This document shows positions 1 to 64,000 of a stretch of DNA of 64,000 nucleotides, piece by piece. Within the stretch, counting starts at the first letter, position 1, and each line of letters starts with the position of its first letter. The stretch lies in the NCBI RefSeq assembly GCF_038595065.1, contig NZ_CP152003.1:4506001-4570000 (forward strand), written 5' to 3'. Source of the DNA: Sutcliffiella sp. FSL R7-0096. GTDB taxonomy: Bacteria; Bacillota; Bacilli; Bacillales; Bacillaceae_I. The notes beneath the pieces are model-generated. The model was not told where the DNA came from, searched no databases, and saw only the letters and a list, made by a program, of their open reading frames with translations. A program made the position numbers and the translations under genes.

Positions 1-2942
1 GCAGCATCTGCGGCACCGTTCGGCCAGCCATCAGATGGGGTCTCGACATCCTCCCAGTTCCATAAACCCCATCCGTCATAGTCGGCATTCGTTCTTTCAT
101 AATGAATGCGGACCGTGTTTTCCGGTAGGTTGGCAGGTTCATATAAAAATACTTCGTCAGAGCCCTGCTTGATCCATACTTCATTTAATTCTGGACTGAA
201 CAGCTCAACACCTTTGTCTCCGCCGTCCTTGTCCCCGTTTGTTCTGTTCAGTACAAGGAATCCGACGTTTTGCGCGCCTTCTGAAAGCTCAACATCGACA
301 TAAGCACCATAATCAGTTACATTGCCTGGTTCAAACGGTGTGCCACCTGATGGCCAGTTTTCAGAAGGGGCCGCCACGTCTCCCCAAAGCCATAGGCCAA
401 GGTTTTCGTAGCTGTTGTCTGTGCGTTGATAATGGATTCGAAGAGTGTTTTCACCGATTTTCCCCGGTTCCGTTGGCTCTTCCTCTACAGGCGGTCCTGC
501 TCCATCCACTTCAAGCAGAACAGTGCCCCCATCCTCCATTGCAGGTATGGTGAAGGTTACTTGCCCTTGATCATTTGCTTGGTACTCGTGACCAGAATAG
601 TGGTCCGTCACCACTGCTTCGGAGGAACCAAAGTTCAGGGTAACATCTTTTGCAGTAGCTGCCGTATTCAACCCTACATAAACAGAATTCTCTCCATATG
701 TGCGGGAGAAAACCAAGAATTTGTCGTTGTCAGATCCCGCTACCTTCTCACGGTCCCCTTTAGCAAACGTGTTCGGATTTTCGTTACGGAAGTCCAGAAC
801 TTTTTTATAATGCTCTAGAGTTTCATTGCCTTCCACGTCATCCCACGGCATATTCTGGCGATTGTCGTAATAAGGATAATTATTTTTACCAGGCAAGCCC
901 AGCTCTTCTCCATAATAGATGACAGGCTGTCCTTTTGCCGTCAGTTGAAGGGACGCCGCTACCTGATACTTCCCGAGATCTCCCCCAACCAGCTCAAGGA
1001 ATCGGTCCTCGTCATGACTTCCTAAAAACTGCCCTAGTGTTGATGTATTGTTCAACTTGCCGTTGCGGGCCTCCAGCTTTTGCTGGACCGCATCTAGTTG
1101 CCCGTTCACAAAATCACGTGCATAGTTCTTAAACTCAAAATCTAGTAAAGAATCCATCATCCCGCTGTTCAGGTAGCCTTGATCATCATTGACACTTGCA
1201 CCCCACGCTTCCCCGATCAGCTTGTGCTCCGGCATTTCTTTTGTCAGAGCATTTTTGAACGCCATCCAAGTGGTGTCTTCCACATGTTTGACAGTGTCAA
1301 CACGGAAATAATCAATGGTATTGCCTTTTGCCGTTCTAGACTTTTCGATCCAGTCCGTCTGCCATTGCACCACCTGCTCACGGACATCCGCATTTTCCGT
1401 TAGAAAATCCGGTAGGCCAGCCAACTCTCCGCGGATTGTATCCGAACCGCCATCTCGAAGCATTCCGTCGAATCGTGCACGGTCTTCGTCTGTCGGGAAG
1501 TTTGCGACACTGCTGTTGTCACCAGGTTTCAACCCGTAACCTGTGTGGTTCAATACGACATCGACCATGATTTTGATTCCGCGTTCATGGGCCTTGTCTA
1601 TCATTTCATGGAAGTCATCCATGGAACCGAAATGCGGGTTCAATTTCCCGAAATTGTCCGCCCAATAGCCGTGGTAAGCATAATATGGCGTATCCGGTCC
1701 GTCGTTGTGTCGCACATCATATTTAATGTTATCGACAACCGGACTGATCCAGATCGTATTGATTCCAAGCTCGTCCAAGTAATCAAGTTTTTGCGTAATC
1801 CCCTTGAAATCCCCGCCTTGGTATGTACCAGACTTGCTTGTATCATAGCCAATTCCATGCGGATCATTGTTGGAAGAATCCCCATCAAAGAAACGGTCTG
1901 TCAGCATAAAATAAACAACCGACTGATCCCAATCGAAGTCCGCTTCTTCACCTGTATAAGTACGTGCCTGAATTTCTAATGTTGCAGACCCTTCGTAACG
2001 ATTTCCGAATTCATCAATCGCTGTGATAGGCAAAGTTTTCACACCTGCTGTCACACTTTGCTTGACCGCGACCGTCAATTCATTCAGTGCAGGATCGATG
2101 GCCACCTTCTCTTTTCCGCCGATTTCTGATAGATTGATAGACATCTCACGGATTTTCGTCTCCGTTTCTGAGTGGATGTCCACCTTCACCACAGCATTTT
2201 GGTTATAATCAACCTTAGCCGGGGTAACTGAACCTGTCACTTTTAGATCTGACACCAAGTACTCCACAACGGATTTCCCATTCACTGTGTTATATGGATC
2301 CGTTACTTCCTTCGTTTCTCCATCCACTGTCACAAAATAAGTATATTCATGCTGTCCCGTAGGAAGGTCGTTTACTGTATAGGTAAAACGCTCCTTATCC
2401 GGCTCGGCATTCATTTCGTAATTTTCACCTAAAATGGATAGCTCGACTTTTTCGACCTTGTCCATTTCACCAGCTGCGTACAGGTCTTTATCACGGAAAA
2501 AGAAGTCTGCACTGCCGTCCGCGACAACAGGTGCGCTGCCATCAGGAAATTGCACGAATTTTTCCTGCTGACTTGTTACGTGCACTTTGGTGATGTCATC
2601 GATTTTGTTGACCGCTATCGAACGATCCCCATCAAAGTCCTTTTCTTCCCAATCCCCTTTGCGGACAATAAAACCAACTTTATCCGCATTTTCACTTACT
2701 GCAATGTCGGCATATGCAATGCCATCTTTAACCTCTGTAAAGTCTATCTGGTCATCCTTCACACCAGTCCCCCAGACCCACAGATTCCAGCCATCATATT
2801 TCCCATCAGGCCGTTCGTAACTGAATGCTATCCGCTTATCTCCCGTTGCGGCCACTGCTTTTGTTGGTAGATAGCCTGCAAACATGGAAACAACTAGTAG
2901 AACGGAAAGTAATACAGCCATTCCCCTTTGAAACCTTCTCAT
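1..2942 (-). CDS. Secreted GH13 alpha-amylase/pullulanase-type enzyme with starch-binding domains (3' end outside window)
   Basis: Open frame of about 980 codons that leaves the window without a stop. A signal peptide (positive start, hydrophobic core, AVAA cleavage region near residue 32) is followed by a pullulanase-associated carbohydrate-binding domain (about 36-130), Ig-like linkers, and a GH13 barrel from about 345. The four GH13 motifs are visible: DVVLNH (about 461), FRVDTVKH with the nucleophile Asp (about 547), IGEAWG with the acid/base Glu (about 577) and LGSHDED (about 640). Two more starch-binding domains begin near 834 and 942 (RIHY-x-RT-x(5)-G-x-W). It should hydrolyse starch, glycogen or pullulan outside the cell. 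The 5' region carries two LacI-type operators and a cre site, fitting maltose induction and glucose repression. Whether it is an amylase, a neopullulanase or an amylopullulanase cannot be settled here. Confidence 0.93.
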   Translation of the reverse strand, partial: MRRFQRGMAVLLSVLLVVSMFAGYLPTKAVAATGDKRIAFSYERPDGKYDGWNLWVWGTGVKDDQIDFTEVKDGIAYADIAVSENADKVGFIVRKGDWEEKDFDGDRSIAVNKIDDITKVHVTSQQEKFVQFPDGSAPVVADGSADFFFRDKDLYAAGEMDKVEKVELSILGENYEMNAEPDKERFTYTVNDLPTGQHEYTYFVTVDGETKEVTDPYNTVNGKSVVEYLVSDLKVTGSVTPAKVDYNQNAVVKVDIHSETETKIREMSINLSEIGGKEKVAIDPALNELTVAVKQSVTAGVKTLPITAIDEFGNRYEGSATLEIQARTYTGEEADFDWDQSVVYFMLTDRFFDGDSSNNDPHGIGYDTSKSGTYQGGDFKGITQKLDYLDELGINTIWISPVVDNIKYDVRHNDGPDTPYYAYHGYWADNFGKLNPHFGSMDDFHEMIDKAHERGIKIMVDVVLNHTGYGLKPGDNSSVANFPTDEDRARFDGMLRDGGSDTIRGELAGLPDFLTENADVREQVVQWQTDWIEKSRTAKGNTIDYFRVDTVKHVEDTTWMAFKNALTKEMPEHKLIGEAWGASVNDDQGYLNSGMMDSLLDFEFKNYARDFVNGQLDAVQQKLEARNGKLNNTSTLGQFLGSHDEDRFLELVGGDLGKYQVAASLQLTAKGQPVIYYGEELGLPGKNNYPYYDNRQNMPWDDVEGNETLEHYKKVLDFRNENPNTFAKGDREKVAGSDNDKFLVFSRTYGENSVYVGLNTAATAKDVTLNFGSSEAVVTDHYSGHEYQANDQGQVTFTIPAMEDGGTVLLEVDGAGPPVEEEPTEPGKIGENTLRIHYQRTDNSYENLGLWLWGDVAAPSENWPSGGTPFEPGNVTDYGAYVDVELSEGAQNVGFLVLNRTNGDKDGGDKGVELFSPELNEVWIKQGSDEVFLYEPANLPENTVRIHYERTNADYDGWGLWNWEDVETPSDGWPNGAADA

Positions 2943-3007
2943 CGTGTCCCTGCCCCTTTCGTAATCTAAATCTCGACATCTTTGATAAAGACGAATTGCT
3001 TACTAAT

Positions 3008-3067
3008 TTGCGGAAGCGCTTGCACATATTGTTAAGATCCACCGAGTTGCGAAACCGTTTGCACATA
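3008..3067. promoter_or_regulatory. Two tandem LacI-family (MalR/CcpA-like) operators upstream of the amylase gene
   Basis: Two near-identical 21-mers, TTGCGGAAGCGCTTGCACATA at 3008 and TTGCGAAACCGTTTGCACATA at 3047, begin 39 bp apart. Each has the CG-centred pseudo-palindrome typical of LacI-family sites. They lie between the cre-like site and the start codon, so they would block the promoter or initial transcription. Binding by a maltose-type regulator is inferred; no such regulator gene is in the window. Confidence 0.6.
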
Positions 3068-3109
3068 GTTGCACAAAAAGCAGTCCCACAACTATAAATC
3101 TACAGTATA

Positions 3110-3123
3110 TGAAAACGCTACCA
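3110..3123. promoter_or_regulatory. Candidate cre (CcpA) site of the amylase gene
   Basis: TGAAAACGCTACCA matches the consensus TGWAANCGNTNWCA at 13 of 14 positions. It lies about 170 bp upstream of the amylase start, a place that suits catabolite control of a starch-degrading enzyme. Confidence 0.5.
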
Positions 3124-3324
3124 TAATTCTACTTATAACATACTATGAATTCTGAAAATTTTCAATGGGTATTTTGGTTTGAGAGGATTGTGATCGCCAG
3201 CCATTTGGGTTAACCTTATTCATCCCTCAAATCCTACTTCGACAAAATATGACAATATGATTCTAAAGACCTATGTCATTACACCTCCTTAAAGACTACA
3301 ATAGGAATGTACTTTTCATAAATC

Positions 3325-3427
3325 ATGGAAAAAGGCAAAACTAGTGAAAGCTAGTGACGCAAAACTAAAGGGACTTCCGTTTGCTTTAAAAAGTGAACCA
3401 GTTAGCCAGTTACCCGCACCAACCTCC
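3325..3427 (+). ncRNA. Cyclic-di-GMP-I (GEMM) riboswitch-like leader
   Basis: The block from about 3334 shows class I c-di-GMP riboswitch signatures in order: GGCAAA, a helix closed by a GAAA tetraloop (ACTAGT-GAAA-GCTAGT), GACGCAAAACTA, a G-rich segment, a second arm, then TTAGCCAGTTACCC. Just 3' of the aptamer, ACCTCC (3422-3427) is complementary to the ribosome binding site GGAGGT (3447-3452) of the 58-residue gene, with a 19-nt loop. This suggests control of translation by ligand-dependent masking. The next downstream terminator is after the gene, so transcriptional control looks less likely. Assigned by eye from the family consensus. Confidence 0.75.
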
Positions 3428-3458
3428 GTTGATTTATGAGTGAAAAGGAGGTCCTGCT

Positions 3459-3635
3459 ATGAAGACCGTAAGAAACTTACAGTACTTCTGGCACTCTATG
3501 AGAGCCCACTATTACTCCGTCATTGCCAATGATTGTCTCGACAAGGGCATGAAACAGCAACTGGTGGAAAAAGCGGAATCCCATAGGCTAGAAGCCATTC
3601 AATGCAGAACGAAAATTCAAGATTTAACTTGTTAA
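3459..3635 (+). CDS. 58-residue protein under a putative c-di-GMP riboswitch
   Basis: Start chosen from AAAGGAGGT followed by a 6-nt gap and ATG. The product is 58 residues, begins MKTVRNLQYFWHSMRAHYYS, has no signal peptide or membrane segment, and is rich in His, Tyr, Lys and Glu with two Cys (near 26 and 49) and a C-terminal Cys at 58; it is probably mostly helical. It is the only gene between the riboswitch and a strong terminator at 3668-3700, so it is monocistronic. I do not recognise the family. Its position suggests a response to c-di-GMP, which in bacilli governs the switch between motility and matrix or attachment. That role is inference. Confidence 0.75.
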   Translation: MKTVRNLQYFWHSMRAHYYSVIANDCLDKGMKQQLVEKAESHRLEAIQCRTKIQDLTC

Positions 3636-3667
3636 ATTTTGAGAAGCAGCTAAGATAAACAGATGAG

Positions 3668-3702
3668 AGAGGCCCTGGGAATTGTGGGCCTCTTTGTTTT
3701 TC
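3668..3702 (+). terminator. Rho-independent terminator after the 58-residue gene
   Basis: AGAGGCCC and GGGCCTCT form a stem around a short A/T-rich loop, followed by TTTGTTTTTC. Confidence 0.85.
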
Positions 3703-3773
3703 TATTGATTGTTGTTTAAGGGACGAGCGTGTCAATTTGTTGGAGTTTGTGTCGAACGGCTCGTATATTCTGT

Positions 3774-3855
3774 TAATGGAAAATAAATTGGGCGTAACGG
3801 AAAGTATTTTGTGATTAATGGAAAGTATTTTTGGCTAACGGAAAATAAACTTCTT
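3774..3855. repeat. 21-bp periodic repeat, four units of TAAYGGAAA
   Basis: TAATGGAAAATAAATT (3774), TAACGGAAAGTATTTT (3795), TAATGGAAAGTATTTT (3816) and TAACGGAAAATAAACT (3836) recur at 21, 21 and 20 bp. There is no open frame through the block. It lies in the 384-bp gap between the 58-residue gene and the DUF4064 gene, which otherwise holds only the two terminators. Compare the 21-bp CCGAA array at 50193-50412. Confidence 0.7.
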
Positions 3856-3965
3856 GTTCGGGGAAGATACCTCAAATAATAGGACATAATGGCGGAACAT
3901 TCCAGGATGGAAGCTACTAAAAGGCCCTATGCTCTCAACAACCGAGCTTTATTTTACTCCATTCA

Positions 3966-4000
3966 TAAAAAAACGGCAGAGAAGTCTCCTCCTCTGCCCT
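3966..4000 (-). terminator. Terminator of the DUF4064 gene
   Basis: On the minus strand GGGCAGAG and CTCTGCC pair across a short GA-rich loop and are followed by GTTTTTTT. Confidence 0.8.
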
Positions 4001-4019
4001 CTTGTTCGTCCATTCAATT

Positions 4020-4445
4020 TTAGATATGCTGTTCTGTCACTTTAGGTTTGCGTGCAAACGCCATGATACCCGCGATCAAGTAAAGAATTGCTGGAATGAA
4101 TCCCAATCCAAATGTTCCGACTCCGATGACAAGTGCAGCCAAGATCAGCATGATTCCGGCAAGCACTGGCTTTTTGTTACCTTTGAGAGCGATAATTCCA
4201 ATTACGCCAAGTATTAAAGAGAGAATTCCTACAGCGATCCAAGTTGGGCCTGCTAATGCCAACATGTCCATGAATGCTGCCATGTCCATTTCTTCCACCG
4301 CCGGGTCGGCTGCCATTTCTTCTTCCATCATCTGTGTAAATTCAGGACTGGACAGACCAAAATTCATCAATAATCCGAAAAGTGCTGTAATACCACTGAT
4401 AATTACTGCGATAACAGTCATTACTATTTCTGCTGTACGTTTCAT
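4020..4445 (-). CDS. DUF4064-type small membrane protein
   Basis: The 141-residue product begins MKRTAEIVMTVIAVIISG and has four predicted membrane segments (about 5-30, 60-85, 90-110 and 115-133), with an acidic stretch (EEEMAADPAVEEMDMA) between the first and second. Arrangement and sequence match the DUF4064 family common in Bacillaceae, whose function is unknown. AGGAGGAACAAGG precedes ATG. It is alone between its own terminator and a 395-bp AT-rich upstream gap in which I see no gene beyond the doubtful peptide at 4841. Confidence 0.8.
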   Translation of the reverse strand: MKRTAEIVMTVIAVIISGITALFGLLMNFGLSSPEFTQMMEEEMAADPAVEEMDMAAFMDMLALAGPTWIAVGILSLILGVIGIIALKGNKKPVLAGIMLILAALVIGVGTFGLGFIPAILYLIAGIMAFARKPKVTEQHI

Positions 4446-4840
4446 TCCTTGTTCCTCCTCTAGTTTATGTAGTTGTTTTATTGCTTTTGTAGTTTATACG
4501 GATAATAGCCAATGTTAGTTTCAAAAAACTCGAAAATTCGCGGCGGCAAAAATCCTATCAACAAGTATTTATTTTAACACGATGCCCATCAGGATAAAAT
4601 AGTTAAATATTATCTTATTTTCCCATTAAATGAATCTGGTAAATAAACCCTTCCCTAATTTCATCCCTTCCTAATTTACATAAACCTACTTATTTCTGCT
4701 TATATTCGATAAAAATATTCAATAATCTAGCATTATCTTGCGGAAAATGTTGGATTTTTTGTTGTTTATATCATGTTAATAAAAGGTATTTTTCAACTAT
4801 AGATGTTTAATCGGAAAATGACGACAAGGGGGAAGTTTAA

Positions 4841-4942
4841 ATGAAAATTAAAGTGAAAAGCTGGAGAATGCTAACGGCACAGGATAAGATGTTTATTTTA
4901 AAGGCAGTCAGCCGCCAGTCGCAAGTAAAAGTTAGTGCGTAA
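4841..4942 (+). CDS. Possible 33-residue basic peptide
   Basis: ATG at 4841 is preceded by AAGGGGGAAGTTTAA, a good ribosome binding site, and opens a 33-codon frame (MKIKVKSWRM...KVSA) with eight Lys/Arg. A hairpin with 9-bp arms (ATGCCAAGT / ACTTGGCAT, about 5080-5116) followed by TTTTTG lies 140 bp downstream and could end the transcript. No family is recognised. It is kept as doubtful because only the ribosome binding site supports it. Confidence 0.3.
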   Translation: MKIKVKSWRMLTAQDKMFILKAVSRQSQVKVSA

Positions 4943-5135
4943 GGAACGGATAGTCTGGTAAAGTGCAGGTCACTTCCAACTTCTTTCCTCTGGTATCTAG
5001 CTGCGTTACGCCAACCATAAAGCATAAGACCATCTTCTTCAACTTCTACTACATGACCTGTTTGATAAAGAGTAAGAATGCCAAGTGCCGGAAATAACAT
5101 ATCTGTACTTGGCATTTTTGTGATGACATTGAAAT

Positions 5136-5522
5136 CTAATTTTCGTATAGTTCAATAGGCAAGCCATCCGGATCTTTAAAGAATGTGAACTTGCTGTTGG
5201 TGTGTTCGTCTATTCTTATCGGTTCGACCTTTACACCCTTTCTTTCCAGTTCCTCTACTGTCGCTACGATATCCGGAGTTCGAAATGCCAAATGCCGAAG
5301 ACCCTGCGCTTCGGGGTAGCTTGGCCTAGTCGGTGCCTCCGGAAAAGAAAATAGTTCCAACTGAGTGCCATCGGGGAGGCTGAGATCCAGTTTATAGGAG
5401 TTCCGCTCCTCCCTATACACCTCACGGATTATAGGAAATCCCATCAGATTGGTGTAAAAATCTTTGGACTTTTCATAGTTGGAACAAATGATGGCGATAT
5501 GGTGTATGCCCGTCAGATTCAT
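5136..5522 (-). CDS. VOC-superfamily (glyoxalase I-like, GloA2/YwkD-like) protein
   Basis: The 128-residue product has the paired beta-alpha-beta-beta-beta modules of the vicinal-oxygen-chelate fold. It begins MNLTGIHHIAIICSNYEKSKDFY and ends FFKDPDGLPIELYEN. Probable metal ligands are a His of the HHIAI motif (residues 7-8), Glu in QLELF (about 56), His in LRHLAF (about 77) and the Glu of IELYE (about 125). This arrangement is shared by glyoxalase I-like enzymes and close uncharacterised paralogues such as E. coli YaeR. A methylglyoxal-type or other dioxygenase or isomerase reaction is possible; the substrate is not evident. AAAGGGGGATCACTCC precedes ATG. It is monocistronic. Confidence 0.85.
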   Translation of the reverse strand: MNLTGIHHIAIICSNYEKSKDFYTNLMGFPIIREVYREERNSYKLDLSLPDGTQLELFSFPEAPTRPSYPEAQGLRHLAFRTPDIVATVEELERKGVKVEPIRIDEHTNSKFTFFKDPDGLPIELYEN

Positions 5523-5639
5523 TGGAGTGATCCCCCTTTTTTCTTACCTTATCAAAAACAAATAGAAAAGGACAGTTTTCACTGCCCTCCTTCGAGATGT
5601 AAAATCGTCTTCACACCCCCTTAAACCTTTTACAATCCA

Positions 5640-5795
5640 CTAACAATGACCTTTGTCTCCGATGTTGATGCTTATTCCGAAGAGGTTGATGTTGAAATTG
5701 TTCTTGCATTTTTTGCAATGGTGCTTATCTTTGTGTTTCGGTTTGCAGTCCGTTTTATGGTCATTTTTTGAGCTAGCGTAGTAGTAGCATTTCAT
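5640..5795 (-). CDS. 51-residue Cys/His/Lys-rich protein
   Basis: AAAGGAGGTGCAACAAC precedes ATG at 5795, an excellent ribosome binding site. The product begins MKCYYYASSKNDHKTDC, has a CKPKHKDKHHCKKCK centre (five Cys and five His overall, suited to metal binding or cross-linking) and ends in a hydrophobic NINLFGISINIG strand. Cys/His/Tyr-rich proteins of this size are often spore-surface components in bacilli. The neighbouring C1q/TNF-like protein carries a similar CKTNINIKIKC segment, which suggests a shared assembly motif. No named family is recognised, so the spore role is inference. Confidence 0.7.
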   Translation of the reverse strand: MKCYYYASSKNDHKTDCKPKHKDKHHCKKCKNNFNINLFGISINIGDKGHC

Positions 5796-5937
5796 ATGTT
5801 GTTGCACCTCCTTTTAAAGGTAGATGATTCAGAGACCCGTCTCTCTACCTTTTCTATTATTCTATGTAGTTTGCGGCGGGATGCATGGACTTGTGCCTTT
5901 ATAGGTGTATTGAAATTAATAGATTAATAGTAAAAAG

Positions 5938-5970
5938 CAGAAGGGAGCCTCCCCCCTCCGCCTTCATGGA
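5938..5970 (-). terminator. Probable terminator of the C1q/TNF-like gene
   Basis: On the minus strand an imperfect GAAGG...CCTTC hairpin with a G-rich loop ends in CTGCTTTTTACT, directly after the stop codon. Confidence 0.5.
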
Positions 5971-5973
5971 ATG

Positions 5974-6528
5974 TTACCTGAACCTTGCTGCTTCAAATCG
6001 TGTACTGAAGTCAGGCGTATCGACTTCAATAATACCTGGTGTGGTACTAGTCAAAAATACTTCTACTAAATCACCTGCTTCCAATTGAAGGATTGTGTTG
6101 ACGTTTATTGCATTCACATATCGGAATTGATCATCAATCTCTGCCCAATAGTCGTTATCGGCTGCAACACTTTCTCCATTCACATAAATCTGAACACGTA
6201 CGCGGTATGGGATAGTGCCGTCATCTGCTATAAACGTCACCGTTCCAGCAACATAATAGACACCAGATCTGCGAGGGACAAATGTGGAGTTGTTAGAGTT
6301 GTAGATGTCACCGTTATCAAACTGCTCTTCCTGGAATAAAACTTTATAAAAGTCATTTGGTGTTTCAATTCTCTGCACTTCCGTATTCACTGCACGGAAA
6401 GCATCTGTTTCACGGTTGCCATCACCATTTCTGTCATCACATTTAATCTTGATGTTGATGTTAGTTTTACATTTTTGCACATGATTTGTCGTTTGGTTGT
6501 TGGGGCTGTATTTATAAAAGCATGCCAA
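5974..6528 (-). CDS. C1q/TNF-like jelly-roll protein, probably spore-surface
   Basis: The TTG at 6528 is chosen as start because GGAGG lies 8 nt before it; the GTG three codons upstream overlaps the ribosome binding site. The 184-residue product has a short N-terminal Cys segment (CFYKY..., CKTNINIKIKC), a charged linker, then a domain with the alternating strands of C1q/TNF-like jelly rolls (VPRRSGVYYVAGTVTF, RVRVQIYVNG, LQLEAGDLVEVFL). This fold occurs in the C-terminal domain of BclA-type exosporium glycoproteins and related spore proteins in bacilli. There is no collagen-like repeat. It is monocistronic. A structural role on the spore is inferred from the fold and the neighbouring Cys/His-rich gene. 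Confidence 0.7.
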   Translation of the reverse strand: MACFYKYSPNNQTTNHVQKCKTNINIKIKCDDRNGDGNRETDAFRAVNTEVQRIETPNDFYKVLFQEEQFDNGDIYNSNNSTFVPRRSGVYYVAGTVTFIADDGTIPYRVRVQIYVNGESVAADNDYWAEIDDQFRYVNAINVNTILQLEAGDLVEVFLTSTTPGIIEVDTPDFSTRFEAARFR

Positions 6529-6714
6529 AATTTCCACCTCCTTTTCTATCTATTTACTCTATTATTCTATGAATAGGAAGATAGATTGATTGGGTTGATT
6601 GGGGGGATAATCGCATATTTTTTGTCGTGCGAGGGTCGATCCGTTCATACCGATCATATTTCTCATGTTATCGCCATATATGTAGTGATGGGGTTATTCC
6701 ATTTGGAGGTTACT

Positions 6715-6993
6715 ATGTGGTTGATATTGATCGGAATTGCGTTTTTGTATTTTGTCGTGCAGGGGAATATTTTGGGGATCATTGTGGTGATATTGTTTAC
6801 TGCTGTAGCACTACCAGGGATTGGTGGAAGAAAAACAATTGATCTAACGCAGTCCTCGCCTTTAGGGAAGGCTAAAAAGAAAGAGAAATATATAAAAGGT
6901 GACATTTATGGAATCTACACGGATCCGCTTGCCCTTCACCAACAACAGAAGGAACGAATGGAGCTAGAACGGAATGGAAGAGAGAGGATATAA
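6715..6993 (+). CDS. Small membrane protein, 92 residues, unknown function
   Basis: GGAGGT lies 5 nt before ATG at 6715, so this start is preferred to upstream in-frame codons that lack a ribosome binding site. The product has two closely spaced membrane segments (about 2-14 and 17-36) and a hydrophilic C-terminal tail of about 55 residues, basic at first (GKAKKKEKYIKGD) and ending ERMELERNGRERI. The tail should be cytoplasmic. No family recognised; convergent with the coiled-coil gene downstream. Confidence 0.6.
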   Translation: MWLILIGIAFLYFVVQGNILGIIVVILFTAVALPGIGGRKTIDLTQSSPLGKAKKKEKYIKGDIYGIYTDPLALHQQQKERMELERNGRERI

Positions 6994-7062
6994 AGGGAGA
7001 GCTCTTCCGCTACCACCACACCTTTATTAAGTAAGTGGCTAAGGAGCGGAAGAAATGCCCTT

Positions 7063-7809
7063 TTATTCTACTGGCACATATTTAAACGTATCGCTCGCAT
7101 CAATGATCATGCCGTCGCTCAGCCAGACCACGTATTCTTTTACACCGAAGTCATTTCTATTGCTGATGATGGTGTTAACCTCGAGGCTACCATTTGACCC
7201 GTACACGACAAAGTTGCTTCCACTTGTGCCATTTGTCGTCACCTTGTACCTGCCAGAGGGAATATCAACACCAACGACGAAGTAGCCAGCAGGAAGAATT
7301 TTAGGAGCATCCTTCTTTTCCTTGATACCACCAACAATGGTGTCAAGCTCAGATTGTTTTACGGCAATCTCTTCTTTTAAAGAAGCAAGATCGGCATTCA
7401 AGCTCTCCAACTCAGCTTCTACTTCCTTTCTCCCCTCCGCTAACTCTTTTTCCAACTCGGCCTCGATATCTGAAAGCTTACCTTTTGTCTCGGTTAAGTC
7501 GTCCTCTATCTGTTCTTTGTCTTTGATAAGTGCTTCTGTAGCGCTCTTCTCATCTTGTAAGGTGGAAATCTCCTTTGCGACACCCTTCTTCTCCTCTTCC
7601 AGTGAAGTGATTTCTTCCTCTATATCAGCCTTCCGTTCATCGCGATCCGCTGCCATTGCTTCGATTTCTTGATCAATTGTACTTAGCTCTAATACTTTTT
7701 CATCCAGCGTTATCTTCGCCCCGCTAGAGCCAATCGCCGCACCAATAAAGAAAACCAATACAGCACCTAACACCAAACCAACAATCTTTAGAACTTTCTT
7801 CTTATCCAA
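7063..7809 (-). CDS. Membrane-anchored coiled-coil protein with a C-terminal beta domain
   Basis: The 248-residue product has an N-terminal anchor (residues 8-29, KIVGLVLGAVLVFFIGAAIG), a Glu/Lys-rich coiled coil of about 120 residues (40-165) and a C-terminal domain starting LPAGYFVVGVDIPSGRYKV. That last motif (G-x-F-x-VG-x-DIP-x-GRY) recurs in Gram-positive surface or membrane proteins of unknown role and looks like a small beta sandwich. The coiled coil probably makes it a rod-like dimer outside the membrane. TCGAGTTG before ATG gives only a weak ribosome binding site. No operon partner. Confidence 0.75.
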   Translation of the reverse strand: MDKKKVLKIVGLVLGAVLVFFIGAAIGSSGAKITLDEKVLELSTIDQEIEAMAADRDERKADIEEEITSLEEEKKGVAKEISTLQDEKSATEALIKDKEQIEDDLTETKGKLSDIEAELEKELAEGRKEVEAELESLNADLASLKEEIAVKQSELDTIVGGIKEKKDAPKILPAGYFVVGVDIPSGRYKVTTNGTSGSNFVVYGSNGSLEVNTIISNRNDFGVKEYVVWLSDGMIIDASDTFKYVPVE

Positions 7810-8169
7810 CTCGATTCCCCCATTCTATTGATGCGTGTTTCACCCGAGCTGTCCTACGGGGTAGCTACAAAATAAATTTCATATCATTATATGGGGGAAT
7901 CTAAATGGTATTCTTCTTCCAATTTTATTTTATGAGATCAAATAGCATTCACTATTCTAATATACCCATCAATAAAAGTTGATTAATAAAGTATCATAAA
8001 AGGAGACCAGTCTATCAACTGCTTTTTTTCATTTAATCAAACGTTTGTTTAATTTAAACTATATTGAAATAGATTCAATAAGCATAGTGCCAATCCAGTG
8101 CTTCTATAAATAAACGCGTTTTCTTTATGCTTAGAAACAAGCGCATTTTCTTTAAAGTGAACTTTAATT

Positions 8170-8226
8170 GGGGACGGTGCTTTTTCTATTTCGCCATTCA
8201 TCCAAAGAAGCAAAAGTACCGTCCCC
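8170..8226. repeat. Inverted repeat GGGGACGGTGCTTTT / AAAAGTACCGTCCCC
   Basis: Fifteen-base arms (one mismatch) around a 27-nt loop, 7 bp after the yhfW stop codon. It could act as the operon terminator on the minus strand, and it is one of several related GC-rich inverted elements in the window (see 53386 and 60680). Confidence 0.7.
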
Positions 8227-8233
8227 ACATCCA

Positions 8234-9418
8234 TTACATCAACTTCAAAAAACTCTCCCCAAACTCCGGTTTTTCCACGTTAAGGTATTCTGCAATGGTC
8301 GCTGCAATGTCGGCCATGGTACTCCTTGTTCCTAGGTTGACTGGGGATAAACCGTTGCCCACCACGAGTATGGGGGTTTGTTCGCGGGTGTGATTGGAGT
8401 GGCCAATGGTTGGGTCGTTTCCATGGTCGGCGGTGATGATCAGTAACTCTTCTTTCTCTAAAGTGGGGATGAACGCAGCGAGAAACCGATCCACCTCTTC
8501 CAGGACTTCTTTATACCAATTGCTGTCTTCTTTGTGACCGGCAAGGTCTGTTTCCTGGACATTCACGAGGAAGAGGGACTCTTCTTTCGTTGAGTTATAT
8601 TTGTCATGAAATTGACGTAACACCTCTTTTGTTTCGACCACACCGTCTGCATAGCCATCCGCCTGAATGACATCTGCCGTTTTTCCAATCCGGAAGACTG
8701 GCAGCCCCTTCTTCTCCGCAAGATATGCTAGTTGTTTGCTACTGTCTACCCCATAGCCTAGGTGCAGTACATGGTAGCCTGGGCCGTAGACCTTTGCGTT
8801 TGGTGAATCCACTCCCCATTGCCCCGTATTTTTTTCATGGACGGTGGAGAGGATGATTTCCGTTGAGGTGGTCGTATTGCCGAAGACGATGACCCTGCTT
8901 GTGTCTACATTGCTTCGCACCACTTTTCCAATCTCACAGGCATCCTCAAAAGTAATCTGGTTAAGGTCACATACCACGTTGATGATGTTACCGAGTTGAG
9001 ATTCAAGATTGTCTCCAATCACCACGGATTTTTCCACTAGAAGGACAGGCACCCCTTCTAGTGGATACTCCACTTTATACTCGTTCGCTTCCAAAGCTGC
9101 CTTCAATCCAGGGGCAATATCCTTCATCAATCTCTCTTTAGGCCTGCCCGGTTTGCTTCCCATCAACTCCTGATGACCCATATAAGTATCTGCTCCATAA
9201 TGGGCGAGGTTGCTTTTTCCATGTGCCGCAATTGGCTCACCAGTTCCATCCGCTAATTTTTCCAGTCCGAGCCGGTAAAGGTTGGGAATCTTCAAATCTA
9301 CCGTTTCACGGATGCTTTTATACGTGTTCGCTTCCATATCCTCCGGTTTGACAGCCTTGCAATCTTCCATTGCTCCAACTCCAAAACCGTCCAGGATCAA
9401 TAGTGTGACTTTCTTCAT
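8234..9418 (-). CDS. yhfW: YhfW, phosphopentomutase-like metalloenzyme
   Basis: The 394-residue product belongs to the alkaline-phosphatase/phosphopentomutase superfamily. Metal-site motifs are visible: LILDGFGVGAMED at the N-terminus, the phospho-acceptor region DTYMGHQELMG (about 88-98), NVQETDLAGH (about 290), ITADHGNDP (about 330) and GHSNHTREQTP (about 340). It resembles DeoB but sits as the last gene of the yhf operon, where the E. coli homologue is called YhfW. It probably moves or transfers a phosphate on a phosphorylated intermediate of the unknown yhf pathway. Start 3 nt after the yhfX stop. DeoB itself is the alternative, but the context argues for YhfW. Confidence 0.85.
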   Translation of the reverse strand: MKKVTLLILDGFGVGAMEDCKAVKPEDMEANTYKSIRETVDLKIPNLYRLGLEKLADGTGEPIAAHGKSNLAHYGADTYMGHQELMGSKPGRPKERLMKDIAPGLKAALEANEYKVEYPLEGVPVLLVEKSVVIGDNLESQLGNIINVVCDLNQITFEDACEIGKVVRSNVDTSRVIVFGNTTTSTEIILSTVHEKNTGQWGVDSPNAKVYGPGYHVLHLGYGVDSSKQLAYLAEKKGLPVFRIGKTADVIQADGYADGVVETKEVLRQFHDKYNSTKEESLFLVNVQETDLAGHKEDSNWYKEVLEEVDRFLAAFIPTLEKEELLIITADHGNDPTIGHSNHTREQTPILVVGNGLSPVNLGTRSTMADIAATIAEYLNVEKPEFGESFLKLM

Positions 9419-9421
9419 CGC

Positions 9422-10585
9422 TTACAGCCCCCTTTTCTGGAAATAAACAACTTCAGGGCTTGAGGTACGAACCCCTCGCACAAATGCCACATGGGCACGG
9501 GTAACAAAGATTTGGGTACGGAAAGCGTATACCACTGTATCCCCGACATTCATGTTCTCCTTTTTCTCAAGAGCCCCGTAATAGTCGATGTTCTCAGGCG
9601 AAACAAGTGCTGTTTGGGTACGTTGGGTGAGAAGCGCTGTTTCGTCCCTTCCATATAGAGCAGCTTCCATGTTACCTCTCGCATAAAATCCGCCGGCAAT
9701 GGTATAGGCAAAGTCCTGGTCCATATGGGAGATTTCCGAGACGTATACCATGGATGGCACTTCTGCGAGGTCTTCCCTATACGCATGCAATGGAGTGGTA
9801 CCTGTTATGGCGTGCCCAGGCTCTCCATGTGTCACACCGCTTTCCTTCAAAAGTGGCATTGTATAGCAGCTTGTGGCACTTGGGGCGTTCACCTGCAGGA
9901 CTTCGAGATCATGCTGTTCCAAGATGGCTTTTGCTGTATTGAGCGTTTGGATATTGGAGGTGAAGACCATGTCATTCTTCTCTTCATTCAATTGAAAGAC
10001 CGGAAAACTCGTTATCCCGATAATCCTTATCCCCGGTAGCGTGATAAGTCGCTTGATTTCATCATCAAGCTTTTCCAAAAGAAACCCGCCGAACTGACCT
10101 GGGAACACCTGATCAGAAGGTTTGATTACCCTCAAAATGACATCCTGCCTTATTCCAAGCTCTAAAGCGGCTTTTGATAACTGTTGTGCCCTTTCATAGG
10201 AAAATAACGTGACCACATCCGGTTGGAGCGCTTCAAGGACATACTTCCACTGGCTTTTGGATGGCTGGACAAGATGGCCGAGGTTTCCGATCCGGCAACC
10301 GCCGCTCTTTAGCATGGCCGCCTCATCAATATCCACTCCGACAGCTTTTTCCATCCCATTCTGTTCGATGATCTGACCAATAAATGGACTTCTCCCTATT
10401 TGTTTGGTCATATAATAGAGCGTTATACCATGATCGGAAGCGGAGCGTGAGAGTGCTTGGACATTTCCCTCGATCTGGTCGAGATCCAACACATAAGTAT
10501 TGGCCGGAATATCGCCATTTCGATGAAGCAAGGTCGCGGTCCTCACCAGCTCCTCATTTCTTTTCAGTGTCATATCAAGAAACAT
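9422..10585 (-). CDS. yhfX: YhfX, alanine-racemase-like PLP protein
   Basis: The 387-residue product has an alanine-racemase-type N-terminal barrel: TYVLDLDQIEGNVQAL near residue 30, then YYMTKQIGRSPF, whose Lys is the likely PLP-binding residue (about 60). Conserved barrel segments follow (VGVDIDEAAML, LRVIKPSDQVFPGQFGGF) and a C-terminal beta domain. It matches YhfX of the E. coli yhf cluster, annotated as an amino acid racemase of unknown substrate. It lies between yhfS (6 nt) and yhfW (3 nt), consistent with one mRNA. GAGGTGATCTGGG precedes ATG. Confidence 0.85.
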   Translation of the reverse strand: MFLDMTLKRNEELVRTATLLHRNGDIPANTYVLDLDQIEGNVQALSRSASDHGITLYYMTKQIGRSPFIGQIIEQNGMEKAVGVDIDEAAMLKSGGCRIGNLGHLVQPSKSQWKYVLEALQPDVVTLFSYERAQQLSKAALELGIRQDVILRVIKPSDQVFPGQFGGFLLEKLDDEIKRLITLPGIRIIGITSFPVFQLNEEKNDMVFTSNIQTLNTAKAILEQHDLEVLQVNAPSATSCYTMPLLKESGVTHGEPGHAITGTTPLHAYREDLAEVPSMVYVSEISHMDQDFAYTIAGGFYARGNMEAALYGRDETALLTQRTQTALVSPENIDYYGALEKKENMNVGDTVVYAFRTQIFVTRAHVAFVRGVRTSSPEVVYFQKRGL

Positions 10586-10591
10586 CCCAGA

Positions 10592-11701
10592 TCACCTCGC
10601 TGCCATGTTCCCAAGCACTTGGTTCAGGATACGGATGACCGTGCTTGCCGAGGATTTCATCGGATTGATTCGTAGACCATACTCTTTAAGCTCAGGCTGG
10701 CTTTCCAAAAAACTCCCCGAAACACGATAAATCATCGGTATCAGTTCAAAGCGAGATTCCGCTCCGACAGGGTAAGTAGCTGCACCGAAGTCTGAAGCTG
10801 CCTTGATCACCTCCTGAGCGATTGGCTGCTCAAGTTCCACGATGACATTTTTGGATTGCGAATTGGTGATATACACCTCTTTTACAAGAGGGACTTCACC
10901 TGAAGCGATTCTCTCCCTCAACTCCTCCACCTGCTCGTTTTGAGTAGCGAGCATCACCGGTGCAAAGACAAGGCTCCTTAACAGTTCATGTGCCTCAAAC
11001 CCTTGCACCTGGCCTCCACCCGAGTAATTACGGTGATGAATCTGTTCCATTGCTTCTTTCTTACCCAAAAGAATGCCTATCCCCTGGGGCCCAAGCAGCT
11101 TGAAGCCGGAAAAAGTGGAATACTCCGCCCCATATTGAACTCCTATTTTAGGCATTTTCATCGCACAATAATTATCATCCACAACGATGGGAAGGTCTGG
11201 GCGTACTTCTTTTACAAGTTGGATGACTTCATCTAATCGATAGGTATCTGTTGGTTGCTGCCTTGCGTGCTGGACGTAAAAAACTCTGGAATCGTTATCA
11301 GAATTCAAGTGCGCGCGCAGCTTTTCCAAGTCATTGAAGTCCACTTGCTTTTGTTTTATTCCCATCATCCTGAATGTTTCCTTGGTTGTCATATAGACCG
11401 GTGCTGTATGAACGATGCAAGCATCACCAGGTTCCACCAGCTGGCTCAAGATAATCCGGATCGCTCCAGTCCCGCTCCCCCTGACCAATGCGCATGACTC
11501 CGCATCAAAGGTTCCAGCAAGGACCCGCTCCACCCGGGCGGTCACATAGGGACGGTTAAAAGCAGGGTGAAGTCCGACATCCCCCGTAAGGAAAAACTCA
11601 TTGTCCTTAAATTCCCTAGTAATCTCGTCAATTAGACGGAACTGAAGTTGCTGGGCTTCTTTCAAAGTCAAATTCGGTAAAATGGACTGTTCATATCTCA
11701 T
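10592..11701 (-). CDS. yhfS: YhfS, PLP-dependent aminotransferase/lyase-like protein
   Basis: The 369-residue product is a fold-type I PLP enzyme: VRGSGTGAIRIILSQL (about 75) forms the phosphate cup, PIVVDDNYCAM (about 175) gives the Asp that contacts the pyridine, and STFSGFKLLGPQGIG (about 200) contains the Schiff-base Lys. Beta-elimination enzymes and class V aminotransferases share this layout. The family is YhfS of the yhf cluster; its substrate is unknown. The start ATG overlaps the php stop by 4 nt, which suggests translational coupling. Confidence 0.85.
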   Translation of the reverse strand: MRYEQSILPNLTLKEAQQLQFRLIDEITREFKDNEFFLTGDVGLHPAFNRPYVTARVERVLAGTFDAESCALVRGSGTGAIRIILSQLVEPGDACIVHTAPVYMTTKETFRMMGIKQKQVDFNDLEKLRAHLNSDNDSRVFYVQHARQQPTDTYRLDEVIQLVKEVRPDLPIVVDDNYCAMKMPKIGVQYGAEYSTFSGFKLLGPQGIGILLGKKEAMEQIHHRNYSGGGQVQGFEAHELLRSLVFAPVMLATQNEQVEELRERIASGEVPLVKEVYITNSQSKNVIVELEQPIAQEVIKAASDFGAATYPVGAESRFELIPMIYRVSGSFLESQPELKEYGLRINPMKSSASTVIRILNQVLGNMAAR

Positions 11702-12624
11702 AAGCTCGCCTCTTTTCGTATGCTGAATGCTTGCTGAGGGTTTTTGGTGAGAAACTTCTGAATCACGTTTTCATCCACCCCATTTTCCCTTAGACTTGGG
11801 ATGAAGCTTCGGAGCACCACGTCATAACCTTGACCACCTTTTGCCCGCATATGGGAATTGCGTGTCAGATCACTTGATAGTAACAACTGGTTTTCATAGC
11901 CTTTTTCTAAAAATTTCATGAGTGATGCGAGGCGGTCTGCATCTGTCCGGTAGTTTTCCTTGCCGATTGTATCAAGTGCCACAAAAGCACCAGAAGCAAG
12001 CACCTCCAGAACGACCTCATCTTGTTCATTCAGGTCCTGGTGACCAATGATTACCTGATTCAGTGGGAGGCCTTCTTTTTCAAACAGTTCGATCTGCTCC
12101 AAGGCCATTGTTCCGAGTGTTGTATGAGTGGATAATGGAAGCTTCGTAACTTTTGCTGCTTCAATTGCGCCATGAAAAAGCTCTAGTTCAATCGGCTCAA
12201 ACTTATTGAGACTGCTGCCAATTTCGCCAATGATACCTGGAAGTACATCCGTCCCATCCATTCCATGGGTAATTTCATCGATCATCCATTGGCGGAATTC
12301 ATCCCGCGTGTAGCTTGTCCGATCCTCCGGGATAAAAGGGTCTTTATAACAGCCTGTACTTGCGACAATCTGCAAATCTAGCTCACGGCCTATTTGGAGA
12401 AGGGCAGGAATATTCCTGCCCATCCCATAATTGGTTACTTCAATAACGGCTTTTCCCCCGTGTGCTTTAAAGCTTCTAAGGTCTTCCGTTACAAGCCTCA
12501 CATCTTGCAGGGCCGTATCCGGATCTCCTTTGATCCTGCTTAGGTCAATGCTTAAATGCTCATGACACGCACATACCCCCAACTCTTCCGGAGCAATCGG
12601 GCCATAGATGGTTTGAATATACAT
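11698..12624 (-). CDS. php: Php (YhfV), phosphotriesterase homology protein
   Basis: The 308-residue product has the amidohydrolase metal site of the phosphotriesterase homologues: HEH at 21-23, IIGEIGSS with the bridging Glu (about 126), STHTT (about 158), IIGHQD (about 186) and LLSSDLTRN with the terminal Asp (about 243). Length equals that of bacterial Php proteins (about 290-310). Such proteins hydrolyse phosphorylated lactones or esters in characterised relatives; here the substrate is probably the phosphorylated intermediate of the yhf pathway. GAAGGAGACGATCTAC precedes ATG. Confidence 0.9.
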   Translation of the reverse strand: MYIQTIYGPIAPEELGVCACHEHLSIDLSRIKGDPDTALQDVRLVTEDLRSFKAHGGKAVIEVTNYGMGRNIPALLQIGRELDLQIVASTGCYKDPFIPEDRTSYTRDEFRQWMIDEITHGMDGTDVLPGIIGEIGSSLNKFEPIELELFHGAIEAAKVTKLPLSTHTTLGTMALEQIELFEKEGLPLNQVIIGHQDLNEQDEVVLEVLASGAFVALDTIGKENYRTDADRLASLMKFLEKGYENQLLLSSDLTRNSHMRAKGGQGYDVVLRSFIPSLRENGVDENVIQKFLTKNPQQAFSIRKEASL

Positions 12625-12649
12625 GTAGATCGTCTCCTTCTAATCAAGT

Positions 12650-13948
12650 TTATTGCGGCGGTGTAAAGAGACCGAGTAACACTAAAATGTTTCCAATGAC
12701 ACCTACTGCAATGGCACCAAGAGGACCAACTGCCATGCGGACAATCGGGCGCCCGGCCGCTTCATTGAGCAAGTAAATACCTGCGATGGCAAAGAATCCG
12801 AAGCCAGGCACAATCGCATTGGCAGCGTTCGCTCCACCTATCAGCAATGCCACTTCAAGCACCCGTGTCATGGCAGTACGGATATTTTCACCAGAGGCGC
12901 GCACTCCAGGGTAGCGATCCAAAAACTTAGCCAAGTACGTCAACAACCAAACTTCCGCAAAAATAATCAGCGCCCCGGCAATGGCCGCAACCAGTGGGTT
13001 AGGTGACAGGATCCCTGCCCCAAAGACGAACGTGAACCCTGCAGGACCATATACTCCTGTTGCAATCGCGGTACTTGCAATTAGCGGTACAAATCCGATT
13101 GCTTTTGCAAAAGAGGCAATCGCACCCTCGGAGATTTTTCCTTCTGATAAAAGATTAAGAGATATCGGGTCTCCCGCAACAATCAGATAGTTGGCAGCTG
13201 CAGAAATAAGCGCCCCACTGACCATTAAAATCCAAACATGTTTCTTTATTCGATTCACACGATCCACAAACAGACTCGCAAGCGTAGACAAGCTCGTATC
13301 ATCCGATTTCTCCCGGATGGCAAACGTCATCAAGAAAATCATCCCCACGACAAGAGCAATCCCTTCTGGACTTAAAACCACCGGCGTTCCTCCGATAGAA
13401 ATAAGCTGCTCTGTGTTGGTGAAAACAATGATTTGACGTGCAAGAGCGGAAACTAAAAAGGCGATAATCCCTTTTTTTACCCCAAATTGCAGCGCAATCG
13501 CAATCGCCGGGAAGACCATAAAGGATACGACAACCGGCGCGCCTACTAGATTGAACCCATCAACAAAATTCAGCGGCAGCTTTTCAAACCCTGCCACCAC
13601 AAATTGAAGGCCGAAATAAACACCAGCACCATAGAGTCCACCAATCAGACCGGCTAATGCAGTCGACACCTTTCCTTTGTTCAAGGAAAGCCCGATGATA
13701 TCCGTTCCTAGTAAAATACTGTGAATCAACAAGATACCACCAGCAATGGAGATTGGTATTCCAAATCCAATGACAAGTCCAAAGCTCATTGCGAATGCAG
13801 TAACAGAAAGTTCTTTCCGTGACATGCGTCCTTCCAAATTTTCCGGTACGATCGGCCTCAAACCATCATTAAAAACAGCAATCCCCATATTCGCCATGAC
13901 GGCTCCTACTACCCCTAGTAAAATTAATATTCCTGCTTCTAATACCAT
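12650..13948 (-). CDS. yhfT: YhfT, multi-spanning membrane transporter
   Basis: The 432-residue protein has about 12 hydrophobic helices, including an N-terminal segment GILILLGVVGAVMANMGIAVF and several Gly-rich pairs (GLIGGLYGAGVYFG, PAGFTFVFGAGILSP). It matches YhfT, the predicted permease of the E. coli yhf cluster. As the only transporter in the operon it probably imports the pathway substrate. yhfU encodes a small soluble partner 21 nt upstream. Confidence 0.85.
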   Translation of the reverse strand: MVLEAGILILLGVVGAVMANMGIAVFNDGLRPIVPENLEGRMSRKELSVTAFAMSFGLVIGFGIPISIAGGILLIHSILLGTDIIGLSLNKGKVSTALAGLIGGLYGAGVYFGLQFVVAGFEKLPLNFVDGFNLVGAPVVVSFMVFPAIAIALQFGVKKGIIAFLVSALARQIIVFTNTEQLISIGGTPVVLSPEGIALVVGMIFLMTFAIREKSDDTSLSTLASLFVDRVNRIKKHVWILMVSGALISAAANYLIVAGDPISLNLLSEGKISEGAIASFAKAIGFVPLIASTAIATGVYGPAGFTFVFGAGILSPNPLVAAIAGALIIFAEVWLLTYLAKFLDRYPGVRASGENIRTAMTRVLEVALLIGGANAANAIVPGFGFFAIAGIYLLNEAAGRPIVRMAVGPLGAIAVGVIGNILVLLGLFTPPQ

Positions 13949-13969
13949 GAAAAACTCCCCCGTTTCTCC

Positions 13970-14329
13970 CTACTTTTTTAAAAGCTCAGCCAATAGCAAC
14001 TCCACCGCTTTTTCCTTATGATCCCCTGTAAAACCGAAAGCTGTTGCCCCTTGCTCCACTGCCTCCTGCACCTTCGCCTGCACCGGTGGTTTCCCTGGCA
14101 TGGAGATGGTGGCACATTTGTTTTTCCCAAGAAGCGCAATGGCCATCGCTAGTGCACCGCCTCCACCCGTATGGCAAGCCCCCACATAATAGTCTGCCTG
14201 TCCATTCTTCAACATCATGGCTGCCTCCAAATCCGGCTTGACTTGTGTTTCTACTTTTCCATTGCCATGCTCTTTTACCAACTTTTCAATTTCACTTTTT
14301 TCTACTTGCCCGCCAATTACGATTTTCAT
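13970..14329 (-). CDS. yhfU: YhfU, DUF2620 protein
   Basis: The 119-residue soluble protein begins MKIVIGGQVEKSEIEKLV and contains YYVGACHTGGGGALAMAIALLG (about 50-72), a glycine-rich loop flanked by Cys and His, then SMPGKPP and a GFTGDHKEKAVELLL C-terminus. This is DUF2620, found almost only beside yhfT-like permeases. The glycine-rich loop suggests nucleotide or phosphate binding. A role as cytoplasmic regulator or energy-coupling subunit of YhfT is an inference. GAGGGTTTAACT precedes ATG. Confidence 0.85.
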   Translation of the reverse strand: MKIVIGGQVEKSEIEKLVKEHGNGKVETQVKPDLEAAMMLKNGQADYYVGACHTGGGGALAMAIALLGKNKCATISMPGKPPVQAKVQEAVEQGATAFGFTGDHKEKAVELLLAELLKK

Positions 14330-14353
14330 AGTTAAACCCTCCAGATTTATAGT

Positions 14354-14701
14354 TTAATTGGTTAAAGCGCTTACAAAATGCATTTGTAAAAAGGCTTTTT
14401 CCTCTTGTGGCAAAGGCTCCCCCAATTGCTGTTCAATCCATTCCACTCGTTTGTTTGCTTCATGGATATAAGGAGATTGTTGCACCTCCTCCATTATCAT
14501 CTCGGGTGGTGCCGAGAGCTCTTCTCCCCTGTCCATCCTCGTCACCGCCATGGCCAAATGGGTAATGAGCATTTGGTACTTCTCTTCTTCTTGAGTGGAA
14601 TTCACATAAGCTTCCATTGTTTTGAGTGTGATTGCCTGTGCACGTTCCGTAATGGTTTCCGTCGACATAAGAATATCGACCCTATTCTTTAGCATGCTCA
14701 C
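14354..14701 (-). CDS. yhfY: YhfY, PRD-domain protein
   Basis: The 115-residue product is a single PRD-like helical domain, with HLAMAVTRMDRGEEL (about 47-62) and LHFV-type motifs carrying His residues that are phosphorylated in PTS regulation domains. It corresponds to YhfY of the yhf cluster. Start may be GTG at 14701 or ATG at 14695; both follow AAAGGTCGTG. It is the first gene of the operon and lies 33 nt downstream of an ATACAA-N4-TTGTAT palindrome. It may adjust YhfZ activity or operon expression in response to phosphorylation. Confidence 0.75.
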   Translation of the reverse strand: MSMLKNRVDILMSTETITERAQAITLKTMEAYVNSTQEEEKYQMLITHLAMAVTRMDRGEELSAPPEMIMEEVQQSPYIHEANKRVEWIEQQLGEPLPQEEKAFLQMHFVSALTN

Positions 14702-14734
14702 TTTTTTTCACGACCTTTCTTTTAAATTAGTATC

Positions 14735-14756
14735 AAAATACAAAAAATTGTATTTT
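14735..14756. promoter_or_regulatory. Operator palindrome upstream of yhfY (candidate YhfZ site)
   Basis: AAAATACAA and TTGTATTTT are perfect 9-bp arms with an AAAA spacer. The core ATACAA-N4-TTGTAT is the same as in the 38-bp palindrome over the yhfZ start (15782-15819), so both are likely bound by YhfZ. Confidence 0.7.
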
Positions 14757-14795
14757 AGGATTATAGTAGTTTGAAAGCATTATTTTTCAAGCAGA

Positions 14796-14834
14796 CTGCG
14801 GGGTCTTCTACAGTTTTTTTGCTGAAGACTCCGC
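14796..14834. terminator. Hairpin between yhfZ and yhfY
   Basis: GCGGGGTCTTC and GAAGACTCCGC form an 11-bp stem with one G-U type mismatch. The loop is T-rich on the plus strand. It stands just after the yhfZ stop and may end that transcript, although no T-run follows on the minus strand. Confidence 0.5.
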
Positions 14835-14847
14835 AATTTATATAGTT

Positions 14848-15786
14848 TTAATACCTCGGGATCACTTCATTTCTCTCTACTTGCTTCTGAACTTCCCTTA
14901 CCTCATCCATTGAAATAAGCTTTAATAGATATTCCAGTTTTCTATTTCCTCTGTTCATCAAGCATACGGCTTCGGTCATTTCCTCTTCCATCTGCAGAGC
15001 AGCTGAAGTAGTCAGAGGGCGGATGTTGATCTGATTTTGATTCCTTTCATCCACATTCCAAACAGTTGCATCAATTTTCCCTGCCTGCAGATTGGATAAT
15101 AGATGCATATAGTTCAGCGAAATCAACTCGACATCTTTACCTTCTGTTTCTGCAAGTATCAACGTCTTTTGGTCAGTGGATGACGGGTCTACCCCTATCT
15201 TCATCCCATCCTTAATTGATTCGGAAGCTTCATCTGCAAACATAAGGGCATGATTGGATACATATGATTGGGGACCAAAAGCAAGTCCCAACTCTAGGTT
15301 GTTATCTTCCTCCATATGCTGCCTGGCGGAAAACTTCGATACCAAAGCAAGGTCATATCTTCCTTCACGGAGCGCCCCGACCCGAAGGCTTGAGCCTCTC
15401 ATGAAAGCAATGTTAAAAAAGATATTCAGTTTTTCGAAGGCAAAGGTCAGACCAGTGGCCATCCCTTCATACTTTTTTGAATATGGCAAAGGCATCACCG
15501 CTGTTACCTGATTGACCCCTGCACATTTTAATAATTCGTTCGTATCCTTATACCGGAGAAACGTTCCAAGGTGGCCGCGCGACTCCAAGGAAATAGCCTC
15601 AAGCTTTACAAGCCTCTGAAGAGTCGTTTGTATGGTTCCCCGTCCGACCTCAAGCTCTTTTGAAAGATCCTCCACTCGCGGTATTCTTTCATTCATTTCC
15701 ACAAAAAGCAGCTTCTCACTAAGCTTCTGCAGAATAATCCCGCTTTTTAAATATAAATTTACACCCTTTTTCAATAGCTTCACCAT
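14848..15786 (-). CDS. yhfZ: YhfZ, transcriptional regulator of the yhf operon
   Basis: From the ATG at 15786 the product is 312 residues, close to the roughly 300 of E. coli YhfZ. Residues about 20-85 form a GntR-like winged helix (RIPRVEDLSKELEVGRGTIQ), followed by a periplasmic-binding-protein-like effector domain (VTAVMPLPYSKKYEGMATGL, YVSNHALMFADE, MKIGVDPSSTD). The start codon is uncertain: no clear ribosome binding site precedes 15786 and the codon lies inside a 17-bp-arm palindrome. Starting at the far upstream codons would force overlap with the next gene, so they are rejected. It probably represses itself and the operon until a yhf substrate binds. Confidence 0.75.
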   Translation of the reverse strand: MVKLLKKGVNLYLKSGIILQKLSEKLLFVEMNERIPRVEDLSKELEVGRGTIQTTLQRLVKLEAISLESRGHLGTFLRYKDTNELLKCAGVNQVTAVMPLPYSKKYEGMATGLTFAFEKLNIFFNIAFMRGSSLRVGALREGRYDLALVSKFSARQHMEEDNNLELGLAFGPQSYVSNHALMFADEASESIKDGMKIGVDPSSTDQKTLILAETEGKDVELISLNYMHLLSNLQAGKIDATVWNVDERNQNQINIRPLTTSAALQMEEEMTEAVCLMNRGNRKLEYLLKLISMDEVREVQKQVERNEVIPRY

Positions 15787-15819
15787 CACAATATACAATT
15801 TGTTGTATATTGTGATGGT
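15782..15819. promoter_or_regulatory. Perfect 17-bp-arm palindrome over the yhfZ start (autoregulatory operator)
   Basis: ACCATCACAATATACAA and TTGTATATTGTGATGGT are perfect complements around a TTTG spacer. The arms contain ATACAA-N4-TTGTAT, shared with 14735-14756. The suggested yhfZ start lies within the palindrome, so bound regulator would also cover the start region; in RNA, the hairpin would mask it. Confidence 0.75.
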
Positions 15820-15886
15820 AACATGTGGGAGAGGTTGTTTGCAAGCGTTTTCTTTTTTTAGAGGAGGGGGGAGTTGGGGGAAACAA

Positions 15887-16342
15887 TTAAACTCCCACCA
15901 CAATAATAATTCCCCCTTCTTCCATATGATAATTCTTAATTTTTCCTATTGGGATCTTACGAACAATCTCCCAACTATTAAAATCAATTCTAATATGCCC
16001 GCTCTTATAGGTAAGGTGCGGCGGCTTATCGAAAATGCGTTTATTAAGAATACTGAGGTTTAAGGGTTTGAGTTTCGCAATCTTGAAGATTAGCTCTCTA
16101 CCTTCTATCCTGACTGGTTGGAGGATGATGGAAAAGGAGAGATCCTTCTTTGTCACCTTTAGGTCCGCTTGCGCTTTCCCGGTAATGTGAATTTCCCCCT
16201 TCATTATTTTTACGGTAACTTCTTGGAGTTTGTCGTTTCTTCGAAGGACTTCTTGCAGCATGGTAGCAGTGATTGGCACCGGAATGCCATTGGCGTCTTT
16301 GACGCGATTAATTCCACTCTTTACTTTTTCGAAAAAATCCAT
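15887..16342 (-). CDS. Conserved hypothetical protein, 151 residues
   Basis: A mostly beta-strand soluble protein beginning MDFFEKVKSGINRVKDANGIPVPITATMLQEVL. The middle (VTVKIMKGEIHITGKAQADLKVTKKDLSFSIILQPV) resembles lipid-binding beta sheets such as LmeA or DUF2993 proteins, but the match is only by feel. The C-terminus is hydrophobic (GGIIIVVGV). GCGATTTCC before ATG is a weak ribosome binding site. Function unknown. Confidence 0.65.
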   Translation of the reverse strand: MDFFEKVKSGINRVKDANGIPVPITATMLQEVLRRNDKLQEVTVKIMKGEIHITGKAQADLKVTKKDLSFSIILQPVRIEGRELIFKIAKLKPLNLSILNKRIFDKPPHLTYKSGHIRIDFNSWEIVRKIPIGKIKNYHMEEGGIIIVVGV

Positions 16343-16409
16343 GGAAATCGCCTGCTTTCTTGGAATTTCACATTGTCTAACAAGTTGTTTTCCCCGTCAC
16401 CTCCACCTA

Positions 16410-16787
16410 TTAAAACATCCCATGCTCATTAGGCGTTTCTTCGGGAATTGCCTGGCCGACATCCCACAATTCCACAATCCTCTCGCCTTCAAAACGGAAA
16501 ATATGAATCACTGCCGCTCCGAGGTCCATAGGATTCTGTTTAATATGAGAGTGAATGGCAACGGTATTTCCATCTGCAATAGCATGCTTCACTTCAAGCG
16601 TTTTGTTTGGGCTTTGAGCTGCGTTCTCCTCCATTGCTTGTATGAGCGATTCAGCATCCCCGCGAAAATAAGGATTGTGGTGACGGAAATCAGGGGCAAT
16701 GTGGTTTTCAAATGCTTCACCGATTTTTCCGGAAACAACCATTTGGAGAAATGAGATGGCTGCCTCTTTGTATATATTACTATTCAT
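16410..16787 (-). CDS. SnoaL-like / NTF2-fold protein
   Basis: The 125-residue product has the cone-shaped NTF2-like pattern: an N-terminal helix pair, PDFRHHNPYFRGDAESLIQAMEE (about 32-55), KHAIADGNTVAIHSHI and HIFRFEGERIVELWDVGQAIPE. This matches SnoaL-like polyketide-cyclase-type proteins widespread in bacteria, usually small isomerases, cyclases or ligand binders; substrate unknown. AAAGGTTGAGATAAAA precedes ATG. A 31-codon frame ends 7 nt upstream, so the two may be co-translated. Confidence 0.85.
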   Translation of the reverse strand: MNSNIYKEAAISFLQMVVSGKIGEAFENHIAPDFRHHNPYFRGDAESLIQAMEENAAQSPNKTLEVKHAIADGNTVAIHSHIKQNPMDLGAAVIHIFRFEGERIVELWDVGQAIPEETPNEHGMF

Positions 16788-16794
16788 TTTTATC

Positions 16795-16890
16795 TCAACC
16801 TTTCATGTATGTATTTATGTTGCTTACCTTAACATCTACCTCTACTGAACCACGATAATGCTCTTCATAAACTTCGTCTTTTGTTAGCAT
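16795..16890 (-). CDS. Possible 31-residue leader peptide before the SnoaL-like gene
   Basis: GGTGAAGGACTT precedes ATG at 16890, and the frame (MLTKDEVYEEHYRGSVEVDV...) stops 7 nt before the next start. It reads like the end of a longer soluble protein, so it may be a gene remnant rather than a functional peptide. No family recognised. Confidence 0.35.
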   Translation of the reverse strand: MLTKDEVYEEHYRGSVEVDVKVSNINTYMKG

Positions 16891-16911
16891 AAGTCCTTCA
16901 CCATCCTAAAA

Positions 16912-16955
16912 TAAAAAGACTCCTCTGCTACATAAGTAAAGGAGCCTGGGAATAC
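16912..16955 (-). terminator. Terminator downstream of the GNAT gene
   Basis: On the minus strand AGGCTCC pairs with GGAGTCT (one G-U) and is followed by TTTTTATTTT. The 175 nt between the GNAT stop and this hairpin contain no clear gene; they include a GGCAGGCACTGTTACCCC element (17071) and a self-complementary TACTTA...TAAGTA segment (16970-17010). Confidence 0.7.
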
Positions 16956-17129
16956 CATGTACTTACGGATGGACCTTTTCGCCCTGGAAGTCTAAGTATG
17001 TAATACCGATCATGACTGTTGTTGAATGGATACCTGAACCGCAGGGTTCCCTAAATGGCAGGCACTGTTACCCCAAGCCATGAAGATAAGGTTGCGGGTA
17101 GGAAAACAACGTAATTGTTGCCCGGAATC

Positions 17130-17609
17130 TTACTCCACATTAAAATTTCTATTCAGCTTGTATGCAAATATCTCCTCGTCAAACTCTTCATCCACTAATC
17201 CCGTATTCACAAAACCATTCCGTTCATAAAAGGCTTTTGCAAATGAATTTTCTTTTATGATACTTAATACAATTTCCTCAACTTCATGATGTTCGGCAAT
17301 GAATTCGATAATAAGTTGGAGAAATGCTGCTCCAAAGCCTCTCCCCTGAAACTTTGCATCCATCATAAAGCGATCCAGCCAAATATAGCGATTTTCCTTA
17401 TTTTCTGCGCCGATCATGACGAATCCAACCGGTGTTATTTCATTAAACAAACCGTAGCATTTCCATCGGTGCTTTGTATCGTATACTGACTCCAGGAGGG
17501 AAATCTCATTTTGTTCGATATATTTTTTTTGATTGTCTGCGACTTGAAGAGCAATTATTTGACGCCAGTTTGATGAGTTGACTGGTTGAATTCTTAGTGA
17601 ATCCTGCAT
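17130..17609 (-). CDS. GNAT acetyltransferase (BltD/spermidine-acetyltransferase-like)
   Basis: The 159-residue product has the GNAT fold: VGFVMIGAENKENRYIWLDRFMMDAKFQGRGFGAAF includes the acetyl-CoA loop Q-G-R-G-F-G (about 91-96), and ENSFAKAFYERNGFVNTG (about 125-140) is the usual C-terminal motif. The strand order and the E-x-R-Y-I-W-L-D-R-F-M segment resemble BltD-type polyamine acetyltransferases. TAGGAGGTAAATA precedes ATG. Polyamines or a related amine are the likely acceptors. Monocistronic. Confidence 0.8.
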   Translation of the reverse strand: MQDSLRIQPVNSSNWRQIIALQVADNQKKYIEQNEISLLESVYDTKHRWKCYGLFNEITPVGFVMIGAENKENRYIWLDRFMMDAKFQGRGFGAAFLQLIIEFIAEHHEVEEIVLSIIKENSFAKAFYERNGFVNTGLVDEEFDEEIFAYKLNRNFNVE

Positions 17610-17650
17610 TATTTACCTCCTATAAATATTATTGTGACTAGGTGAGTTAT

Positions 17651-18317
17651 GAAGACAATCTCACTTTGTTTTTCCTCTTGAGATTGTCTTCGCCACCCTC
17701 TAATGACAATCTCACTTTGTTTTTCCTCTTGAGATTGTCTTCATCCACCCTCTAATGACAATCTCACTTTGTTTTTCCTTTTGAGATTGTCTTCATCCAC
17801 CCTCTTATGACAATCTCACGCTGATTTTCCTCTTGAGATTGTCTTCATCCACCCTCTTATGACAATCTCACGCTGATTTTCCTCTTGAGATTGTCTTCAT
17901 CCACCCTCTTATGACAATCTCACGCTGATTTTCCTCTTGAGATTGTCTTCATCTACCCTCTAATGACAATCTCACTTTGTTTTTCCTCTTGAGATTGTCT
18001 TCATCTACCCTCTAATGACAATCTCACTTTGTTTTTCCTCTTGAGATTGTCTTCATCTACCCTCTTATGACAATCTCACTTTGTTTTTCCTCTTGAGATT
18101 GTCTTCATCCACCCTCTTATGACAATCTCACTTTGTTTTTCCTCTCGAGATTGTCTTCATCTACCCTCTAATGACAATCTCACTTTGTTTTTCCTCTTGA
18201 GATTGTCTTCATCCACCCTCTTATGACAATCTCACTTTGTTTTTCCTCTCGAGATTGTCTTCATCCACTCTCTAATGACAATCTCAACCTGCATTTCCTC
18301 TCGAGATTGTCTTCAGC
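17651..18317. repeat. Array A: 13 tandem 52-bp units of alternating inverted 9-mers
   Basis: Each unit is GACAATCTC, 17 nt, GAGATTGTC, 17 nt, so the same 9-mer recurs in alternating orientation every 26 bp. Most spacers read ACTTTGTTTTTCCTCTT and TTCATCCACCCTCTAAT, with a few variants (units 4-6 have ACGCTGATTTTCCTCTT; some units have CTCGAG). The first unit is 51 bp. 52 is not a multiple of 3 and no frame runs through. Array B (44378-44949) has the same 9-mers and spacing but different spacers. A diverged single copy lies at 19344-19395, across the NERD gene. Function unknown. Confidence 0.95.
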
Positions 18318-18349
18318 CATTCCGCAACAAAAGACTCCTTAAAAATGAA

Positions 18350-19264
18350 TTAAAATTCATAGTGACGCAATTGTTTCTTTCCTTTACATTGCATATGTCT
18401 CTTTAAGGCTCGACTTATCGTCCGCTTTGGTAACACTTCACCACACCACTCAAAAATATTACTCGTGGTAATTTTCTTTTCTGGGAACAACATGGTAAGT
18501 TCTCTCACGTTTCTCATAATGAGGGATTCCGATATTTCTTTCTCCCCACAACTATTGCATCTACATTTAGTTGCAATAACACTCATCTCATATGCTCCAC
18601 ACTTTATACAAGTACTTCCTTTTCTAAGTTCATGAAATTGGTAGTTTGGAGGGAGATGAAAGGGTGCTTCTTGAATATGAAGGGAGCTAAGCTGATTGGC
18701 TAATATATTGTGGTTATTGTTCAATTTTGGAGAGTTAAATTGGAATCGCTGTAGGTATCTATCAATTTGGCCAGGAAAAAGAAAAGGCTTATTGATGGGT
18801 GCTTGGTATAGGGTGAATTTAGGGTTGATGAAAACGATTAATGCTTGGATAGGTAGGTTGCAGCCGAGGTTTTGGAGAAGCTGACGTAACAAAGATTCAG
18901 TCCTGTTTAGTTGGATTAAAGGATTGGTTACCTCTGATTGCGGAGGAATTCGAGTGTATAAGCGGTCTGAATCGTAGAAATAGTCACCATCAAAGTTCTT
19001 GATTTCAAATAGATAAACAGTGTCAGGGGCAATAATTAAAGTGTCTATTTGAAAGGTATTTCTATTTTGCAGTAGAAGCAGATCGTTGAGAATGAGACAT
19101 TCAGACTGAAGGGTGACGGTTAAATTATCAAATTGTACTTCCCCTTCATATCCTTTACGGAGGTTGTATAGGTGCTTCCTCTCCTTTTCTGATAACTTAA
19201 CTCGAGAATTTAAGTACTGGTAAACCCGCAATTCACGTGACATGGTTCGAGATTTATATAACAT
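18350..19264 (-). CDS. NERD-domain protein with Cys cluster
   Basis: The 304-residue product has a nuclease-related NERD domain: KGYEGEVQFDNLT (about 39), NTFQIDTLIIAPDTVYLFEIKNFDGDY (about 69-95) with the D-x(n)-E-x-K pattern of restriction-like nucleases. A zinc-ribbon-like cluster follows (CIKCGAYE and CRCNSCGE, about 222-245), then a helical C-terminus rich in Lys/Arg. AAAAAGGAGTGTGCC precedes ATG. Its biochemical role is unknown. The gene is bracketed by 52-bp repeats: array A 36 bp beyond its stop and a single copy 80 bp beyond its start. Confidence 0.85.
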   Translation of the reverse strand: MLYKSRTMSRELRVYQYLNSRVKLSEKERKHLYNLRKGYEGEVQFDNLTVTLQSECLILNDLLLLQNRNTFQIDTLIIAPDTVYLFEIKNFDGDYFYDSDRLYTRIPPQSEVTNPLIQLNRTESLLRQLLQNLGCNLPIQALIVFINPKFTLYQAPINKPFLFPGQIDRYLQRFQFNSPKLNNNHNILANQLSSLHIQEAPFHLPPNYQFHELRKGSTCIKCGAYEMSVIATKCRCNSCGEKEISESLIMRNVRELTMLFPEKKITTSNIFEWCGEVLPKRTISRALKRHMQCKGKKQLRHYEF

Positions 19265-19343
19265 GGCACACTCCTTTTTGTATAAATATAACAGATTGAG
19301 TGTTAGTAGTGTGAATTTTTAATCATTTTCCTAGTTTATATGA

Positions 19344-19395
19344 TGAAGACAATTCTCCGTTCATTTCCTCTCAGAAATTGTCTTCATCCACTCCC
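19344..19395. repeat. Single diverged copy of the 52-bp repeat
   Basis: GAAGACAATTCTC...AGAAATTGTCTTCATCCACTCCC keeps the inverted 9-mers (each with a change) and the TTCATCCAC spacer of array A. It lies upstream of the NERD gene. Confidence 0.75.
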
Positions 19396-19428
19396 CCATT
19401 ACAACACAATCCCCTCAACAAAAACTCA

Positions 19429-20367
19429 TCAAACCCCCTTACCAACCGCCACTGCTCGCTTCAACCGCCAACCTCTCATCAACGTATACGTATAAATCCC
19501 AAGCGCCACCCAAATACACATAAACGCTACAAGGTGCGCGTCCGTAAACGGCTCATGGAACAAATACACACCCATGATCAGCTTGATTGTCGGGGCAAAA
19601 TACTGCAAGAGGCCGACCATGGAAAGCGGAATCCTCTTCGCGCCGCTCGCAAATAAAAGCAACGGGACGGCCGTGACCACACCGGACAGCAACAGAAGCA
19701 ACGTCACCGCTACCTCTCCTCCGAACGCTCCACCACCGCTACTCACGCCATGCACATAACTTAAAAACAACAACGCAAACGGTGTAATTAGAAGCGTTTC
19801 TATCGCAAGCCCGACCAACGCTCCCACCTGAACCATCTTCTTGATCAACCCATAAAAAGCAAAACTCAATGCAAGCATGATCGCGACCCACGGAAAAGTT
19901 CCAAAGCTGAATGTCAGCACGAGCACTCCCGCACCCGCTAGAATGATAGACAATGTCTGCAATCCAGACAGCTTTTCTTTTAACACAATGACGGCAAGTA
20001 AGATGCTTACCAACGGGTTGATGTAGTAGCCGAGGCTCGCTTCGATAACGCGGTCGGCATTCACCGCCCAAATGTAGAGACCCCAGTTAATGCTGATGAA
20101 TATGGAGGCAAGGCTTATTCCAATCAACCTTTTCCGGTTCTTCAAGAGACCCTTGAGCTCCAATGTAAAGGAAGGGATTTTACGCAACGCTGCCAAAATA
20201 AGCAACATGAACACTAGCGACCACACAATCCGATGCGCAAGGATCTCACCGGCCGGGACACCGTCCACCAGCTTCCAAAATAGAGGAAGAATCCCCCAAA
20301 GTATGTAGGACAAACCCGCACAGATAACTCCTAATCCAAACTCCCTGTTTTCTGCTGTATGATTCAT
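19429..20367 (-). CDS. rarD: RarD-type EamA transporter
   Basis: From the ATG at 20367 (preceded by AGAGGTACTGAC) the product is 312 residues with ten predicted membrane helices in two EamA halves. Typical RarD segments are GVICAGLSYILWGILPLFWKL, AHRIVWSLVF, NWGLYIWAVNADRVIEASLGYYINPL and VPLLLFASGAKRIPLSMVGLLQYFAPT. An upstream in-frame start at 20424 lacks a ribosome binding site. It belongs to the drug/metabolite transporter superfamily; the family name refers to chloramphenicol resistance in other bacteria, and the physiological substrate here is unknown. Confidence 0.9.
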   Translation of the reverse strand: MNHTAENREFGLGVICAGLSYILWGILPLFWKLVDGVPAGEILAHRIVWSLVFMLLILAALRKIPSFTLELKGLLKNRKRLIGISLASIFISINWGLYIWAVNADRVIEASLGYYINPLVSILLAVIVLKEKLSGLQTLSIILAGAGVLVLTFSFGTFPWVAIMLALSFAFYGLIKKMVQVGALVGLAIETLLITPFALLFLSYVHGVSSGGGAFGGEVAVTLLLLLSGVVTAVPLLLFASGAKRIPLSMVGLLQYFAPTIKLIMGVYLFHEPFTDAHLVAFMCIWVALGIYTYTLMRGWRLKRAVAVGKGV

Positions 20368-20471
20368 GTCAGTACCTCTTTTTTCTTTTTTAATTAGTTT
20401 AGAGGCGCTACTAAAAAAATGCAACGAAAATGTTTCGAGATACGAAAAAAGCGAGGGGCATCAAGCCGCAC

Positions 20472-20792
20472 TCACTCCTCCTCATAATAAAGCGTATAAT
20501 CCCTCACATGGGCCTCTTTAAGAAAAGCAGCGAAACGGGAATGGTGTTCAAATAGTAGACGGTGCTGATCTTGGGCTTGGGAAGTTGTGATGCGTCGGTA
20601 CATTTCGAGGAATTGTTCCAGTGAATCGATGTATTCGCCTGCTTGGTTGGAAAGGTGCTTTTTGGACTGCACAATGCTTTCATTTATTTCTTCGTTTCTT
20701 CGCAGTAGGTTTTTTAAGGTTGGTGATGCGTTATGCAGGAACTCACCGGAGGAAAACGGAAATTTGTATGTATCTTTTATTATTGGGCTCAT
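20472..20792 (-). CDS. Helical protein downstream of the DUF6792 gene
   Basis: The 106-residue product is almost entirely helical and charged (TLKNLLRRNEEINESIVQSKKHLSNQAGEYIDSLEQFLEMYRR), without membrane segment or Cys. Its ATG overlaps the last codons of the DUF6792 gene by 4 nt, so the two are coupled. The size and coiled-coil look recall small partners of type VII-exported proteins, but no WXG or LXG motif is seen. Function unknown. Confidence 0.7.
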   Translation of the reverse strand: MSPIIKDTYKFPFSSGEFLHNASPTLKNLLRRNEEINESIVQSKKHLSNQAGEYIDSLEQFLEMYRRITTSQAQDQHRLLFEHHSRFAAFLKEAHVRDYTLYYEEE

Positions 20793-22359
20793 CTGCTTCC
20801 TCCTGTCACCATTTGCGCGGAACGAATGCTACCGGCTAGCTCCTTGTCTCTATCAAAAAGAACATCCAGTGTCCCCACAACATCTTGAATGAATTTCTCC
20901 AGATGCTTGATTTCCTGTTCAATCGTTTGTATGATCTCTTCAAGTGGCCCCAACACCCCATGCTCGATTGGTTCGAAGCTCTCATCAAACACAACACTTC
21001 TGGCTTTTCGCTCTTTCGGAATCCCACCCAGGATCCCAAAATTCGGCATCCTACTTTTAGGGAGTAGTACACTCGGATTTGCCTCCAAAGCACTTATGCC
21101 CATTCCTATGTCAAACTTTACTCCTAAATAGATTTCTTCCAGTTCACCATGGATATAGCCCCTTAACTCCCGAATGATTTGCTGCTTATCCCCCACACCA
21201 TTCCGGCATCTTTCCATGAATAGCAACAATTCTTCCCTATCAAGGAGAATCGGCATACCACCAATTGGATCAAGCATATTGAAGTATGTCTTCATATGAC
21301 CTGTTCGATATAGCTCGGTTAGATGTGCAATTCCATGATACTCTAGTTGGTCACGCTGTTGGTATCCTTGAACCAGCTGATATCCAAAATACGGGTTAAA
21401 TATTAAAGGTTTTGCAGACTGATTTGCTTCTTTTGCAATATTTACTCCTAAAATGAACCTCCCCAACGGACTCTCATACATCTCTTTCGCTTTCTCCATC
21501 CCTATCTTCCTATCAAAATTCCCAAACCCTTCAATAAATGAAGAAACCCCAGCATTATACCGTAATTCCTGCAACTTAAAAAAAGGCATCCAGGTCAGAT
21601 GGGAAAAAGGATACTGCGCAACATTCGTGAATTCCTCCGTGTCCAAGTCACCCAAATAATGAATCTGCGAACCTATGTAAAGCTTACCTCTGAAATCTTG
21701 AGCATACAGAGGCTCCCCTTTGACACGAACATGTTCAATGATTTGGGCAGGTTCGTTGTAGTACTCTTTGGTGTATTGGATTAGGTCTTTTTCTGGGAGT
21801 TTAGAAGGTCTAGCTATTCCTAAGCGGTTTCTAAGATGTCTCTCAAAAACTTCATCGAATTGATACATGGCGTAAACGTTTAAAGGCGCATCATTCAAGC
21901 CACGAACATTAACAAATTGTTGATGTTTATAATTAGTATTAACCTTCAACGCAAGATTAACAACAATGTGGCCGCCTAATGAATGACCATCTCCAAAAAT
22001 TAATGGATTAGAACCCTTCTTCTCAATTTCACTGCTTACTTGTTTAAAGAATTCCTCTGCATGAATAAGTTGTGAAGTGTTAGTTGCTGCAGCAATTCCG
22101 GTAGTGTTGTAATAAATGTCTTTACCGTCATGGGTTCCGCGGAAAATATAGAAAACTTGATCTATATTCCTCTCAGGGACCTGGATATGAATAGCTAAAC
22201 CGTCCATTCCGGATGGATGACCAATTTTAAATGATTCACTGCTATATAGGCTTAAATTGTCTTTAGTCAATGACAAACCCGTATCTATGAGACATCACCG
22301 TATTGAATTAACGTTAATTCGTTTCTAGCGTTTTTTGATAGAATCGATTCTTCTTTCAT
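20789..22359 (-). pseudogene. DUF6792 lipase-like gene with a 5' frameshift
   Basis: The gene starts at ATG 22359 (overlapping the upstream stop as ATGA, with GAGGGAAGAGTC before it) and codes for MKEESILSKNARNELTLIQY, but reaches TAG 24 codons later, near 22287. A shift by one base at about 22292-22296 gives continuous sense (QYGDV-LIDTGLSLTKDN) into the 495-codon frame that ends at 20789. That frame holds GDGHSLGGHIVVNLAL, a lipase GxSxG elbow, and a helical C-terminus. It could still start at TTG 22276, but no ribosome binding site is seen there. Either the gene is broken, the shift is a sequencing error, or it is translated by frameshifting. Confidence 0.75.
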
Positions 22360-23024
22360 GACTCTTCCCTCAAGTTGGCGTTAAATTCGACACTTTCCAT
22401 TAATGTCTTCATAAACTTTATTTCTTCACTTTCATTAATTGAACAACCATCGGGACATACAATAGAATAATCTAGTTCTAAAATTTGGTTAGACATCTTA
22501 TCAGCCACAAAACCATAATAAACGTTGGCAGCTTCTCCTGTACTTCCTTGGATCATCTTATTTTTCAAAGCATCATATTTTTCTACTGATTTTCCAAAAA
22601 ATATTATTAAATTATCATGTTCATATATCTCAAAATCCTGCTCTTTATCTCTATCAGTTTTTAAAATCTCTAAACGTGTTTCTACCTGCCCATCTTCGAC
22701 TTCTTGATAAGTTCCTTTTAAGCCTAAACTATCCTTTCCTTCCAAGTCCACATATCCATTCCACAACTCAAAAAAATCACCTTGACGCCCATAAGCATCT
22801 GGTTCATTGTCAAGTTGAAAGTCACTCGGAAACAACATCTTATATGTACCAATTTTGGATTCAAACACATGGAACCCTTCAGGCGCCTGCTCCTCCTGTA
22901 TGATAAAATTTCTGGTAAAGGAATCCTTTAATGCAGGCGTATCGTATTGCATGCCTTTCACGACGAAGCCTCCTCCAATCAATAAAATTCCGATAAAGCC
23001 AAGCGCTATCCATTTCTTATACAA
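22356..23024 (-). CDS. Membrane-anchored extracellular protein, paralogue 1
   Basis: Starts at TTG 23024 behind AAAGGAGCG, aligning with the paralogue at 23166; longer in-frame extension lacks support. The 222-residue product has one N-terminal membrane helix (KWIALGFIGILLIGGGFVV), then an outer domain: TPALKDSFTRNFI, EQAPEGFHVFESKIGTYKMLFPSDFQL, YGRQGDFFELW and VCPDGCSI with two Cys likely to form a disulfide. The two paralogues share most of these blocks. It is translationally coupled to the DUF6792 gene, so an envelope role with that lipase-like protein is inferred. Family not recognised. Confidence 0.75.
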   Translation of the reverse strand: MYKKWIALGFIGILLIGGGFVVKGMQYDTPALKDSFTRNFIIQEEQAPEGFHVFESKIGTYKMLFPSDFQLDNEPDAYGRQGDFFELWNGYVDLEGKDSLGLKGTYQEVEDGQVETRLEILKTDRDKEQDFEIYEHDNLIIFFGKSVEKYDALKNKMIQGSTGEAANVYYGFVADKMSNQILELDYSIVCPDGCSINESEEIKFMKTLMESVEFNANLREES

Positions 23025-23165
23025 ATATAATCGCTCCTTTCTATAAGAGCTTTTTTCAAAATTATACCATGAAGTTACTATTCTGGCCTTTTTTGTTTGA
23101 TCAGGGCCATAAGTTAGAGCGAAAGTCCTATTCATATCTTTTATGAGAACAAGAAAAGATAAGTT

Positions 23166-23828
23166 TTAGTTGTAAAATTCCACACTCTCTAACAATCCCT
23201 TCATAAATGACCACTCTTCTTCTACATCTATGGAACAATTATCTTTACATATAAGAGAATAATTTAACTCCAATGATTGATTAGTCTTTCTATTTGCTAC
23301 AAATCCATAATAAACATTTGCTTCTTGTTCATTTGGGTCACCTAGTACCATTTTCTTCTGAATAGAATCGTATTTTTTAACCATCTTCTCAAGAAAGATG
23401 ATCTTATCGTCATATTCATAAGTCTCATAATGCTTCGTTCTAATCCTTTCCGATTTTAAAGTTTGTAAGTTTCCTTCTATTCTTCCTTCGCCTAGTAATA
23501 TAAATGTTCCTTTTAACTCAATCTTTGTTTTAGCATCTTTAGAAGTATCTAAATAAGCTAACCAGCTCTCAAAAGAATCCCCTTGTCTACCATAAAATTC
23601 AGGCGGATCGCTAACCAATTGAAAATCAATCGGAAACAACATAGTATATGTACTAATCTTAGATTTAAACAGATGAAATCCTTCCGGTGCTTGCTCGTCT
23701 TGTAAAATAAAGCTCCTTGTAAAGGGATCCTTTAAAGCGGGGGTAGAGAACTGCGCATCTCTTAATATAAAACTGGCACCTATTAGTAAAATACCAATTA
23801 AACCTAGAGCAATCATTTTTTTATACAA
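23166..23828 (-). CDS. Membrane-anchored extracellular protein, paralogue 2
   Basis: The 220-residue product starts at TTG 23828 with GAAGAGGTAATAAC before it. It has an N-terminal anchor (KKMIALGLIGILLIGASFIL) and the same blocks as the downstream paralogue: TPALKDPFTRSFILQDEQAPEGFHLF, MLFPIDFQL, YGRQGDSFESW, EQEANVYYGFVANRKTNQSLEL and ICKDNCSID with its Cys pair. A tandem duplication is the simplest explanation. It heads the cluster of four genes ending at 20472. Confidence 0.75.
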   Translation of the reverse strand: MYKKMIALGLIGILLIGASFILRDAQFSTPALKDPFTRSFILQDEQAPEGFHLFKSKISTYTMLFPIDFQLVSDPPEFYGRQGDSFESWLAYLDTSKDAKTKIELKGTFILLGEGRIEGNLQTLKSERIRTKHYETYEYDDKIIFLEKMVKKYDSIQKKMVLGDPNEQEANVYYGFVANRKTNQSLELNYSLICKDNCSIDVEEEWSFMKGLLESVEFYN

Positions 23829-24075
23829 AGTTATTACCTCTTCTCCAATAAGACTATTTTTAAATTATACCGCTTAGATATTATTTACTGAGTAACTGGT
23901 TTTGTTTATAGAATGGAATTAGTATAGAAAGCAAAGACCATTTTTCTATATTAATAGTAAAAATGCTCTTGGAAATTAAAATTAGAAGTTTTTGAGTGGG
24001 TAAGATATATATAGTGGTGAGTACCTGAGAAGAGATACGAAGATTAAGGAAAGTTGAAACGTACCCAACTTTCCC

Positions 24076-24234
24076 CTAGCCGTTCAACAAGGTTGTAAAA
24101 ACAATGGAAAGCACAAAACTTAATGATAAGGATATTAACCAATCTTTCTTCCTTGTCGTTTTCAGTAGTATATTTGCAGTTGAAGTAATAGCCAGTAGTA
24201 TGCAAAAAACAAAAAGGATCATTATTAAATCCAT
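24076..24234 (-). CDS. 52-residue two-helix membrane protein
   Basis: AGGGGGCAATAAAG precedes ATG at 24234. The product MDLIMILFVFCILLAITSTA... has two hydrophobic helices (about 2-24 and 34-50) joined by a basic loop (KTTRKKDW). A hairpin (AAAGTTG / CAACTTT, 24049-24074) follows the stop. No family recognised; such two-helix proteins are often stress or immunity-like small proteins. Confidence 0.6.
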   Translation of the reverse strand: MDLIMILFVFCILLAITSTANILLKTTRKKDWLISLSLSFVLSIVFTTLLNG

Positions 24235-24442
24235 CTTTATTGCCCCCTAACTTACCATTATTTAATATCGTTTTTATGGTATCACACTTGTAATTTTTAA
24301 TATATATGTGAATTTAAGGGTCCGGTTGATTCTAGCTATCATTCCTGGTTTTAAATCCTTTTAGCACCATAGCCAACTAAATGATATAATACAGACGAAT
24401 AGGTCTTATTACCTAAAATAAACAAAAGGAGCACCTCTACAT

Positions 24443-25264
24443 ATGGGAATCTATGACCCTGAACGAAACCTCAGAACCCACATACTCAAGCTCTTCCACT
24501 CACATCCAAAGTCAATCGAACACATCTTAAAAGACTACCATTCCAACTCCTCCCTTAACCACGCGCTAGTGACGAGTTTAAAGGAGAAAATACTCTTAAA
24601 CTTAAGAAACTTTCCCGTATGGGATAGGTTTGAAGATGAAGAGATTGAGAAATTGATCGAGCTAGAACTGCACTATCACATCGAAAAAATGAAGTCCGTC
24701 CATAAAAAGCAAACGTTTAATGCTGGATCCTTTAGTTCTCATTTTCCTATTCAATTTGCGGTAACTTCGCTACTTATAATCTCACTACTCCTCTATACCA
24801 TTTATCAGGTATTAGTAAAAGATTTCTCCCCCTCTTCAAACAACGTTCAATATATTAAAGGTAATATAGAGACCTCTAGTGGCTTTGTTCTTCTATTCAT
24901 CGGAATTGCCTTCCTTCTAATCGCAGGGCCACGGGTTGAAAGATTGTACGGTTCTGTAAAATTTATATACCTGTTACTCCTACCAGGGTGCATTGTTTTT
25001 CCTTTTCAAAATGGAACAATAGTCGAGCTTTTATCTGGGTGTATCTGTGGAATAATGGGAATCTGTCTAGGATTGACCTTATTAAGAAGAGGAAGAGCTA
25101 GCTTGGATAAGGCTTGGGTGATATGGGGATGCTTTTTCATTTATCTTGCAACCTATTATAACAAGTTTGGATCATTGTTTAACCCTTTTCCACTTATTGT
25201 TGCTGCTGTAATCGGGCTTCTTTTCTCGAAATGGATAAAATTTAAAGTTCATGGAGTGAAGTAG
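24443..25264 (+). CDS. Rhomboid-like membrane protein without catalytic residues
   Basis: The 273-residue product has a hydrophilic N-terminus (1-95, helical) and about six membrane helices. GFVLLFIGIAFLLIAGPRVERLYGSVKFIYLLLLPGCIV and ELLSGCICGIMGICLGLTLLRRG follow the order of the rhomboid fold, but the active-site G-x-S-G is GCICG and no catalytic His is found in the last helix. It may be an inactive rhomboid-like chaperone or binding protein. AAAAGGAGCACCTCTAC precedes ATG. Relationship to rhomboids is inferred from motif order and should be treated as tentative. Confidence 0.6.
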   Translation: MGIYDPERNLRTHILKLFHSHPKSIEHILKDYHSNSSLNHALVTSLKEKILLNLRNFPVWDRFEDEEIEKLIELELHYHIEKMKSVHKKQTFNAGSFSSHFPIQFAVTSLLIISLLLYTIYQVLVKDFSPSSNNVQYIKGNIETSSGFVLLFIGIAFLLIAGPRVERLYGSVKFIYLLLLPGCIVFPFQNGTIVELLSGCICGIMGICLGLTLLRRGRASLDKAWVIWGCFFIYLATYYNKFGSLFNPFPLIVAAVIGLLFSKWIKFKVHGVK

Positions 25265-25344
25265 GCCCACTTTCTAAATTTATAGGCGATATACCCTTGC
25301 AAAAATGCGATAAAACCATCATATTAAAAGGTAGGAGGTGCGAT

Positions 25345-26055
25345 ATGCGAAACGATATACAACCAAATGAACGGGCATATTCGACCAAAGAAGTTGCGGA
25401 AGAAGTGGGAATTGCCACACCTACAGTACGTAAGTATGGACAGATATTAGAGCGGAATGGGTACGAGTTTTTAAAAGATGGTGACAGACGAATCTTTGTT
25501 GAATCGGATATCGATGCCCTTGTAGCGCTACGCGATACGGACAAGCCACTCGACAGCACGGCACGCGACATTGTGGGGCTACAAAAAGAACGGTTAGAAA
25601 ACACAACTGAAACGGACATAGCGCTACCCGATACGACCGATACTCTACCGAGCGATCCAAATCAGATTAAAGAAGCTTTTAGATATTTAGTCAATGAGCT
25701 AGCAGTAGCACGTGAGATGAATGTTCAGCTCAAAAACGATATGACACATATTAAAACAACAGTAGCTCAGCTTCAACAAGACCATCATGTGATTAGTTCC
25801 AGCATTGGAAACTCTGCACAACGAACTAATAACAAGATTGAAAGATTAACAGAACAGCAAAGAGCTAACTACGAAGCTTTACTAGAACAAGAAAGAGAAA
25901 GAACGGAACTCTTACAGGAAGAAATACAAAAAATGAGGGACGACCAGAAAAAAGAGTGGGTATCCCAGAATGATTTTAATAGACGATTAGAGGAAGAAAT
26001 GCAAAAGCGTAATGGTGGCAATTGGAGTTGGCTGTTTTCTCTTTTCAAGAAATAA
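25345..26055 (+). CDS. MerR-like HTH protein with DUF3967-type coiled coil
   Basis: From ATG 25345 (GTAGGAGGTGCGAT before it) the product is 236 residues. Residues about 10-65 form a MerR-like winged helix (AYSTKEVAEEVGIATPTVRKYGQIL, RRIFVESDIDAL). A Thr/Asp/Pro linker follows, then about 110 residues of coiled coil (EQQRANYEALLEQERERTELLQEEIQKMRDDQ) and a C-terminal amphipathic NGGNWSWLFSLFKK that could touch the membrane. This architecture is like DUF3967 proteins of Bacillus plasmids and like RacA, which ties DNA to the cell pole. CGATACG motifs are enriched in and just after the gene. A DNA-organising or segregation role is inferred. Confidence 0.75.
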   Translation: MRNDIQPNERAYSTKEVAEEVGIATPTVRKYGQILERNGYEFLKDGDRRIFVESDIDALVALRDTDKPLDSTARDIVGLQKERLENTTETDIALPDTTDTLPSDPNQIKEAFRYLVNELAVAREMNVQLKNDMTHIKTTVAQLQQDHHVISSSIGNSAQRTNNKIERLTEQQRANYEALLEQERERTELLQEEIQKMRDDQKKEWVSQNDFNRRLEEEMQKRNGGNWSWLFSLFKK

Positions 26056-26186
26056 AGTACTGTTATTAGTAGCGTATCGAGGGGCGATATACAAGTGGTA
26101 GCCCTAACAAATACGCTTTTGAGCTAATACATATTGGATATCTCTTATATCGGTGCACGATACGATGTAAAAATACGATAGAAAAA

Positions 26187-26229
26187 TCGCCTATGATACA
26201 TTGTAATGTTATCATAGGCAATTTTTTAA
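26187..26229 (+). terminator. Strong terminator after the MerR-like gene
   Basis: GCCTATGATA and TATCATAGGC form a perfect 10-bp stem around an 11-nt loop, followed by AATTTTTTAA. Confidence 0.85.
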
Positions 26230-26342
26230 CTGAATTACGGGTTTTTGTGTCGTATCTTGATTTGTCAGCTCTCATAATTCAACAATTTCCCGAGAAATAT
26301 CACATAAAATGACTGTATGTCGACACTTTCAGACTCCTCCGT

Positions 26343-27836
26343 TTATCTTTTCAAGGGCACTTCTTTTTCCAATGGAAACCACTTAGTAATACTCTGTATG
26401 TCTATGTTATAGATTTCGGTGTTATTTGGCATAGTGGTTTGAAAGACAAATGTACCTTCTGATGTAACACGGTTACTAGTGATTGCTGTACTGAAAATTT
26501 TATTATCACCTTTCACTTCCACGGTGAAATTTTCCACATTTTCTATTGATGTCCTTCCTGTTATTGTTACCAATTTAGCGTTTTCCGTTTCAGGCTCGGT
26601 TGTGACAGAATCAATGATCCAGTTATTCACTTGAACATTCTCGGATTGATCTGTTAGTTCAAATTGTGTGTTTTCAGGCTCGTGTATTCGGAAGCCTTGG
26701 ACCACAAGTTTTAATTCTTCCTCTAGAGAGAGTTCCTCTTGGCCATCCCTTCCGTTTACCCTATTAGTGAATTCAAATTCTGTGGTGAAAGATTGCCCCA
26801 TGTTTGAAAAAGAGCTTATGCCATCTGGGATGAGACTTTGTTCTCGATCTCCTGAGACAATCTTGAGTTCCGGCATAATCATGGAATATTCTTCTGTACC
26901 TTCTTCACGCGCATTTAATAAATTTTGGATCCGCTCTTTCTCCTCAGGCAAATACTCTGATGTAAGTGTCAGTATATGGGCATTCGTAGAGGTTTCCCAA
27001 TCTTGAAAAGTACTAGTAAAACCAGCTCCAAGATAATCAAAACTAATGGGATTTTTGCTAGTTTTTGCCTTTCCTTCCCTGATATCAATTGGTATCTCCA
27101 GCTTCCAAGCCCCCTCCTGTAAAAACAGTTCCTCAAATTGAAACTGCATCTTGAAGGAATCAGGCAAGTTCTCCATTTCCCCTGGCTTTATCACGATGGA
27201 ATTCTGGAATCTGTCATTGCCTCCCCATGCTACCTCTCTGAAGGGTAACTCCTGTCCGTTTGCGTCAACGATTTGCGCATTCGGTGGCATCCTTTCGTAC
27301 TCATCATGAACTTGAATTATGTGTTCCACATTATGTTTCTTTAAGTAATCCTCTAACACCCATTCTTCCGGCTTTAATCGGTAAAAAACTTCTATTTTCA
27401 GAGGGCTTGCACTTATATCGGTGACTTCCAGCAAGACACCTTCGTCCTTCACTGAAAACAATGCTTCTTTTTCTTCTTCAAATACTGGTAGGCTAGCATT
27501 GCCCCCATCACATTCTTTTGTACCACTATAGAAGGCTGCTCCAACTCCTAATGCCAGGACAATGCTTGCAGCAGTTAACAACTGATACGGCCAGTTGCGC
27601 TTTTTCTTTCTCGCCTGATACGGCTCGAGCTTGCTTAACACTTCACCGTCAAATCCAGCGGGTAGTACCGGGGATTGAATCGCTTCTTGGAGGAAGGCAT
27701 CCTCTTTTTGTAGTGCGCTCACCACTTCGCGACAGGATGGGCAGAACTCCAAGTGTTTTTCAACATGCTTCTTTTCATCCTGTGACAGTACTTCATCCAC
27801 ATAAGCAGCCAGCTGATCAAATTCGAAACATTTCAT
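26343..27836 (-). CDS. Anti-sigma factor with zinc-finger N-terminus (DUF4179-type)
   Basis: The 497-residue product begins MKCFEFDQLAAYVDEVLSQD and has the anti-sigma HxxxCxxC motif H-L-E-F-C-P-S-C (about 28-35). One membrane helix (about 85-105, QLLTAASIVLALGVGAAFYSG) follows a Lys/Arg-rich stop, then a 390-residue extracellular beta-rich sensor region. It overlaps the sigma gene by 20 nt. It should hold the ECF sigma factor at the membrane until an envelope signal triggers release, probably by proteolysis. Confidence 0.85.
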   Translation of the reverse strand: MKCFEFDQLAAYVDEVLSQDEKKHVEKHLEFCPSCREVVSALQKEDAFLQEAIQSPVLPAGFDGEVLSKLEPYQARKKKRNWPYQLLTAASIVLALGVGAAFYSGTKECDGGNASLPVFEEEKEALFSVKDEGVLLEVTDISASPLKIEVFYRLKPEEWVLEDYLKKHNVEHIIQVHDEYERMPPNAQIVDANGQELPFREVAWGGNDRFQNSIVIKPGEMENLPDSFKMQFQFEELFLQEGAWKLEIPIDIREGKAKTSKNPISFDYLGAGFTSTFQDWETSTNAHILTLTSEYLPEEKERIQNLLNAREEGTEEYSMIMPELKIVSGDREQSLIPDGISSFSNMGQSFTTEFEFTNRVNGRDGQEELSLEEELKLVVQGFRIHEPENTQFELTDQSENVQVNNWIIDSVTTEPETENAKLVTITGRTSIENVENFTVEVKGDNKIFSTAITSNRVTSEGTFVFQTTMPNNTEIYNIDIQSITKWFPLEKEVPLKR

Positions 27837-28383
27837 GAAAATAGCCCCCTTCCTCTCGTTTCATGTTTTCCCTCAATCGATTTTTTGCCCGGTGGATTCT
27901 GTTGGCTACCGTGTGTACGGGTATGTTCAGCACTTCTCCAATCTCCTCATAACTCAAGTCGTTCGTATATTTCAGAAGGACAATGAGGCGATCTTCTTTT
28001 TTTAGCGTTGCCAATAGGTTTTCCAACTGCCTGTATTTTTCTTTTTGAAGATAAACGACTTCCGGGGTGAGGGTCCCGCCACCAGTTTCGTCCAAATATT
28101 CCACCGTTTCTAGTTTCTTTTTTCGAAATGTATCCATGCAATGATTGACCGAAACCCGGTACAACCAGCTTGCAAAGGTCCCCTTTCGGTCATATTTATC
28201 AAGCTGCCCATACACCTTGATAAAGCACTCCTGTACAAGGTCCTTGGCGTCCTCCGGATTCTCCACCATCCGGAGGACCATCCCATAAAGCCTGTTCTTA
28301 TATCGATTTATAATAAACGCGAACGCCTGCTTATTCCCCGCAAGCACCTGCTCCACAAAATAAAGATCATCCTGCTGTTCCAA
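27817..28383 (-). CDS. ECF RNA polymerase sigma factor
   Basis: The 188-residue product has region 2 (RYKNRLYGMVLRMVENPEDAKDLVQECFIKVYGQL, about 25-58, and FASWLYRVSVNHCMD) and region 4 (LLKYTNDLSYEEIGEVLNIPVHTVANRIHRAKNRLRE, about 135-172). TTG at 28383 is the start, with GGGAGATGGG before it. The gene overlaps its anti-sigma partner. A TGAAAT-N17-CGTT box (28436-28462, minus strand) upstream fits an ECF-type promoter and suggests autoregulation. The group (SigW, SigV or other) is not clear from the sequence. Confidence 0.9.
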   Translation of the reverse strand: MEQQDDLYFVEQVLAGNKQAFAFIINRYKNRLYGMVLRMVENPEDAKDLVQECFIKVYGQLDKYDRKGTFASWLYRVSVNHCMDTFRKKKLETVEYLDETGGGTLTPEVVYLQKEKYRQLENLLATLKKEDRLIVLLKYTNDLSYEEIGEVLNIPVHTVANRIHRAKNRLRENMKREEGGYFHEMFRI

Positions 28384-28435
28384 AAACCCATCTCCCTTTG
28401 TACTTGATGCCCTGATAGTGCTACCTACTCATTAT

Positions 28436-28462
28436 AACGTGTTGATTGTCGAGAAAATTTCA
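28436..28462 (-). promoter_or_regulatory. Candidate ECF autoregulatory promoter
   Basis: On the minus strand TGAAAT is followed after 17 nt by CGTT, close to the TGAAAC-N16-CGTA form of bacillar ECF promoters, 53 nt before the sigma gene. A TATAAT sits beside CGTT, so a SigA -10 is an alternative. Confidence 0.4.
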
Positions 28463-28513
28463 AGAAGAGAAAAATGATTTTTGTGGCGCCGAGGATCTAC
28501 CGGGGGATTACAT

Positions 28514-28558
28514 AGAAGTAGCCCGAAGTTATTTAACATAACCTCGGGCTACTTTTGT
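28514..28558 (-). terminator. Terminator hairpin after the thioredoxin-like gene
   Basis: GTAGCCCGAAGTTA and TAACCTCGGGCTAC form a long stem with one bulge; the minus-strand side is followed by TTCTAT, the plus side by TTTTGTG. It may serve both directions. Confidence 0.7.
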
Positions 28559-28567
28559 GTTCGATAT

Positions 28568-29131
28568 CTATCTCTTTTCCAAAACGTTCAACAATGTGGC
28601 TTTAATACTCTCATAGACATATGTCCATAGAGTTCCATCCGCTACATATCTCTCCCTTAATGTAGCAATGAGTTCCTTCTGTTTTTCTGCAAAAGTAGGA
28701 TCTTCTTTAGGTGGCAGCGCCGCGCGGAGTTCATCCACGATTTGTTGCACTTCAGGTGCTCGCGGTCCCCATTTGCCTAAAAGTTCGCCTTGTTCGCTCA
28801 AAATTAAAATCATTGGAATCGCACGGCCCCCATTTGTCAAATGGCGGTCAATCAGGCTTGTGTCTGCATCCCTTAAAGCTACTCGAACATCAATATCTGC
28901 AGCCTCGGCCAACTTGCGAATGACTGGGTTGATCATCATCGCGTCGCCGCACCAATCTTCTGTTATCGTCAGAAAGTGCAGGGACTGATGTTGCAACTTT
29001 TCTACCAATCCGTCGGCAGGCAATCGGAATTTTTCATAGACTGTGAAGCTTTCTTCTTTCAATGTACTCATTTCATCCATATATGTCTGTATGGATTTTC
29101 CTTCTAAGAAAAATTGTTCTTCGGTTTTCAT
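28568..29131 (-). CDS. Thioredoxin-family protein with one active-site Cys
   Basis: The 187-residue product has a thioredoxin-like core: HFLTITEDWCGDAMMINPVIRKLAE (about 52-76) and GGRAIPMILILSEQGELLGKWGPR (about 100-123, cis-Pro). The usual CxxC is DWCGDA, so the second Cys is missing. Such proteins are often annotated as thioredoxin family in Bacillaceae; they may act as monothiol carriers or bind bacillithiol. AGGAGGATCCCACA precedes ATG. The adjacent nucleotidyltransferase gene ends 27 nt upstream and may share the transcript. Confidence 0.8.
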   Translation of the reverse strand: MKTEEQFFLEGKSIQTYMDEMSTLKEESFTVYEKFRLPADGLVEKLQHQSLHFLTITEDWCGDAMMINPVIRKLAEAADIDVRVALRDADTSLIDRHLTNGGRAIPMILILSEQGELLGKWGPRAPEVQQIVDELRAALPPKEDPTFAEKQKELIATLRERYVADGTLWTYVYESIKATLLNVLEKR

Positions 29132-29158
29132 TGTGGGATCCTCCTGTATGTTTGATGG

Positions 29159-29962
29159 TCAATCTCTTTTCTTTGCTTCCTTTGTAAAATGGTCAACTGC
29201 CCATTTACTTTCCTTTTCCAATATCGATAATGCTTTAAGCTTACCTTGAGGCGCATCATTAATCCATTGCTGAAATGTCTGTACCACATCTTTCTTTTCA
29301 GGAAAATATTGAAGGAAGATATCAGCTTGTTCCTCAAGCTTTGTCGACCATATCTGCGAGCGGGCCATGACCATAGAGTAGAAGGTTCTAATCAGTTTTC
29401 TGGCGAAGCCTTGTGTCGTTACGTGGAATTCAGCGTCAGTTGCTCCTTTTAGCTTTTTAAAATATCGCTCAGAAACTTCAGCTATATCTCCATTAAAACT
29501 TATCGCTATGTCCTCTGTCAGCTTATAAGGTCCGAACTGTCCGCGAAGGTCCTCTCCATCTACACAAACACAAAGTTCACATAGGAATGCCTGTTCGTGA
29601 TAGTTATTCGGATTCATACAATAATCCAGAGTGGTTTTCGCAATGCCTACATCGCGGACCAGCGCGTGATACTTCTGGGACAAACTCTCTCCTAGCTGCT
29701 TCACTCTTTGTTGTTCGTTATTATGCAGGTCTCGGTTGAATATAGCCAGTATGTCCAGATCTGACTTACCCTTTTTCGCATCCCCCCTGGCTACACTTCC
29801 GTACACATAAACACTATGTAGCAGGTTAGGAAGCTGTAGATGAAGGGTTTCTATTGTTTCTTGGACACATTTTTGAAAATCGGTTGTTATTTTTTCCAAT
29901 CCCACATCGCGGACAATAAATCCATTCTCATCCAGTCCATATCCTTTACGCATAAAGTTCAT
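29159..29962 (-). CDS. Nucleotidyltransferase-domain protein
   Basis: The 267-residue product has an N-terminal Pol-beta-type nucleotidyltransferase domain: VYVYGSVARGDAKKGKSDLDILAIF (about 50-74) gives the GS-x(8)-S-D-x-D motif, with a third Asp later. The C-terminal half is helical (KKLKGATDAEFHVTTQGFARKLIRTFYSMVMARSQIW), like aminoglycoside adenylyltransferases or KNTase relatives. A small-molecule or protein target is possible; resistance is not proven. ATG at 29962 or 29953 could start it. Confidence 0.8.
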   Translation of the reverse strand: MNFMRKGYGLDENGFIVRDVGLEKITTDFQKCVQETIETLHLQLPNLLHSVYVYGSVARGDAKKGKSDLDILAIFNRDLHNNEQQRVKQLGESLSQKYHALVRDVGIAKTTLDYCMNPNNYHEQAFLCELCVCVDGEDLRGQFGPYKLTEDIAISFNGDIAEVSERYFKKLKGATDAEFHVTTQGFARKLIRTFYSMVMARSQIWSTKLEEQADIFLQYFPEKKDVVQTFQQWINDAPQGKLKALSILEKESKWAVDHFTKEAKKRD

Positions 29963-29984
29963 TAGGTCACTCCTCTCTCAAGGT

Positions 29985-30347
29985 TCAGTTTTTTTTCGGT
30001 AGTAATACCAAGTCGAAAAAAGATAATCCAAGCGACATCCCGAAAGCGATTGAGATAGATTTATAGTAGTTAGGATCACTCAAGTTTATGAGAAAGCTCA
30101 GTCCAAAGAATATGACAAAATAAAGAATGAATCGACGCGTCCTCCTTTGCAACTCCGGACGCGGTAACTTTCTTGCTTTCCATAAGATCGCAGAGAGGAA
30201 GTAACACAATGAAGCGATCAGGAAAATTGCATAGCCGCCTACCATCACCGTTGCGAATGGGTGATTTACATCCTTGGAAACTATGAAAATGGTTAGGATG
30301 GTGTAAATACCGAATATTAATAAGTATGTCATGGACATTCTTCGCAT
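29985..30347 (-). CDS. Small membrane protein, 120 residues
   Basis: Four predicted helices (about 5-24, 30-56, 70-87 and 95-115) with a basic loop after the second (WKARKLPRPELQRRTRRF). It precedes the nucleotidyltransferase gene by 22 nt and may be co-transcribed. No family recognised. The 446-bp gap upstream (30348-30793) is AT-rich; I see no gene there. Confidence 0.65.
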   Translation of the reverse strand: MRRMSMTYLLIFGIYTILTIFIVSKDVNHPFATVMVGGYAIFLIASLCYFLSAILWKARKLPRPELQRRTRRFILYFVIFFGLSFLINLSDPNYYKSISIAFGMSLGLSFFDLVLLPKKN

Positions 30348-30793
30348 AGTTTAGACCTCAATTCTAATAATTTCCTTAAATTTAATTATTTCAGAGATTT
30401 AACGGTTGCTCAATAGAAAGATTAAAGGGAAAATCTCTATAATACCGTGTTTCCTTAGCTATAAGTTGTAAAAATATGGTTTATCGTTAATTAGAATTCA
30501 ATTTTTCTATTCTTCGATGAATATATTGTAAATTCATCAGCTTTATTGTATATTTTGCTTATTTTTTTGAATACTTGAGATCCCACTTACTTCGGAAAAC
30601 GCTTTGCACCCAAGCAAAAAGTGAGCACCGTGCTAATTCCCTCATCTCCTCCCGTTTCCCTATTGTCCAATTCCTATTTCTGTAATATAATCTATTCAGC
30701 TATTTTATTTTTTCTAATATAAGGAAACAATTTAATATATTACTAAAGAAAGAAGGACTTGGTTTTGGGAAACAGGTTTAAGGTGAGTTAGCT

Positions 30794-32260
30794 GTGAGTG
30801 CAGGTATGTTTCACTTTATGGAAAAACTTGTATTTATTATTTTTTATAGTGTTGTTGGTTTGATAGTCGGGATCAATTTGTTTGTATCGAGGGGGCATCA
30901 TTCCATTAGTGCCATAGCTCCAGATTATTTTGGAGTAGGGACCATTGTTATTGTGCTATTCATACTGATAGCCTTTTTTAAATTTCGCACTTCCGTTTTT
31001 AGATTACTAGAGAAGGTTCCGGTGACCATTTGGGTTGCCGGGTTTTTAGGCTTTAGCATCATTTTTCAGCTGGTCGTGGTCAAGCTATTTGCAGTCAGGC
31101 CTTCTTGGGATTTTGGTGCGCTCGTAAATGGGACAAGGCTTTATCTAGAGACCGGAGAGGTAAGTGCCTATTTTTCCATTTACCCTAACAACATCTTTTT
31201 GTTTTGCCTGTTAGTAGTCATTGGGAAGGTCTTCACTCCTTCTGTAATCGTTTATCTTCTTTTTAATATTTTCATCATCACTATTAGTCAGTATTTGATT
31301 TTCACGATTGCCGGCAAGGTAGCAGGGAAATCCACCGCAATGGTCACCTTGGCAGTTAGTGTATTGTTTTTCCCATATATCTTTTTTGCACCGGTTGTTT
31401 ATACGGATACGATATCGTTAGTGTTTTTGTTATTACCATTAAATATGCTGCTGGATAAGGATGGGGAGTTCAAAAGTAATCTTCCTACCCTTTTAGGGGC
31501 TGCGGTCATTTTCGCTTTCGGTATGTTGTTGAAGGGCTCCCTGATCATATTCATCATTGCTTTTGCTATCACGCTTTTCTTTTACATGAAAGGCTGGAAA
31601 AAGGCATATGTGATTCTTCCTTTTGTGGTGCTAATCATGGTGAAAACGATATTCAACAGTGCTCTATACCAATTGGAAATCTTAGATAAAAGACAACTTC
31701 AGCAAACTAGTTTCCCGGTTTCCCATTGGATGGTAATGGCTCAAAACGGGGATAGGTTCGGGAAGTATTCGGGAGATGATTTTGAATGGACTAAACAGTT
31801 ACTTGAAGATCACCCACGAAATCAGGTTTCTGATATTCATTTTCAGGAGCTAAAAAATCGCATGGAGGAAAAAGGACTTCAAGGTAATCTAGTCTTTAAT
31901 TTGGAGAAAATAATGCATACTTGGACAGATGGAACCTACTATTCCTTGAATAAAATCAAGCGAAATCCAGTAGTCCCTGAAAATATTACAAGTTTGCTCG
32001 ACTACAAGTCCGGAGATCTGCTCCAAGGTTATGCGAGAGTGCAGCATTTAGTTTTAGTTATCGGGTTGCTTTTTGCGGCAAGCCTTTTGAGAGAAAAGAA
32101 GACGTTTGTGATGTTCTGTATGCTGGCAATCGTCGGTTACTTCCTATTCTTTCTTTTATGGGAGACGCGTTCGAGGTATTTGGTAAGTGTGACGCCGCTG
32201 ATCATCCTGTTGAGCTGTATGGGTTATTTTAAAATAAAGATTAGGAGATTCATAGGATGA
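30794..32260 (+). CDS. GT39-like integral membrane glycosyltransferase
   Basis: The 488-residue product starts at GTG 30794 (AAGGTGAGTTAGCT before it) and has about 12 membrane helices with a large outside loop. The first outside loop has FAVRPSWDFGALVNGTRLYLETGE, with an Asp in the place where polyprenyl-phosphate-sugar transferases of the ArnT/GT39 type hold their catalytic acid. It overlaps gtrA by 4 nt and is followed by a dolichyl-phosphate-type GT2. Together they fit a three-component system: GT2 makes undecaprenyl-phosphate-sugar, GtrA flips it, this enzyme transfers the sugar to a wall or teichoic acid polymer. Confidence 0.75.
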   Translation: MSAGMFHFMEKLVFIIFYSVVGLIVGINLFVSRGHHSISAIAPDYFGVGTIVIVLFILIAFFKFRTSVFRLLEKVPVTIWVAGFLGFSIIFQLVVVKLFAVRPSWDFGALVNGTRLYLETGEVSAYFSIYPNNIFLFCLLVVIGKVFTPSVIVYLLFNIFIITISQYLIFTIAGKVAGKSTAMVTLAVSVLFFPYIFFAPVVYTDTISLVFLLLPLNMLLDKDGEFKSNLPTLLGAAVIFAFGMLLKGSLIIFIIAFAITLFFYMKGWKKAYVILPFVVLIMVKTIFNSALYQLEILDKRQLQQTSFPVSHWMVMAQNGDRFGKYSGDDFEWTKQLLEDHPRNQVSDIHFQELKNRMEEKGLQGNLVFNLEKIMHTWTDGTYYSLNKIKRNPVVPENITSLLDYKSGDLLQGYARVQHLVLVIGLLFAASLLREKKTFVMFCMLAIVGYFLFFLLWETRSRYLVSVTPLIILLSCMGYFKIKIRRFIG

Positions 32261-32634
32261 AGCGATTCCTTAAATTCGGGACGGTTGGGGTTTTCAACAC
32301 GTTGATAACGTTACTTAGTTTTACGTCCTTTTATTATATTGGCATAAATTATTTACTGGCACATGTGATGGGGTATGCCCTTGGGGTGTTGAACAGTTTT
32401 TACTGGAATAAAAGATGGGTCTTCAAGGATGAGAGGAAAAAAACAGCAATTTTTTATAAATTTGTTGCGGTAAATCTGGTGACACTTGGCATTCATACCG
32501 CACTATTATACCAATTGGTTAGTAATGCCGGTCTTCAACCTGTACTAGCAAACCTTTTGGCAACAGGTGCAAGTTTATTGATTAATTATTTCTTAAATTC
32601 AAGATGGACGTTCCATCAACAGCAAGTAGGATAA
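32257..32634 (+). CDS. GtrA/GtcA-family lipid-sugar flippase
   Basis: The 125-residue product has four membrane helices and GtrA signatures: KRFLKFGTVGVFNTLITLLSF at the N-terminus, GYALGVLNSFYWNKRWVFKD (about 40-60) and LLATGASLLINYFLNSRWTF near the end. GtrA proteins move undecaprenyl-phosphate-linked sugars across the membrane. The start ATG overlaps the upstream stop (ATGA), and the next start follows 11 nt after its stop, so the three genes form one operon. Confidence 0.9.
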   Translation: MKRFLKFGTVGVFNTLITLLSFTSFYYIGINYLLAHVMGYALGVLNSFYWNKRWVFKDERKKTAIFYKFVAVNLVTLGIHTALLYQLVSNAGLQPVLANLLATGASLLINYFLNSRWTFHQQQVG

Positions 32635-32645
32635 TGGAGGATATT

Positions 32646-33635
32646 ATGCGAGAGTTAATTTCTATTGTGGTTCCCATGTATTTTGAAGAAGAAGTTGCCC
32701 AGGAGTGCTATAACAGGCTGAAGCATGTGATGGATGAAAATTATATAAATTATGAGTTTGTTTTTGTGAATGATGGCAGTACTGATCGGACGATGGAGAT
32801 TTTAGTGGATATCGCTAGGTTTGATCCACAAGTGAAAATCATTAACTTTGCGCGGAATTTCGGACACCAAACTGCTGTGACAGCAGGTATTGATTATACA
32901 TCAGGGGATGCGGTCGTGATTATTGATGCTGACCTGCAGGATCCGCCAGAAGTGATACCAGAACTTATTGCGAAGTGGCATGAGGGTTATGATGTGGTAT
33001 ATGCCAAGCGGAAGAAGCGTGTCGGGGAAACGAAATTTAAGTTACTTACAGCAAAATACTTTTATAAGTTCCTAAACTATATGTCAGATATTGACATCCC
33101 TAAGGATACAGGCGATTTCCGCCTGATTGACCGGAAAGTGGCGGATGTGTTCAAGCAGATGACAGAGCGTAACCGCTTTGTTCGGGGCATGTTCTCTTGG
33201 ATCGGCTTTAAACAGACCTTCATCGAATATGAACGTGATGAAAGGTTTGCCGGCGAAACAAAATATCCTTTGAAAAAGATGATTCGATTTGCTTCAGATG
33301 GTATTATCGCCTTTTCTACCAAACCATTGAAGCTAGTGATGTCGCTTGGATTCTTTTCTGTATTGATTTCGTTTGGCGTATTACTTTACGCTATTCTCGT
33401 AAAGGTTTTCGGACATCAGGTGGAAGCAGGATGGGCCTCCATCATGGTAGCAATCACCTTCTTTAGCGGTATCCAACTCCTGGGGATGGGGATAGTCGGT
33501 GAATACATCGCAAGAATATATGATGAAAGCAAGAATCGCCCTATTTATGTGGTGAAAGGGTTGGTGGGTTTTGGGGAGAGCTATAATGACCCGTCATCTA
33601 GTGCTAAAGTGGAGGCTGGGCAGGTTGAGAATTGA
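32646..33635 (+). CDS. GT2 polyprenyl-phosphate glycosyltransferase (CsbB/DPM1-like)
   Basis: Start at ATG 32646 from AATGGAGGATATT; earlier in-frame codons overlap gtrA. The 329-residue product has a GT-A domain (SIVVPMYFEEEVAQECYNRL, FVNDGSTDRTMEIL, VVIIDADLQDPPE with the D-x-D of nucleotide-sugar binding near 93) and two C-terminal helices (KLVMSLGFFSVLISFGVLLYAILV and ATFFSGIQLLGMGIVGEYIARIY-type). It matches CsbB/YkcC-like enzymes that make undecaprenyl-phosphate-GlcNAc or a similar donor on the inner face. The downstream hairpin at 33659 terminates the operon. Confidence 0.88.
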   Translation: MRELISIVVPMYFEEEVAQECYNRLKHVMDENYINYEFVFVNDGSTDRTMEILVDIARFDPQVKIINFARNFGHQTAVTAGIDYTSGDAVVIIDADLQDPPEVIPELIAKWHEGYDVVYAKRKKRVGETKFKLLTAKYFYKFLNYMSDIDIPKDTGDFRLIDRKVADVFKQMTERNRFVRGMFSWIGFKQTFIEYERDERFAGETKYPLKKMIRFASDGIIAFSTKPLKLVMSLGFFSVLISFGVLLYAILVKVFGHQVEAGWASIMVAITFFSGIQLLGMGIVGEYIARIYDESKNRPIYVVKGLVGFGESYNDPSSSAKVEAGQVEN

Positions 33636-33658
33636 GTGTATGAATAGTTTATAATGTT

Positions 33659-33698
33659 AAAGCGCCAAGGGGGATTTTCCTTTGCGCTTTTTTTTTAG
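33659..33698 (+). terminator. Terminator of the glycosylation operon
   Basis: AAAGCGC pairs with GCGCTTT around a loop that itself has GGGGATTTTCC; TTTTTTTT follows. Confidence 0.8.
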
Positions 33699-33820
33699 TG
33701 TATTTTAAGGTTGTAATCTTCAAACTTGGGTCCACACAGGATTCCCTCTCCCCCTTCCCTTCTCAAAAAAAATTCCCGTCATATATATAGAAGTAATATG
33801 AATATTGAGGAGCGAAGAAA

Positions 33821-34747
33821 ATGGCCATTAAACCACCTGTTCTACAAAGTGGAGATACAATTGGATTGGTTACTCCCGGAAGTCCCCTAGATGCAGCGAT
33901 TATAAATGCGAGGGTGCAATTCTTGAGGGATATGGGGTTTAACGTTGTTTTTGGCGAGTACGTATATTCTATTGATGGGATTGTGTCTGCCCCTGCTGAC
34001 AAAAGGGCAGAGGATATCATGGATATGTTCCAGAATCCAATTGTGAAGATGATTTTACCGACCCGTGGTGGAACAGGTGTGCAAGGTATACTTCCTTTTC
34101 TTGATTTTAATGTGATCAAGGAGAACCCTAAGCTTATTTCAGGATACAGCGACAACACGGTCTTGTTGAACAGCCTCTATCAGTTCAGTGATCTTACTAC
34201 CTTTCATAGCTTGATGCTCATTGACTTCCGAGCGGAAACGCCTGCTTATAATTATAATCAATTTTTCGCAGCCACCTCCACGTTCACATCACCACGCGCC
34301 ATTCAAAATCCACCAGAAATGACGCTTTTGAGTGTCACGCCTGGTAGTGTGACTGGTCCCATCGTTGGAGGCAATCTGACATCCATCGTGAATACCCTTG
34401 GCACTCCATATGAAATCGATACAAAAGGAAAAATCTTATTCCTTGAAGAAGTACATTCTCCTACTACGATGATTTTCCGCTTCCTGACCCAGCTGTCCAT
34501 GGCAGGCAAATTCAACGATTGTATCGGCATTATCATGGGTGAATGCACGGATTGTCCCGCTTCCTACAACACTACATACTCAGACCTAATCAACTACTTT
34601 TTCGTTCCTTTAAGAAAGCCCCTTATGATCAACCTCGCCACCGGCCACGGCAGATACAAAGCCGCCATCCCAATAGGCGCCAGCGTCAACCTGAATACAA
34701 CGAATAATACGTTAACAGTTCTGGAACCAACGGTATCGTGGGGGTAG
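33821..34747 (+). CDS. LD-carboxypeptidase, peptidase family S66 (MccF-like)
   Basis: The 308-residue cytosolic protein has the S66 layout: SGDTIGLVTPGSPLDAAII at the start, ILPTRGGTGVQGILPFLDF (about 87-105), ISGYSDNTVLLNSL with the nucleophile Ser (about 110), ILFLEEV with the catalytic Glu (about 208) and NLATGHGRYKAAIPIG with the His (about 277). It trims the terminal D-Ala from recycled muropeptide tetrapeptides, or cleaves microcin C-like peptide conjugates in the MccF subgroup. Ends 34747; alone in its transcript. GAGGAGCGAAGAAA precedes ATG. Confidence 0.9.
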   Translation: MAIKPPVLQSGDTIGLVTPGSPLDAAIINARVQFLRDMGFNVVFGEYVYSIDGIVSAPADKRAEDIMDMFQNPIVKMILPTRGGTGVQGILPFLDFNVIKENPKLISGYSDNTVLLNSLYQFSDLTTFHSLMLIDFRAETPAYNYNQFFAATSTFTSPRAIQNPPEMTLLSVTPGSVTGPIVGGNLTSIVNTLGTPYEIDTKGKILFLEEVHSPTTMIFRFLTQLSMAGKFNDCIGIIMGECTDCPASYNTTYSDLINYFFVPLRKPLMINLATGHGRYKAAIPIGASVNLNTTNNTLTVLEPTVSWG

Positions 34748-34994
34748 GGGGCATCACAGGGACACACACCGTGACCCATAGTGGAATAGCACTTAATCGT
34801 AGTAGGGGGATGTAAATATATGAATTCTTGACTATTTGAGTGTGTTTTTTAAATAATTGGGAGCATTTTTTGTATGCTTATCCCCTTTATTTGACTATTT
34901 CAGCTTTTGAATAATTCACTTCACTGATCTAGCGTGGAGGCATTGGGGTCAATTCAGCAAGGTAACCTCTCTGCTCAACTGAAGTTATATCGAT

Positions 34995-35082
34995 AAACTA
35001 TTCAAAATTAGTCGATATATGACGCAACTCTCTTATTCCTAATCCAAAGGTACCGAAATTTAGTTTAATCAAACGTTTGATT
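34995..35082 (+). repeat. Dispersed element copy 1: AGTCGATATAT-N47-ATCAAACGTTTGAT
   Basis: TTCAAAATTAGTCGATATAT followed by exactly 47 nt and ATCAAACGTTTGATT. Copies at 50659-50746 and 59421-59507 keep both ends and the 47-nt distance. It lies in the 391-bp gap after the carboxypeptidase gene, which also holds a GGGACACACACCGTGACCC element (34759) but no gene. Confidence 0.75.
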
Positions 35083-35138
35083 AAAAATTTCTATCTTAAA
35101 AAAGTAAGAGCCTGAAAATCACTCCATAAACCTAAAAG

Positions 35139-35816
35139 TCAATCCTCGAAAAACTCATACAATTCCTCTACAACATTCGTCTTATAGACCAATTTCTCTT
35201 TATCAAAGACCAACATAATCGGAAATTCCGCAATCCCAAGTTCTTCTTTGTAATCCACCACATATTCCTTATCGTAAGGCCTCCAAGTAGCAACCACTTC
35301 TTTATTCGTAATTTCCAAAACCTCTCCATAAAGAGTCTCTTGCAACTCCGCAGGCAAGGTCGATCCTTCTTCATACATAACAACTAGATTATACCCGTCC
35401 ACATGTGATAACAGCCTTGCATACTTTTCTTCGTAGGTCATCTCTAAAAGGATAATCTCTTTTGGCGTGCCTTCAAAGCTTCCTCCCCTAGGTGGGTTCA
35501 CCAATACTTTTTGCCCCCTCTTTAGGTCTTCGATAGATGCCTCGGTTCCGTCCTCATGCTTAATTGTCGTTTCTTCCCCCACCTTAGCTATGTAAGAATA
35601 ACCCTCATCTGTTCCATTTGGCCCTTTCCTACTTCGTTTTTCCCATTCGGAAATGTCAACTTCAACTTTACCTGTACTAACACCCCAGACATTTCCAATC
35701 ATTTTATCATCTTCAAAATGTGAGTAAGCGCTCTCGTCATTTTCCACTGCTTGAGATCCACAAGCAGTAAGAAATAAAATACCAAACAAGATTAACATGA
35801 AAGATGAATGCCTCAT
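35139..35816 (-). CDS. Lipoprotein, 225 residues
   Basis: ATG 35816 is chosen because GGAGGGGAAGCT precedes it. Residues 1-19 are a lipoprotein signal (LILFGILFLTACGSQ, lipobox LTAC). The mature part is acidic, with repeated short beta segments (VEVDISEWEKRS, IKHEDGTEASIEDLKRGQKVLVNPP, PKEIILLEMTYEEKY). The middle resembles small OB-fold-like DUF3221 domains of Bacillus lipoproteins, but that is a guess. It should sit on the outer face of the membrane. Function unknown. Confidence 0.75.
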   Translation of the reverse strand: MRHSSFMLILFGILFLTACGSQAVENDESAYSHFEDDKMIGNVWGVSTGKVEVDISEWEKRSRKGPNGTDEGYSYIAKVGEETTIKHEDGTEASIEDLKRGQKVLVNPPRGGSFEGTPKEIILLEMTYEEKYARLLSHVDGYNLVVMYEEGSTLPAELQETLYGEVLEITNKEVVATWRPYDKEYVVDYKEELGIAEFPIMLVFDKEKLVYKTNVVEELYEFFED

Positions 35817-35988
35817 AGCTTCCCCTCCTTGTATCATAGGGATTGGCGTCGATATTAAAATACCGCATGCCTCCTACCCTACTATTTTCTTCAGAACCTC
35901 TCTTTATCCTTCTTTTCCAAACACACTCTCTTTTTCAAACTAATCCAACAACAACTGGGCATTATACATAGTAATTGGAGGGATTAAA

Positions 35989-36330
35989 ATGAGGAAAAGC
36001 ACACTGTTTTCATGTATAGCATGTCTACTGTTTTTGGGATTTCAACCAATACCATTTATAGAGGCCACACAAGAATCAAATGAACAAACACCAAGCTATG
36101 CAAAATGGGGCCAACTCGCGATGAAACGGACAAAAGAGGAGTATCCAAAAGCGGATATCGTTGACTACCTTCATGTGGGTAGACAGGAGGGGCCAGTGTT
36201 AACAACGGAAAAATTTAGGCTATGGCTAAAAGAAGGTACCACCGAGTTCGGAGTGGAGGTTACAATTAGTTTTTATTCAAAGAGTGAGGCTGTTAAAGAG
36301 GTTGAATTAAAAAAAGTCGCGCGGCGGTAA
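35989..36330 (+). CDS. DUF3889 secreted protein
   Basis: The 113-residue product has a signal peptide (1-26, STLFSCIACLLFLGFQPIPFIEA) and the DUF3889 domain: SYAKWGQLAMKRTKEEYPKADIVDYLHVGRQEG, then TTEKFRLWLKEGTTEFGVEVTISFYSKSEAV. Proteins of this family are common in bacilli and of unknown role. GGAGGGATTAAA precedes ATG; a terminator follows at 36366. A decayed copy of this family lies at 59522-59593. Confidence 0.85.
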   Translation: MRKSTLFSCIACLLFLGFQPIPFIEATQESNEQTPSYAKWGQLAMKRTKEEYPKADIVDYLHVGRQEGPVLTTEKFRLWLKEGTTEFGVEVTISFYSKSEAVKEVELKKVARR

Positions 36331-36365
36331 GCTAACTCAGAACCTATCGCTAGGTACGATTAAAT

Positions 36366-36402
36366 AGCCCAAGGTAAAGCCTTCAACCTTGGGCTCATCT
36401 AA
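36366..36402 (+). terminator. Terminator after the DUF3889 gene
   Basis: TAGCCCAAGGT and ACCTTGGGCT pair around AAAGCCTTCA; the trailing sequence is CATCTAATT, so it is only moderately T-rich. Confidence 0.6.
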
Positions 36403-36591
36403 TTAAAAATTGACAGTATACCTGCTCCGTATCTCTATCCGCACGATTTCACCAACAATTATGCATCACCATATAACATAATGTCATTGGCCTCTTTTTT
36501 AGTGGAATTTCCCTCACTCTCTTTAAACTGCCAGCTGGAAATTAAATTGCTTACATCCGTCATTCCTGTTATAACCTCTCGAATACTGTAT

Positions 36592-37548
36592 CTATATAAC
36601 TTCTTCCAATGTTGGAATGGCTGTAATTGCCCCTACCTTTGTACAAACCAAGGCGCCTACTTTATTGCTGAATAAGATAATCTCTTTAAGAAGTTGAAAA
36701 TCTTCCAGTATTCTTTCAGCGTTATTCCCATTGGAAAATTGAAAAAGTGCGGCTCCCACAAATGCATCACCTGCTCCAGTCGAATCAATGGAATCTACGG
36801 GAATACTAGGTATCGTTTCTTGTTGCTTTCCGTTTGAGATCAATGTGCCTCTTTTCCCCAATGTAATGGCCACTATTTTTGCTCCCAGTGCATGAAGAAT
36901 TTGCACACCGGTTTCAAGCTCCTCGGTACCTGTAATGATTTTTAATTCCTCTTCACTGACTTTCACAAAATCAGCCAATGAGATTCCTTGTTTCACTAAA
37001 TCGATAAAACTACTTTCCCTTCCTTTCCAAAGGTCCAACCGATAGTTAGGATCAAAGGATATAAACTGTCCTCTTTCTTTTGCCGATCGCAAGGAAGTTA
37101 AGTAGGTGGTTCTGAAAGGTTCCTGCAATAGAGCCGTTGCCGAACCGAAATGCAGGATGGCAGCTTGCTCCATTTTGTCTTGATCAAGTTCCTCCTCCAA
37201 TAAAAAAGCATCTGCCCCCCGATTAAAAACAAAGTCTCTTTCGCCATTTTTCTTTAATGACACAAAGGCCAATGTTGTCGGGTTGATTTTATCGAATACA
37301 AGCATCGACGTATCAACCTTTACCCCGTCCAATGTATTTTTCAGAAAGTGCCCAAATGGATCATTCCCCACCTTTCCACTGAACAACGCATATCCTCCCA
37401 ATTTCACAATGGTTGCACATACATTGGCAGGAGCTCCCCCTGCTTGCTTTTCAAAGTTTTTCCCTCTTACTAAATCAATGTCCACGTCTGTACAGAAAAA
37501 ATCTATCAGTAGCTCTCCCATACAAATGATCGAATTATTTTCACCCAT
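36592..37548 (-). CDS. scrK: Fructokinase, PfkB family
   Basis: ATG 37548 has AAAGGTGG 8 nt before it. The 318-residue product carries both PfkB signatures: [30 protein letters not shown] (about 37-66) and [20 protein letters not shown] (about 246-266) with the catalytic Asp. It phosphorylates fructose released by the GH32 enzyme of the preceding gene, linking the pathway to glycolysis. It ends the fructan operon. The symbol is given from family and context; other sugars cannot be excluded. Confidence 0.85.
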
Positions 37549-37573
37549 CAAAAGTTCCACCTTTCCATCAATA

Positions 37574-37605
37574 AAGCTCTAATCAGATTCCGATTAGAGC
37601 TTTTC
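37574..37605. terminator. Hairpin between the GH32 and fructokinase genes
   Basis: AAAGCTCTAATC and GATTAGAGCTTT are perfect 12-bp arms with a short loop. It may terminate part of the transcripts or protect the mRNA, as both genes are in the same direction. Confidence 0.6.
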
Positions 37606-37618
37606 TTTACATTACCCT

Positions 37619-39100
37619 TCACTTACTCCAGATTGATTTAAGAGGTGTAAGTGTTAATTGACGTACGTTTGCCGTTCCTTCTTTTGAAAATAAGCTCACC
37701 TTATCTGCTTTTTCATCAGGAAAAATCAGGCTGGTAACTGCAACCCTTCCATTGTTTGCAAAGACCTCAATGGATGACGCGTCCAGGAATACTTGAAGAT
37801 TTATTGTTTTGCCTTCCATGTTCAAGGGGGCTTCCTGGATAGTAGCGAATGATTCTGAGAAGCTATTATCACCTGCAGCCGTACGATCAACCATTAACAC
37901 TTTTTTCACTGCATCATAGGTGATGGTTGTTTTTTCCTCCTTGGAATTCAAGACGGATAAACCGAAAGAATTTGCGGTCTCTTTTTCGAATTCAATCTCT
38001 ATCTCTGTTAATTCACTGATCTTGTAAGAAATCGATTCCTTTCCGTCAAGAGCTAGATTTCTAAATGACTCCCCTCCCCCGCGAATGCCATTGATTTCCG
38101 CTACAGGTAACTGCACGATTCGCAGACCTGTGGACGTGGTGGTTAAGGATAATTCTCTTGGTAATGTCATCGCACTGCGCCATTCTTTTGTTGGCACTTG
38201 ATTAGCATAGCGCCAGTTGCTCATCCAGCCAATATAGATTCGTCTGCCATCCTCTTGTGGAATATCAGACCAACTGACACCTGCATAGTTATCTCTGCCA
38301 TAGTCCAGCCAAAGAACTGTTTCTTCGGAATGTTGATTCACAAAGGTTGTGCCGTCAAAGTCTCCGACAAAATACTGTGTTCTGGATCCTTCTTTGAATT
38401 TTGGGTTATCTCCAATACTTACAAGCATGACCCATTTCTTGTTTTCCTGATTTCCATCAATGGGCAATTGGAATAAATCCGGACATTCCCAAACTCCGTC
38501 ATGTGACCCTTCATGTAAACCAAACAGACTGGCAAACTCCCAATCTTTCAAGTTAAGGGATGTGTAGAGGGTAACGGTTTGACCTGTTGCGAGCACCATC
38601 ACCCATTTGTTTGATTCTTCATGCCAGAACACTTTTGGATCACGGTAGTCTGTAATGTCCACATCAGAAAGGACTGGATTCCCTTCGTAAGTTACCCATG
38701 ATCTTCCATCATCTTTGCTATATGCCAAGCTCTGACGTTGTCTTGGCCGCTCTGTTCCTGGATAGTTATCTGCATGTGTGAAAATTGCAACCAACCCCGG
38801 GGAGTCCTCAAAAAAACCCGTAGTATTATTCCAATCCACAACCGCGCTTCCGGAGAAGATGGCACCATACTCGTCCGGGTATAATGCAATAGGAAGCTCC
38901 TCCCAGTGGACCATATCTTTACTTACTGCATGGCCCCAGTGCATCGGCCCCCATGTCGTACCATGCGGGTGATATTGATAGAATAAATGATACTCTCCAT
39001 TAAAAAAGACCATTCCGTTCGGATCGTTCATCCATTTTTCCTTGGGAGAAAAATGAAATTGTGGCCGATGTTTCTCTTTATATTGAATTTGAACTGTCAT
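37619..39100 (-). CDS. GH32 beta-fructosidase (sucrose/levan/fructo-oligosaccharide hydrolase)
   Basis: ATG 39100 follows AAGGAGAGAGTGTTC. The 493-residue product has the five-bladed GH32 propeller: FSPKEKWMNDPNG with the nucleophile Asp26, TDYRDPKVFWH (RDP, about 150) and GVWECPDLFQLP with the acid/base Glu (about 204), then a C-terminal beta sandwich ending LTLTPLKSIWSK. There is no signal peptide, so the enzyme is cytosolic and acts on sugars brought in by the neighbouring ABC importer. The lack of a PTS transporter suggests unphosphorylated fructo-oligosaccharides or sucrose rather than sucrose-6-phosphate as substrate. Confidence 0.9.
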   Translation of the reverse strand: MTVQIQYKEKHRPQFHFSPKEKWMNDPNGMVFFNGEYHLFYQYHPHGTTWGPMHWGHAVSKDMVHWEELPIALYPDEYGAIFSGSAVVDWNNTTGFFEDSPGLVAIFTHADNYPGTERPRQRQSLAYSKDDGRSWVTYEGNPVLSDVDITDYRDPKVFWHEESNKWVMVLATGQTVTLYTSLNLKDWEFASLFGLHEGSHDGVWECPDLFQLPIDGNQENKKWVMLVSIGDNPKFKEGSRTQYFVGDFDGTTFVNQHSEETVLWLDYGRDNYAGVSWSDIPQEDGRRIYIGWMSNWRYANQVPTKEWRSAMTLPRELSLTTTSTGLRIVQLPVAEINGIRGGGESFRNLALDGKESISYKISELTEIEIEFEKETANSFGLSVLNSKEEKTTITYDAVKKVLMVDRTAAGDNSFSESFATIQEAPLNMEGKTINLQVFLDASSIEVFANNGRVAVTSLIFPDEKADKVSLFSKEGTANVRQLTLTPLKSIWSK

Positions 39101-39216
39101 GAACACTCTCTCCTTTTCGGGGCTTTCTCCTGTCTACAAGGAAAATGCCGGACACCTCCCAATCTACTGACAAAGAACGTCCGTATTCCGTGAGGTGACA
39201 GGCACTTGTATAATGT

Positions 39217-40818
39217 TTACTGTCTATCGAATCCTGCTTGTTTAATTTCAAGCCATTCCGATAAACCTAAGCGCTCTAATTCTTCTAGATATTCCGGCCA
39301 TTCCGCTTCGATTTTTCCATTGGTAATCCATTCTGCACGCTTTCTGTTTACATATGGAATCAAGTCCGCTTCAATTTTGGCAAGGCGATCAAGTTCCTCT
39401 TTATCGAAAAATACTCTCGGGTAGATATTTTCTGCTTTCATGTGTGGTACCATGACTTCTTTCATCAAGTTCAATCTCCACGCAGCATCGTCAGGCTTGG
39501 TTGTAACCGTACCATAGTAGCTGTCTAGAATGGCAAGAGGTCCACCGACAGAGGTTTTTTCACGCAATTCAACAGGTGCCGTACCGTCGAGAGGCAAGTG
39601 TCTTAGCATTTCTTCCTCTTCATCCCACTCAAAGATGTTTTGTTGTTCTTCATCGCCAAAGGTGCCCCAGTTGTTTTGTACGGATTGTGTTGGATTATAC
39701 AGTTCATCAATCCATTTTGCTGTCAATTCAAGGTTTTTATTGGCACTTGTAATAACCATTCTGGAGCGGTCAAAGCCCATTCCATTGGTTCTTGTGACGT
39801 TCTTGTGGCCATCTGGTCCGAATAAAGGAGGCATTAAATCGTATTTGTCGTTCATACCTGTAATATTTCCTTTATCCCATGTGAAGTACATTCCATAGCG
39901 TCCTTCTTGTCCTTTGGCCACATATGCAGGCCATTCATGCTCAAATGCCTCAATGTCAAGAAGTCCTTCATCATACAAATCGTTCATAAATTTGATTGCT
40001 TCGATGTATCCTTCGTCCGCTGCAGTCAATTTTACTTCGCCATCATTCGTCACTACTGTGCGGTCCCAGTTATCGCCAAGGCCGAATGCTCCAAATAGGA
40101 ATCCTGGATCTTGTCCACCATCATTAATGATAAAGGACATAGGGATTGTTTGGCCACCTCCTGCAGGATCGTTATCTCTGAAGGCAATCAATACTTCCTT
40201 CAATTCATCTGTCGTAGTTGGCATTTTCAGTCCTAGTTGATCTATCCACTCCACATTGATCCAAGGGAAATTATCAACAGAATGAATGCTTTCTTTCCCT
40301 TCTCCTAATTCTTCAATCCAAGGAAAGGCATAAATATTTCCATCAGGAGCTGTCATCATCGCCTCATATTGAGGAGCTTTCTCCAAAACAGCTTTCAGGT
40401 TTGGCATATAATCTTCAATCAAATCGTTAAGTGGAATAATTGCCTCGTCTTCTGCAAGCTTTAACAGTTCATAGTCACTGAATGCAGCATTTTTGATTGC
40501 ATCCGGCATTTCGCCAGTAGCCATCGCAAGGTTTCTTCTTTCTCCAAACACTTCACCTGTGAAGTTTCTCCACTCAATGTGAACGCCTGTTTTCTCTTCT
40601 AATCTTTCATAAATCAACTTTTCGTTCGGATCATTAGGAGCCAGCGGAGAACTCGATGTCATTATTTTCAGTGAGATATCTTCCTGGTCCAACGGGAAGG
40701 TAATATCCTCTAACTCATAAGCATCGGACCATGTCTGTTCTGCATTATTAGAACAACCAGCAATCAATAATACACTTGCCAGCAAAGAAGCCATCAGTAC
40801 TTTGTACATTTTTTTCAT
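39217..40818 (-). CDS. LplA-type lipoprotein, solute-binding protein of the fructan importer
   Basis: The 533-residue product starts with a lipoprotein signal (MASLLASVLLIAGCSNNAE, Cys22). The family 1 large sugar-binding fold follows (DISLKIMTSSSPLAPNDPNEKLIYERLEEKTGVHIEWRNF, GEMPDAIKNAAFSDYELLKLAEDEAIIPLNDLIEDYMPN). LplA-type proteins of about 500-560 residues serve importers without their own ATPase, which borrow MsmX-like ATPases. No ATPase gene is present here. It lies between the two permeases and the GH32 gene. An inverted repeat (GTAAAAAGTC / GACTTTTTAC, 40881-40908) in its leader could partly terminate transcription. Confidence 0.88.
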   Translation of the reverse strand: MKKMYKVLMASLLASVLLIAGCSNNAEQTWSDAYELEDITFPLDQEDISLKIMTSSSPLAPNDPNEKLIYERLEEKTGVHIEWRNFTGEVFGERRNLAMATGEMPDAIKNAAFSDYELLKLAEDEAIIPLNDLIEDYMPNLKAVLEKAPQYEAMMTAPDGNIYAFPWIEELGEGKESIHSVDNFPWINVEWIDQLGLKMPTTTDELKEVLIAFRDNDPAGGGQTIPMSFIINDGGQDPGFLFGAFGLGDNWDRTVVTNDGEVKLTAADEGYIEAIKFMNDLYDEGLLDIEAFEHEWPAYVAKGQEGRYGMYFTWDKGNITGMNDKYDLMPPLFGPDGHKNVTRTNGMGFDRSRMVITSANKNLELTAKWIDELYNPTQSVQNNWGTFGDEEQQNIFEWDEEEEMLRHLPLDGTAPVELREKTSVGGPLAILDSYYGTVTTKPDDAAWRLNLMKEVMVPHMKAENIYPRVFFDKEELDRLAKIEADLIPYVNRKRAEWITNGKIEAEWPEYLEELERLGLSEWLEIKQAGFDRQ

Positions 40819-40880
40819 AACCTAACCCCACTTTTCATTTTTATTGGCTCTTTTCTCAAAGATTGTTGCTATATCCTTGT

Positions 40881-40908
40881 AAAAAGTCGGCAATTGGACT
40901 TTTTACTG
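40881..40908 (-). terminator. Intra-operon hairpin before the solute-binding-protein gene
   Basis: GTAAAAAGTC and GACTTTTTAC, 10-bp arms with an 8-nt loop, in the 214-bp gap between the LplC-type and LplA-type genes. It may attenuate or stabilise segments of the operon mRNA. Confidence 0.5.
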
Positions 40909-41032
40909 CTTTCATACTCTATAAGGTACAAGTAGTTTCTTAAGTACTGCAGGGAAAAGAGCACGAAAGTAAGGAAAATAACGGTTAATGTATCCATACG
41001 AAAAAGCAACAAAGTTTACGAAAAGAGCCTTT

Positions 41033-41935
41033 TTATTTTAATGACCCAACCATAACGCCTTTTTCAAAATACTTCTGGAAGAATGGATACATAATCAATA
41101 AAGGTAAACTTGCCACAACAATGGACGAGTATTTGATCATTTCTGCAATTTTCTGCATCTCCGCACGAGCCAGTTGATCGGCAATCATACCTGGCTGTAC
41201 CTCGTTCTGGATGAGTATTTCACGCAATACAAGTTGAAGCGGATAGAGTGAACGGTCATCCAGATAAATCATCGCTTGGAAATAAGCGTTCCATTGACCG
41301 ATAAAGGCGAATAGTGCCAGTACAAAGATAATCGGTTTGGCTAAAGGCAAGACGATTTTCCAGAAAATCATCAAGTCTGATGCACCATCTATCCTTGCGG
41401 CCTCTTTCAGCTCATTTGGTATCGCTTTAAAGTAGGTCCTTGCCAATATAAGATTCCAAACTCCCACTGCACCCGGGAGAATAATGGCCCAAGGTGTATT
41501 CAGCAATCCCAATGAACGGACGACTAAATAGGTCGGAATCATTCCCCCATTGAAAAACATGGCAATCAAGAAGAAGATAACGAAGAACTTTTTCCCGACA
41601 AGATCGTCCACTGATATTGCATAACCGGCCAGAACGGTAAAACTGATGGCTACAAATGTAAATCCTGATGCATATAGGACAGAGTTGAAGAAGCCTCTCA
41701 TAATCGTTCCATCTTGGAAGATTCGAATATATCCGTCAACCGTCCAATGTTCAGGGTTGAAGGACAGTCCTTTTGTAGCCAGGATTTGCGGCTGTAAAAA
41801 CGAGCCAAGTAGGACATATAAGAGAGGGACTGTAACAACCACTACAACCAGACTCAACAACACTTTATTGACCAGAAGAATTATCCGGTCTGTTTTTGAG
41901 CTGTTTAGTAAATGGGTACTTTTAGAATTACTCAT
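41033..41935 (-). CDS. LplC/YtcP-type ABC sugar permease
   Basis: The 300-residue product has six membrane helices and the MalG-type EAA loop NELKEAARIDGASDLMIFWKIVLPLAKP (about 196-223), which contacts the ATPase. The N-terminus (KTDRIILLVNKVLLSLVVVVVTVPLLYVLLGSF) and the C-terminal KYFEKGVMVGSLK are typical of LplC-like subunits. It starts 15 nt after the LplB-type gene ends. GGAAAGGAGGAAAACG precedes ATG. Confidence 0.9.
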   Translation of the reverse strand: MSNSKSTHLLNSSKTDRIILLVNKVLLSLVVVVVTVPLLYVLLGSFLQPQILATKGLSFNPEHWTVDGYIRIFQDGTIMRGFFNSVLYASGFTFVAISFTVLAGYAISVDDLVGKKFFVIFFLIAMFFNGGMIPTYLVVRSLGLLNTPWAIILPGAVGVWNLILARTYFKAIPNELKEAARIDGASDLMIFWKIVLPLAKPIIFVLALFAFIGQWNAYFQAMIYLDDRSLYPLQLVLREILIQNEVQPGMIADQLARAEMQKIAEMIKYSSIVVASLPLLIMYPFFQKYFEKGVMVGSLK

Positions 41936-41950
41936 CGTTTTCCTCCTTTC

Positions 41951-42934
41951 CTAATAAAGCGTTTCGCCTTTAAGTTTTTTCACTACTTGATTCGCTGTTG
42001 CTAGCAATACAAGACCAATCACGGTATTGAATAAACCTACCGCAGCACCGAAGGACCAATCTCCTGCCAGGAGCCCCCGCTTATACACATACGTATCGAT
42101 AATTTCAGAAGCTGGCAAGTTCCGATCTGTTTGTAACAAGTAGGCTTTTTCAAACCCGACACCCATAATTCCTCCAATTGCAAGAATGAAAAGAACCGCC
42201 ATCACTGGCTTCAGTACTTGCAGATCAATATGCCAAATTCTCTGTAGGAGGGAGGCACCGTCGATTGTTGCTGCATCATGCAGCTGTGGATCAGAATTGG
42301 ATAGGGCCGCAACATAGACAATGGATGCAAAGCCTGCTCCCTGCCATATACCCGATGTAATAAAGATGGTCCTGAAGTAATCAGGTTCGGACATAAATGA
42401 AACAGGTCGATTCATAAACAATCCAAGCAACCCATTGATCGGTCCTGCCGGAGATAAGAAGAGAAACAGCATCCCGGCTATAACTACCGTCGAAATGAAA
42501 TAAGGTGCATAGATAACCAACTGGATGTTCTTTTTGATTCCCGACCTCCTGATCTGATGAAGCATAAGAGCCAATATGACCGGTACAGGAAACCCAATCA
42601 GCAATTCATAAGAACTCAGCTTTATCGTATTCAGGAAAATTTGTAGAAAGTTTGGTGAGGTCAGGAAACTGGTGAAATGGGCTAAACCAACCCAGTCGCT
42701 TCCCCAAATTCCTTTTGTCACACTAAAGTTCTGAAAAGCAATCAGCACCCCATACATTGGTATATAGTTGAAAATAAAAACAGATAATAAAGCTGGTGCC
42801 AAGAACAAGTAAAGAGCCCAATTTTTCTTTATGTAGGCCATACGGTTCCTCTTCATTTTTTTTGTTTTAGGAACTTTCGTGACCTGAGTTGTAATGTCAA
42901 TCGGCTTGTCCAGAGGTTCTAAACCCTGACTCAT
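41951..42934 (-). CDS. LplB-type ABC sugar permease
   Basis: ATG 42934 follows AAAGGGGTGATATTG. The 327-residue product has a cytosolic N-terminus (KVPKTKKMKRNRMAY), six helices and the EAA loop DPQLHDAATIDGASLLQRIWHIDLQVLKP (about 215-243). It pairs with the LplC-type subunit. First gene of the operon importer-GH32-fructokinase, directly behind the composite operator at 43028-43082. Confidence 0.9.
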   Translation of the reverse strand: MSQGLEPLDKPIDITTQVTKVPKTKKMKRNRMAYIKKNWALYLFLAPALLSVFIFNYIPMYGVLIAFQNFSVTKGIWGSDWVGLAHFTSFLTSPNFLQIFLNTIKLSSYELLIGFPVPVILALMLHQIRRSGIKKNIQLVIYAPYFISTVVIAGMLFLFLSPAGPINGLLGLFMNRPVSFMSEPDYFRTIFITSGIWQGAGFASIVYVAALSNSDPQLHDAATIDGASLLQRIWHIDLQVLKPVMAVLFILAIGGIMGVGFEKAYLLQTDRNLPASEIIDTYVYKRGLLAGDWSFGAAVGLFNTVIGLVLLATANQVVKKLKGETLY

Positions 42935-42978
42935 CAATATCACCCCTTTATATATTTAGTAATTTGTCCAACAAGTTT

Positions 42979-42992
42979 AGATAGCGCTTTCT
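42979..42992. promoter_or_regulatory. Second cre-like site in the lplB-type leader
   Basis: AGATAGCGCTTTCT reads AGAAAGCGCTATCT on the minus strand, differing from a cre consensus only at the two outer bases. It is 45 bp before the first gene, where CcpA would act as roadblock. Confidence 0.5.
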
Positions 42993-43027
42993 TAGTTCAA
43001 ATATAGCGTAATGAAAGAAAAGAATAG

Positions 43028-43082
43028 TTTAATATTTTTGGGTTAAGTGTTTTAATATTTTCGGCAGTTGAAACCGGTTACA
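43028..43082 (-). promoter_or_regulatory. Composite operator of the fructan operon (two direct repeats plus cre)
   Basis: Read on the minus strand: cre TGTAACCGGTTTCA (43069-43082, 14 of 14 consensus positions), then CCGAAAATATTAAA (43051-43064) and CCAAAAATATTAAA (43028-43041), which are 23 bp apart. The same layout stands before the DUF624 gene (43874-43928) with the same 23-bp period and 4-bp gap to the cre. The direct repeats fit a dimer of the AraC-type response regulator encoded at 46404; CcpA would use the cre. Confidence 0.75.
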
Positions 43083-43105
43083 CCCCTGACAAGCATAAAA
43101 ATAAA

Positions 43106-43135
43106 AACCCTCGCTAAACACGAAAGGGTTTCTCA
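43106..43135 (-). terminator. Terminator of the DUF624 gene
   Basis: On the minus strand AAACCCT and AGGGTTT pair and are followed by TTATTTTTAT. Confidence 0.8.
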
Positions 43136-43150
43136 AAATCTTGAATACTA

Positions 43151-43804
43151 TCAAAGCACTTCAGAGGGATAGCTCTCAGCATGTGAAGCTTTTTCTTTTC
43201 TCGGAAAGGAATAGGAAGCCACTTTTGTCATGAAATAGGCTGCGAGACTTATACCGAAAACGAGTATTAATGCCGGAAGTACCATATAAGCGTAAGCGAC
43301 AACTGCAAGCAATGAAAGCAGGAAGATGGTATGAAACGGTTTTGCAACAGCAAGAATCACCGCATGTAATGGGTACTGCAAGAGCTTCAATTTAAAATGA
43401 ACGAAGATCGGGACTATGTACAATAGAGTCAAGAGATAGAGAATACCTATGACAACCGTTGCACTTGCCAAAGCCAATTGAGGAATGCCGTTTTCCATCC
43501 CCTGCAGCACTCGGATATCCAAATATAAAATAAATCCCACTATTATCATCAAATATCCAATTACGTTGGACATGATAAATTCTGATTTAAAATGGCCCCA
43601 GAAGGATTTAATCACAGCTATATCTTCATCCTCTATCATCATTTGTTTTAAAACTGCAAACATCGCCGCAGTTGCGGGAAAAATTCCAGCTATCAAAAGA
43701 CCTGATATAGAAAATATGATCCATAAAAGGTTGAGTAATACTAGATTAAATGCCCAATTTCCTAATCGAATGTACCATTGAGACATGTCAAGCATAGGAT
43801 GCAC
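43151..43804 (-). CDS. YesL-type DUF624 membrane protein
   Basis: The 217-residue product has five to six helices and the DUF624 start pattern (MSQWYIRLGNWAFNLVLLNLLWIIFSISGLLIAGIFPATAAMFAVL). YesL-like proteins accompany LplABC/YesM/YesN sugar systems in bacilli, where they may assist importer assembly or signalling; their exact function is unknown. The gene has its own composite operator and terminator, so it is co-regulated with, but transcribed apart from, the fructan operon. GGAGGTGTGCATCCT lies before the in-frame ATG, making 43804 or the ATG three codons later both possible. Confidence 0.85.
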   Translation of the reverse strand: MHPMLDMSQWYIRLGNWAFNLVLLNLLWIIFSISGLLIAGIFPATAAMFAVLKQMMIEDEDIAVIKSFWGHFKSEFIMSNVIGYLMIIVGFILYLDIRVLQGMENGIPQLALASATVVIGILYLLTLLYIVPIFVHFKLKLLQYPLHAVILAVAKPFHTIFLLSLLAVVAYAYMVLPALILVFGISLAAYFMTKVASYSFPRKEKASHAESYPSEVL

Positions 43805-43873
43805 ACCTCCATCACAATGACGGAAAACACTCCGTCTTCCCTCTCACTTTATCAAAAATGACTGGGATGATAG

Positions 43874-43928
43874 TTTAATATTTTTGGTTGCGGACTTTTA
43901 ATATTTTCGGGTATTGGAAACGCATTCA
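43874..43928 (-). promoter_or_regulatory. Composite operator of the DUF624 gene
   Basis: Minus strand: cre-like TGAATGCGTTTCCA (43915-43928, 12 of 14), CCGAAAATATTAAA (43897-43910) and CCAAAAATATTAAA (43874-43887), repeats 23 bp apart. Copy of the element at 43028-43082. Confidence 0.7.
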
Positions 43929-43936
43929 AAAAACCC

Positions 43937-43967
43937 CATAAGTTTTATTGGGGGTTCAGACTGGTGA
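43937..43967. terminator. Repeated terminator hairpin, copy 1
   Basis: AAACCCCATAAGTTTTATTGGGGGTT followed by CAGACTGGTGACAAACTAAAA. Copies at 44168-44198 (with the same CAGACTGGTGAC tail) and 45020-45050. Confidence 0.6.
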
Positions 43968-43994
43968 CAAACTAAAAACTAGTTAGGTTATCTG

Positions 43995-44136
43995 TTGGAA
44001 GAGTTGATCTTCGTTGCAGGAGCTTCGCTTTCCAGCGGGCGGTCCGGAAGCCTCCTCGGGCTAACGCCCTGCGGGGTCTTCCCTGTCCCTTCCTCCCGCA
44101 GGAGTCTTCGCTCCTTCCACTGCGATCAACTAGAGA
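43995..44136. repeat. Bacillaceae GC-rich intergenic inverted repeat
   Basis: GTTGATCTTCGTTGCAGGAGC...CAACTAGAG: outer arms GTTGATC / GATCAAC enclose GC-rich complementary blocks (GCGGGCGGTCCGGAAGCCTCCTCGG..., CTCCCGCAGGAGTCTTCGC). Elements of this form (GTTGAT...GCGGGAGCAGCGGGAC...ATCAAC) are common in Bacillaceae intergenic DNA. It lies between two copies of the repeated terminator. Confidence 0.75.
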
Positions 44137-44167
44137 ATTTCATTTTTTTCAGCTTTGTCTTCACACT

Positions 44168-44198
44168 GAAAACCCCTAATAGTTTTTCTGGGGGTTCA
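44168..44198. terminator. Repeated terminator hairpin, copy 2
   Basis: AAACCCCTAATAGTTTTTCTGGGGGTT followed by CAGACTGGTGACC, matching copy 1 on the other side of the GC-rich repeat. Confidence 0.6.
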
Positions 44199-44377
44199 GA
44201 CTGGTGACCAACCTAAAATTGTTTAAATTCTAGTTTTTTTGTAATCTAATTTAAGTCGCTTGATTTTCGCATCCGGCCCACTTATCCAGAGGGCGACCTT
44301 GAGCCTCTCTCACTACAAGAGATCTAATAATGATGGCTTCCACCTACCTCGAAATGGTTTTCCATATATCCGATGAT

Positions 44378-44949
44378 GACAATTTCAACAGAAATCCACC
44401 TTCGAGATTGTCTTCATACACCCGATGATGACAATCTCAACCGAAATTCACCTTCGAGATTGTCTTCATACACCCGATGATGACAATCTCAACCGAAATT
44501 CACCTTCGAGATTGTCTTCATACACCCGATGATGACAATCTCAACCGAAATTCACCCTCGAGATTGTCTTCATACACCCGATGATGACAATCTCAACCGA
44601 AACCCACCCTCAAGATTGTCTTCATACACCCGATGATGACCATCTCAACCGAAATTCACCCTCGAGATTGTCTTCAGACACCCGATGATGACAATCTCAG
44701 CCGAAATTCACCCTCGAGATTGTCTTCAGACACCCGATGATGACAATCTCAGCCGAAATTCACCCTCGAGATTGTCTTCATACACCCGCTGATGACAATC
44801 TCACCCGAAATTCACCTTCGAGATTGTCTTCATACACCCGATGATGACAATCCCATCCGAAATTCACCTTCGAAATTGTCTTCATACACCCGATGATGAC
44901 AATCCCATCCGAAATCCACCCTCAAGATTGTCTTCAGACAGCCGAGAAA
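44378..44949. repeat. Array B: 11 tandem 52-bp units of alternating inverted 9-mers
   Basis: Each unit is GACAATCTC, 17 nt, GAGATTGTC, 17 nt, with typical spacers AACCGAAATTCACCTTC and TTCATACACCCGATGAT. The 9-mers and the 26-bp spacing are the same as in array A (17654-18317), 26 kb away; the first spacer is quite different and the second shares only TTCAT and ACCC. Units 1, 5, 6, 10 and 11 carry single changes in a 9-mer (for example GACAATCCC). No open frame of coding look. It lies between the DUF624 gene and the solute-binding protein gene. Confidence 0.95.
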
Positions 44950-45019
44950 GTCACCTACACTAGCCGCGATATGGAACGAAGGATACGCAATAGCTATTGC
45001 GTATGACTTTGTCCACACA

Positions 45020-45050
45020 CTGAAACCCCCAATAGTTTTATTGGAGGTTT
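45020..45050 (-). terminator. Terminator of the two-component/solute-binding operon
   Basis: On the minus strand AAACCTCCAATAAAACTATTGGGGGTTT lies 6 nt after the stop; third copy of the repeated hairpin. Confidence 0.75.
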
Positions 45051-45055
45051 TCATC

Positions 45056-46378
45056 TCATTCATTCTCCTCTAAGACATTGTTTATCTTCTCAACCGCTTC
45101 ATCTGCCGCTTCCTTTACATCCCTACCTTTAATGCCCACATCTTCAAATAATACCTTGACTGTATCGCTAATTACAGAATAGTAGGGGGTAACCGGCCTG
45201 TTTTTGGAGTGATTCTGACCTTGTTGAATAAAGATATTCTTGGGATACTCGTTAAACTGAGGAAGTGCTTCTGCAACTGAATATCTAGCAGGAATTTCCC
45301 CCGTGATCTCGACAAACTTTTTGGAGCCCTCATAACTTGTCAGGAATTTAACGAGTTCCCAGGCCTCATCTGGATACTTCGTTTGGGACGATATCCCTAC
45401 AGCCCAGCCTCCGCTAGGAGCCACCTGATACTCCCCCCTCGGCAACGGAGCGACTCCAAAATCTTCTTCTAGTGAAAAGTCTTGAATGTTCTCTAACTGT
45501 CGCAAATCCCAGGATCCCAAAATGGTCATCGCAAGCTTCCCCGTTTCAAAAGCTGCTGGGGGCAATTGCATCGTAGCCACATTATGTTCGAGATAGAGGT
45601 CTTGATAGAATTGCAGTGCTTTTAAAGATTCTTCGGAGTTCAAGTAACCTTCTGCTGTGGTTCCGTCAGGACTCAGTATACTTCCGCCGAACTGCCATAG
45701 AATAGGCATCTTAAAATAGGCGGGGCCTTCCCCGTCCGTGAATCCCTGAGCTGGATCTATTCCATATACTTCTTGATCAGGATTGCTAATTTTTAGTGCA
45801 ATCTCCAAACCTTCTTCCCATGTCAACGGATTGTTTGGATCTTGTGAAGGAAAAGGGATGCCGGCTTTTCTAAACAAATGCTTATTGTAATACAGGGCAA
45901 TGCTCGATTCTACAATGGGTGCAAGATAAATCTCCTCTTCAAAGGTTAATCCGGCAATGGTGGGCTTTGAGATGTCAGCAATATCGCCTTCCTCTTTCAT
46001 GTACCGATCTAAAGATAAAAGCGATCCTGCATTGGCATAGAGCCCTAAGTTGGGACTGTCGATTGTCATGATATCCGGGTGGTTTTCGGCAGCCAATTCC
46101 GTACGAAGACGCAATTCATATTCCAGTCCCCAATACTGTGCCTGCATATTGATTTTTATATTGGGATGTAGCGCCTCAAAGTCCGCTACTAATTGTTCAT
46201 ACGCAGCATTGAATGACGCATTTCCTAGATTGCGCCAAAAGGTGAGCTCTATTTGTTCTACATTTTCCGCTTCCTCTCCGTTTTCCACCGTTTTATCAGA
46301 GAAGCCATTTTCAAACAGGACATACCCTGCTGCTATGACCAAAGCCACCATTACAAGGATAAGGGCTATCTTTTTCAT
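45056..46378 (-). CDS. Sugar ABC solute-binding protein (family 1) linked to the sensor kinase
   Basis: ATG 46378 follows AAAGGTGATCTT; the longer frame overlaps the response regulator and is not used. The 440-residue product has an N-terminal hydrophobic segment (KKIALILVMVALVIAAGYVLF) without a lipobox Cys, so it is a signal anchor or signal peptide, and a maltose-type binding fold (LTFWRNLGNASFNAAYEQLVADFEALHPNIKINMQAQYW, APSGGWAVGISSQTKYPDEAWELVKFL). Being in one operon with a YesM/YesN pair, it probably presents the sugar to the sensor rather than, or besides, the importer. Confidence 0.85.
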   Translation of the reverse strand: MKKIALILVMVALVIAAGYVLFENGFSDKTVENGEEAENVEQIELTFWRNLGNASFNAAYEQLVADFEALHPNIKINMQAQYWGLEYELRLRTELAAENHPDIMTIDSPNLGLYANAGSLLSLDRYMKEEGDIADISKPTIAGLTFEEEIYLAPIVESSIALYYNKHLFRKAGIPFPSQDPNNPLTWEEGLEIALKISNPDQEVYGIDPAQGFTDGEGPAYFKMPILWQFGGSILSPDGTTAEGYLNSEESLKALQFYQDLYLEHNVATMQLPPAAFETGKLAMTILGSWDLRQLENIQDFSLEEDFGVAPLPRGEYQVAPSGGWAVGISSQTKYPDEAWELVKFLTSYEGSKKFVEITGEIPARYSVAEALPQFNEYPKNIFIQQGQNHSKNRPVTPYYSVISDTVKVLFEDVGIKGRDVKEAADEAVEKINNVLEENE

Positions 46379-46403
46379 AAGATCACCTTTCTTTCTATTT
46401 ACC

Positions 46404-47996
46404 TCAGCTGTCACGGTTAATGGATTTACGATAATCTGCAGGTGAATAACCAAATTGTTTTTTGAAAACTGTACTGAAATACCCTGAATTGGAGAAGCCG
46501 ACAAGGTGCGCAACGTCAATGATCTTAAGCTGTGGATCCTTTAAGAACTTTTTGGCATTCTCCATTCGCAGGCAATTTAGATAATCGCTAAAATTTTGGC
46601 CTACATGATTTTTAAAAATCTCGGATAAATAAGCACTATTAATATGGAATTGTTTTGATAAGCTGGAGAGTGTAATTTCGCTAGCATAATGGGACTCGAT
46701 GAATCGTCTTACATTTTCCACCAATTCAGAACCACTTGAAGAAGATCGGACTTCCTTAACCTTCTGTACAATGGCTTGGGCCAATTGTTGAAGTTGCTCT
46801 TTCACCCTGATTTGGGAATTGAGTTCCCATATGCTTTGCTGACAATTCCAGATTCTATCTTTCATCTCCACCGTATCCACGTCATATTTTCTGGCAAGTG
46901 AGCCCAATAGAAATAGAACCCGGTTGGCCAGAAAGGAAAATGCCATCATGGAGAGATCTCCTCCTAAAACATCTTGAAGGGAATCTTGGAATGCCCTTTG
47001 GTCGGCATTTTCTATGGCATTCGTAAGTCTCTTCTCCACATCTAAGGTGAAGTTGAATACCTCGGTTTGAGCCGTCCCTTCAATCACCTGTGAATGTCCC
47101 CCAACCTGACTTTGACTCCAAGAGAGCAGTGCGGAAATATACCCATTCTTAAATTGCTGAAAACCTTTGACACCCTTTCCGATGCCGATAACCGTTTCTA
47201 CTTTCAAATATTCTTTTACTTTGGCCTGCAAGTTTCTGATAAAATGCGATGAATGCGTTAAGGGTGCACCATGCTTTTGATGTAGGAAGTGAATCATATT
47301 AGAATAGCCTGCATCATAGAAGAAGTGTATACCTTCATTCCTTTCAGCATATTCCTTGCAGAGCATCTTGAATGGGAGCAGCAGCTTCTTCAATTCATCG
47401 GGATTTCCTTTTGCACTTCTCATTTCTACCGTTACGAATTGAACCTCGGTGTTCTCCTGTGCCAAAGTCTCCAGTTGCAACTGCTTTAACCTATCCTTGG
47501 CTACATTAAATTCCGTAAATTCCTCTTTCACTAAATACAGCAAATACTGTTCGCGCATCTCTTCCAGCTGGTTATGGACAACACGGCTTATGCGCTCCGA
47601 TTCCAATCGCTTTTTCTTTTCCATATCTGCTTCGTGGCGGATTCGTTGCAGTGCATCCGCCAGTTCATCAGGAGCAACTGGCTTTAGAAGGTAGTCTTTT
47701 ACTCCAGCCTTCATCGAGGATTTTGCATATTCAAAATCAGAATAGCCCGATAGCACAATCACTTTTATATCCGGGTACTCCACATGGCATCGCTTGACAA
47801 ATTGCATCCCATCCATGATGGGCATGCGAACATCTGTAATAACGATGTCCACCTCTTTTTCTTTCAGAATCTCAAGGGCTTCCTGGCCATTTGCTGCCTC
47901 AGCTACAATTTCAAACCCTGCCTGTGCCCAATCCACTTTCATTCGGAGCCCTTTGCGTATTTGAATTTCATCATCACTAATCAGCACTTTCATCAT
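46404..47996 (-). CDS. YesN-type response regulator with AraC DNA-binding domain
   Basis: The 530-residue product has a receiver domain with phospho-acceptor Asp55 (DIVITDVRMP) and DDE at 8-10, a middle region of about 300 residues, and a C-terminal AraC pair of helix-turn-helices (ENVRRFIESHYASEITLSSLSKQFHINSAYLSEIFK and IIDVAHLVGFSNSGYFSTVFKKQFGYSPADYRK). GGGGGATATAC precedes ATG; the first codons overlap the kinase gene by 20 nt. It most likely activates the fructan operon and the DUF624 gene through the 23-bp direct repeats. Confidence 0.92.
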   Translation of the reverse strand: MMKVLISDDEIQIRKGLRMKVDWAQAGFEIVAEAANGQEALEILKEKEVDIVITDVRMPIMDGMQFVKRCHVEYPDIKVIVLSGYSDFEYAKSSMKAGVKDYLLKPVAPDELADALQRIRHEADMEKKKRLESERISRVVHNQLEEMREQYLLYLVKEEFTEFNVAKDRLKQLQLETLAQENTEVQFVTVEMRSAKGNPDELKKLLLPFKMLCKEYAERNEGIHFFYDAGYSNMIHFLHQKHGAPLTHSSHFIRNLQAKVKEYLKVETVIGIGKGVKGFQQFKNGYISALLSWSQSQVGGHSQVIEGTAQTEVFNFTLDVEKRLTNAIENADQRAFQDSLQDVLGGDLSMMAFSFLANRVLFLLGSLARKYDVDTVEMKDRIWNCQQSIWELNSQIRVKEQLQQLAQAIVQKVKEVRSSSSGSELVENVRRFIESHYASEITLSSLSKQFHINSAYLSEIFKNHVGQNFSDYLNCLRMENAKKFLKDPQLKIIDVAHLVGFSNSGYFSTVFKKQFGYSPADYRKSINRDS

Positions 47997-49764
47997 GTAT
48001 ATCCCCCTTAATTTTTATACATAATGTAATCTTGGTTCCTTTGTTTTTCTGAGAATCAATATGAAAGCTAAAGTCGTCCCCATAATAAAGCTTCAATCTA
48101 ACCAGGACATTCTTCAACCCGATACTTGTCCCTTTACTTGCCAGGACGTTCGTTGAATCCGTCATATCTGCATTCATCAAATCCAATTTGACTTCTTCTG
48201 ACATCCCGATGCCATTGTCTTCAACCGAGATGAATACATGGTCCCCTTCTTTAACTGTCTTTATATTTATTTCTGCATGGGTGTTTTCCATAAAGCTGTA
48301 TTTGGCTGCATTTTCCACAAGCGGCTGTACGATAAATTTGATTATCGGCAACGATTTTGTTTCAGGTTCCTCCACAATACTAATCGAAATAGCATCTTCG
48401 TACCTGACTTTGAGAATGTCTGTGAAATTGCGTATATAATTAATCTCCTGGCCCAAAGGTACAACATCGGTATGGGTATTCAACGAATAGCTCATCATCC
48501 TCCCTAAATAGACACTGACATTGATGACGTCTTTGTTTTTCCCCTGTGCTGCCAAGCCGCCAATAATCTCAAGCGTATTATTCATAAAATGAGGATTGAT
48601 CTGGAGAAGCAAGGCTTTATATTCTGCATCTTTTCTTCGAAGATTTGCCTCATACTCAATTTTTATCAGCCTATTCAACCGGTCAACGGTCTGGTTAAAT
48701 ACTTTAATGTGATAGCCAACTTCGTCGTTTGGTTTCTTTATTGTAGGCATATAGTGTGTTGCACCTGTGAAATCTCCCCGCTCGATATATTCCATCGCTT
48801 TGGTCATCTTGCCAAGAGGTCGTACGATGGTGGTGGAAAACAAATAGGAAGCGAGAATCGTCAGAATAAAAATGATTCCAGAAGTATAAAGCAATCGATT
48901 TTGTAATTGATTTACTTTGGAAAACAACTCTGATTTGGTGATTTCACTGAAGAGAATCCAATCCCCTACAGAAAGTTTTTGATAGAAAACAAGATATTCC
49001 TCCCCATTGTGAGAACTTTCTATCAGGCCCTTACTACTTGCACTATTCACTATTTCCCTTAAACTATCTTTTAGAACAACCTCTGGAGTGCTTACGCTTC
49101 CTGTCAGAACATTTTCACCGGTGCTGCTCAATAAATGCACTCGGCCATTTTCCCCTAGTGTAACTTTTTCTAGGGCTGTTTCTAGCAAGGTTGATGGCAG
49201 ATTCACTTTTATCACTCCGGATTGATGAAGCGTGTAGATATCATATAAAGGGATTACAAAACTATTTACATAGCTTTGTACATATGTTTGCTGATAGGCG
49301 TCTGTATGGGCCTTGATCCATCGTTGGTTTTTCCCTGAGTACTCTTGAAACCACTCGACCTCAGAGAGAAAGGGATGATTTGTCCATATTCCGGTGCCAT
49401 CATTCAAAAAAACGGAAATGGACATGGTATTCGAATTATTTGAGGTCATCGTGAACAGCCAGTTTTTTAATTCATTTCGAATAAAATGGAGCTCGGCCAA
49501 AGAGGCATCGCCGCTCTCTTCCAACTGTAGCCATTGTTGGGTGGTCTGGTTCACTAACACCTGCTTACCAAGATCCTCTGCTTGTACCGTTACAGAATCC
49601 ATATATAATGAATATTGATCCATCATATCAAGGGTGTTGTTTTTAGTCTGATCTTCAATAACCGAAGTAAACCAGCTTGGTATAATAATAGATAAAACAA
49701 TAAATGGAACCGTTAACAAAAGTGTAAAAATAAAAAATAGTCGATTTCGTAAGGAAAAAAACAT
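47977..49764 (-). CDS. YesM-type sensor histidine kinase
   Basis: ATG 49764 has GGGGG 6 nt before it. The 595-residue product has two membrane helices (about 7-30 and 285-307) around a Cache-like outer domain, then HAMP (LGKMTKAMEYIERGDFTGA), the LytS/YesM-type phospho-acceptor LLLQINPHFMNNTLEIIGG and a HATPase domain (VENAAKYSF, VEDNGIGMS, GTSIGLKNVLVRL). It would sense a sugar through its own outer domain or via the solute-binding protein of this operon. It overlaps the regulator gene by 20 nt. Confidence 0.92.
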   Translation of the reverse strand: MFFSLRNRLFFIFTLLLTVPFIVLSIIIPSWFTSVIEDQTKNNTLDMMDQYSLYMDSVTVQAEDLGKQVLVNQTTQQWLQLEESGDASLAELHFIRNELKNWLFTMTSNNSNTMSISVFLNDGTGIWTNHPFLSEVEWFQEYSGKNQRWIKAHTDAYQQTYVQSYVNSFVIPLYDIYTLHQSGVIKVNLPSTLLETALEKVTLGENGRVHLLSSTGENVLTGSVSTPEVVLKDSLREIVNSASSKGLIESSHNGEEYLVFYQKLSVGDWILFSEITKSELFSKVNQLQNRLLYTSGIIFILTILASYLFSTTIVRPLGKMTKAMEYIERGDFTGATHYMPTIKKPNDEVGYHIKVFNQTVDRLNRLIKIEYEANLRRKDAEYKALLLQINPHFMNNTLEIIGGLAAQGKNKDVINVSVYLGRMMSYSLNTHTDVVPLGQEINYIRNFTDILKVRYEDAISISIVEEPETKSLPIIKFIVQPLVENAAKYSFMENTHAEINIKTVKEGDHVFISVEDNGIGMSEEVKLDLMNADMTDSTNVLASKGTSIGLKNVLVRLKLYYGDDFSFHIDSQKNKGTKITLCIKIKGDIHDESAD

Positions 49765-50192
49765 ATTGGCCCCCAGGGAAGATATCATAGTAAGTAATAA
49801 TTCTATTTTAATGGAATAAAGGTCTCATTTATAAGGTAATATTTTGCTGTCATACTATTCTTATAAATTAACAGATGAATCGGTGGCTGTCACTGTTGCA
49901 TTTGAGGATTAATAATTAGAGAAGTATGTTTCAAGTTGGTTTATACTTTTTTGAGTCACAGGCTGAGGATGTTTTGATAGTTAAAAATAAATGCAAAAAA
50001 TGCCCAATTACCATGGGGTTATTGGTTTGATGACTCGCCTATTAAGCTAATCTTTACATTCAGTCAGGTGATAGCACTTATCTGCCTTGTATTTACCGGG
50101 CTGCCATACCTGCCACTAGCGACTTCCACCATTTTGAAGTTGGCCGTTAGTCACGTAAACCGGCAGCGGGTCGGCTTTACCAACCTTTTAAT

Positions 50193-50412
50193 CCGAGTTT
50201 CGTCAAATGTCCGAAGATTTTAAAAAGTTGGCCGAAGTTTTGGAAAAGTTGACCGAAGTTTGGTGGGAAATGTCCGAACGAAATTTTGGAGTGTCCGAAG
50301 GAGGTTGAAAGTTGACCGAACCTCGCTGCCAATTGTCCGAACCCTTAGTCTTTTTTCCCTTCAATTTTCCGAAGCAAAAGAATAAATGTCCGAACCGAAT
50401 TTTTCCGACGAA
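50193..50412. repeat. 21-bp periodic array around CCGAA
   Basis: CCGA starts at 50193, 50211, 50232, 50253, 50274, 50295, 50316, 50337, 50369, 50390; six successive steps are exactly 21 bp. The units read TGTCCGAA or TTGACCGAA or TTGGCCGAA with loosely conserved flanks. In the best frame TGA codons occur, so it is not coding. It is in the 1-kb gap 49765-50782, which has no gene I can support; the rest holds a GGTCCTGTCCCC fragment (50547) and the dispersed element copy 2. Confidence 0.8.
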
Positions 50413-50658
50413 AACACCTCCACTTTCTATCTAAATGAAGCTATTTTTTATCCGCCGCCGCTATAGACAGTGAACGGAAGTAAAAACAAAAAAATATGAT
50501 GTGGAGATCCCTTTTGCTGTAGTTTAAAAGAGAAGTGGAACGAGGGTCCTGTCCCCGCGATCCCCCACCACTTACTTACACAAAAGGTTTTTCATTTGGC
50601 TAATGTTGTGCCGCTTCCACATTTACCAGCACCCCATTCCACCAAAAAACTATCTCAC

Positions 50659-50746
50659 TAAACTATGCGAGAATAGTCGATATATCCCGAACTACTATAA
50701 ATCCCCTATTACCAACCCAATAAACTCAATTAATCAAACGATTGTT
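50659..50746 (+). repeat. Dispersed element copy 2
   Basis: AACTATGCGAGAATAGTCGATATAT, then exactly 47 nt, then ATCAAACGATTGTTC. See 34995 for copy 1. It ends 40 bp before the truncated TerC-like pseudogene. Confidence 0.75.
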
Positions 50747-50782
50747 CAAAAATAATTATTCAAGAAAAGCATGATAGAATAA

Positions 50783-51171
50783 GCCTTTGCAGTAGATGCT
50801 ATCCTTGCTGCAGTTGCACTTGCCGTCATGCTTCCGACAACCAGCCTTCCGACAATCGGTGGCTTAGACGGCGGACATTTTGCTGTTTTTCTCGCAGGTG
50901 GGATCATCGGTTTGGTCGTCATGCGATTTGCGGGCAGCTATTTTGTCACCTTGTTGATAAACGCCCTGGACTTGAGACAGCTGCATTCTTTGTGGTCGGT
51001 TGGGTAGGGGTAAAACTTGGGGTGTACGCACTTTCCCACCCGGAGTTGGCAATCCTTTCAGAAGGATTTGCAAAAGGAGCTCCATGGAAAATTACATTCT
51101 GGTCCGTACTTGTGCTAATCGGGGTGCTTGGGTGCATGTTTTCTAAAGAGAGAACAAACGTGGAACATTGA
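50783..51171 (+). pseudogene. Truncated, frameshifted TerC-family (YkoY/YceF-like) membrane protein gene
   Basis: The frame opens right after an in-frame TAA and reads AFAVDAILAAVALAVMLP..., GGLDGGHFAVFLAGGIIGLVVMRFAGSYFVTLL, which is the C-terminal half of a TerC-type protein. Near 50950-50956 the sense changes frame (one base missing) to KRPGLETAAFFVVGWVGVKLGVYALSHPELAIL and ends NVEH at TGA. The N-terminal half, start codon and ribosome binding site are absent. TerC proteins act in metal export or manganese homeostasis of exoenzymes. This copy cannot be functional. Confidence 0.85.
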
Positions 51172-51244
51172 TGGGATGGGTCGCAGGGCCATGGTTGGTC
51201 CCTAGACCCATTTTACTTTGGCAAAAAAGGTTCTCTAAAATTTG

Positions 51245-52150
51245 TTAATCGCTAGCCCCTTGGCTTACCAAAATACCGTCCCTTATTGTTCTTTTGCTGA
51301 ATATGAAATACGGTGCCTGGACTGTTTCGATTAGGTCAGCTATCGCTTCGATGCCTGGTAGGATAATGTCTTTCCTTTTTTTAGAGAGTCCTGCTATTTT
51401 TGTTCGTTCATTAAGCGATAATAGCGAGAGGTCCCTAGCGATAGATTGTACCTCCTCCAGTTTCATCTTGTGTTGCTTTGAATGGTGTTTGGCCTGATAT
51501 ATTTTCCCTAAATTACGGGCAGTGCCTCCGATCCCGATTATCGGTTTCTTGGCATCCCTTAACCAAGAAACAGTTTGGAAATTAGAGGATAGAAAGGAAC
51601 GAAGCTTGTTTACCTGCATCCTAGATACGTGGGTGGTAGAGGTAAATTCGGCATTTAAGGAGACAGCACCAAATGGAAAGCTGTGGTATTGCACCAATTC
51701 TCTATCTTGAAATAAAGTAACTTCGGTACTTCCACCCCCTATATCGGCGATGATTCCATCCTTCATTGTGATAGAATCAATCACTCCTAAATACCCGTAA
51801 TACGCTTCCTCATATTCGCTCAAAATACGGAATGAGTAACCTGTATTCATTTTAATCATCGAAATAATTTCTTCTTGATTGACCGCTTTTCTCATTACTG
51901 CTGTTGCAAACCCAATAACTTCTGAAACGCTTAAGGAATCAATCACCTGTTGAAATTGTTTTAACGTGTTCATGATGAGTTGGATTCCCTCCTGGCTCAG
52001 ATGTCCATTCGCACTTAAAAACCCTATAAGCCGTGCTGCAACTTTTTCTTTTTTAATTTCTTCATAGTTTCCTGCAAGATCAATCGTATAGATAGCTAAC
52101 CGAATAGAGTTGGATCCCAAGTCTATTAGTGCCACAACCTTTTCTTTCAT
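51245..52150 (-). CDS. Ppx/GppA-family phosphatase-like protein
   Basis: The 301-residue product has the ASKHA-type ATPase fold of exopolyphosphatases: VALIDLGSNSIRLAIYTID at the start, VIGFATAVMRKAVN, ILSEYEEAYYGYLGV (catalytic Glu) and GIIADIGGGSTEVTLF (about 133-148). It is a short, single-module form of about 300 residues. The family cleaves polyphosphate and/or the pppGpp pentaphosphate, so a stringent-response or phosphate role is likely. AAAGGAATGA precedes ATG. Confidence 0.88.
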   Translation of the reverse strand: MKEKVVALIDLGSNSIRLAIYTIDLAGNYEEIKKEKVAARLIGFLSANGHLSQEGIQLIMNTLKQFQQVIDSLSVSEVIGFATAVMRKAVNQEEIISMIKMNTGYSFRILSEYEEAYYGYLGVIDSITMKDGIIADIGGGSTEVTLFQDRELVQYHSFPFGAVSLNAEFTSTTHVSRMQVNKLRSFLSSNFQTVSWLRDAKKPIIGIGGTARNLGKIYQAKHHSKQHKMKLEEVQSIARDLSLLSLNERTKIAGLSKKRKDIILPGIEAIADLIETVQAPYFIFSKRTIRDGILVSQGASD

Positions 52151-52233
52151 TCCTTTGAGACACCGCCCTTGATTTTTGGCACAACATTCCTAGATCTAAA
52201 TAATTTCTAAAACAGTTCGACTCATCTGTCCCC

Positions 52234-53331
52234 TCAAAACTTCCTCAACTTCCAATTAACTTCCCGAATATCAAACTCCTCATACCCCTGCATCTCTCCC
52301 CATTCTTTTGTTTGGTGGTGATCTTCATGGGATGGGTCGTTTATAATGGTGAGGAATGTCTCATAGCCCAGCTCTCCTCCCACATCTTCAGGCGGGGCAT
52401 TGCCTTCACCGTCATTACAAATGGGGAAGTTGGCCGTGTAGTCATCAATAGCCTCTTCTACTTCAATTGTGTGCTTCCAGCCATCACCAAAATCATAATG
52501 ATAAACAACTTTCGCCTCCACATAATCCTTTAGCTTTTCCTCTGTTTCCATTTTCATAGGAACCCCTCCCTGATAGGCAAGGGCCTCATCATTACAAACC
52601 AGGTTAAGGTTTGGTCGATCATGCCATCCGGAACCGTCTTCCTTCTTCTCAAAGATTTCAAAGTCATGAAGATGGCTATTTTGCCATGTGAAAGCAGTCT
52701 GTAAAACACTATGTAACTCTGGGAAAGTGATGCCTGCTGGAACGGTAATCCGCCTCCAGACATTGTACTTTTCAAGCTCCAGTGTGACCTTCAGCACCAA
52801 TGCTTCCGTATTAAATACAGGTTGCCTTGAAAACTCCTCCAAGTCCTTATACATCTGAACATTTGGGTATAAATAAGCCTTCTTCCCGTCTCCGACCAAC
52901 ATGGAACTGATCCACTTGCTCATTTTTACTTGCACGAGTGAATCCGGTTCCCAGAAACTCTCTCCAAAATGCACTGCTTCACATGCCTTATTCAACCTTG
53001 CAACCAACTTACGGTCTTTCGTTTTGGTGTAAATCGTCTCTGTAGAGGAATTCAGATATGCTTCAATGACTTCCTCCTTGATAGATTCCGCCTGAAAAAC
53101 CTCACGGATCGCATCCTTGATCAAGAGGTCAAAATTCTTCTTATCCTTCGCTTTCAAGCCATATAGCACAATGGCATACCGATTTTTATCATTGACCAAA
53201 ACGAAGAATTTTGCCCTGCCAAATTTCATAAAATTAGCGTGCCACCCCAGCAGCGGATTACTTTCTTCGTTAGTTTCCCCAGGCGTAATTTTCAACTCGT
53301 CAAACAGTTTCTTCGTACATTGAATTAACAT
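52234..53331 (-). CDS. Plasmid pRiA4b ORF-3-family protein with N-terminal DUF6933-like domain
   Basis: The 365-residue product has an N-terminal domain of about 160 residues (MLIQCTKKLFDELKI..., FFVLVNDKNRYAIVLYGLK) and the pRiA4b ORF-3 domain from about 180: LKVTLELEKYNVWRRITVPAGITFPELHSVLQTAFTWQNSHLHDFEI, VVYHYDFGDGWKHTIEVE and PPEDVGGELGYETFL. The ORF-3 family is widespread and of unknown function, perhaps nucleic-acid-related. AAAGGAGAGGCCAT precedes ATG. Confidence 0.85.
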   Translation of the reverse strand: MLIQCTKKLFDELKITPGETNEESNPLLGWHANFMKFGRAKFFVLVNDKNRYAIVLYGLKAKDKKNFDLLIKDAIREVFQAESIKEEVIEAYLNSSTETIYTKTKDRKLVARLNKACEAVHFGESFWEPDSLVQVKMSKWISSMLVGDGKKAYLYPNVQMYKDLEEFSRQPVFNTEALVLKVTLELEKYNVWRRITVPAGITFPELHSVLQTAFTWQNSHLHDFEIFEKKEDGSGWHDRPNLNLVCNDEALAYQGGVPMKMETEEKLKDYVEAKVVYHYDFGDGWKHTIEVEEAIDDYTANFPICNDGEGNAPPEDVGGELGYETFLTIINDPSHEDHHQTKEWGEMQGYEEFDIREVNWKLRKF

Positions 53332-53385
53332 ATGGCCTCTCCTTTAATCATGTTGCTTTGATTTTATCATAGGGATGGACGAAAG

Positions 53386-53425
53386 GGACAGGCACTGCGT
53401 CCCAATCGGGGTGTTGTGCCTGTCC
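53386..53425. repeat. Inverted GGGACAGGCAC element
   Basis: AGGGACAGGCAC and GTGCCTGTCCCT are perfect 12-bp arms around a 20-nt loop. Related fragments are at 8170, 17071, 34759, 39194, 50547 and 60680. Between convergent-looking ends of two minus-strand genes it may also terminate transcription. Confidence 0.7.
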
Positions 53426-53438
53426 CTCAACCCATCAC

Positions 53439-53753
53439 TCAAGATACCAACTTCAAACCAGTAACCCCAACGATGATCAGTATCAAACTAAAAACACGGG
53501 AACCACTTTTGGATTCATCAAAGAAGAACATGTTGATGAGGACGGCTCCGGCTGTTCCGATTCCAATCCATACTGCATAAGCGATACTTAATTGTAGATA
53601 GGCAAATGCTTGATATAGCAGGAAAAAGGACATCCCGAATCCTCCTAGGAAGAGCGAGCCCGTTTTGATCGTTTTGTTGGTGCTGAACAGCTTCAGCCCG
53701 ATGACACCGATGATTTCACTTATTGCTGCAAAGGTCACAAATAGCCAACCCAT
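53439..53753 (-). CDS. SMR-family efflux subunit (EbrB/YkkD-like)
   Basis: The 104-residue product has four helices with SMR motifs: MGWLFVTFAAISEIIGVIGLK (the membrane Glu13 that binds H+ and drug), YLQLSIAYAVWIGIGTAGAVLINMFFF and LILIIVGVTGLKLVS. Its start follows the first subunit gene by 1 nt, so the two form an obligate pair of opposite topology. Export of quaternary ammonium compounds or guanidinium is typical. Confidence 0.9.
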   Translation of the reverse strand: MGWLFVTFAAISEIIGVIGLKLFSTNKTIKTGSLFLGGFGMSFFLLYQAFAYLQLSIAYAVWIGIGTAGAVLINMFFFDESKSGSRVFSLILIIVGVTGLKLVS

Positions 53754-53754
53754 T

Positions 53755-54090
53755 TTACTGCACCCTTCCTTCCGTTTTGTTATCAGCTAGCTTTAACCCG
53801 ATCACACCGGCTACAAGCACTCCGATGAAAAATAACTTAAGCATATTAATACTTCCTTGGAAAAGAAAATAATCCATCAAAACTGTTCCAATAGCCCCAA
53901 CTCCCGCGAAAACCGCGTACACGGTACCAGTGGGAAGTCCTTCACACGCTTTTGCCAGAAAATAAAAATCTATGCCGATAACCAGTATGACTAGTGCCCA
54001 TTGCCACACAGTCTGAGCTGTACTGAAGCCATAGACCCACACCATCTCCAGCGCACAGGTAATGATTACATAAATCCAATATTTGTTCAT
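53755..54090 (-). CDS. SMR-family efflux subunit (EbrA/YkkC-like)
   Basis: The 111-residue product has four helices: NKYWIYVIITCALEMVWVYGFS (membrane Glu14), GLPTGTVYAVFAGVGAIGTVLMDYFLF and LFFIGVLVAGVIGLKLAD. It is the first gene of the SMR pair. A 17-bp palindrome (54116-54132) between this gene and the upstream TetR gene would control it. AAGAGGTGAATCAGC precedes ATG. Confidence 0.9.
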   Translation of the reverse strand: MNKYWIYVIITCALEMVWVYGFSTAQTVWQWALVILVIGIDFYFLAKACEGLPTGTVYAVFAGVGAIGTVLMDYFLFQGSINMLKLFFIGVLVAGVIGLKLADNKTEGRVQ

Positions 54091-54115
54091 GCTGATTCAC
54101 CTCTTATAGATTTTA

Positions 54116-54132
54116 TGAATGACATTCATTCA
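54116..54132. promoter_or_regulatory. TetR operator before the SMR genes
   Basis: TGAATGACATTCATTCA is TGAATGA-N3-TCATTCA. The same form occurs at 54752-54768, just before the TetR gene start, which points to one regulator for both. Confidence 0.7.
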
Positions 54133-54158
54133 TTTTGTTCAAAAAATTAAAACACACT

Positions 54159-54728
54159 TCACGGACGTAAAGCATGTTCCAAGAAAGTCAGTAATTCTGC
54201 CTTCTGTTGTGCCTCATTTTCAGCTTCATATTCATTAAATAAGAAGACCTGCTCTGCTGCAGATTCTATCATTCCGAGTAATAATTGGGAGGTGCGATTT
54301 GGATCAACCGTATCCCTTATAAGTTTACGGCTTTGATTTTCCTCCAAAATAGAAGCTACCTGTTCATATAACGGTGTGTAGATGGTTTCCCATTTGCTGA
54401 TATGTTCCGTGGTGGAAATACCTGCATAGACAATGGCAGAAACATCGCGGAACTCACCTGTTACGTGGAAAATGGCCTCCACCAATTGTGTGAGCTGCAC
54501 CTCTAATGAAGCCTCAATCGATACATTCTCTTCAATTCTTCTCATAAAATTCAAGACAATCTGCTCTGCAACAGCAGGCATAACCGAAAGCTTAGAAGGA
54601 AAATACAAATAAAATGTCCCTTGAGCAATCTCCGCCCTCTTTACAATATCCGAGATCTTCGTTTTTTCTATACCCTTCTCCTTAAAAACCTCAATGGAGG
54701 CCTGAATGATTTTTTCCCTTTTATCCAC
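54159..54728 (-). CDS. TetR-family repressor of the SMR genes
   Basis: GTG 54728 follows GGAGGAG after 8 nt, better than the codon at 54749, which overlaps the ribosome binding site. The 189-residue product has the TetR helix-turn-helix: REKIIQASIEVFKEKGIEKTKISDIVKRAEIAQGTFYLYFPSK (about 4-46) and a helical ligand-binding domain. Both flanking palindromes fit its dimer, so it should repress itself and the efflux pair and be released by a drug or metabolite. Confidence 0.9.
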   Translation of the reverse strand: MDKREKIIQASIEVFKEKGIEKTKISDIVKRAEIAQGTFYLYFPSKLSVMPAVAEQIVLNFMRRIEENVSIEASLEVQLTQLVEAIFHVTGEFRDVSAIVYAGISTTEHISKWETIYTPLYEQVASILEENQSRKLIRDTVDPNRTSQLLLGMIESAAEQVFLFNEYEAENEAQQKAELLTFLEHALRP

Positions 54729-54751
54729 TACATCAACTCCTCCAACCACAA

Positions 54752-54768
54752 TGACTGAATATCATTCA
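54752..54768. promoter_or_regulatory. TetR operator before the tetR-like gene
   Basis: TGACTGAATATCATTCA, one mismatch from the TGAATGA-N3-TCATTCA form at 54116. Confidence 0.65.
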
Positions 54769-54853
54769 TTTTAGTTTAGGAGAGAAAATTTGTCAAGGAA
54801 GCAGGAATTGGTTCTCGTCCGCCGCGTCTCAGCATTTCTATAATATAAGAAAA

Positions 54854-54886
54854 AAGGAGCGAAGGAATTCTCGCTCCTTTAAAAAT
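54854..54886 (-). terminator. Terminator of the subtilase gene
   Basis: On the minus strand AAAGGAGCGAGA and TTCGCTCCTTT pair and are followed by TTTCTTAT, 60 nt after the stop. Confidence 0.85.
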
Positions 54887-54943
54887 CCCCTTATTAGTCC
54901 CCACTTTAAATCAAAAATGGGTTACCCATCTATCCTTAACCTA

Positions 54944-57900
54944 CTAGTTATTCTTTTTCCCGTTATCATGTGGAACCGTCACTGTTGCTGTTGCTTCAAC
55001 AGTGTTTCCAGCATTGTCTGTTGCAAGATAGGTGATCGTATAGACTCTTCCTTTACCATTACCATTTCTAGATGCACGGACTTGGAATTCTGTATCTTCT
55101 GTACCAAAGCTTGCCCCTTGGATGTCCGCTTCAGGTGCTTGTTCGTTAATGGTAATAGACTTCAAAGTTACGGAGGCAATACCGGAATGTGCGTCGGAAT
55201 AATCAAGGGTTGCCTTGATTGTTTCGAGTTTATTGTTAGGAGGGAACAGCTTCTCTTTATCAACTTTCACTGACAGCTTTGGCGCTGTTTTGTCTATCTT
55301 TACAACGACTGTCTTCGTTCCTTCCACATTTCCTGCAGCGTCTTCACTGCGGTATTCCACTTTATTTTCCCCTTCTTCCTGCAAGGTGAATGGGCCATTA
55401 TAGGACTTCCACTCTCCATCATTTACACGGTATTGCGTACTCACTATCTCTGAGTCAGCATCCGTTGCATGGAGGTTGACCTTTACATCAGAAATATACC
55501 AACCATTTTGACCTGCCTGTCCTTCAAGGGAAGCTTCTGTCACAGGAGCGTCCTCATCCACACGTGTGATGGTGAATGTTTTCTCTGCTCTGTTTTGGGC
55601 TTCGTCCACTACGGAAAGCTTCACGGTGTTTTCACCAAGCGTCAAGCCAGTTACTTCTGTTGTAAATGCACCATCTTGGTCTAATTCCACAGGGAAAATG
55701 CCTACTTTTTCGCCATTACTGTTCGTGAGCTCATATTCTACGGTCAGTTTCTCATTTACATCATAGTCTTGGCCGAAAATTTCCTCGACTGTTGACTTAA
55801 AGTCGATGTAGGAATCGTTGATGCTTGCTGAAAGCTCATAAGAAGCGCTACTAACTGTGTAAGAGTTGTTCACCTGGATAACAGGTTTTGTCGTCTTGAT
55901 ATAAACAGGTCCTGTCCATGCGAAAGCACTTGCTGTTGTTATATCAATTGTGTAGACACCATCAGGTGCTAGGCTTGTACCAGTTGAACCCCATGGAGTA
56001 TACCTTCCATTGAATGCTAATGTTTTCATACCTGTTGTTGTTCGGTTAGTGGCGAGAAGGTAACCTAAATAACCATCACCGTAAAAACCTCCCTCAGGGT
56101 TAGATGCATCCCATAATTCAATATAGGTGGTACCCTGTTGATTCCAGAATTCGTATCTTACCGTTGTGCTGTCCAATAGTCCATCGTTATTTGGAGAAAT
56201 ATCATTGTGATCTAGAGAAAAACTCTTCAACCCTGTCGGCGGCGCAAAATTCGCTGCAAACGGCAAGATTAACTTGGTCGTTCCGTTATTGATATGAACA
56301 TAACCCAAAATTTCATTTCCATTGGACCCGGTTCCCGCCGGTACATTCAAGGATACTTTTAATGTTTTTTGGTCTGTCAAAGTAAAACTTGATTGATCTA
56401 CTGTGACATTAGTTGCTGCAAGAGAACCTGTGGCAGCCTTTGTTACTTGGACAGTGACATCGTAGTCACTGGCATTGCCTGTTAAATTTTTTACGACAAC
56501 ATCTTTTGTGATCGTGGTCGCAGAACCTGTCGGGACATTCCCGAATGTGATGGTTCCTTTTACATTGTCTCGCGTGACATTGCCATAGGTTGTCTTATCC
56601 TGCGCATACGCAAGTGCTTCTGTTGTAGCCGCTTTTAATGGTTGTACACGGCCAGGTCCCTGAGCAAATACATCAAATCTTGTCGTATCGAGTTGCTTGG
56701 CAGTGTTGGAAAGAGCAACTTTGATGTCAAATGGCGTCCAATCTGGATGCTGTGATTTAAGCAATGCTGCAACTCCCGCTATGTGTGGGGTTGCCATACT
56801 CGTACCTGTGTAACGATCAAACGCCTTTGTATAGTCAGCATTAGGATAATCTTTTGCATATGCAGGTACCGTGGACAAAATGTTTGTTCCCGGAGCAGAT
56901 ACATCCGGTTTAATATCAAACACCGGGTTTGCAGGACCCCGGGAGCTCGAGGAGTTCATTTCGTCTCCTGCCGTCTTGTCATAGGTATAATCCTGGAAGT
57001 TTACTGTACCCTCTCCTGAATTTGCGTTAAGGGCACTAACTAGAGCAAGTCCAGCCTCTCTTGTCATATCAAAAGTCGGGATGAAATCAAATCCGTCCCC
57101 AAGACTTATTTTGATATGACCGGCAGCATTATTGTAAATGATGATTCCCGCCGCACCTTCCGCTTTTGCGGCTGCAACCTTGTCGACAAATGGCGTCGTA
57201 CCACGTGATACTACCGCAATTTTCCCGTTTACGTCTTTATTAACATAGTCCTTTGGCTCACCCCAGCCACCAATGGCGACCAAGTCCTTCGCACCACCAG
57301 ACAGCTTGTCCTCTGCACGAGTTCCGAATTCCCATGCCATTAGCTTTAATGGGCTCGTTGTAGTTGTGGAACCAACTGAAGACGTTCCTGTTGCAGCAAT
57401 GACGTCTTCCTTCACAGTGGAATTTCCAACCGCAATCCCGAATGCAGCTGTTGCCGGGTTACCAATCGTCCCTCTATTAGGTCCGCTGTTCCCTGTAGCA
57501 ATGACTGCTGTCACTCCTGCCATTGCTGCATTATTAATAGCGATGGCATCAGATGCTATCTGACTGTTGGAGCTCCCTCCAAGGGAAAGGTTGATGATGT
57601 CCATCCCTTCCTCTACTGACTTGTCAATTCCAGCGATGATTCCGGATGTTGCCCCGCTTCCATATGCCCCTAGTACTCTATAAGCATACAAATCTATTTT
57701 TGGTGCAAGACCAATCATGCCATAAGGGTTTTTACCTTGGGCTGCGATTGTCCCTGCTACGTGCGTTCCGTGGGTAGTGTAGAAGGAACTTCCATTTGCA
57801 TTGAATTCCGCTCTATTGTCAGGTCTATCTAGTGGAGATGTTTCATAAGGGTCATCAAATGCTCTGTCTCTTGCGTACCCGGTTGTATGTGGAACAAAGT

Positions 57901-58609
57901 TGAATCCACCCTTATAAACTCCCTCAAAGTCCGGATGGTTATAATCAATTCCAGTGTCAAGCACGGCAACCTTGACGTTTTCACCTTCGTACCCCATGTC
58001 CCATACTGCTGGAACATCTAAATGATTAACACTTTCGATATAATTAGGTGCATTAGTATTTTCCGGATTGGAAAGGGCCTGAACCTCTAAATCCGGCTCT
58101 ACGAGAACGACGCCTTCTAGTGCTGTTAGTTTTTCCACATCACTTTCTTTCAACGTCAATACCAAACCATTGATGGCAGAATCGAAAGTAAATCCTACCT
58201 TCGCTTTTATTCCTTTCTTGCTTAACTCTTTTTCAAACTTTTTATGTTGCGCGGCAACTTTATTCTTTACACCTTGTTCAGATGCTTTGGAAAAGCTCTT
58301 GCCTTGGAGCTTATTTATCCCCTTTACCATTGCCACTGGAAGCTCGTCCAATTGAACAATGACGGATATTTCCTTGTCGCCTTTCAAGTTTTTCAGATCG
58401 GCATGTAAGCTTGGACGGTTCGCAATCGCTGCTTTTTGTTGGGCAATATGATTCTTCATTTCGGATGCTGCTTCACTGCTTAATTGATCCTTCAGAGAGT
58501 TCGTTGACTGTGCTTGATTAGCTCCAACAGTAGGTGCAAATAACGAAAAGACTAGTAAAAAAATTAATAGACTACTGCATATTCTGCGAAAATACTTCTC
58601 TTTCTTCAT
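54944..58609 (-). CDS. Secreted multidomain subtilisin-like protease (Vpr-like)
   Basis: ATG 58609 follows GGGGAACGGAA. The 1221-residue product has a signal peptide (1-34), an I9-type pro-domain (about 85-190, ISVIVQLDELPVAMVKG), and an S8 catalytic domain with Asp in VLDTGIDYNHPD (about 217), His in THGTHVAGT (about 282) and Ser in GTSMATPHIAG (about 602). A PA domain is inserted (about 395-500). The C-terminal half is a series of beta-sandwich repeats, including an OmpL47-type unit (ADSEIVSTQYRVNDGEWKSYNGPF) and a last NTVEATATVTVPHDNG unit. It should digest extracellular protein. No sortase motif is seen at the end. Confidence 0.93.
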   Translation of the reverse strand: MKKEKYFRRICSSLLIFLLVFSLFAPTVGANQAQSTNSLKDQLSSEAASEMKNHIAQQKAAIANRPSLHADLKNLKGDKEISVIVQLDELPVAMVKGINKLQGKSFSKASEQGVKNKVAAQHKKFEKELSKKGIKAKVGFTFDSAINGLVLTLKESDVEKLTALEGVVLVEPDLEVQALSNPENTNAPNYIESVNHLDVPAVWDMGYEGENVKVAVLDTGIDYNHPDFEGVYKGGFNFVPHTTGYARDRAFDDPYETSPLDRPDNRAEFNANGSSFYTTHGTHVAGTIAAQGKNPYGMIGLAPKIDLYAYRVLGAYGSGATSGIIAGIDKSVEEGMDIINLSLGGSSNSQIASDAIAINNAAMAGVTAVIATGNSGPNRGTIGNPATAAFGIAVGNSTVKEDVIAATGTSSVGSTTTTSPLKLMAWEFGTRAEDKLSGGAKDLVAIGGWGEPKDYVNKDVNGKIAVVSRGTTPFVDKVAAAKAEGAAGIIIYNNAAGHIKISLGDGFDFIPTFDMTREAGLALVSALNANSGEGTVNFQDYTYDKTAGDEMNSSSSRGPANPVFDIKPDVSAPGTNILSTVPAYAKDYPNADYTKAFDRYTGTSMATPHIAGVAALLKSQHPDWTPFDIKVALSNTAKQLDTTRFDVFAQGPGRVQPLKAATTEALAYAQDKTTYGNVTRDNVKGTITFGNVPTGSATTITKDVVVKNLTGNASDYDVTVQVTKAATGSLAATNVTVDQSSFTLTDQKTLKVSLNVPAGTGSNGNEILGYVHINNGTTKLILPFAANFAPPTGLKSFSLDHNDISPNNDGLLDSTTVRYEFWNQQGTTYIELWDASNPEGGFYGDGYLGYLLATNRTTTGMKTLAFNGRYTPWGSTGTSLAPDGVYTIDITTASAFAWTGPVYIKTTKPVIQVNNSYTVSSASYELSASINDSYIDFKSTVEEIFGQDYDVNEKLTVEYELTNSNGEKVGIFPVELDQDGAFTTEVTGLTLGENTVKLSVVDEAQNRAEKTFTITRVDEDAPVTEASLEGQAGQNGWYISDVKVNLHATDADSEIVSTQYRVNDGEWKSYNGPFTLQEEGENKVEYRSEDAAGNVEGTKTVVVKIDKTAPKLSVKVDKEKLFPPNNKLETIKATLDYSDAHSGIASVTLKSITINEQAPEADIQGASFGTEDTEFQVRASRNGNGKGRVYTITYLATDNAGNTVEATATVTVPHDNGKKNN

Positions 58610-58880
58610 TTCCGTTCCCCTTTTTTTTCTTTTTTTGTAAAACAAATCGAGCTAATCCCCCCTAAATATGTATATTCTGCAAAATAACCAGGCGGAATAA
58701 TCAGAATTACCTGGTAATTTAGACTATAATATATGTAATAGGCATTAGATAGCATTTTTGTTCTACAAAGTTTTCAGGAAATGTCGGAATATGGGGTTGG
58801 TTAAGGGCACTTTGAACATGATATGAATTTGCAAAGGGTTATCAGATTTTGACTAATACTTCTTTCTATAACACAAATAA

Positions 58881-58912
58881 AGAAGCATGGAATCTTCCAC
58901 ATGCTTCATCTA
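58881..58912 (-). terminator. Terminator of the DUF1540 gene
   Basis: On the minus strand GAAGCATG and CATGCTTC pair around GTGGAAGATTC and are followed by TTTATTTG. Confidence 0.75.
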
Positions 58913-58924
58913 TATTTCCAATAT

Positions 58925-59077
58925 TTATTCGGGTTTAAATGTTTTACAATCTATTTCATGACTTGTCTCCGCTTCTTTTCCTTTGTTGCTGGCTACGTAA
59001 ATTTGAGGAGCTCCGCATTTGTTTCCTGATTTGTTATATACACAGTTGTTTACTTCACATAGAACATCCTGTGCCAT
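58925..59077 (-). CDS. DUF1540 small Cys-containing protein
   Basis: ACAAGGAGGTGACTAAACT precedes ATG at 59077. The 50-residue product MAQDVLCEVNNCVYNKSGNK... has the DUF1540 pattern C-x-V-x-x-C-x-Y-N-x(6)-C-x-A and a late Cys (about 44), four in all, suited to a small zinc or iron knuckle. Such proteins are frequent in spore-forming Firmicutes; function unknown. Confidence 0.88.
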   Translation of the reverse strand: MAQDVLCEVNNCVYNKSGNKCGAPQIYVASNKGKEAETSHEIDCKTFKPE

Positions 59078-59420
59078 AAGTTTAGTCACCTCCTTGTAAC
59101 TATTTAATTATTTATTTACTACCCTTTTTTTCTATTAAATAACATGGAAAAAGAGAAGGAAGCGCTCCTAACGACATTCCCACCTCCCAATATGCCTTAT
59201 GCAAGATACTGCTTACAACCACGAAAAGAATTCCATGTCCTATTCTTTTTAGAAGAGTTGTCCACTATTTTGGGGCCAGGGTTGGTGCTGGTTGGAATAA
59301 TTGGGCTCATTTTTAAACTCTTCCCTTGCCTCATGACAAATAAAACTTATCTGCTGCTAGGAAATCCTCCAAACCAACTTATCATGACACTGGCTCTACA
59401 AACCCATCACTATCTCAATA

Positions 59421-59507
59421 TACCTTGCAAAATTAGTCGATATTTATCCTAACCCTCTCATCCCTAATTTAAAGCGACAAAAAAGTTTTTTATTCAAACG
59501 TTTGATT
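59421..59507 (+). repeat. Dispersed element copy 3
   Basis: ACCTTGCAAAATTAGTCGATATTT, then exactly 47 nt, then TTCAAACGTTTGATTG. Copies at 34995 and 50659. It lies in the 675-bp gap 59078-59753, which also holds the DUF3889 remnant but no intact gene I can support. Confidence 0.75.
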
Positions 59508-59521
59508 GAATTTTATTATAT

Positions 59522-59593
59522 GATGATATTGTGAATAATCTTCATGAGGGCAGACAGGAAAACCTAATGTTAAATACGAAAAAATACAGGTAA
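59522..59593 (+). pseudogene. Remnant of a DUF3889 gene
   Basis: The translation DDIVNNLHEGRQENLMLNTK plus KYR and a stop aligns with ADIVDYLHVGRQEGPVLTTE plus KFR of the intact DUF3889 protein at 35989. Signal peptide, start and C-terminal half are missing, so it is a decayed copy. Confidence 0.65.
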
Positions 59594-59706
59594 TGACTTA
59601 AAGAAGGGGACAAAGAGATCGGATAAAAGGAAGGTTAAAGAGGAGAATAGAGCGGAAATCCAAAGGGAAAAAGTTAGATAGTGCAAGAGTCTAGGCTCTA
59701 GAAAAA

Positions 59707-59742
59707 ATAACCCGAGGTTAATGTGCATTAACCTCGGGTTAT
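59707..59742 (-). terminator. Strong terminator of the second NERD gene
   Basis: ATAACCCGAGGTTAAT and ATTAACCTCGGGTTAT are perfect 16-bp arms with a GTGC loop; the minus-strand side is followed by TTTTTTC. Confidence 0.9.
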
Positions 59743-59753
59743 CGGTAACATTA

Positions 59754-60656
59754 TCATAGATTCAGAGAAAAAGTGGACTTCATCCTTGTCCCATCAGCCT
59801 GCCGAGTATACCTACAAACTGGAAATCCACTACACCCATAAAAAGATCCATATTTACCTTTTTTGATAGTAAGCTGCCCACCACATTTCGGGCATAATTC
59901 AGCTATGGCTTGGTTAAGAGTCTGTTTCTTGACTATCGGGTTTGTAGCCGCCGTTTTCTTTTCCTTTTGCTTATCCTTTATCGATTTCACATGTTGCTTA
60001 TGTACCATTTTCTTTTGCTTTCCATCCTGAATGACCAATTGCTCTAAGGCTTTATTGATTCCTCGCAACTCCACCTCACTTATTTGACGATTTAACGACT
60101 CCCTTATGACCTTGTTTAGTTGCGGGATTTGGATAATCCTTGCAGAGCTGAAATCGTCTTCAAATTTCAACGTGGACCTGGTGGAGAAAGCAATGATAGA
60201 TTGGTAGTTATAGTGCTCTCCAAGGTAACTCTTTAAAGCCTGGATATGCCCATAGTTCTGCCAAATAGGATTCAAAAATTTCTCTTTTCGCTTATAGATC
60301 ACCTGCGTCCAGTTGCGGTGGTTTTCCTTCCCGAAGATCCATCCATCATAATGCTTTGTCTCAATAACAAAGATTCCAGTCGGAGAAGTCACCACATGAT
60401 CTACTTGAGATGTACCACCATTTACACTTGGTACATATAAATCATGATACACAGTGAATAATGGTCCCAGTTTCTCTAACTCCTTGTTCACAGCCCTCTC
60501 CCCAACAGCCCCTTTTATCCTGGAATAGTTAGCTTTTAAATAAAGCATTCCTGCAAAAATTAGAAAAGGTACAACGATAGGAACTAAAAAATACAACACT
60601 GGTAATAAAATTATGCTACCTACAAAAATAACTACGACTTTCTGGAGATTGGACAA
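59754..60656 (-). CDS. Membrane NERD-domain protein with topoisomerase-type zinc ribbon
   Basis: The 300-residue product has an N-terminal membrane hairpin (VVVIFVGSIILLPVLYFLVPIVVPFLIFAGMLYL, about 7-40), a NERD domain (RIKGAVGERAVNKELEKLG, SQVDHVVTSPTGIFVIETKHYDGWIFG, about 47-110) with the D-x(n)-E-x-K core, a Lys-rich linker, and a C-terminal CPKCGGQLTIKKGKYGSFYGCSGFPVC zinc ribbon of the topoisomerase I type (about 256-283). The combination suggests a membrane-tethered nuclease-like protein that binds nucleic acid. The other NERD gene is at 18350. Confidence 0.88.
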   Translation of the reverse strand: MSNLQKVVVIFVGSIILLPVLYFLVPIVVPFLIFAGMLYLKANYSRIKGAVGERAVNKELEKLGPLFTVYHDLYVPSVNGGTSQVDHVVTSPTGIFVIETKHYDGWIFGKENHRNWTQVIYKRKEKFLNPIWQNYGHIQALKSYLGEHYNYQSIIAFSTRSTLKFEDDFSSARIIQIPQLNKVIRESLNRQISEVELRGINKALEQLVIQDGKQKKMVHKQHVKSIKDKQKEKKTAATNPIVKKQTLNQAIAELCPKCGGQLTIKKGKYGSFYGCSGFPVCRYTRQADGTRMKSTFSLNL

Positions 60657-60679
60657 AGTGACACCTCCCTTTCTGAGTC

Positions 60680-60722
60680 ATAGGGACAGGCACCGCGGCC
60701 CACGGAGGGTGGGGCGGCGTTC
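60680..60722. repeat. Degenerate GGGACAGGCAC element
   Basis: TAGGGACAGGCACCGCGGCCCACGG and GGGGCGGCGTTCCTGAGCCCTCA form an imperfect GC-rich hairpin, related to the element at 53386. Confidence 0.5.
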
Positions 60723-60730
60723 CTGAGCCC

Positions 60731-62035
60731 TCAACCCTCCTCTTCATTCTCTTCCTCTTCGTACCATTCATCATCTTCATTTTCTAAACTCTCATCATAT
60801 TCATAGTCCCACTCACTTTCCTCGTACTCCACCTGTTCCTCATCGTACAAGTACCAGTCACTTTCCTCGTATTCATAATCTTCGTCTTCCTCATAATACC
60901 AATAGTCATCCTCATACTCGGCATCTTCCTCATAGTAGTCGTAGTACCAGTAGTCCGTTTCTTCGTCATAGTAGTATCCTTCGTCGATGTACCAATCGTA
61001 GAGCCAGTCGTTGTCATATTCCCAGTATTCATAGTAGGAAGAATCGTCGGAGTAATAGCCCCCATTGAAGTAGCCGTATTCAAACAACTCCCACAGGTAG
61101 TCGTAATAATAAATTCCATCAGCATAATAAAATAATGAAGCAATTTCTTGGTCGGACATTGGATTTTGGATCCATGCTTCTATTAGCTCTACAATCGTGT
61201 AGATGGGAATGCTAAACCCAATATTGGTATCTCTCGTGTCCTCAGCGGAATTGATGGCAATGATTTTGGCCGTTTTTTGGGATAATAATGGACCGCCACT
61301 GCTTCCTGGAGAGATTGGTGCAGAGATTTGGTAAAGGTCTTCATAGATGAAATTATCAATGTAAAAATCTCTGTTTGTCCCGGTTATATAGCCCATAGTT
61401 GCGGTATTCTCCAGTCCAAGAGGGCTCCCCAGGGCGATGATTTCTTCACCAATAACGGTGGTATCTTCTGTTTCCATTTTTATTGGGATTCTGTTGGTGA
61501 AATCCGGGACGGACAGAATAGCCACATCAATCTCATTTGAATATCCTATTACTTTTCCTTGATGCTCTGTGCCCTGTATGGTGCGAACAACTACATTCAC
61601 ACTTCCTTCCACAACATGGGCATTTGTCACCACAATACCTTCCTTATTGTATAAGAAACCAGACCCCTGACTTTTATCAGTAAAAATGGTGTAGACTTGC
61701 TGCTGGGCCTCCGCGATGATATCCGTGAGCTCTTTGACTTTCTCTGCCTTTGGTTCCTCTATTTTCACCACAGGCTGCACTGGTTGCTGCTTTTCTTCCT
61801 CGTGTTTCACCACTTCTTTTGCTTGCTGTGTCTGTGTAATCTGCGTCTGTATGGGTGCCTGCTTGCTTTCCAATATGTTCGTAATCTTTATAAAGACCAG
61901 TCCGCTTACCGTGAAAAATAGAAGAAGCACCATTGTAAAAATCAAATAAAGCTTCCAGTTACTCTTCCCTGTTCCACATCCACTACAGAACCAATTACCC
62001 TTTTGTTTTTCTATGCCGCATTTTGGACAGTACAT
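60731..62035 (-). CDS. Membrane-bound HtrA-like serine protease with zinc ribbon and acidic tyrosine-rich tail
   Basis: ATG 62035 follows GAGGGGGGACTTT. The 434-residue product has a cytosolic zinc ribbon (YCPKCGIEKQKGNWFCSGCG, 2-21), one membrane helix (about 28-52), a Gln/Lys/Glu linker and a trypsin-like domain of the HtrA type: His in VVTNAHVVEG (about 139), Asp in EIDVAILSV (about 170), Ser in SPGSSGGPLL (about 245). No PDZ domain follows; instead the last 115 residues are almost only Tyr, Asp, Glu and Trp. The protease lies outside the cell and may degrade or sense misfolded envelope proteins. The tail is unusual. Confidence 0.88.
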   Translation of the reverse strand: MYCPKCGIEKQKGNWFCSGCGTGKSNWKLYLIFTMVLLLFFTVSGLVFIKITNILESKQAPIQTQITQTQQAKEVVKHEEEKQQPVQPVVKIEEPKAEKVKELTDIIAEAQQQVYTIFTDKSQGSGFLYNKEGIVVTNAHVVEGSVNVVVRTIQGTEHQGKVIGYSNEIDVAILSVPDFTNRIPIKMETEDTTVIGEEIIALGSPLGLENTATMGYITGTNRDFYIDNFIYEDLYQISAPISPGSSGGPLLSQKTAKIIAINSAEDTRDTNIGFSIPIYTIVELIEAWIQNPMSDQEIASLFYYADGIYYYDYLWELFEYGYFNGGYYSDDSSYYEYWEYDNDWLYDWYIDEGYYYDEETDYWYYDYYEEDAEYEDDYWYYEEDEDYEYEESDWYLYDEEQVEYEESEWDYEYDESLENEDDEWYEEEENEEEG

Positions 62036-62278
62036 AAAGTCCCCCCTCGAACTGTTTAGTAAAGATAAAAAGGAATAATATAACATTATTATACTCCTAA
62101 AATCCTATCCGAAAGGATAATTTTATAAATTTTGTAGTTTTAGGGGGTAAGGAGCCAGGAAGCTTGACCCGTTCTCCTTTACTCAAACTTGAGGGATTAT
62201 AAATACAGGTTTATTGGAATTTTATGTCAAAATTAGGGGAGTTAACTTATGTTAAGTCATTCAATTCGAGGTGATTTT

Positions 62279-62539
62279 ATGTTTTATTGGGTTTTATGTA
62301 TATCCATGATACTCTATATTCTGGGTTTTATCATAAACAAACAGCATAAACAATTATTCTCCAGCACTTCTATCCACATGAGATGGTGGTTTAGCTCTTC
62401 AACCATTGTATCTTTAGGCATCTGTATCGAACAATTATCAAATGGTGTCCAAAATATAAAGGTGTTGGTTTTTGGCTCCATTTCTTCCCTTTTATTTCTA
62501 ATAATCTCTTGGGTTACAAAAGATGACTTACCTCGCTAA
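62279..62539 (+). CDS. Small three-helix membrane protein
   Basis: CGAGGTGATTTT precedes ATG at 62279, chosen over the earlier in-frame ATG. The 86-residue product has helices at about 2-20, 36-52 and 57-76, with basic inner loops and an acidic end (TKDDLPR). No family recognised. The 190 bp after it are without an evident gene. Confidence 0.6.
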   Translation: MFYWVLCISMILYILGFIINKQHKQLFSSTSIHMRWWFSSSTIVSLGICIEQLSNGVQNIKVLVFGSISSLLFLIISWVTKDDLPR

Positions 62540-62729
62540 AATATTGGTAAAAGGTTCAAGGGTTCTTGTTCCTTCAACCTATAAAATATTTTAAAGCGAA
62601 GACAGCTCAGCGCTCCTGTCACCACAACTCCCTTCTACCAGTTATCAATTGCTTCTTGAAAATTGTTCTCAAATTGGCAAGGCGGTTAAAACTTAAGCCC
62701 TTCCATCTCTTTATCTCCACCTTTAATAC

Positions 62730-62954
62730 TTACAAACTTTCTAGTAGAGTTTTATAAAAATAATTACAGGCTTCTTCTTCAGTACTAAATCTCTTTATTT
62801 GTGACCTCAGACCTCTTTCACTATAATATACTTCCCATGTATTTTGACTTTTGTTTAAACAAAAAGCTTCATTAGGTAATCCCCCATTTAAATTGTATAA
62901 ATCACTAGGAACATTTTCATTAATTAAGGTTTGCTGTAATTCTTGTTTATTCAT
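62730..62954 (-). CDS. Small immunity-like protein (Imm59-like)
   Basis: From the ATG at 62954 (or 62963) the 74-residue product reads MNKQELQQTLINENVPSDLY, LNGGLPNEAFCLNKSQNTWE, YYSERGLRSQIKRFSTEEEA and ends CNYFYKTLLESL. It resembles short polymorphic-toxin immunity proteins of the Imm59 type in its GLPNEAFCL and WEVYYSERG segments. It lies 3' of a nuclease toxin and a YezG-like immunity gene, as orphan immunity genes often do. GGAGAGATGAATA precedes the start. Confidence 0.65.
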   Translation of the reverse strand: MNKQELQQTLINENVPSDLYNLNGGLPNEAFCLNKSQNTWEVYYSERGLRSQIKRFSTEEEACNYFYKTLLESL

Positions 62955-63040
62955 ATTATTCATCTCTCCCCTTATACCAAAAACGGATTGACATGCCTAC
63001 ACATACAACTTCCTTCTGAAAAAAACCTTGGCTGCTTAAG

Positions 63041-63511
63041 CTAACCAAGGTCTTTAAGGTAATTTCCCTTAACTTCTTCAAACCACAAATCAAAAATATC
63101 ATCTGGCAGTAGTTCGGAGTCAGTCGAATAAACTAATTCGTATTTATATTTTCCTTTTAGGCTATTTTGTTTTACATTATAATGTAATTTCATTTCTGTT
63201 GGCATATCTTTATTGAACTCTTCACATTTCTTATGAATCAGCTTTAGATTTTCATTACCTATTCTAAGTGCTGCCTTTTGCCTATCTCTCGAAACATCAT
63301 AAGCTTGATTATCTGATTCTTTTACAATCTTGTTTAACTGATGTTTATGAACTACTGCTCCTTTGATTTTATAAAAAAAGTCAAAAACATACATTTTAGG
63401 TTCATATGAACAATAAATAAAAATTTCATCTGCTTTATTTTCTACGTACTCTAAACAAATAGCCACCATGTCTGCTTGTAATTCTGAAAAATAATCCTCA
63501 AATACCTTCAT
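63041..63511 (-). CDS. YezG-family (DUF600) immunity protein
   Basis: The 156-residue product begins MKVFEDYFSELQADMVAICL and continues EYVENKADEIFIYCSYEPKM, the DUF600 signature, and ends IFDLWFEEVKGNYLKDLG. In B. subtilis YezG is encoded 3' of the LXG toxin YeeF and neutralises it. Here the gene follows the nuclease toxin by 10 nt. The likely role is to bind the toxin's nuclease domain before export by the type VII secretion system. Confidence 0.85.
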   Translation of the reverse strand: MKVFEDYFSELQADMVAICLEYVENKADEIFIYCSYEPKMYVFDFFYKIKGAVVHKHQLNKIVKESDNQAYDVSRDRQKAALRIGNENLKLIHKKCEEFNKDMPTEMKLHYNVKQNSLKGKYKYELVYSTDSELLPDDIFDLWFEEVKGNYLKDLG

Positions 63512-63521
63512 TTAATCACCC

Positions 63522-64000
63522 CTAATTCTCTAAACTTATAAACCTCATACGTCCATCTATTTCATACTCTATATCAAAGCTACTTGGTCTTAAACTTTTT
63601 CCTTCGTAATTAATTTTAACATTAACTGAAACATCTTTTCCTTCTACTATTGCATTAGCCCATTGATTTTCTAGTTTTTTGTATTTACTCAAATTAACAC
63701 TACTTGATTGAGAAACTAGATTATCTAAATCTGGAGAGCCTCCAAATCTATCACCCGCTAGGTGCCCTGCATGATCACCAGGTTCTTTACCAGGTGTGTT
63801 TGATTTATGTGGCAATCTAAATTCACGTTCTGTTAATTTTAAATCATCCGCATTAAATTCTTTAATCCTTCCAATGTCATCCGTCTTGTATTTATAATCA
63901 TATTCACCCGCTTGGTAGGTAGTATTTGGTTTTAGATCCCCTGTTTTACTTATATGTTTTTTATCCTTACCCTTACTACCTTTACCTGCTAAAGCTTCTA
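63522..64000 (-). CDS. C-terminal part of a YeeF-like nuclease toxin (5' end outside window)
   Basis: The frame is open from the window edge, so the short internal start is not real. The visible 159 codons carry a linker (EALAGKGSKGKDKKHISKTG, YQAGEYDYKYKTDDIGRIKEF) and a DNA/RNA-nonspecific endonuclease-like domain: GDHAGHLAGDRFGGSPDLDN with the DxxGH pattern, NLVSQSSSVNLSKYKKLENQWA and SLRPSSFDIEYEIDGRMRF. This ending is typical of LXG polymorphic toxins. The adjoining YezG-like gene supports it. The N-terminal LXG domain must be beyond 64000 if present. Confidence 0.85.
   Translation of the reverse strand, partial: EALAGKGSKGKDKKHISKTGDLKPNTTYQAGEYDYKYKTDDIGRIKEFNADDLKLTEREFRLPHKSNTPGKEPGDHAGHLAGDRFGGSPDLDNLVSQSSSVNLSKYKKLENQWANAIVEGKDVSVNVKINYEGKSLRPSSFDIEYEIDGRMRFISLEN

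Follow-up and report, generated by a model that had tools for sequence, protein, structure and literature searches.

What is the conserved part of two tandem arrays that share a spacing of motifs and little of the sequence between them, what might it do, and how did one of the arrays come to lie inside an operon? These questions are raised by the window analysed here, a stretch of 64,000 nucleotides from the chromosome of Sutcliffiella sp. FSL R7-0096 (NZ_CP152003.1, positions 4,506,001 to 4,570,000; genome G000), in which array A and array B lie 26 kb apart. Coordinates refer to the window unless stated otherwise.

A 52-bp unit with a palindromic core

17654 to 18319, plus strand: array A, of the same array family as array B (Tandem Repeats Finder, TRF: period 52, 12.8 copies, score 1108).
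44378 to 44949, plus strand: array B, 11 units of 52 bp.
44410 to 44432, no strand assigned: first 23-bp palindromic core of array B, GTCTTCAT-N7-ATGATGAC.

The units of array B start at 44378, 44430 and so on up to 44898, each laid out as GACAATCTC-17-GAGATTGTC-17, and TRF delimits the repeat at 44347-44945 (period 52, 11.5 copies, score 965). The first-pass annotation had described eleven units of two constant 9-mers separated by 17-nt spacers; the layout indeed recurs at exactly 52 bp in 11/11 units, but both 9-mers are exact in only six of the 11, the others carrying one or two changes (GACAATTTC, GACCATCTC, GACAATCCC, AAGATTGTC and GAAATTGTC). Exact 9-17-9 pairs would be expected by chance about 1e-6 times in the window given its base composition, and the exact pair is found 43 times in the 4.9-Mb genome versus 0 times for a reversed-pattern control. 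The first spacer of array B is AACCGAAATTCACCTTC with variants. Array A has the identical period and unlike spacers, and the first-pass observation that spacers are homogenised inside arrays and different between them holds. A CRISPR identity for array B was rejected because its spacers are nearly identical inside the array rather than unique.

The same annotation took the 9-mer together with its fixed spacing for the conserved part, a proposal that different 9-mers or variable spacing in other arrays would undermine. Other arrays do carry different 9-mers, with GACAATCTG, AAGATGGTC/GACCATCTC, GAAAGTGTC and GAGAGGTC substituting in the same genome and genus, yet these arrays retain both a common core and the period. 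Thus, GAGATTGTC is the local form of a wider array family and not its conserved part, whereas the spacing stands: period 52 is modal in 73 of 74 arrays, and 453 of the 482 steps between their 562 units are exactly 52 bp (steps of 38 to 66 bp being allowed). The constant unit of the family is a 23-bp palindrome, GTCWTCAT-N7-ATGAAGAC, present once per 52 bp (in array B at 44410, 44462, 44514, 44566, 44618, ..., 44826 and 44878), and what the arrays have in common is limited to GTC/GAC and, flanking a loop of 7 nt, the inner WTCAT/ATGAA. All 74 array consensuses have GTC and GAC unchanged, with spacers unrelated between arrays; this conservation is partly built in, as the array search was anchored on the core, at a threshold allowing 4-5 mismatches in 16, and the arrays were gathered by pattern searches and from selected genome stretches. 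Between orthologous arrays of different species, differences affect 0/66 GTC/GAC sites, 31/176 spacer sites and 16/77 loop sites. A search for GTCTTCAT-N5..9-ATGAAGAC returned up to 199 copies per Sutcliffiella genome, almost all of them having a loop of precisely 7 nt, and a sequence-only model of the unit detected about 20 arrays in the genome, among which the 9-mer is variable. One member of the genus (G010), unlike the rest, has nine copies of the palindrome with loops of other lengths and none with 7 nt.

The period of 52 bp corresponds to five turns of a 10.4-bp helix. A+T content oscillates at 10.4 bp above shuffled controls both in Sutcliffiella and in the other genera, as the strongest component among long periods in both groups; in Sutcliffiella, however, periods of 17.3 and 13 bp also exceed the shuffles, which counts against the DNA-level reading favoured below. 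An A/T tract occupies the midpoint of 297 of 453 spacers, compared with 73 after shuffling. At two loci (positions 9665-9959 of L007, and L179), two unit types alternate to form a 104-bp higher-order repeat resembling satellite DNA.

The motif TTCAT-N2-ACCC, noted at first pass in both arrays, was found in both, but the asymmetric element read into it dissolves, as TTCAT is half of the symmetric core, ACCC belongs to the C-rich loop and the skew tracks the leading strand. Of 49 arrays, 41 have a spacer skew matching the local leading strand, and loop skew matches it in 39 and opposes it in eight; the skew of the genome itself changes sign between 2.29 and 2.33 Mb. The strongest exceptions are copies of the array B type (B-type copies) at other sites, which are found both along and against the local skew. 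Mean array skew is 0.38 versus 0.10 in other intergenic DNA, an excess that strand composition does not fully explain. Since the skew agrees with the local leading strand, the asymmetry looks like strand-biased drift of loop and spacer around a symmetric core; a functional polarity was rejected, the asymmetry fitting replication-strand composition and B-type copies occurring in both orientations.

Arrays beyond intrinsic terminators

Arrays are located mostly just past intrinsic terminators. None of the 59 arrays with two called neighbours lies in a divergent gap, compared with 47 of 205 other gaps (p = 3e-6), and a hairpin with a T-run separates stop codon and array in 29 of the 59 gaps, versus 1/59 in shuffled gaps and 1/59 in equal stretches beyond the array. 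The median distance from array to gene is 99 bp where the 3' end of the gene faces the array and 232 bp where the 5' end does. In four rRNA operons of the genome, an array follows the 5S gene at a distance of about 220 bp (L048, L049, L050 and L051), the rRNA-operon flanks being nearly identical, and an rRNA operon of another genome (G014; L189) likewise carries one. Upstream neighbours inspected by eye include homologues of highly expressed genes (EF-Tu, enolase, rpsD, ndk and fabF). The arrays are thus short palindromes in many intergenic copies, as REP/BIME sequences are, and lie downstream of transcription units, as BIME-2 repeats do. Overall, they are palindromic mosaic repeats of intergenic DNA whose geometry is unusually rigid.

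Comparing array positions between genomes, as the first-pass annotation had proposed, reveals that they are often kept: most arrays hold their position between species (array A with G013, where the equivalent position is occupied by L072; L005, L057, L008, L009, L058 and others), with changes in unit number and sequence. The family is present in 13 of 16 Sutcliffiella genomes and is patchy in other genera of Bacillales. The exact core occurs in 25 of 397 genomes of the order, including, outside the genus, G213 (69 copies), G259 (19) and G067 (18), and arrays outside Sutcliffiella, also found in other families of the order, have the same core and the same 52-bp steps. No match to the arrays was found on phages or plasmids, no partner protein was found by co-occurrence, and no published description of the arrays was found in the openly licensed literature under the 9-mer, 52-bp repeats or host names. 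At Rfam gathering thresholds, the arrays match no known RNA family, the only hit in the window being a c-di-GMP-I riboswitch at 3324-3417 (RF01051, 59.6 bits).

Insertion of the array B element into a terminator hairpin

43151 to 43804, minus strand: gene for a DUF624 protein, the next gene downstream of array B.
43928 to 43956, no strand assigned: terminator hairpin, third copy, to the left of the 212-bp repeat.
43957 to 44168, no strand assigned: second mobile repeat of 212 bp, with the same ends as the element that it adjoins.
44169 to 44196, no strand assigned: left copy of the target terminator hairpin, AAAACCCCTAATAGTTTTTCTGGGGGTT.
44197 to 45022, plus strand: MITE-like element of 826 bp with inverted ends CAGACTGGTGACCAAC ... 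TTTGTCCACACACTG and the array mid-element.
44197 to 44357, plus strand: left constant module of the element; its copies beside B-type arrays at other sites are 88-95% identical.
44945 to 45022, plus strand: right constant module of the element; its copies beside B-type arrays at other sites are 91-96% identical.
45023 to 45049, no strand assigned: right copy of the target terminator hairpin, AAACCCCCAATAGTTTTATTGGAGGTT; G001, where the site is empty, has one copy of the hairpin.
45056 to 46519, minus strand: solute-binding protein gene (SBP_bac_1) of the ABC transport operon, upstream of array B.

Array B lies within a MITE-like element that inserted into a terminator hairpin and duplicated the hairpin whole. 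The element begins with CAG at 44197 and ends with CTG at 45022, with CAGACTNNTGACAAA as the end sequence of the B type, and the sequences on either side of its array are common to L073, L074, L075, L076 and L079 and recur around B-type arrays elsewhere in G013. G001 is empty at the B site, with one terminator hairpin, and G002 there has one hairpin on each side of the element; the site of L073 is empty in G000 and G002. Terminal inverted repeats and a target-site duplication, by which MITE and BOX elements are recognised, are thus present at both the B and L073 sites. Shared flanks are limited to the B-type arrays (and to the rRNA-operon flanks), with no end modules common to all arrays, and MITE ends were not found at array A. 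A scan of the examined stretches for element ends found no transposase moving the B-type element.

The adjoining 212-bp repeat is present at this site in G000 only, together with the third hairpin copy, and absent there in G002. Its ends are CAGACTGGTGACAAAC and TTTGTCTTCACACTG; the genome holds at least about 20 copies at 90-96% identity, with relatives across the genus, and the repeat usually lies within a terminator hairpin, which is then found on both sides (L053, L057, L062, L063 and L064). Element and 212-bp repeat are situated inside an ABC-transport operon (41033-49788; histidine kinase, response regulator, solute-binding protein, DUF624 and permease), after the solute-binding gene. 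The B-type element is evidence of a MITE family whose targets are intrinsic terminators, each hairpin being duplicated in full, and such targeting offers mobile DNA a route into operons that leaves the genes unbroken.

Candidate roles and known systems

Several models can be envisioned to explain a geometry this rigid. The one we favour, at roughly even odds, is that the family acts at the level of DNA, as a platform for protein binding or wrapping that is similar to BIME-2 and BOX repeats in position and behaviour. The invariant GTC/GAC, the loop of fixed length and free sequence, and the whole-turn period point to a protein recognising duplex DNA on one face: each 52-bp unit presents one dyad-symmetric site and, with a unit of five helical turns, successive dyads fall on the same face of the helix. 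The A+T alternation at 10.4 bp may favour bending or wrapping, and a candidate protein could bind the dyads and coat or wrap the array just past the terminators, perhaps as gyrase does on the BIME-2 repeats of Escherichia coli. We infer the bound protein, the wrapping and any link to supercoiling from this geometry, and a link to gyrase itself would be speculative, drawn from analogy. Recombination between units would lengthen, shorten and homogenise arrays, so that loops and spacers drift and core and period are kept; within arrays, linkage across the spacer is indeed stronger than across the palindrome, as expected if recombination breaks fall in identical cores. The B branch arrived at its site within a MITE-like element, which targets and duplicates terminator hairpins. 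Counting against a DNA platform are the distribution, patchy even within genera as for mobile elements, and the complementary arms of the Sutcliffiella arrays, which a hairpin could explain; the avoidance of divergent gaps, also expected of any insertion that spares promoters, weakens the reading. In a stronger version, which we regard as rather unlikely, the arrays form a chromosomal DNA-wrapping platform that recruits a topoisomerase or nucleoid protein and absorbs transcription-driven supercoils, its geometry kept in several genera of Bacillales. If the arrays do bind or wrap protein, their number in each genome and the orthologous sites with different unit numbers would make them a natural, ordered test bed for Gram-positive chromosome organisation at gene ends.

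A serious rival, possible if doubtful in our estimation, is a purely selfish or neutral BOX-like interspersed repeat, spread in MITE-like carriers, persisting in harmless 3' intergenic DNA and expanding by slippage or unequal exchange, with core and period kept for spread or amplification only. The inverted ends, duplicated target and empty sites of the B type fit such a history, as do the patchy occurrence within genera, the unequal unit numbers of orthologous arrays and the BOX elements built on the same plan (PMC3049150). Yet most arrays lack carrier ends and shared flanks and nevertheless have a constant core and period, most positions are retained between species, and slippage alone would not hold 52 bp across unrelated spacers.

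Action as RNA is improbable. Transcribed 3' hairpins would stabilise upstream mRNA or attenuate read-through, as the malE-malF REP does, and this model draws on the folding of the arrays, which on both strands is far stronger than that of shuffled sequences (z -5.5 to -8.5), on the covariation of the arms between arrays at several positions, and on the placement of array B in an ABC-transport operon after a solute-binding gene. However, the arrays lie mostly beyond the terminator, and within arrays the arms show no covariation across the palindrome. At position 8 the two bases fail to pair in 28 of 74 consensus units, pairing there not exceeding chance expectation; GTC/GAC never changes, even to other pairs; the arms beside the core, complementary in Sutcliffiella, are not so in other genera; and RNA hairpins need no fixed 52-bp period.

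Movement of the arrays as a REP/REPIN cluster by a single-copy Y1 (RAYT-like) transposase is very improbable and was largely refuted as an explanation. A Y1 match is present in 16/16 genomes of the genus, the genomes lacking the 198-aa orthologue (G006, G010 and G015) have few or no exact cores, and the location in co-directional and convergent gaps resembles that of REPs (PMC3733652). Against this, the Y1 gene is flanked by a core in none of the genomes, a Y1 match at 1e-10 is missing from G067 despite its 18 cores, and most genomes of the order with the gene are without arrays. The half-site forms no hairpin by itself and lacks a GTAG or CGTC tag; neither tag (families as in PMC3733652) is constant in the core or in any array consensus. 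In G000, the single-copy Y1 gene (L092, G000:C1:4619944-4620369) stops early, at 159 aa compared with 198 aa in sister species, the last part of its product being out of frame relative to relatives. Finally, next to no probability remains for the first-pass view that GAGATTGTC itself with its spacing is a conserved protein-binding signal: 43 exact pairs in the genome speak for it, but other arrays of that genome carry AAGATGGTC, GAAAGTGTC, GAGAGGTC or CAGATTGTC, and most sister-species arrays retain the inner GTC/GAC only.

The sopC-type centromere repeats of the F plasmid are direct repeats of tens of base pairs, and a protein dimer binds the inverted repeat that each contains. The arrays are likewise direct repeats of tens of base pairs with an inverted repeat in each, but unlike sopC they are chromosomal, occupy many loci and match no plasmid or phage. 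With BIME-2 and REP clusters they share the many intergenic palindrome arrays, in co-directional or convergent gaps downstream of transcription units (PMC6379681, PMC3733652), and differ in the core, the missing GTAG/CGTC tag, the single dyad per rigid 52-bp unit and the lack of a RAYT link. Gyrase motifs of E. coli show a phased 10-bp variation in G/C, and BIME-2 repeats and the regions downstream of transcribed operons are enriched in them (PMC6379681); the composition of the arrays, set beside this published description, is similarly phased near one helical turn, a resemblance only. Pneumococcal BOX elements are mobile and intergenic, with constant end modules and variable internal tandem modules (PMC3049150), a plan that fits the B-type element; the sequences are unrelated, most of the arrays described here have no end modules, and the terminator hairpin targeted by the B type is duplicated whole. 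The insertion sequence IS1272, of the IS1182 family, targets inverted repeats some 21-38 bp long, many of them located immediately downstream of a gene (PMC5678879), and the B-type element shares this preference for stem-loops; by contrast, IS1272 replaces the stem-loop, whereas the B-type element leaves a duplicate on both sides.
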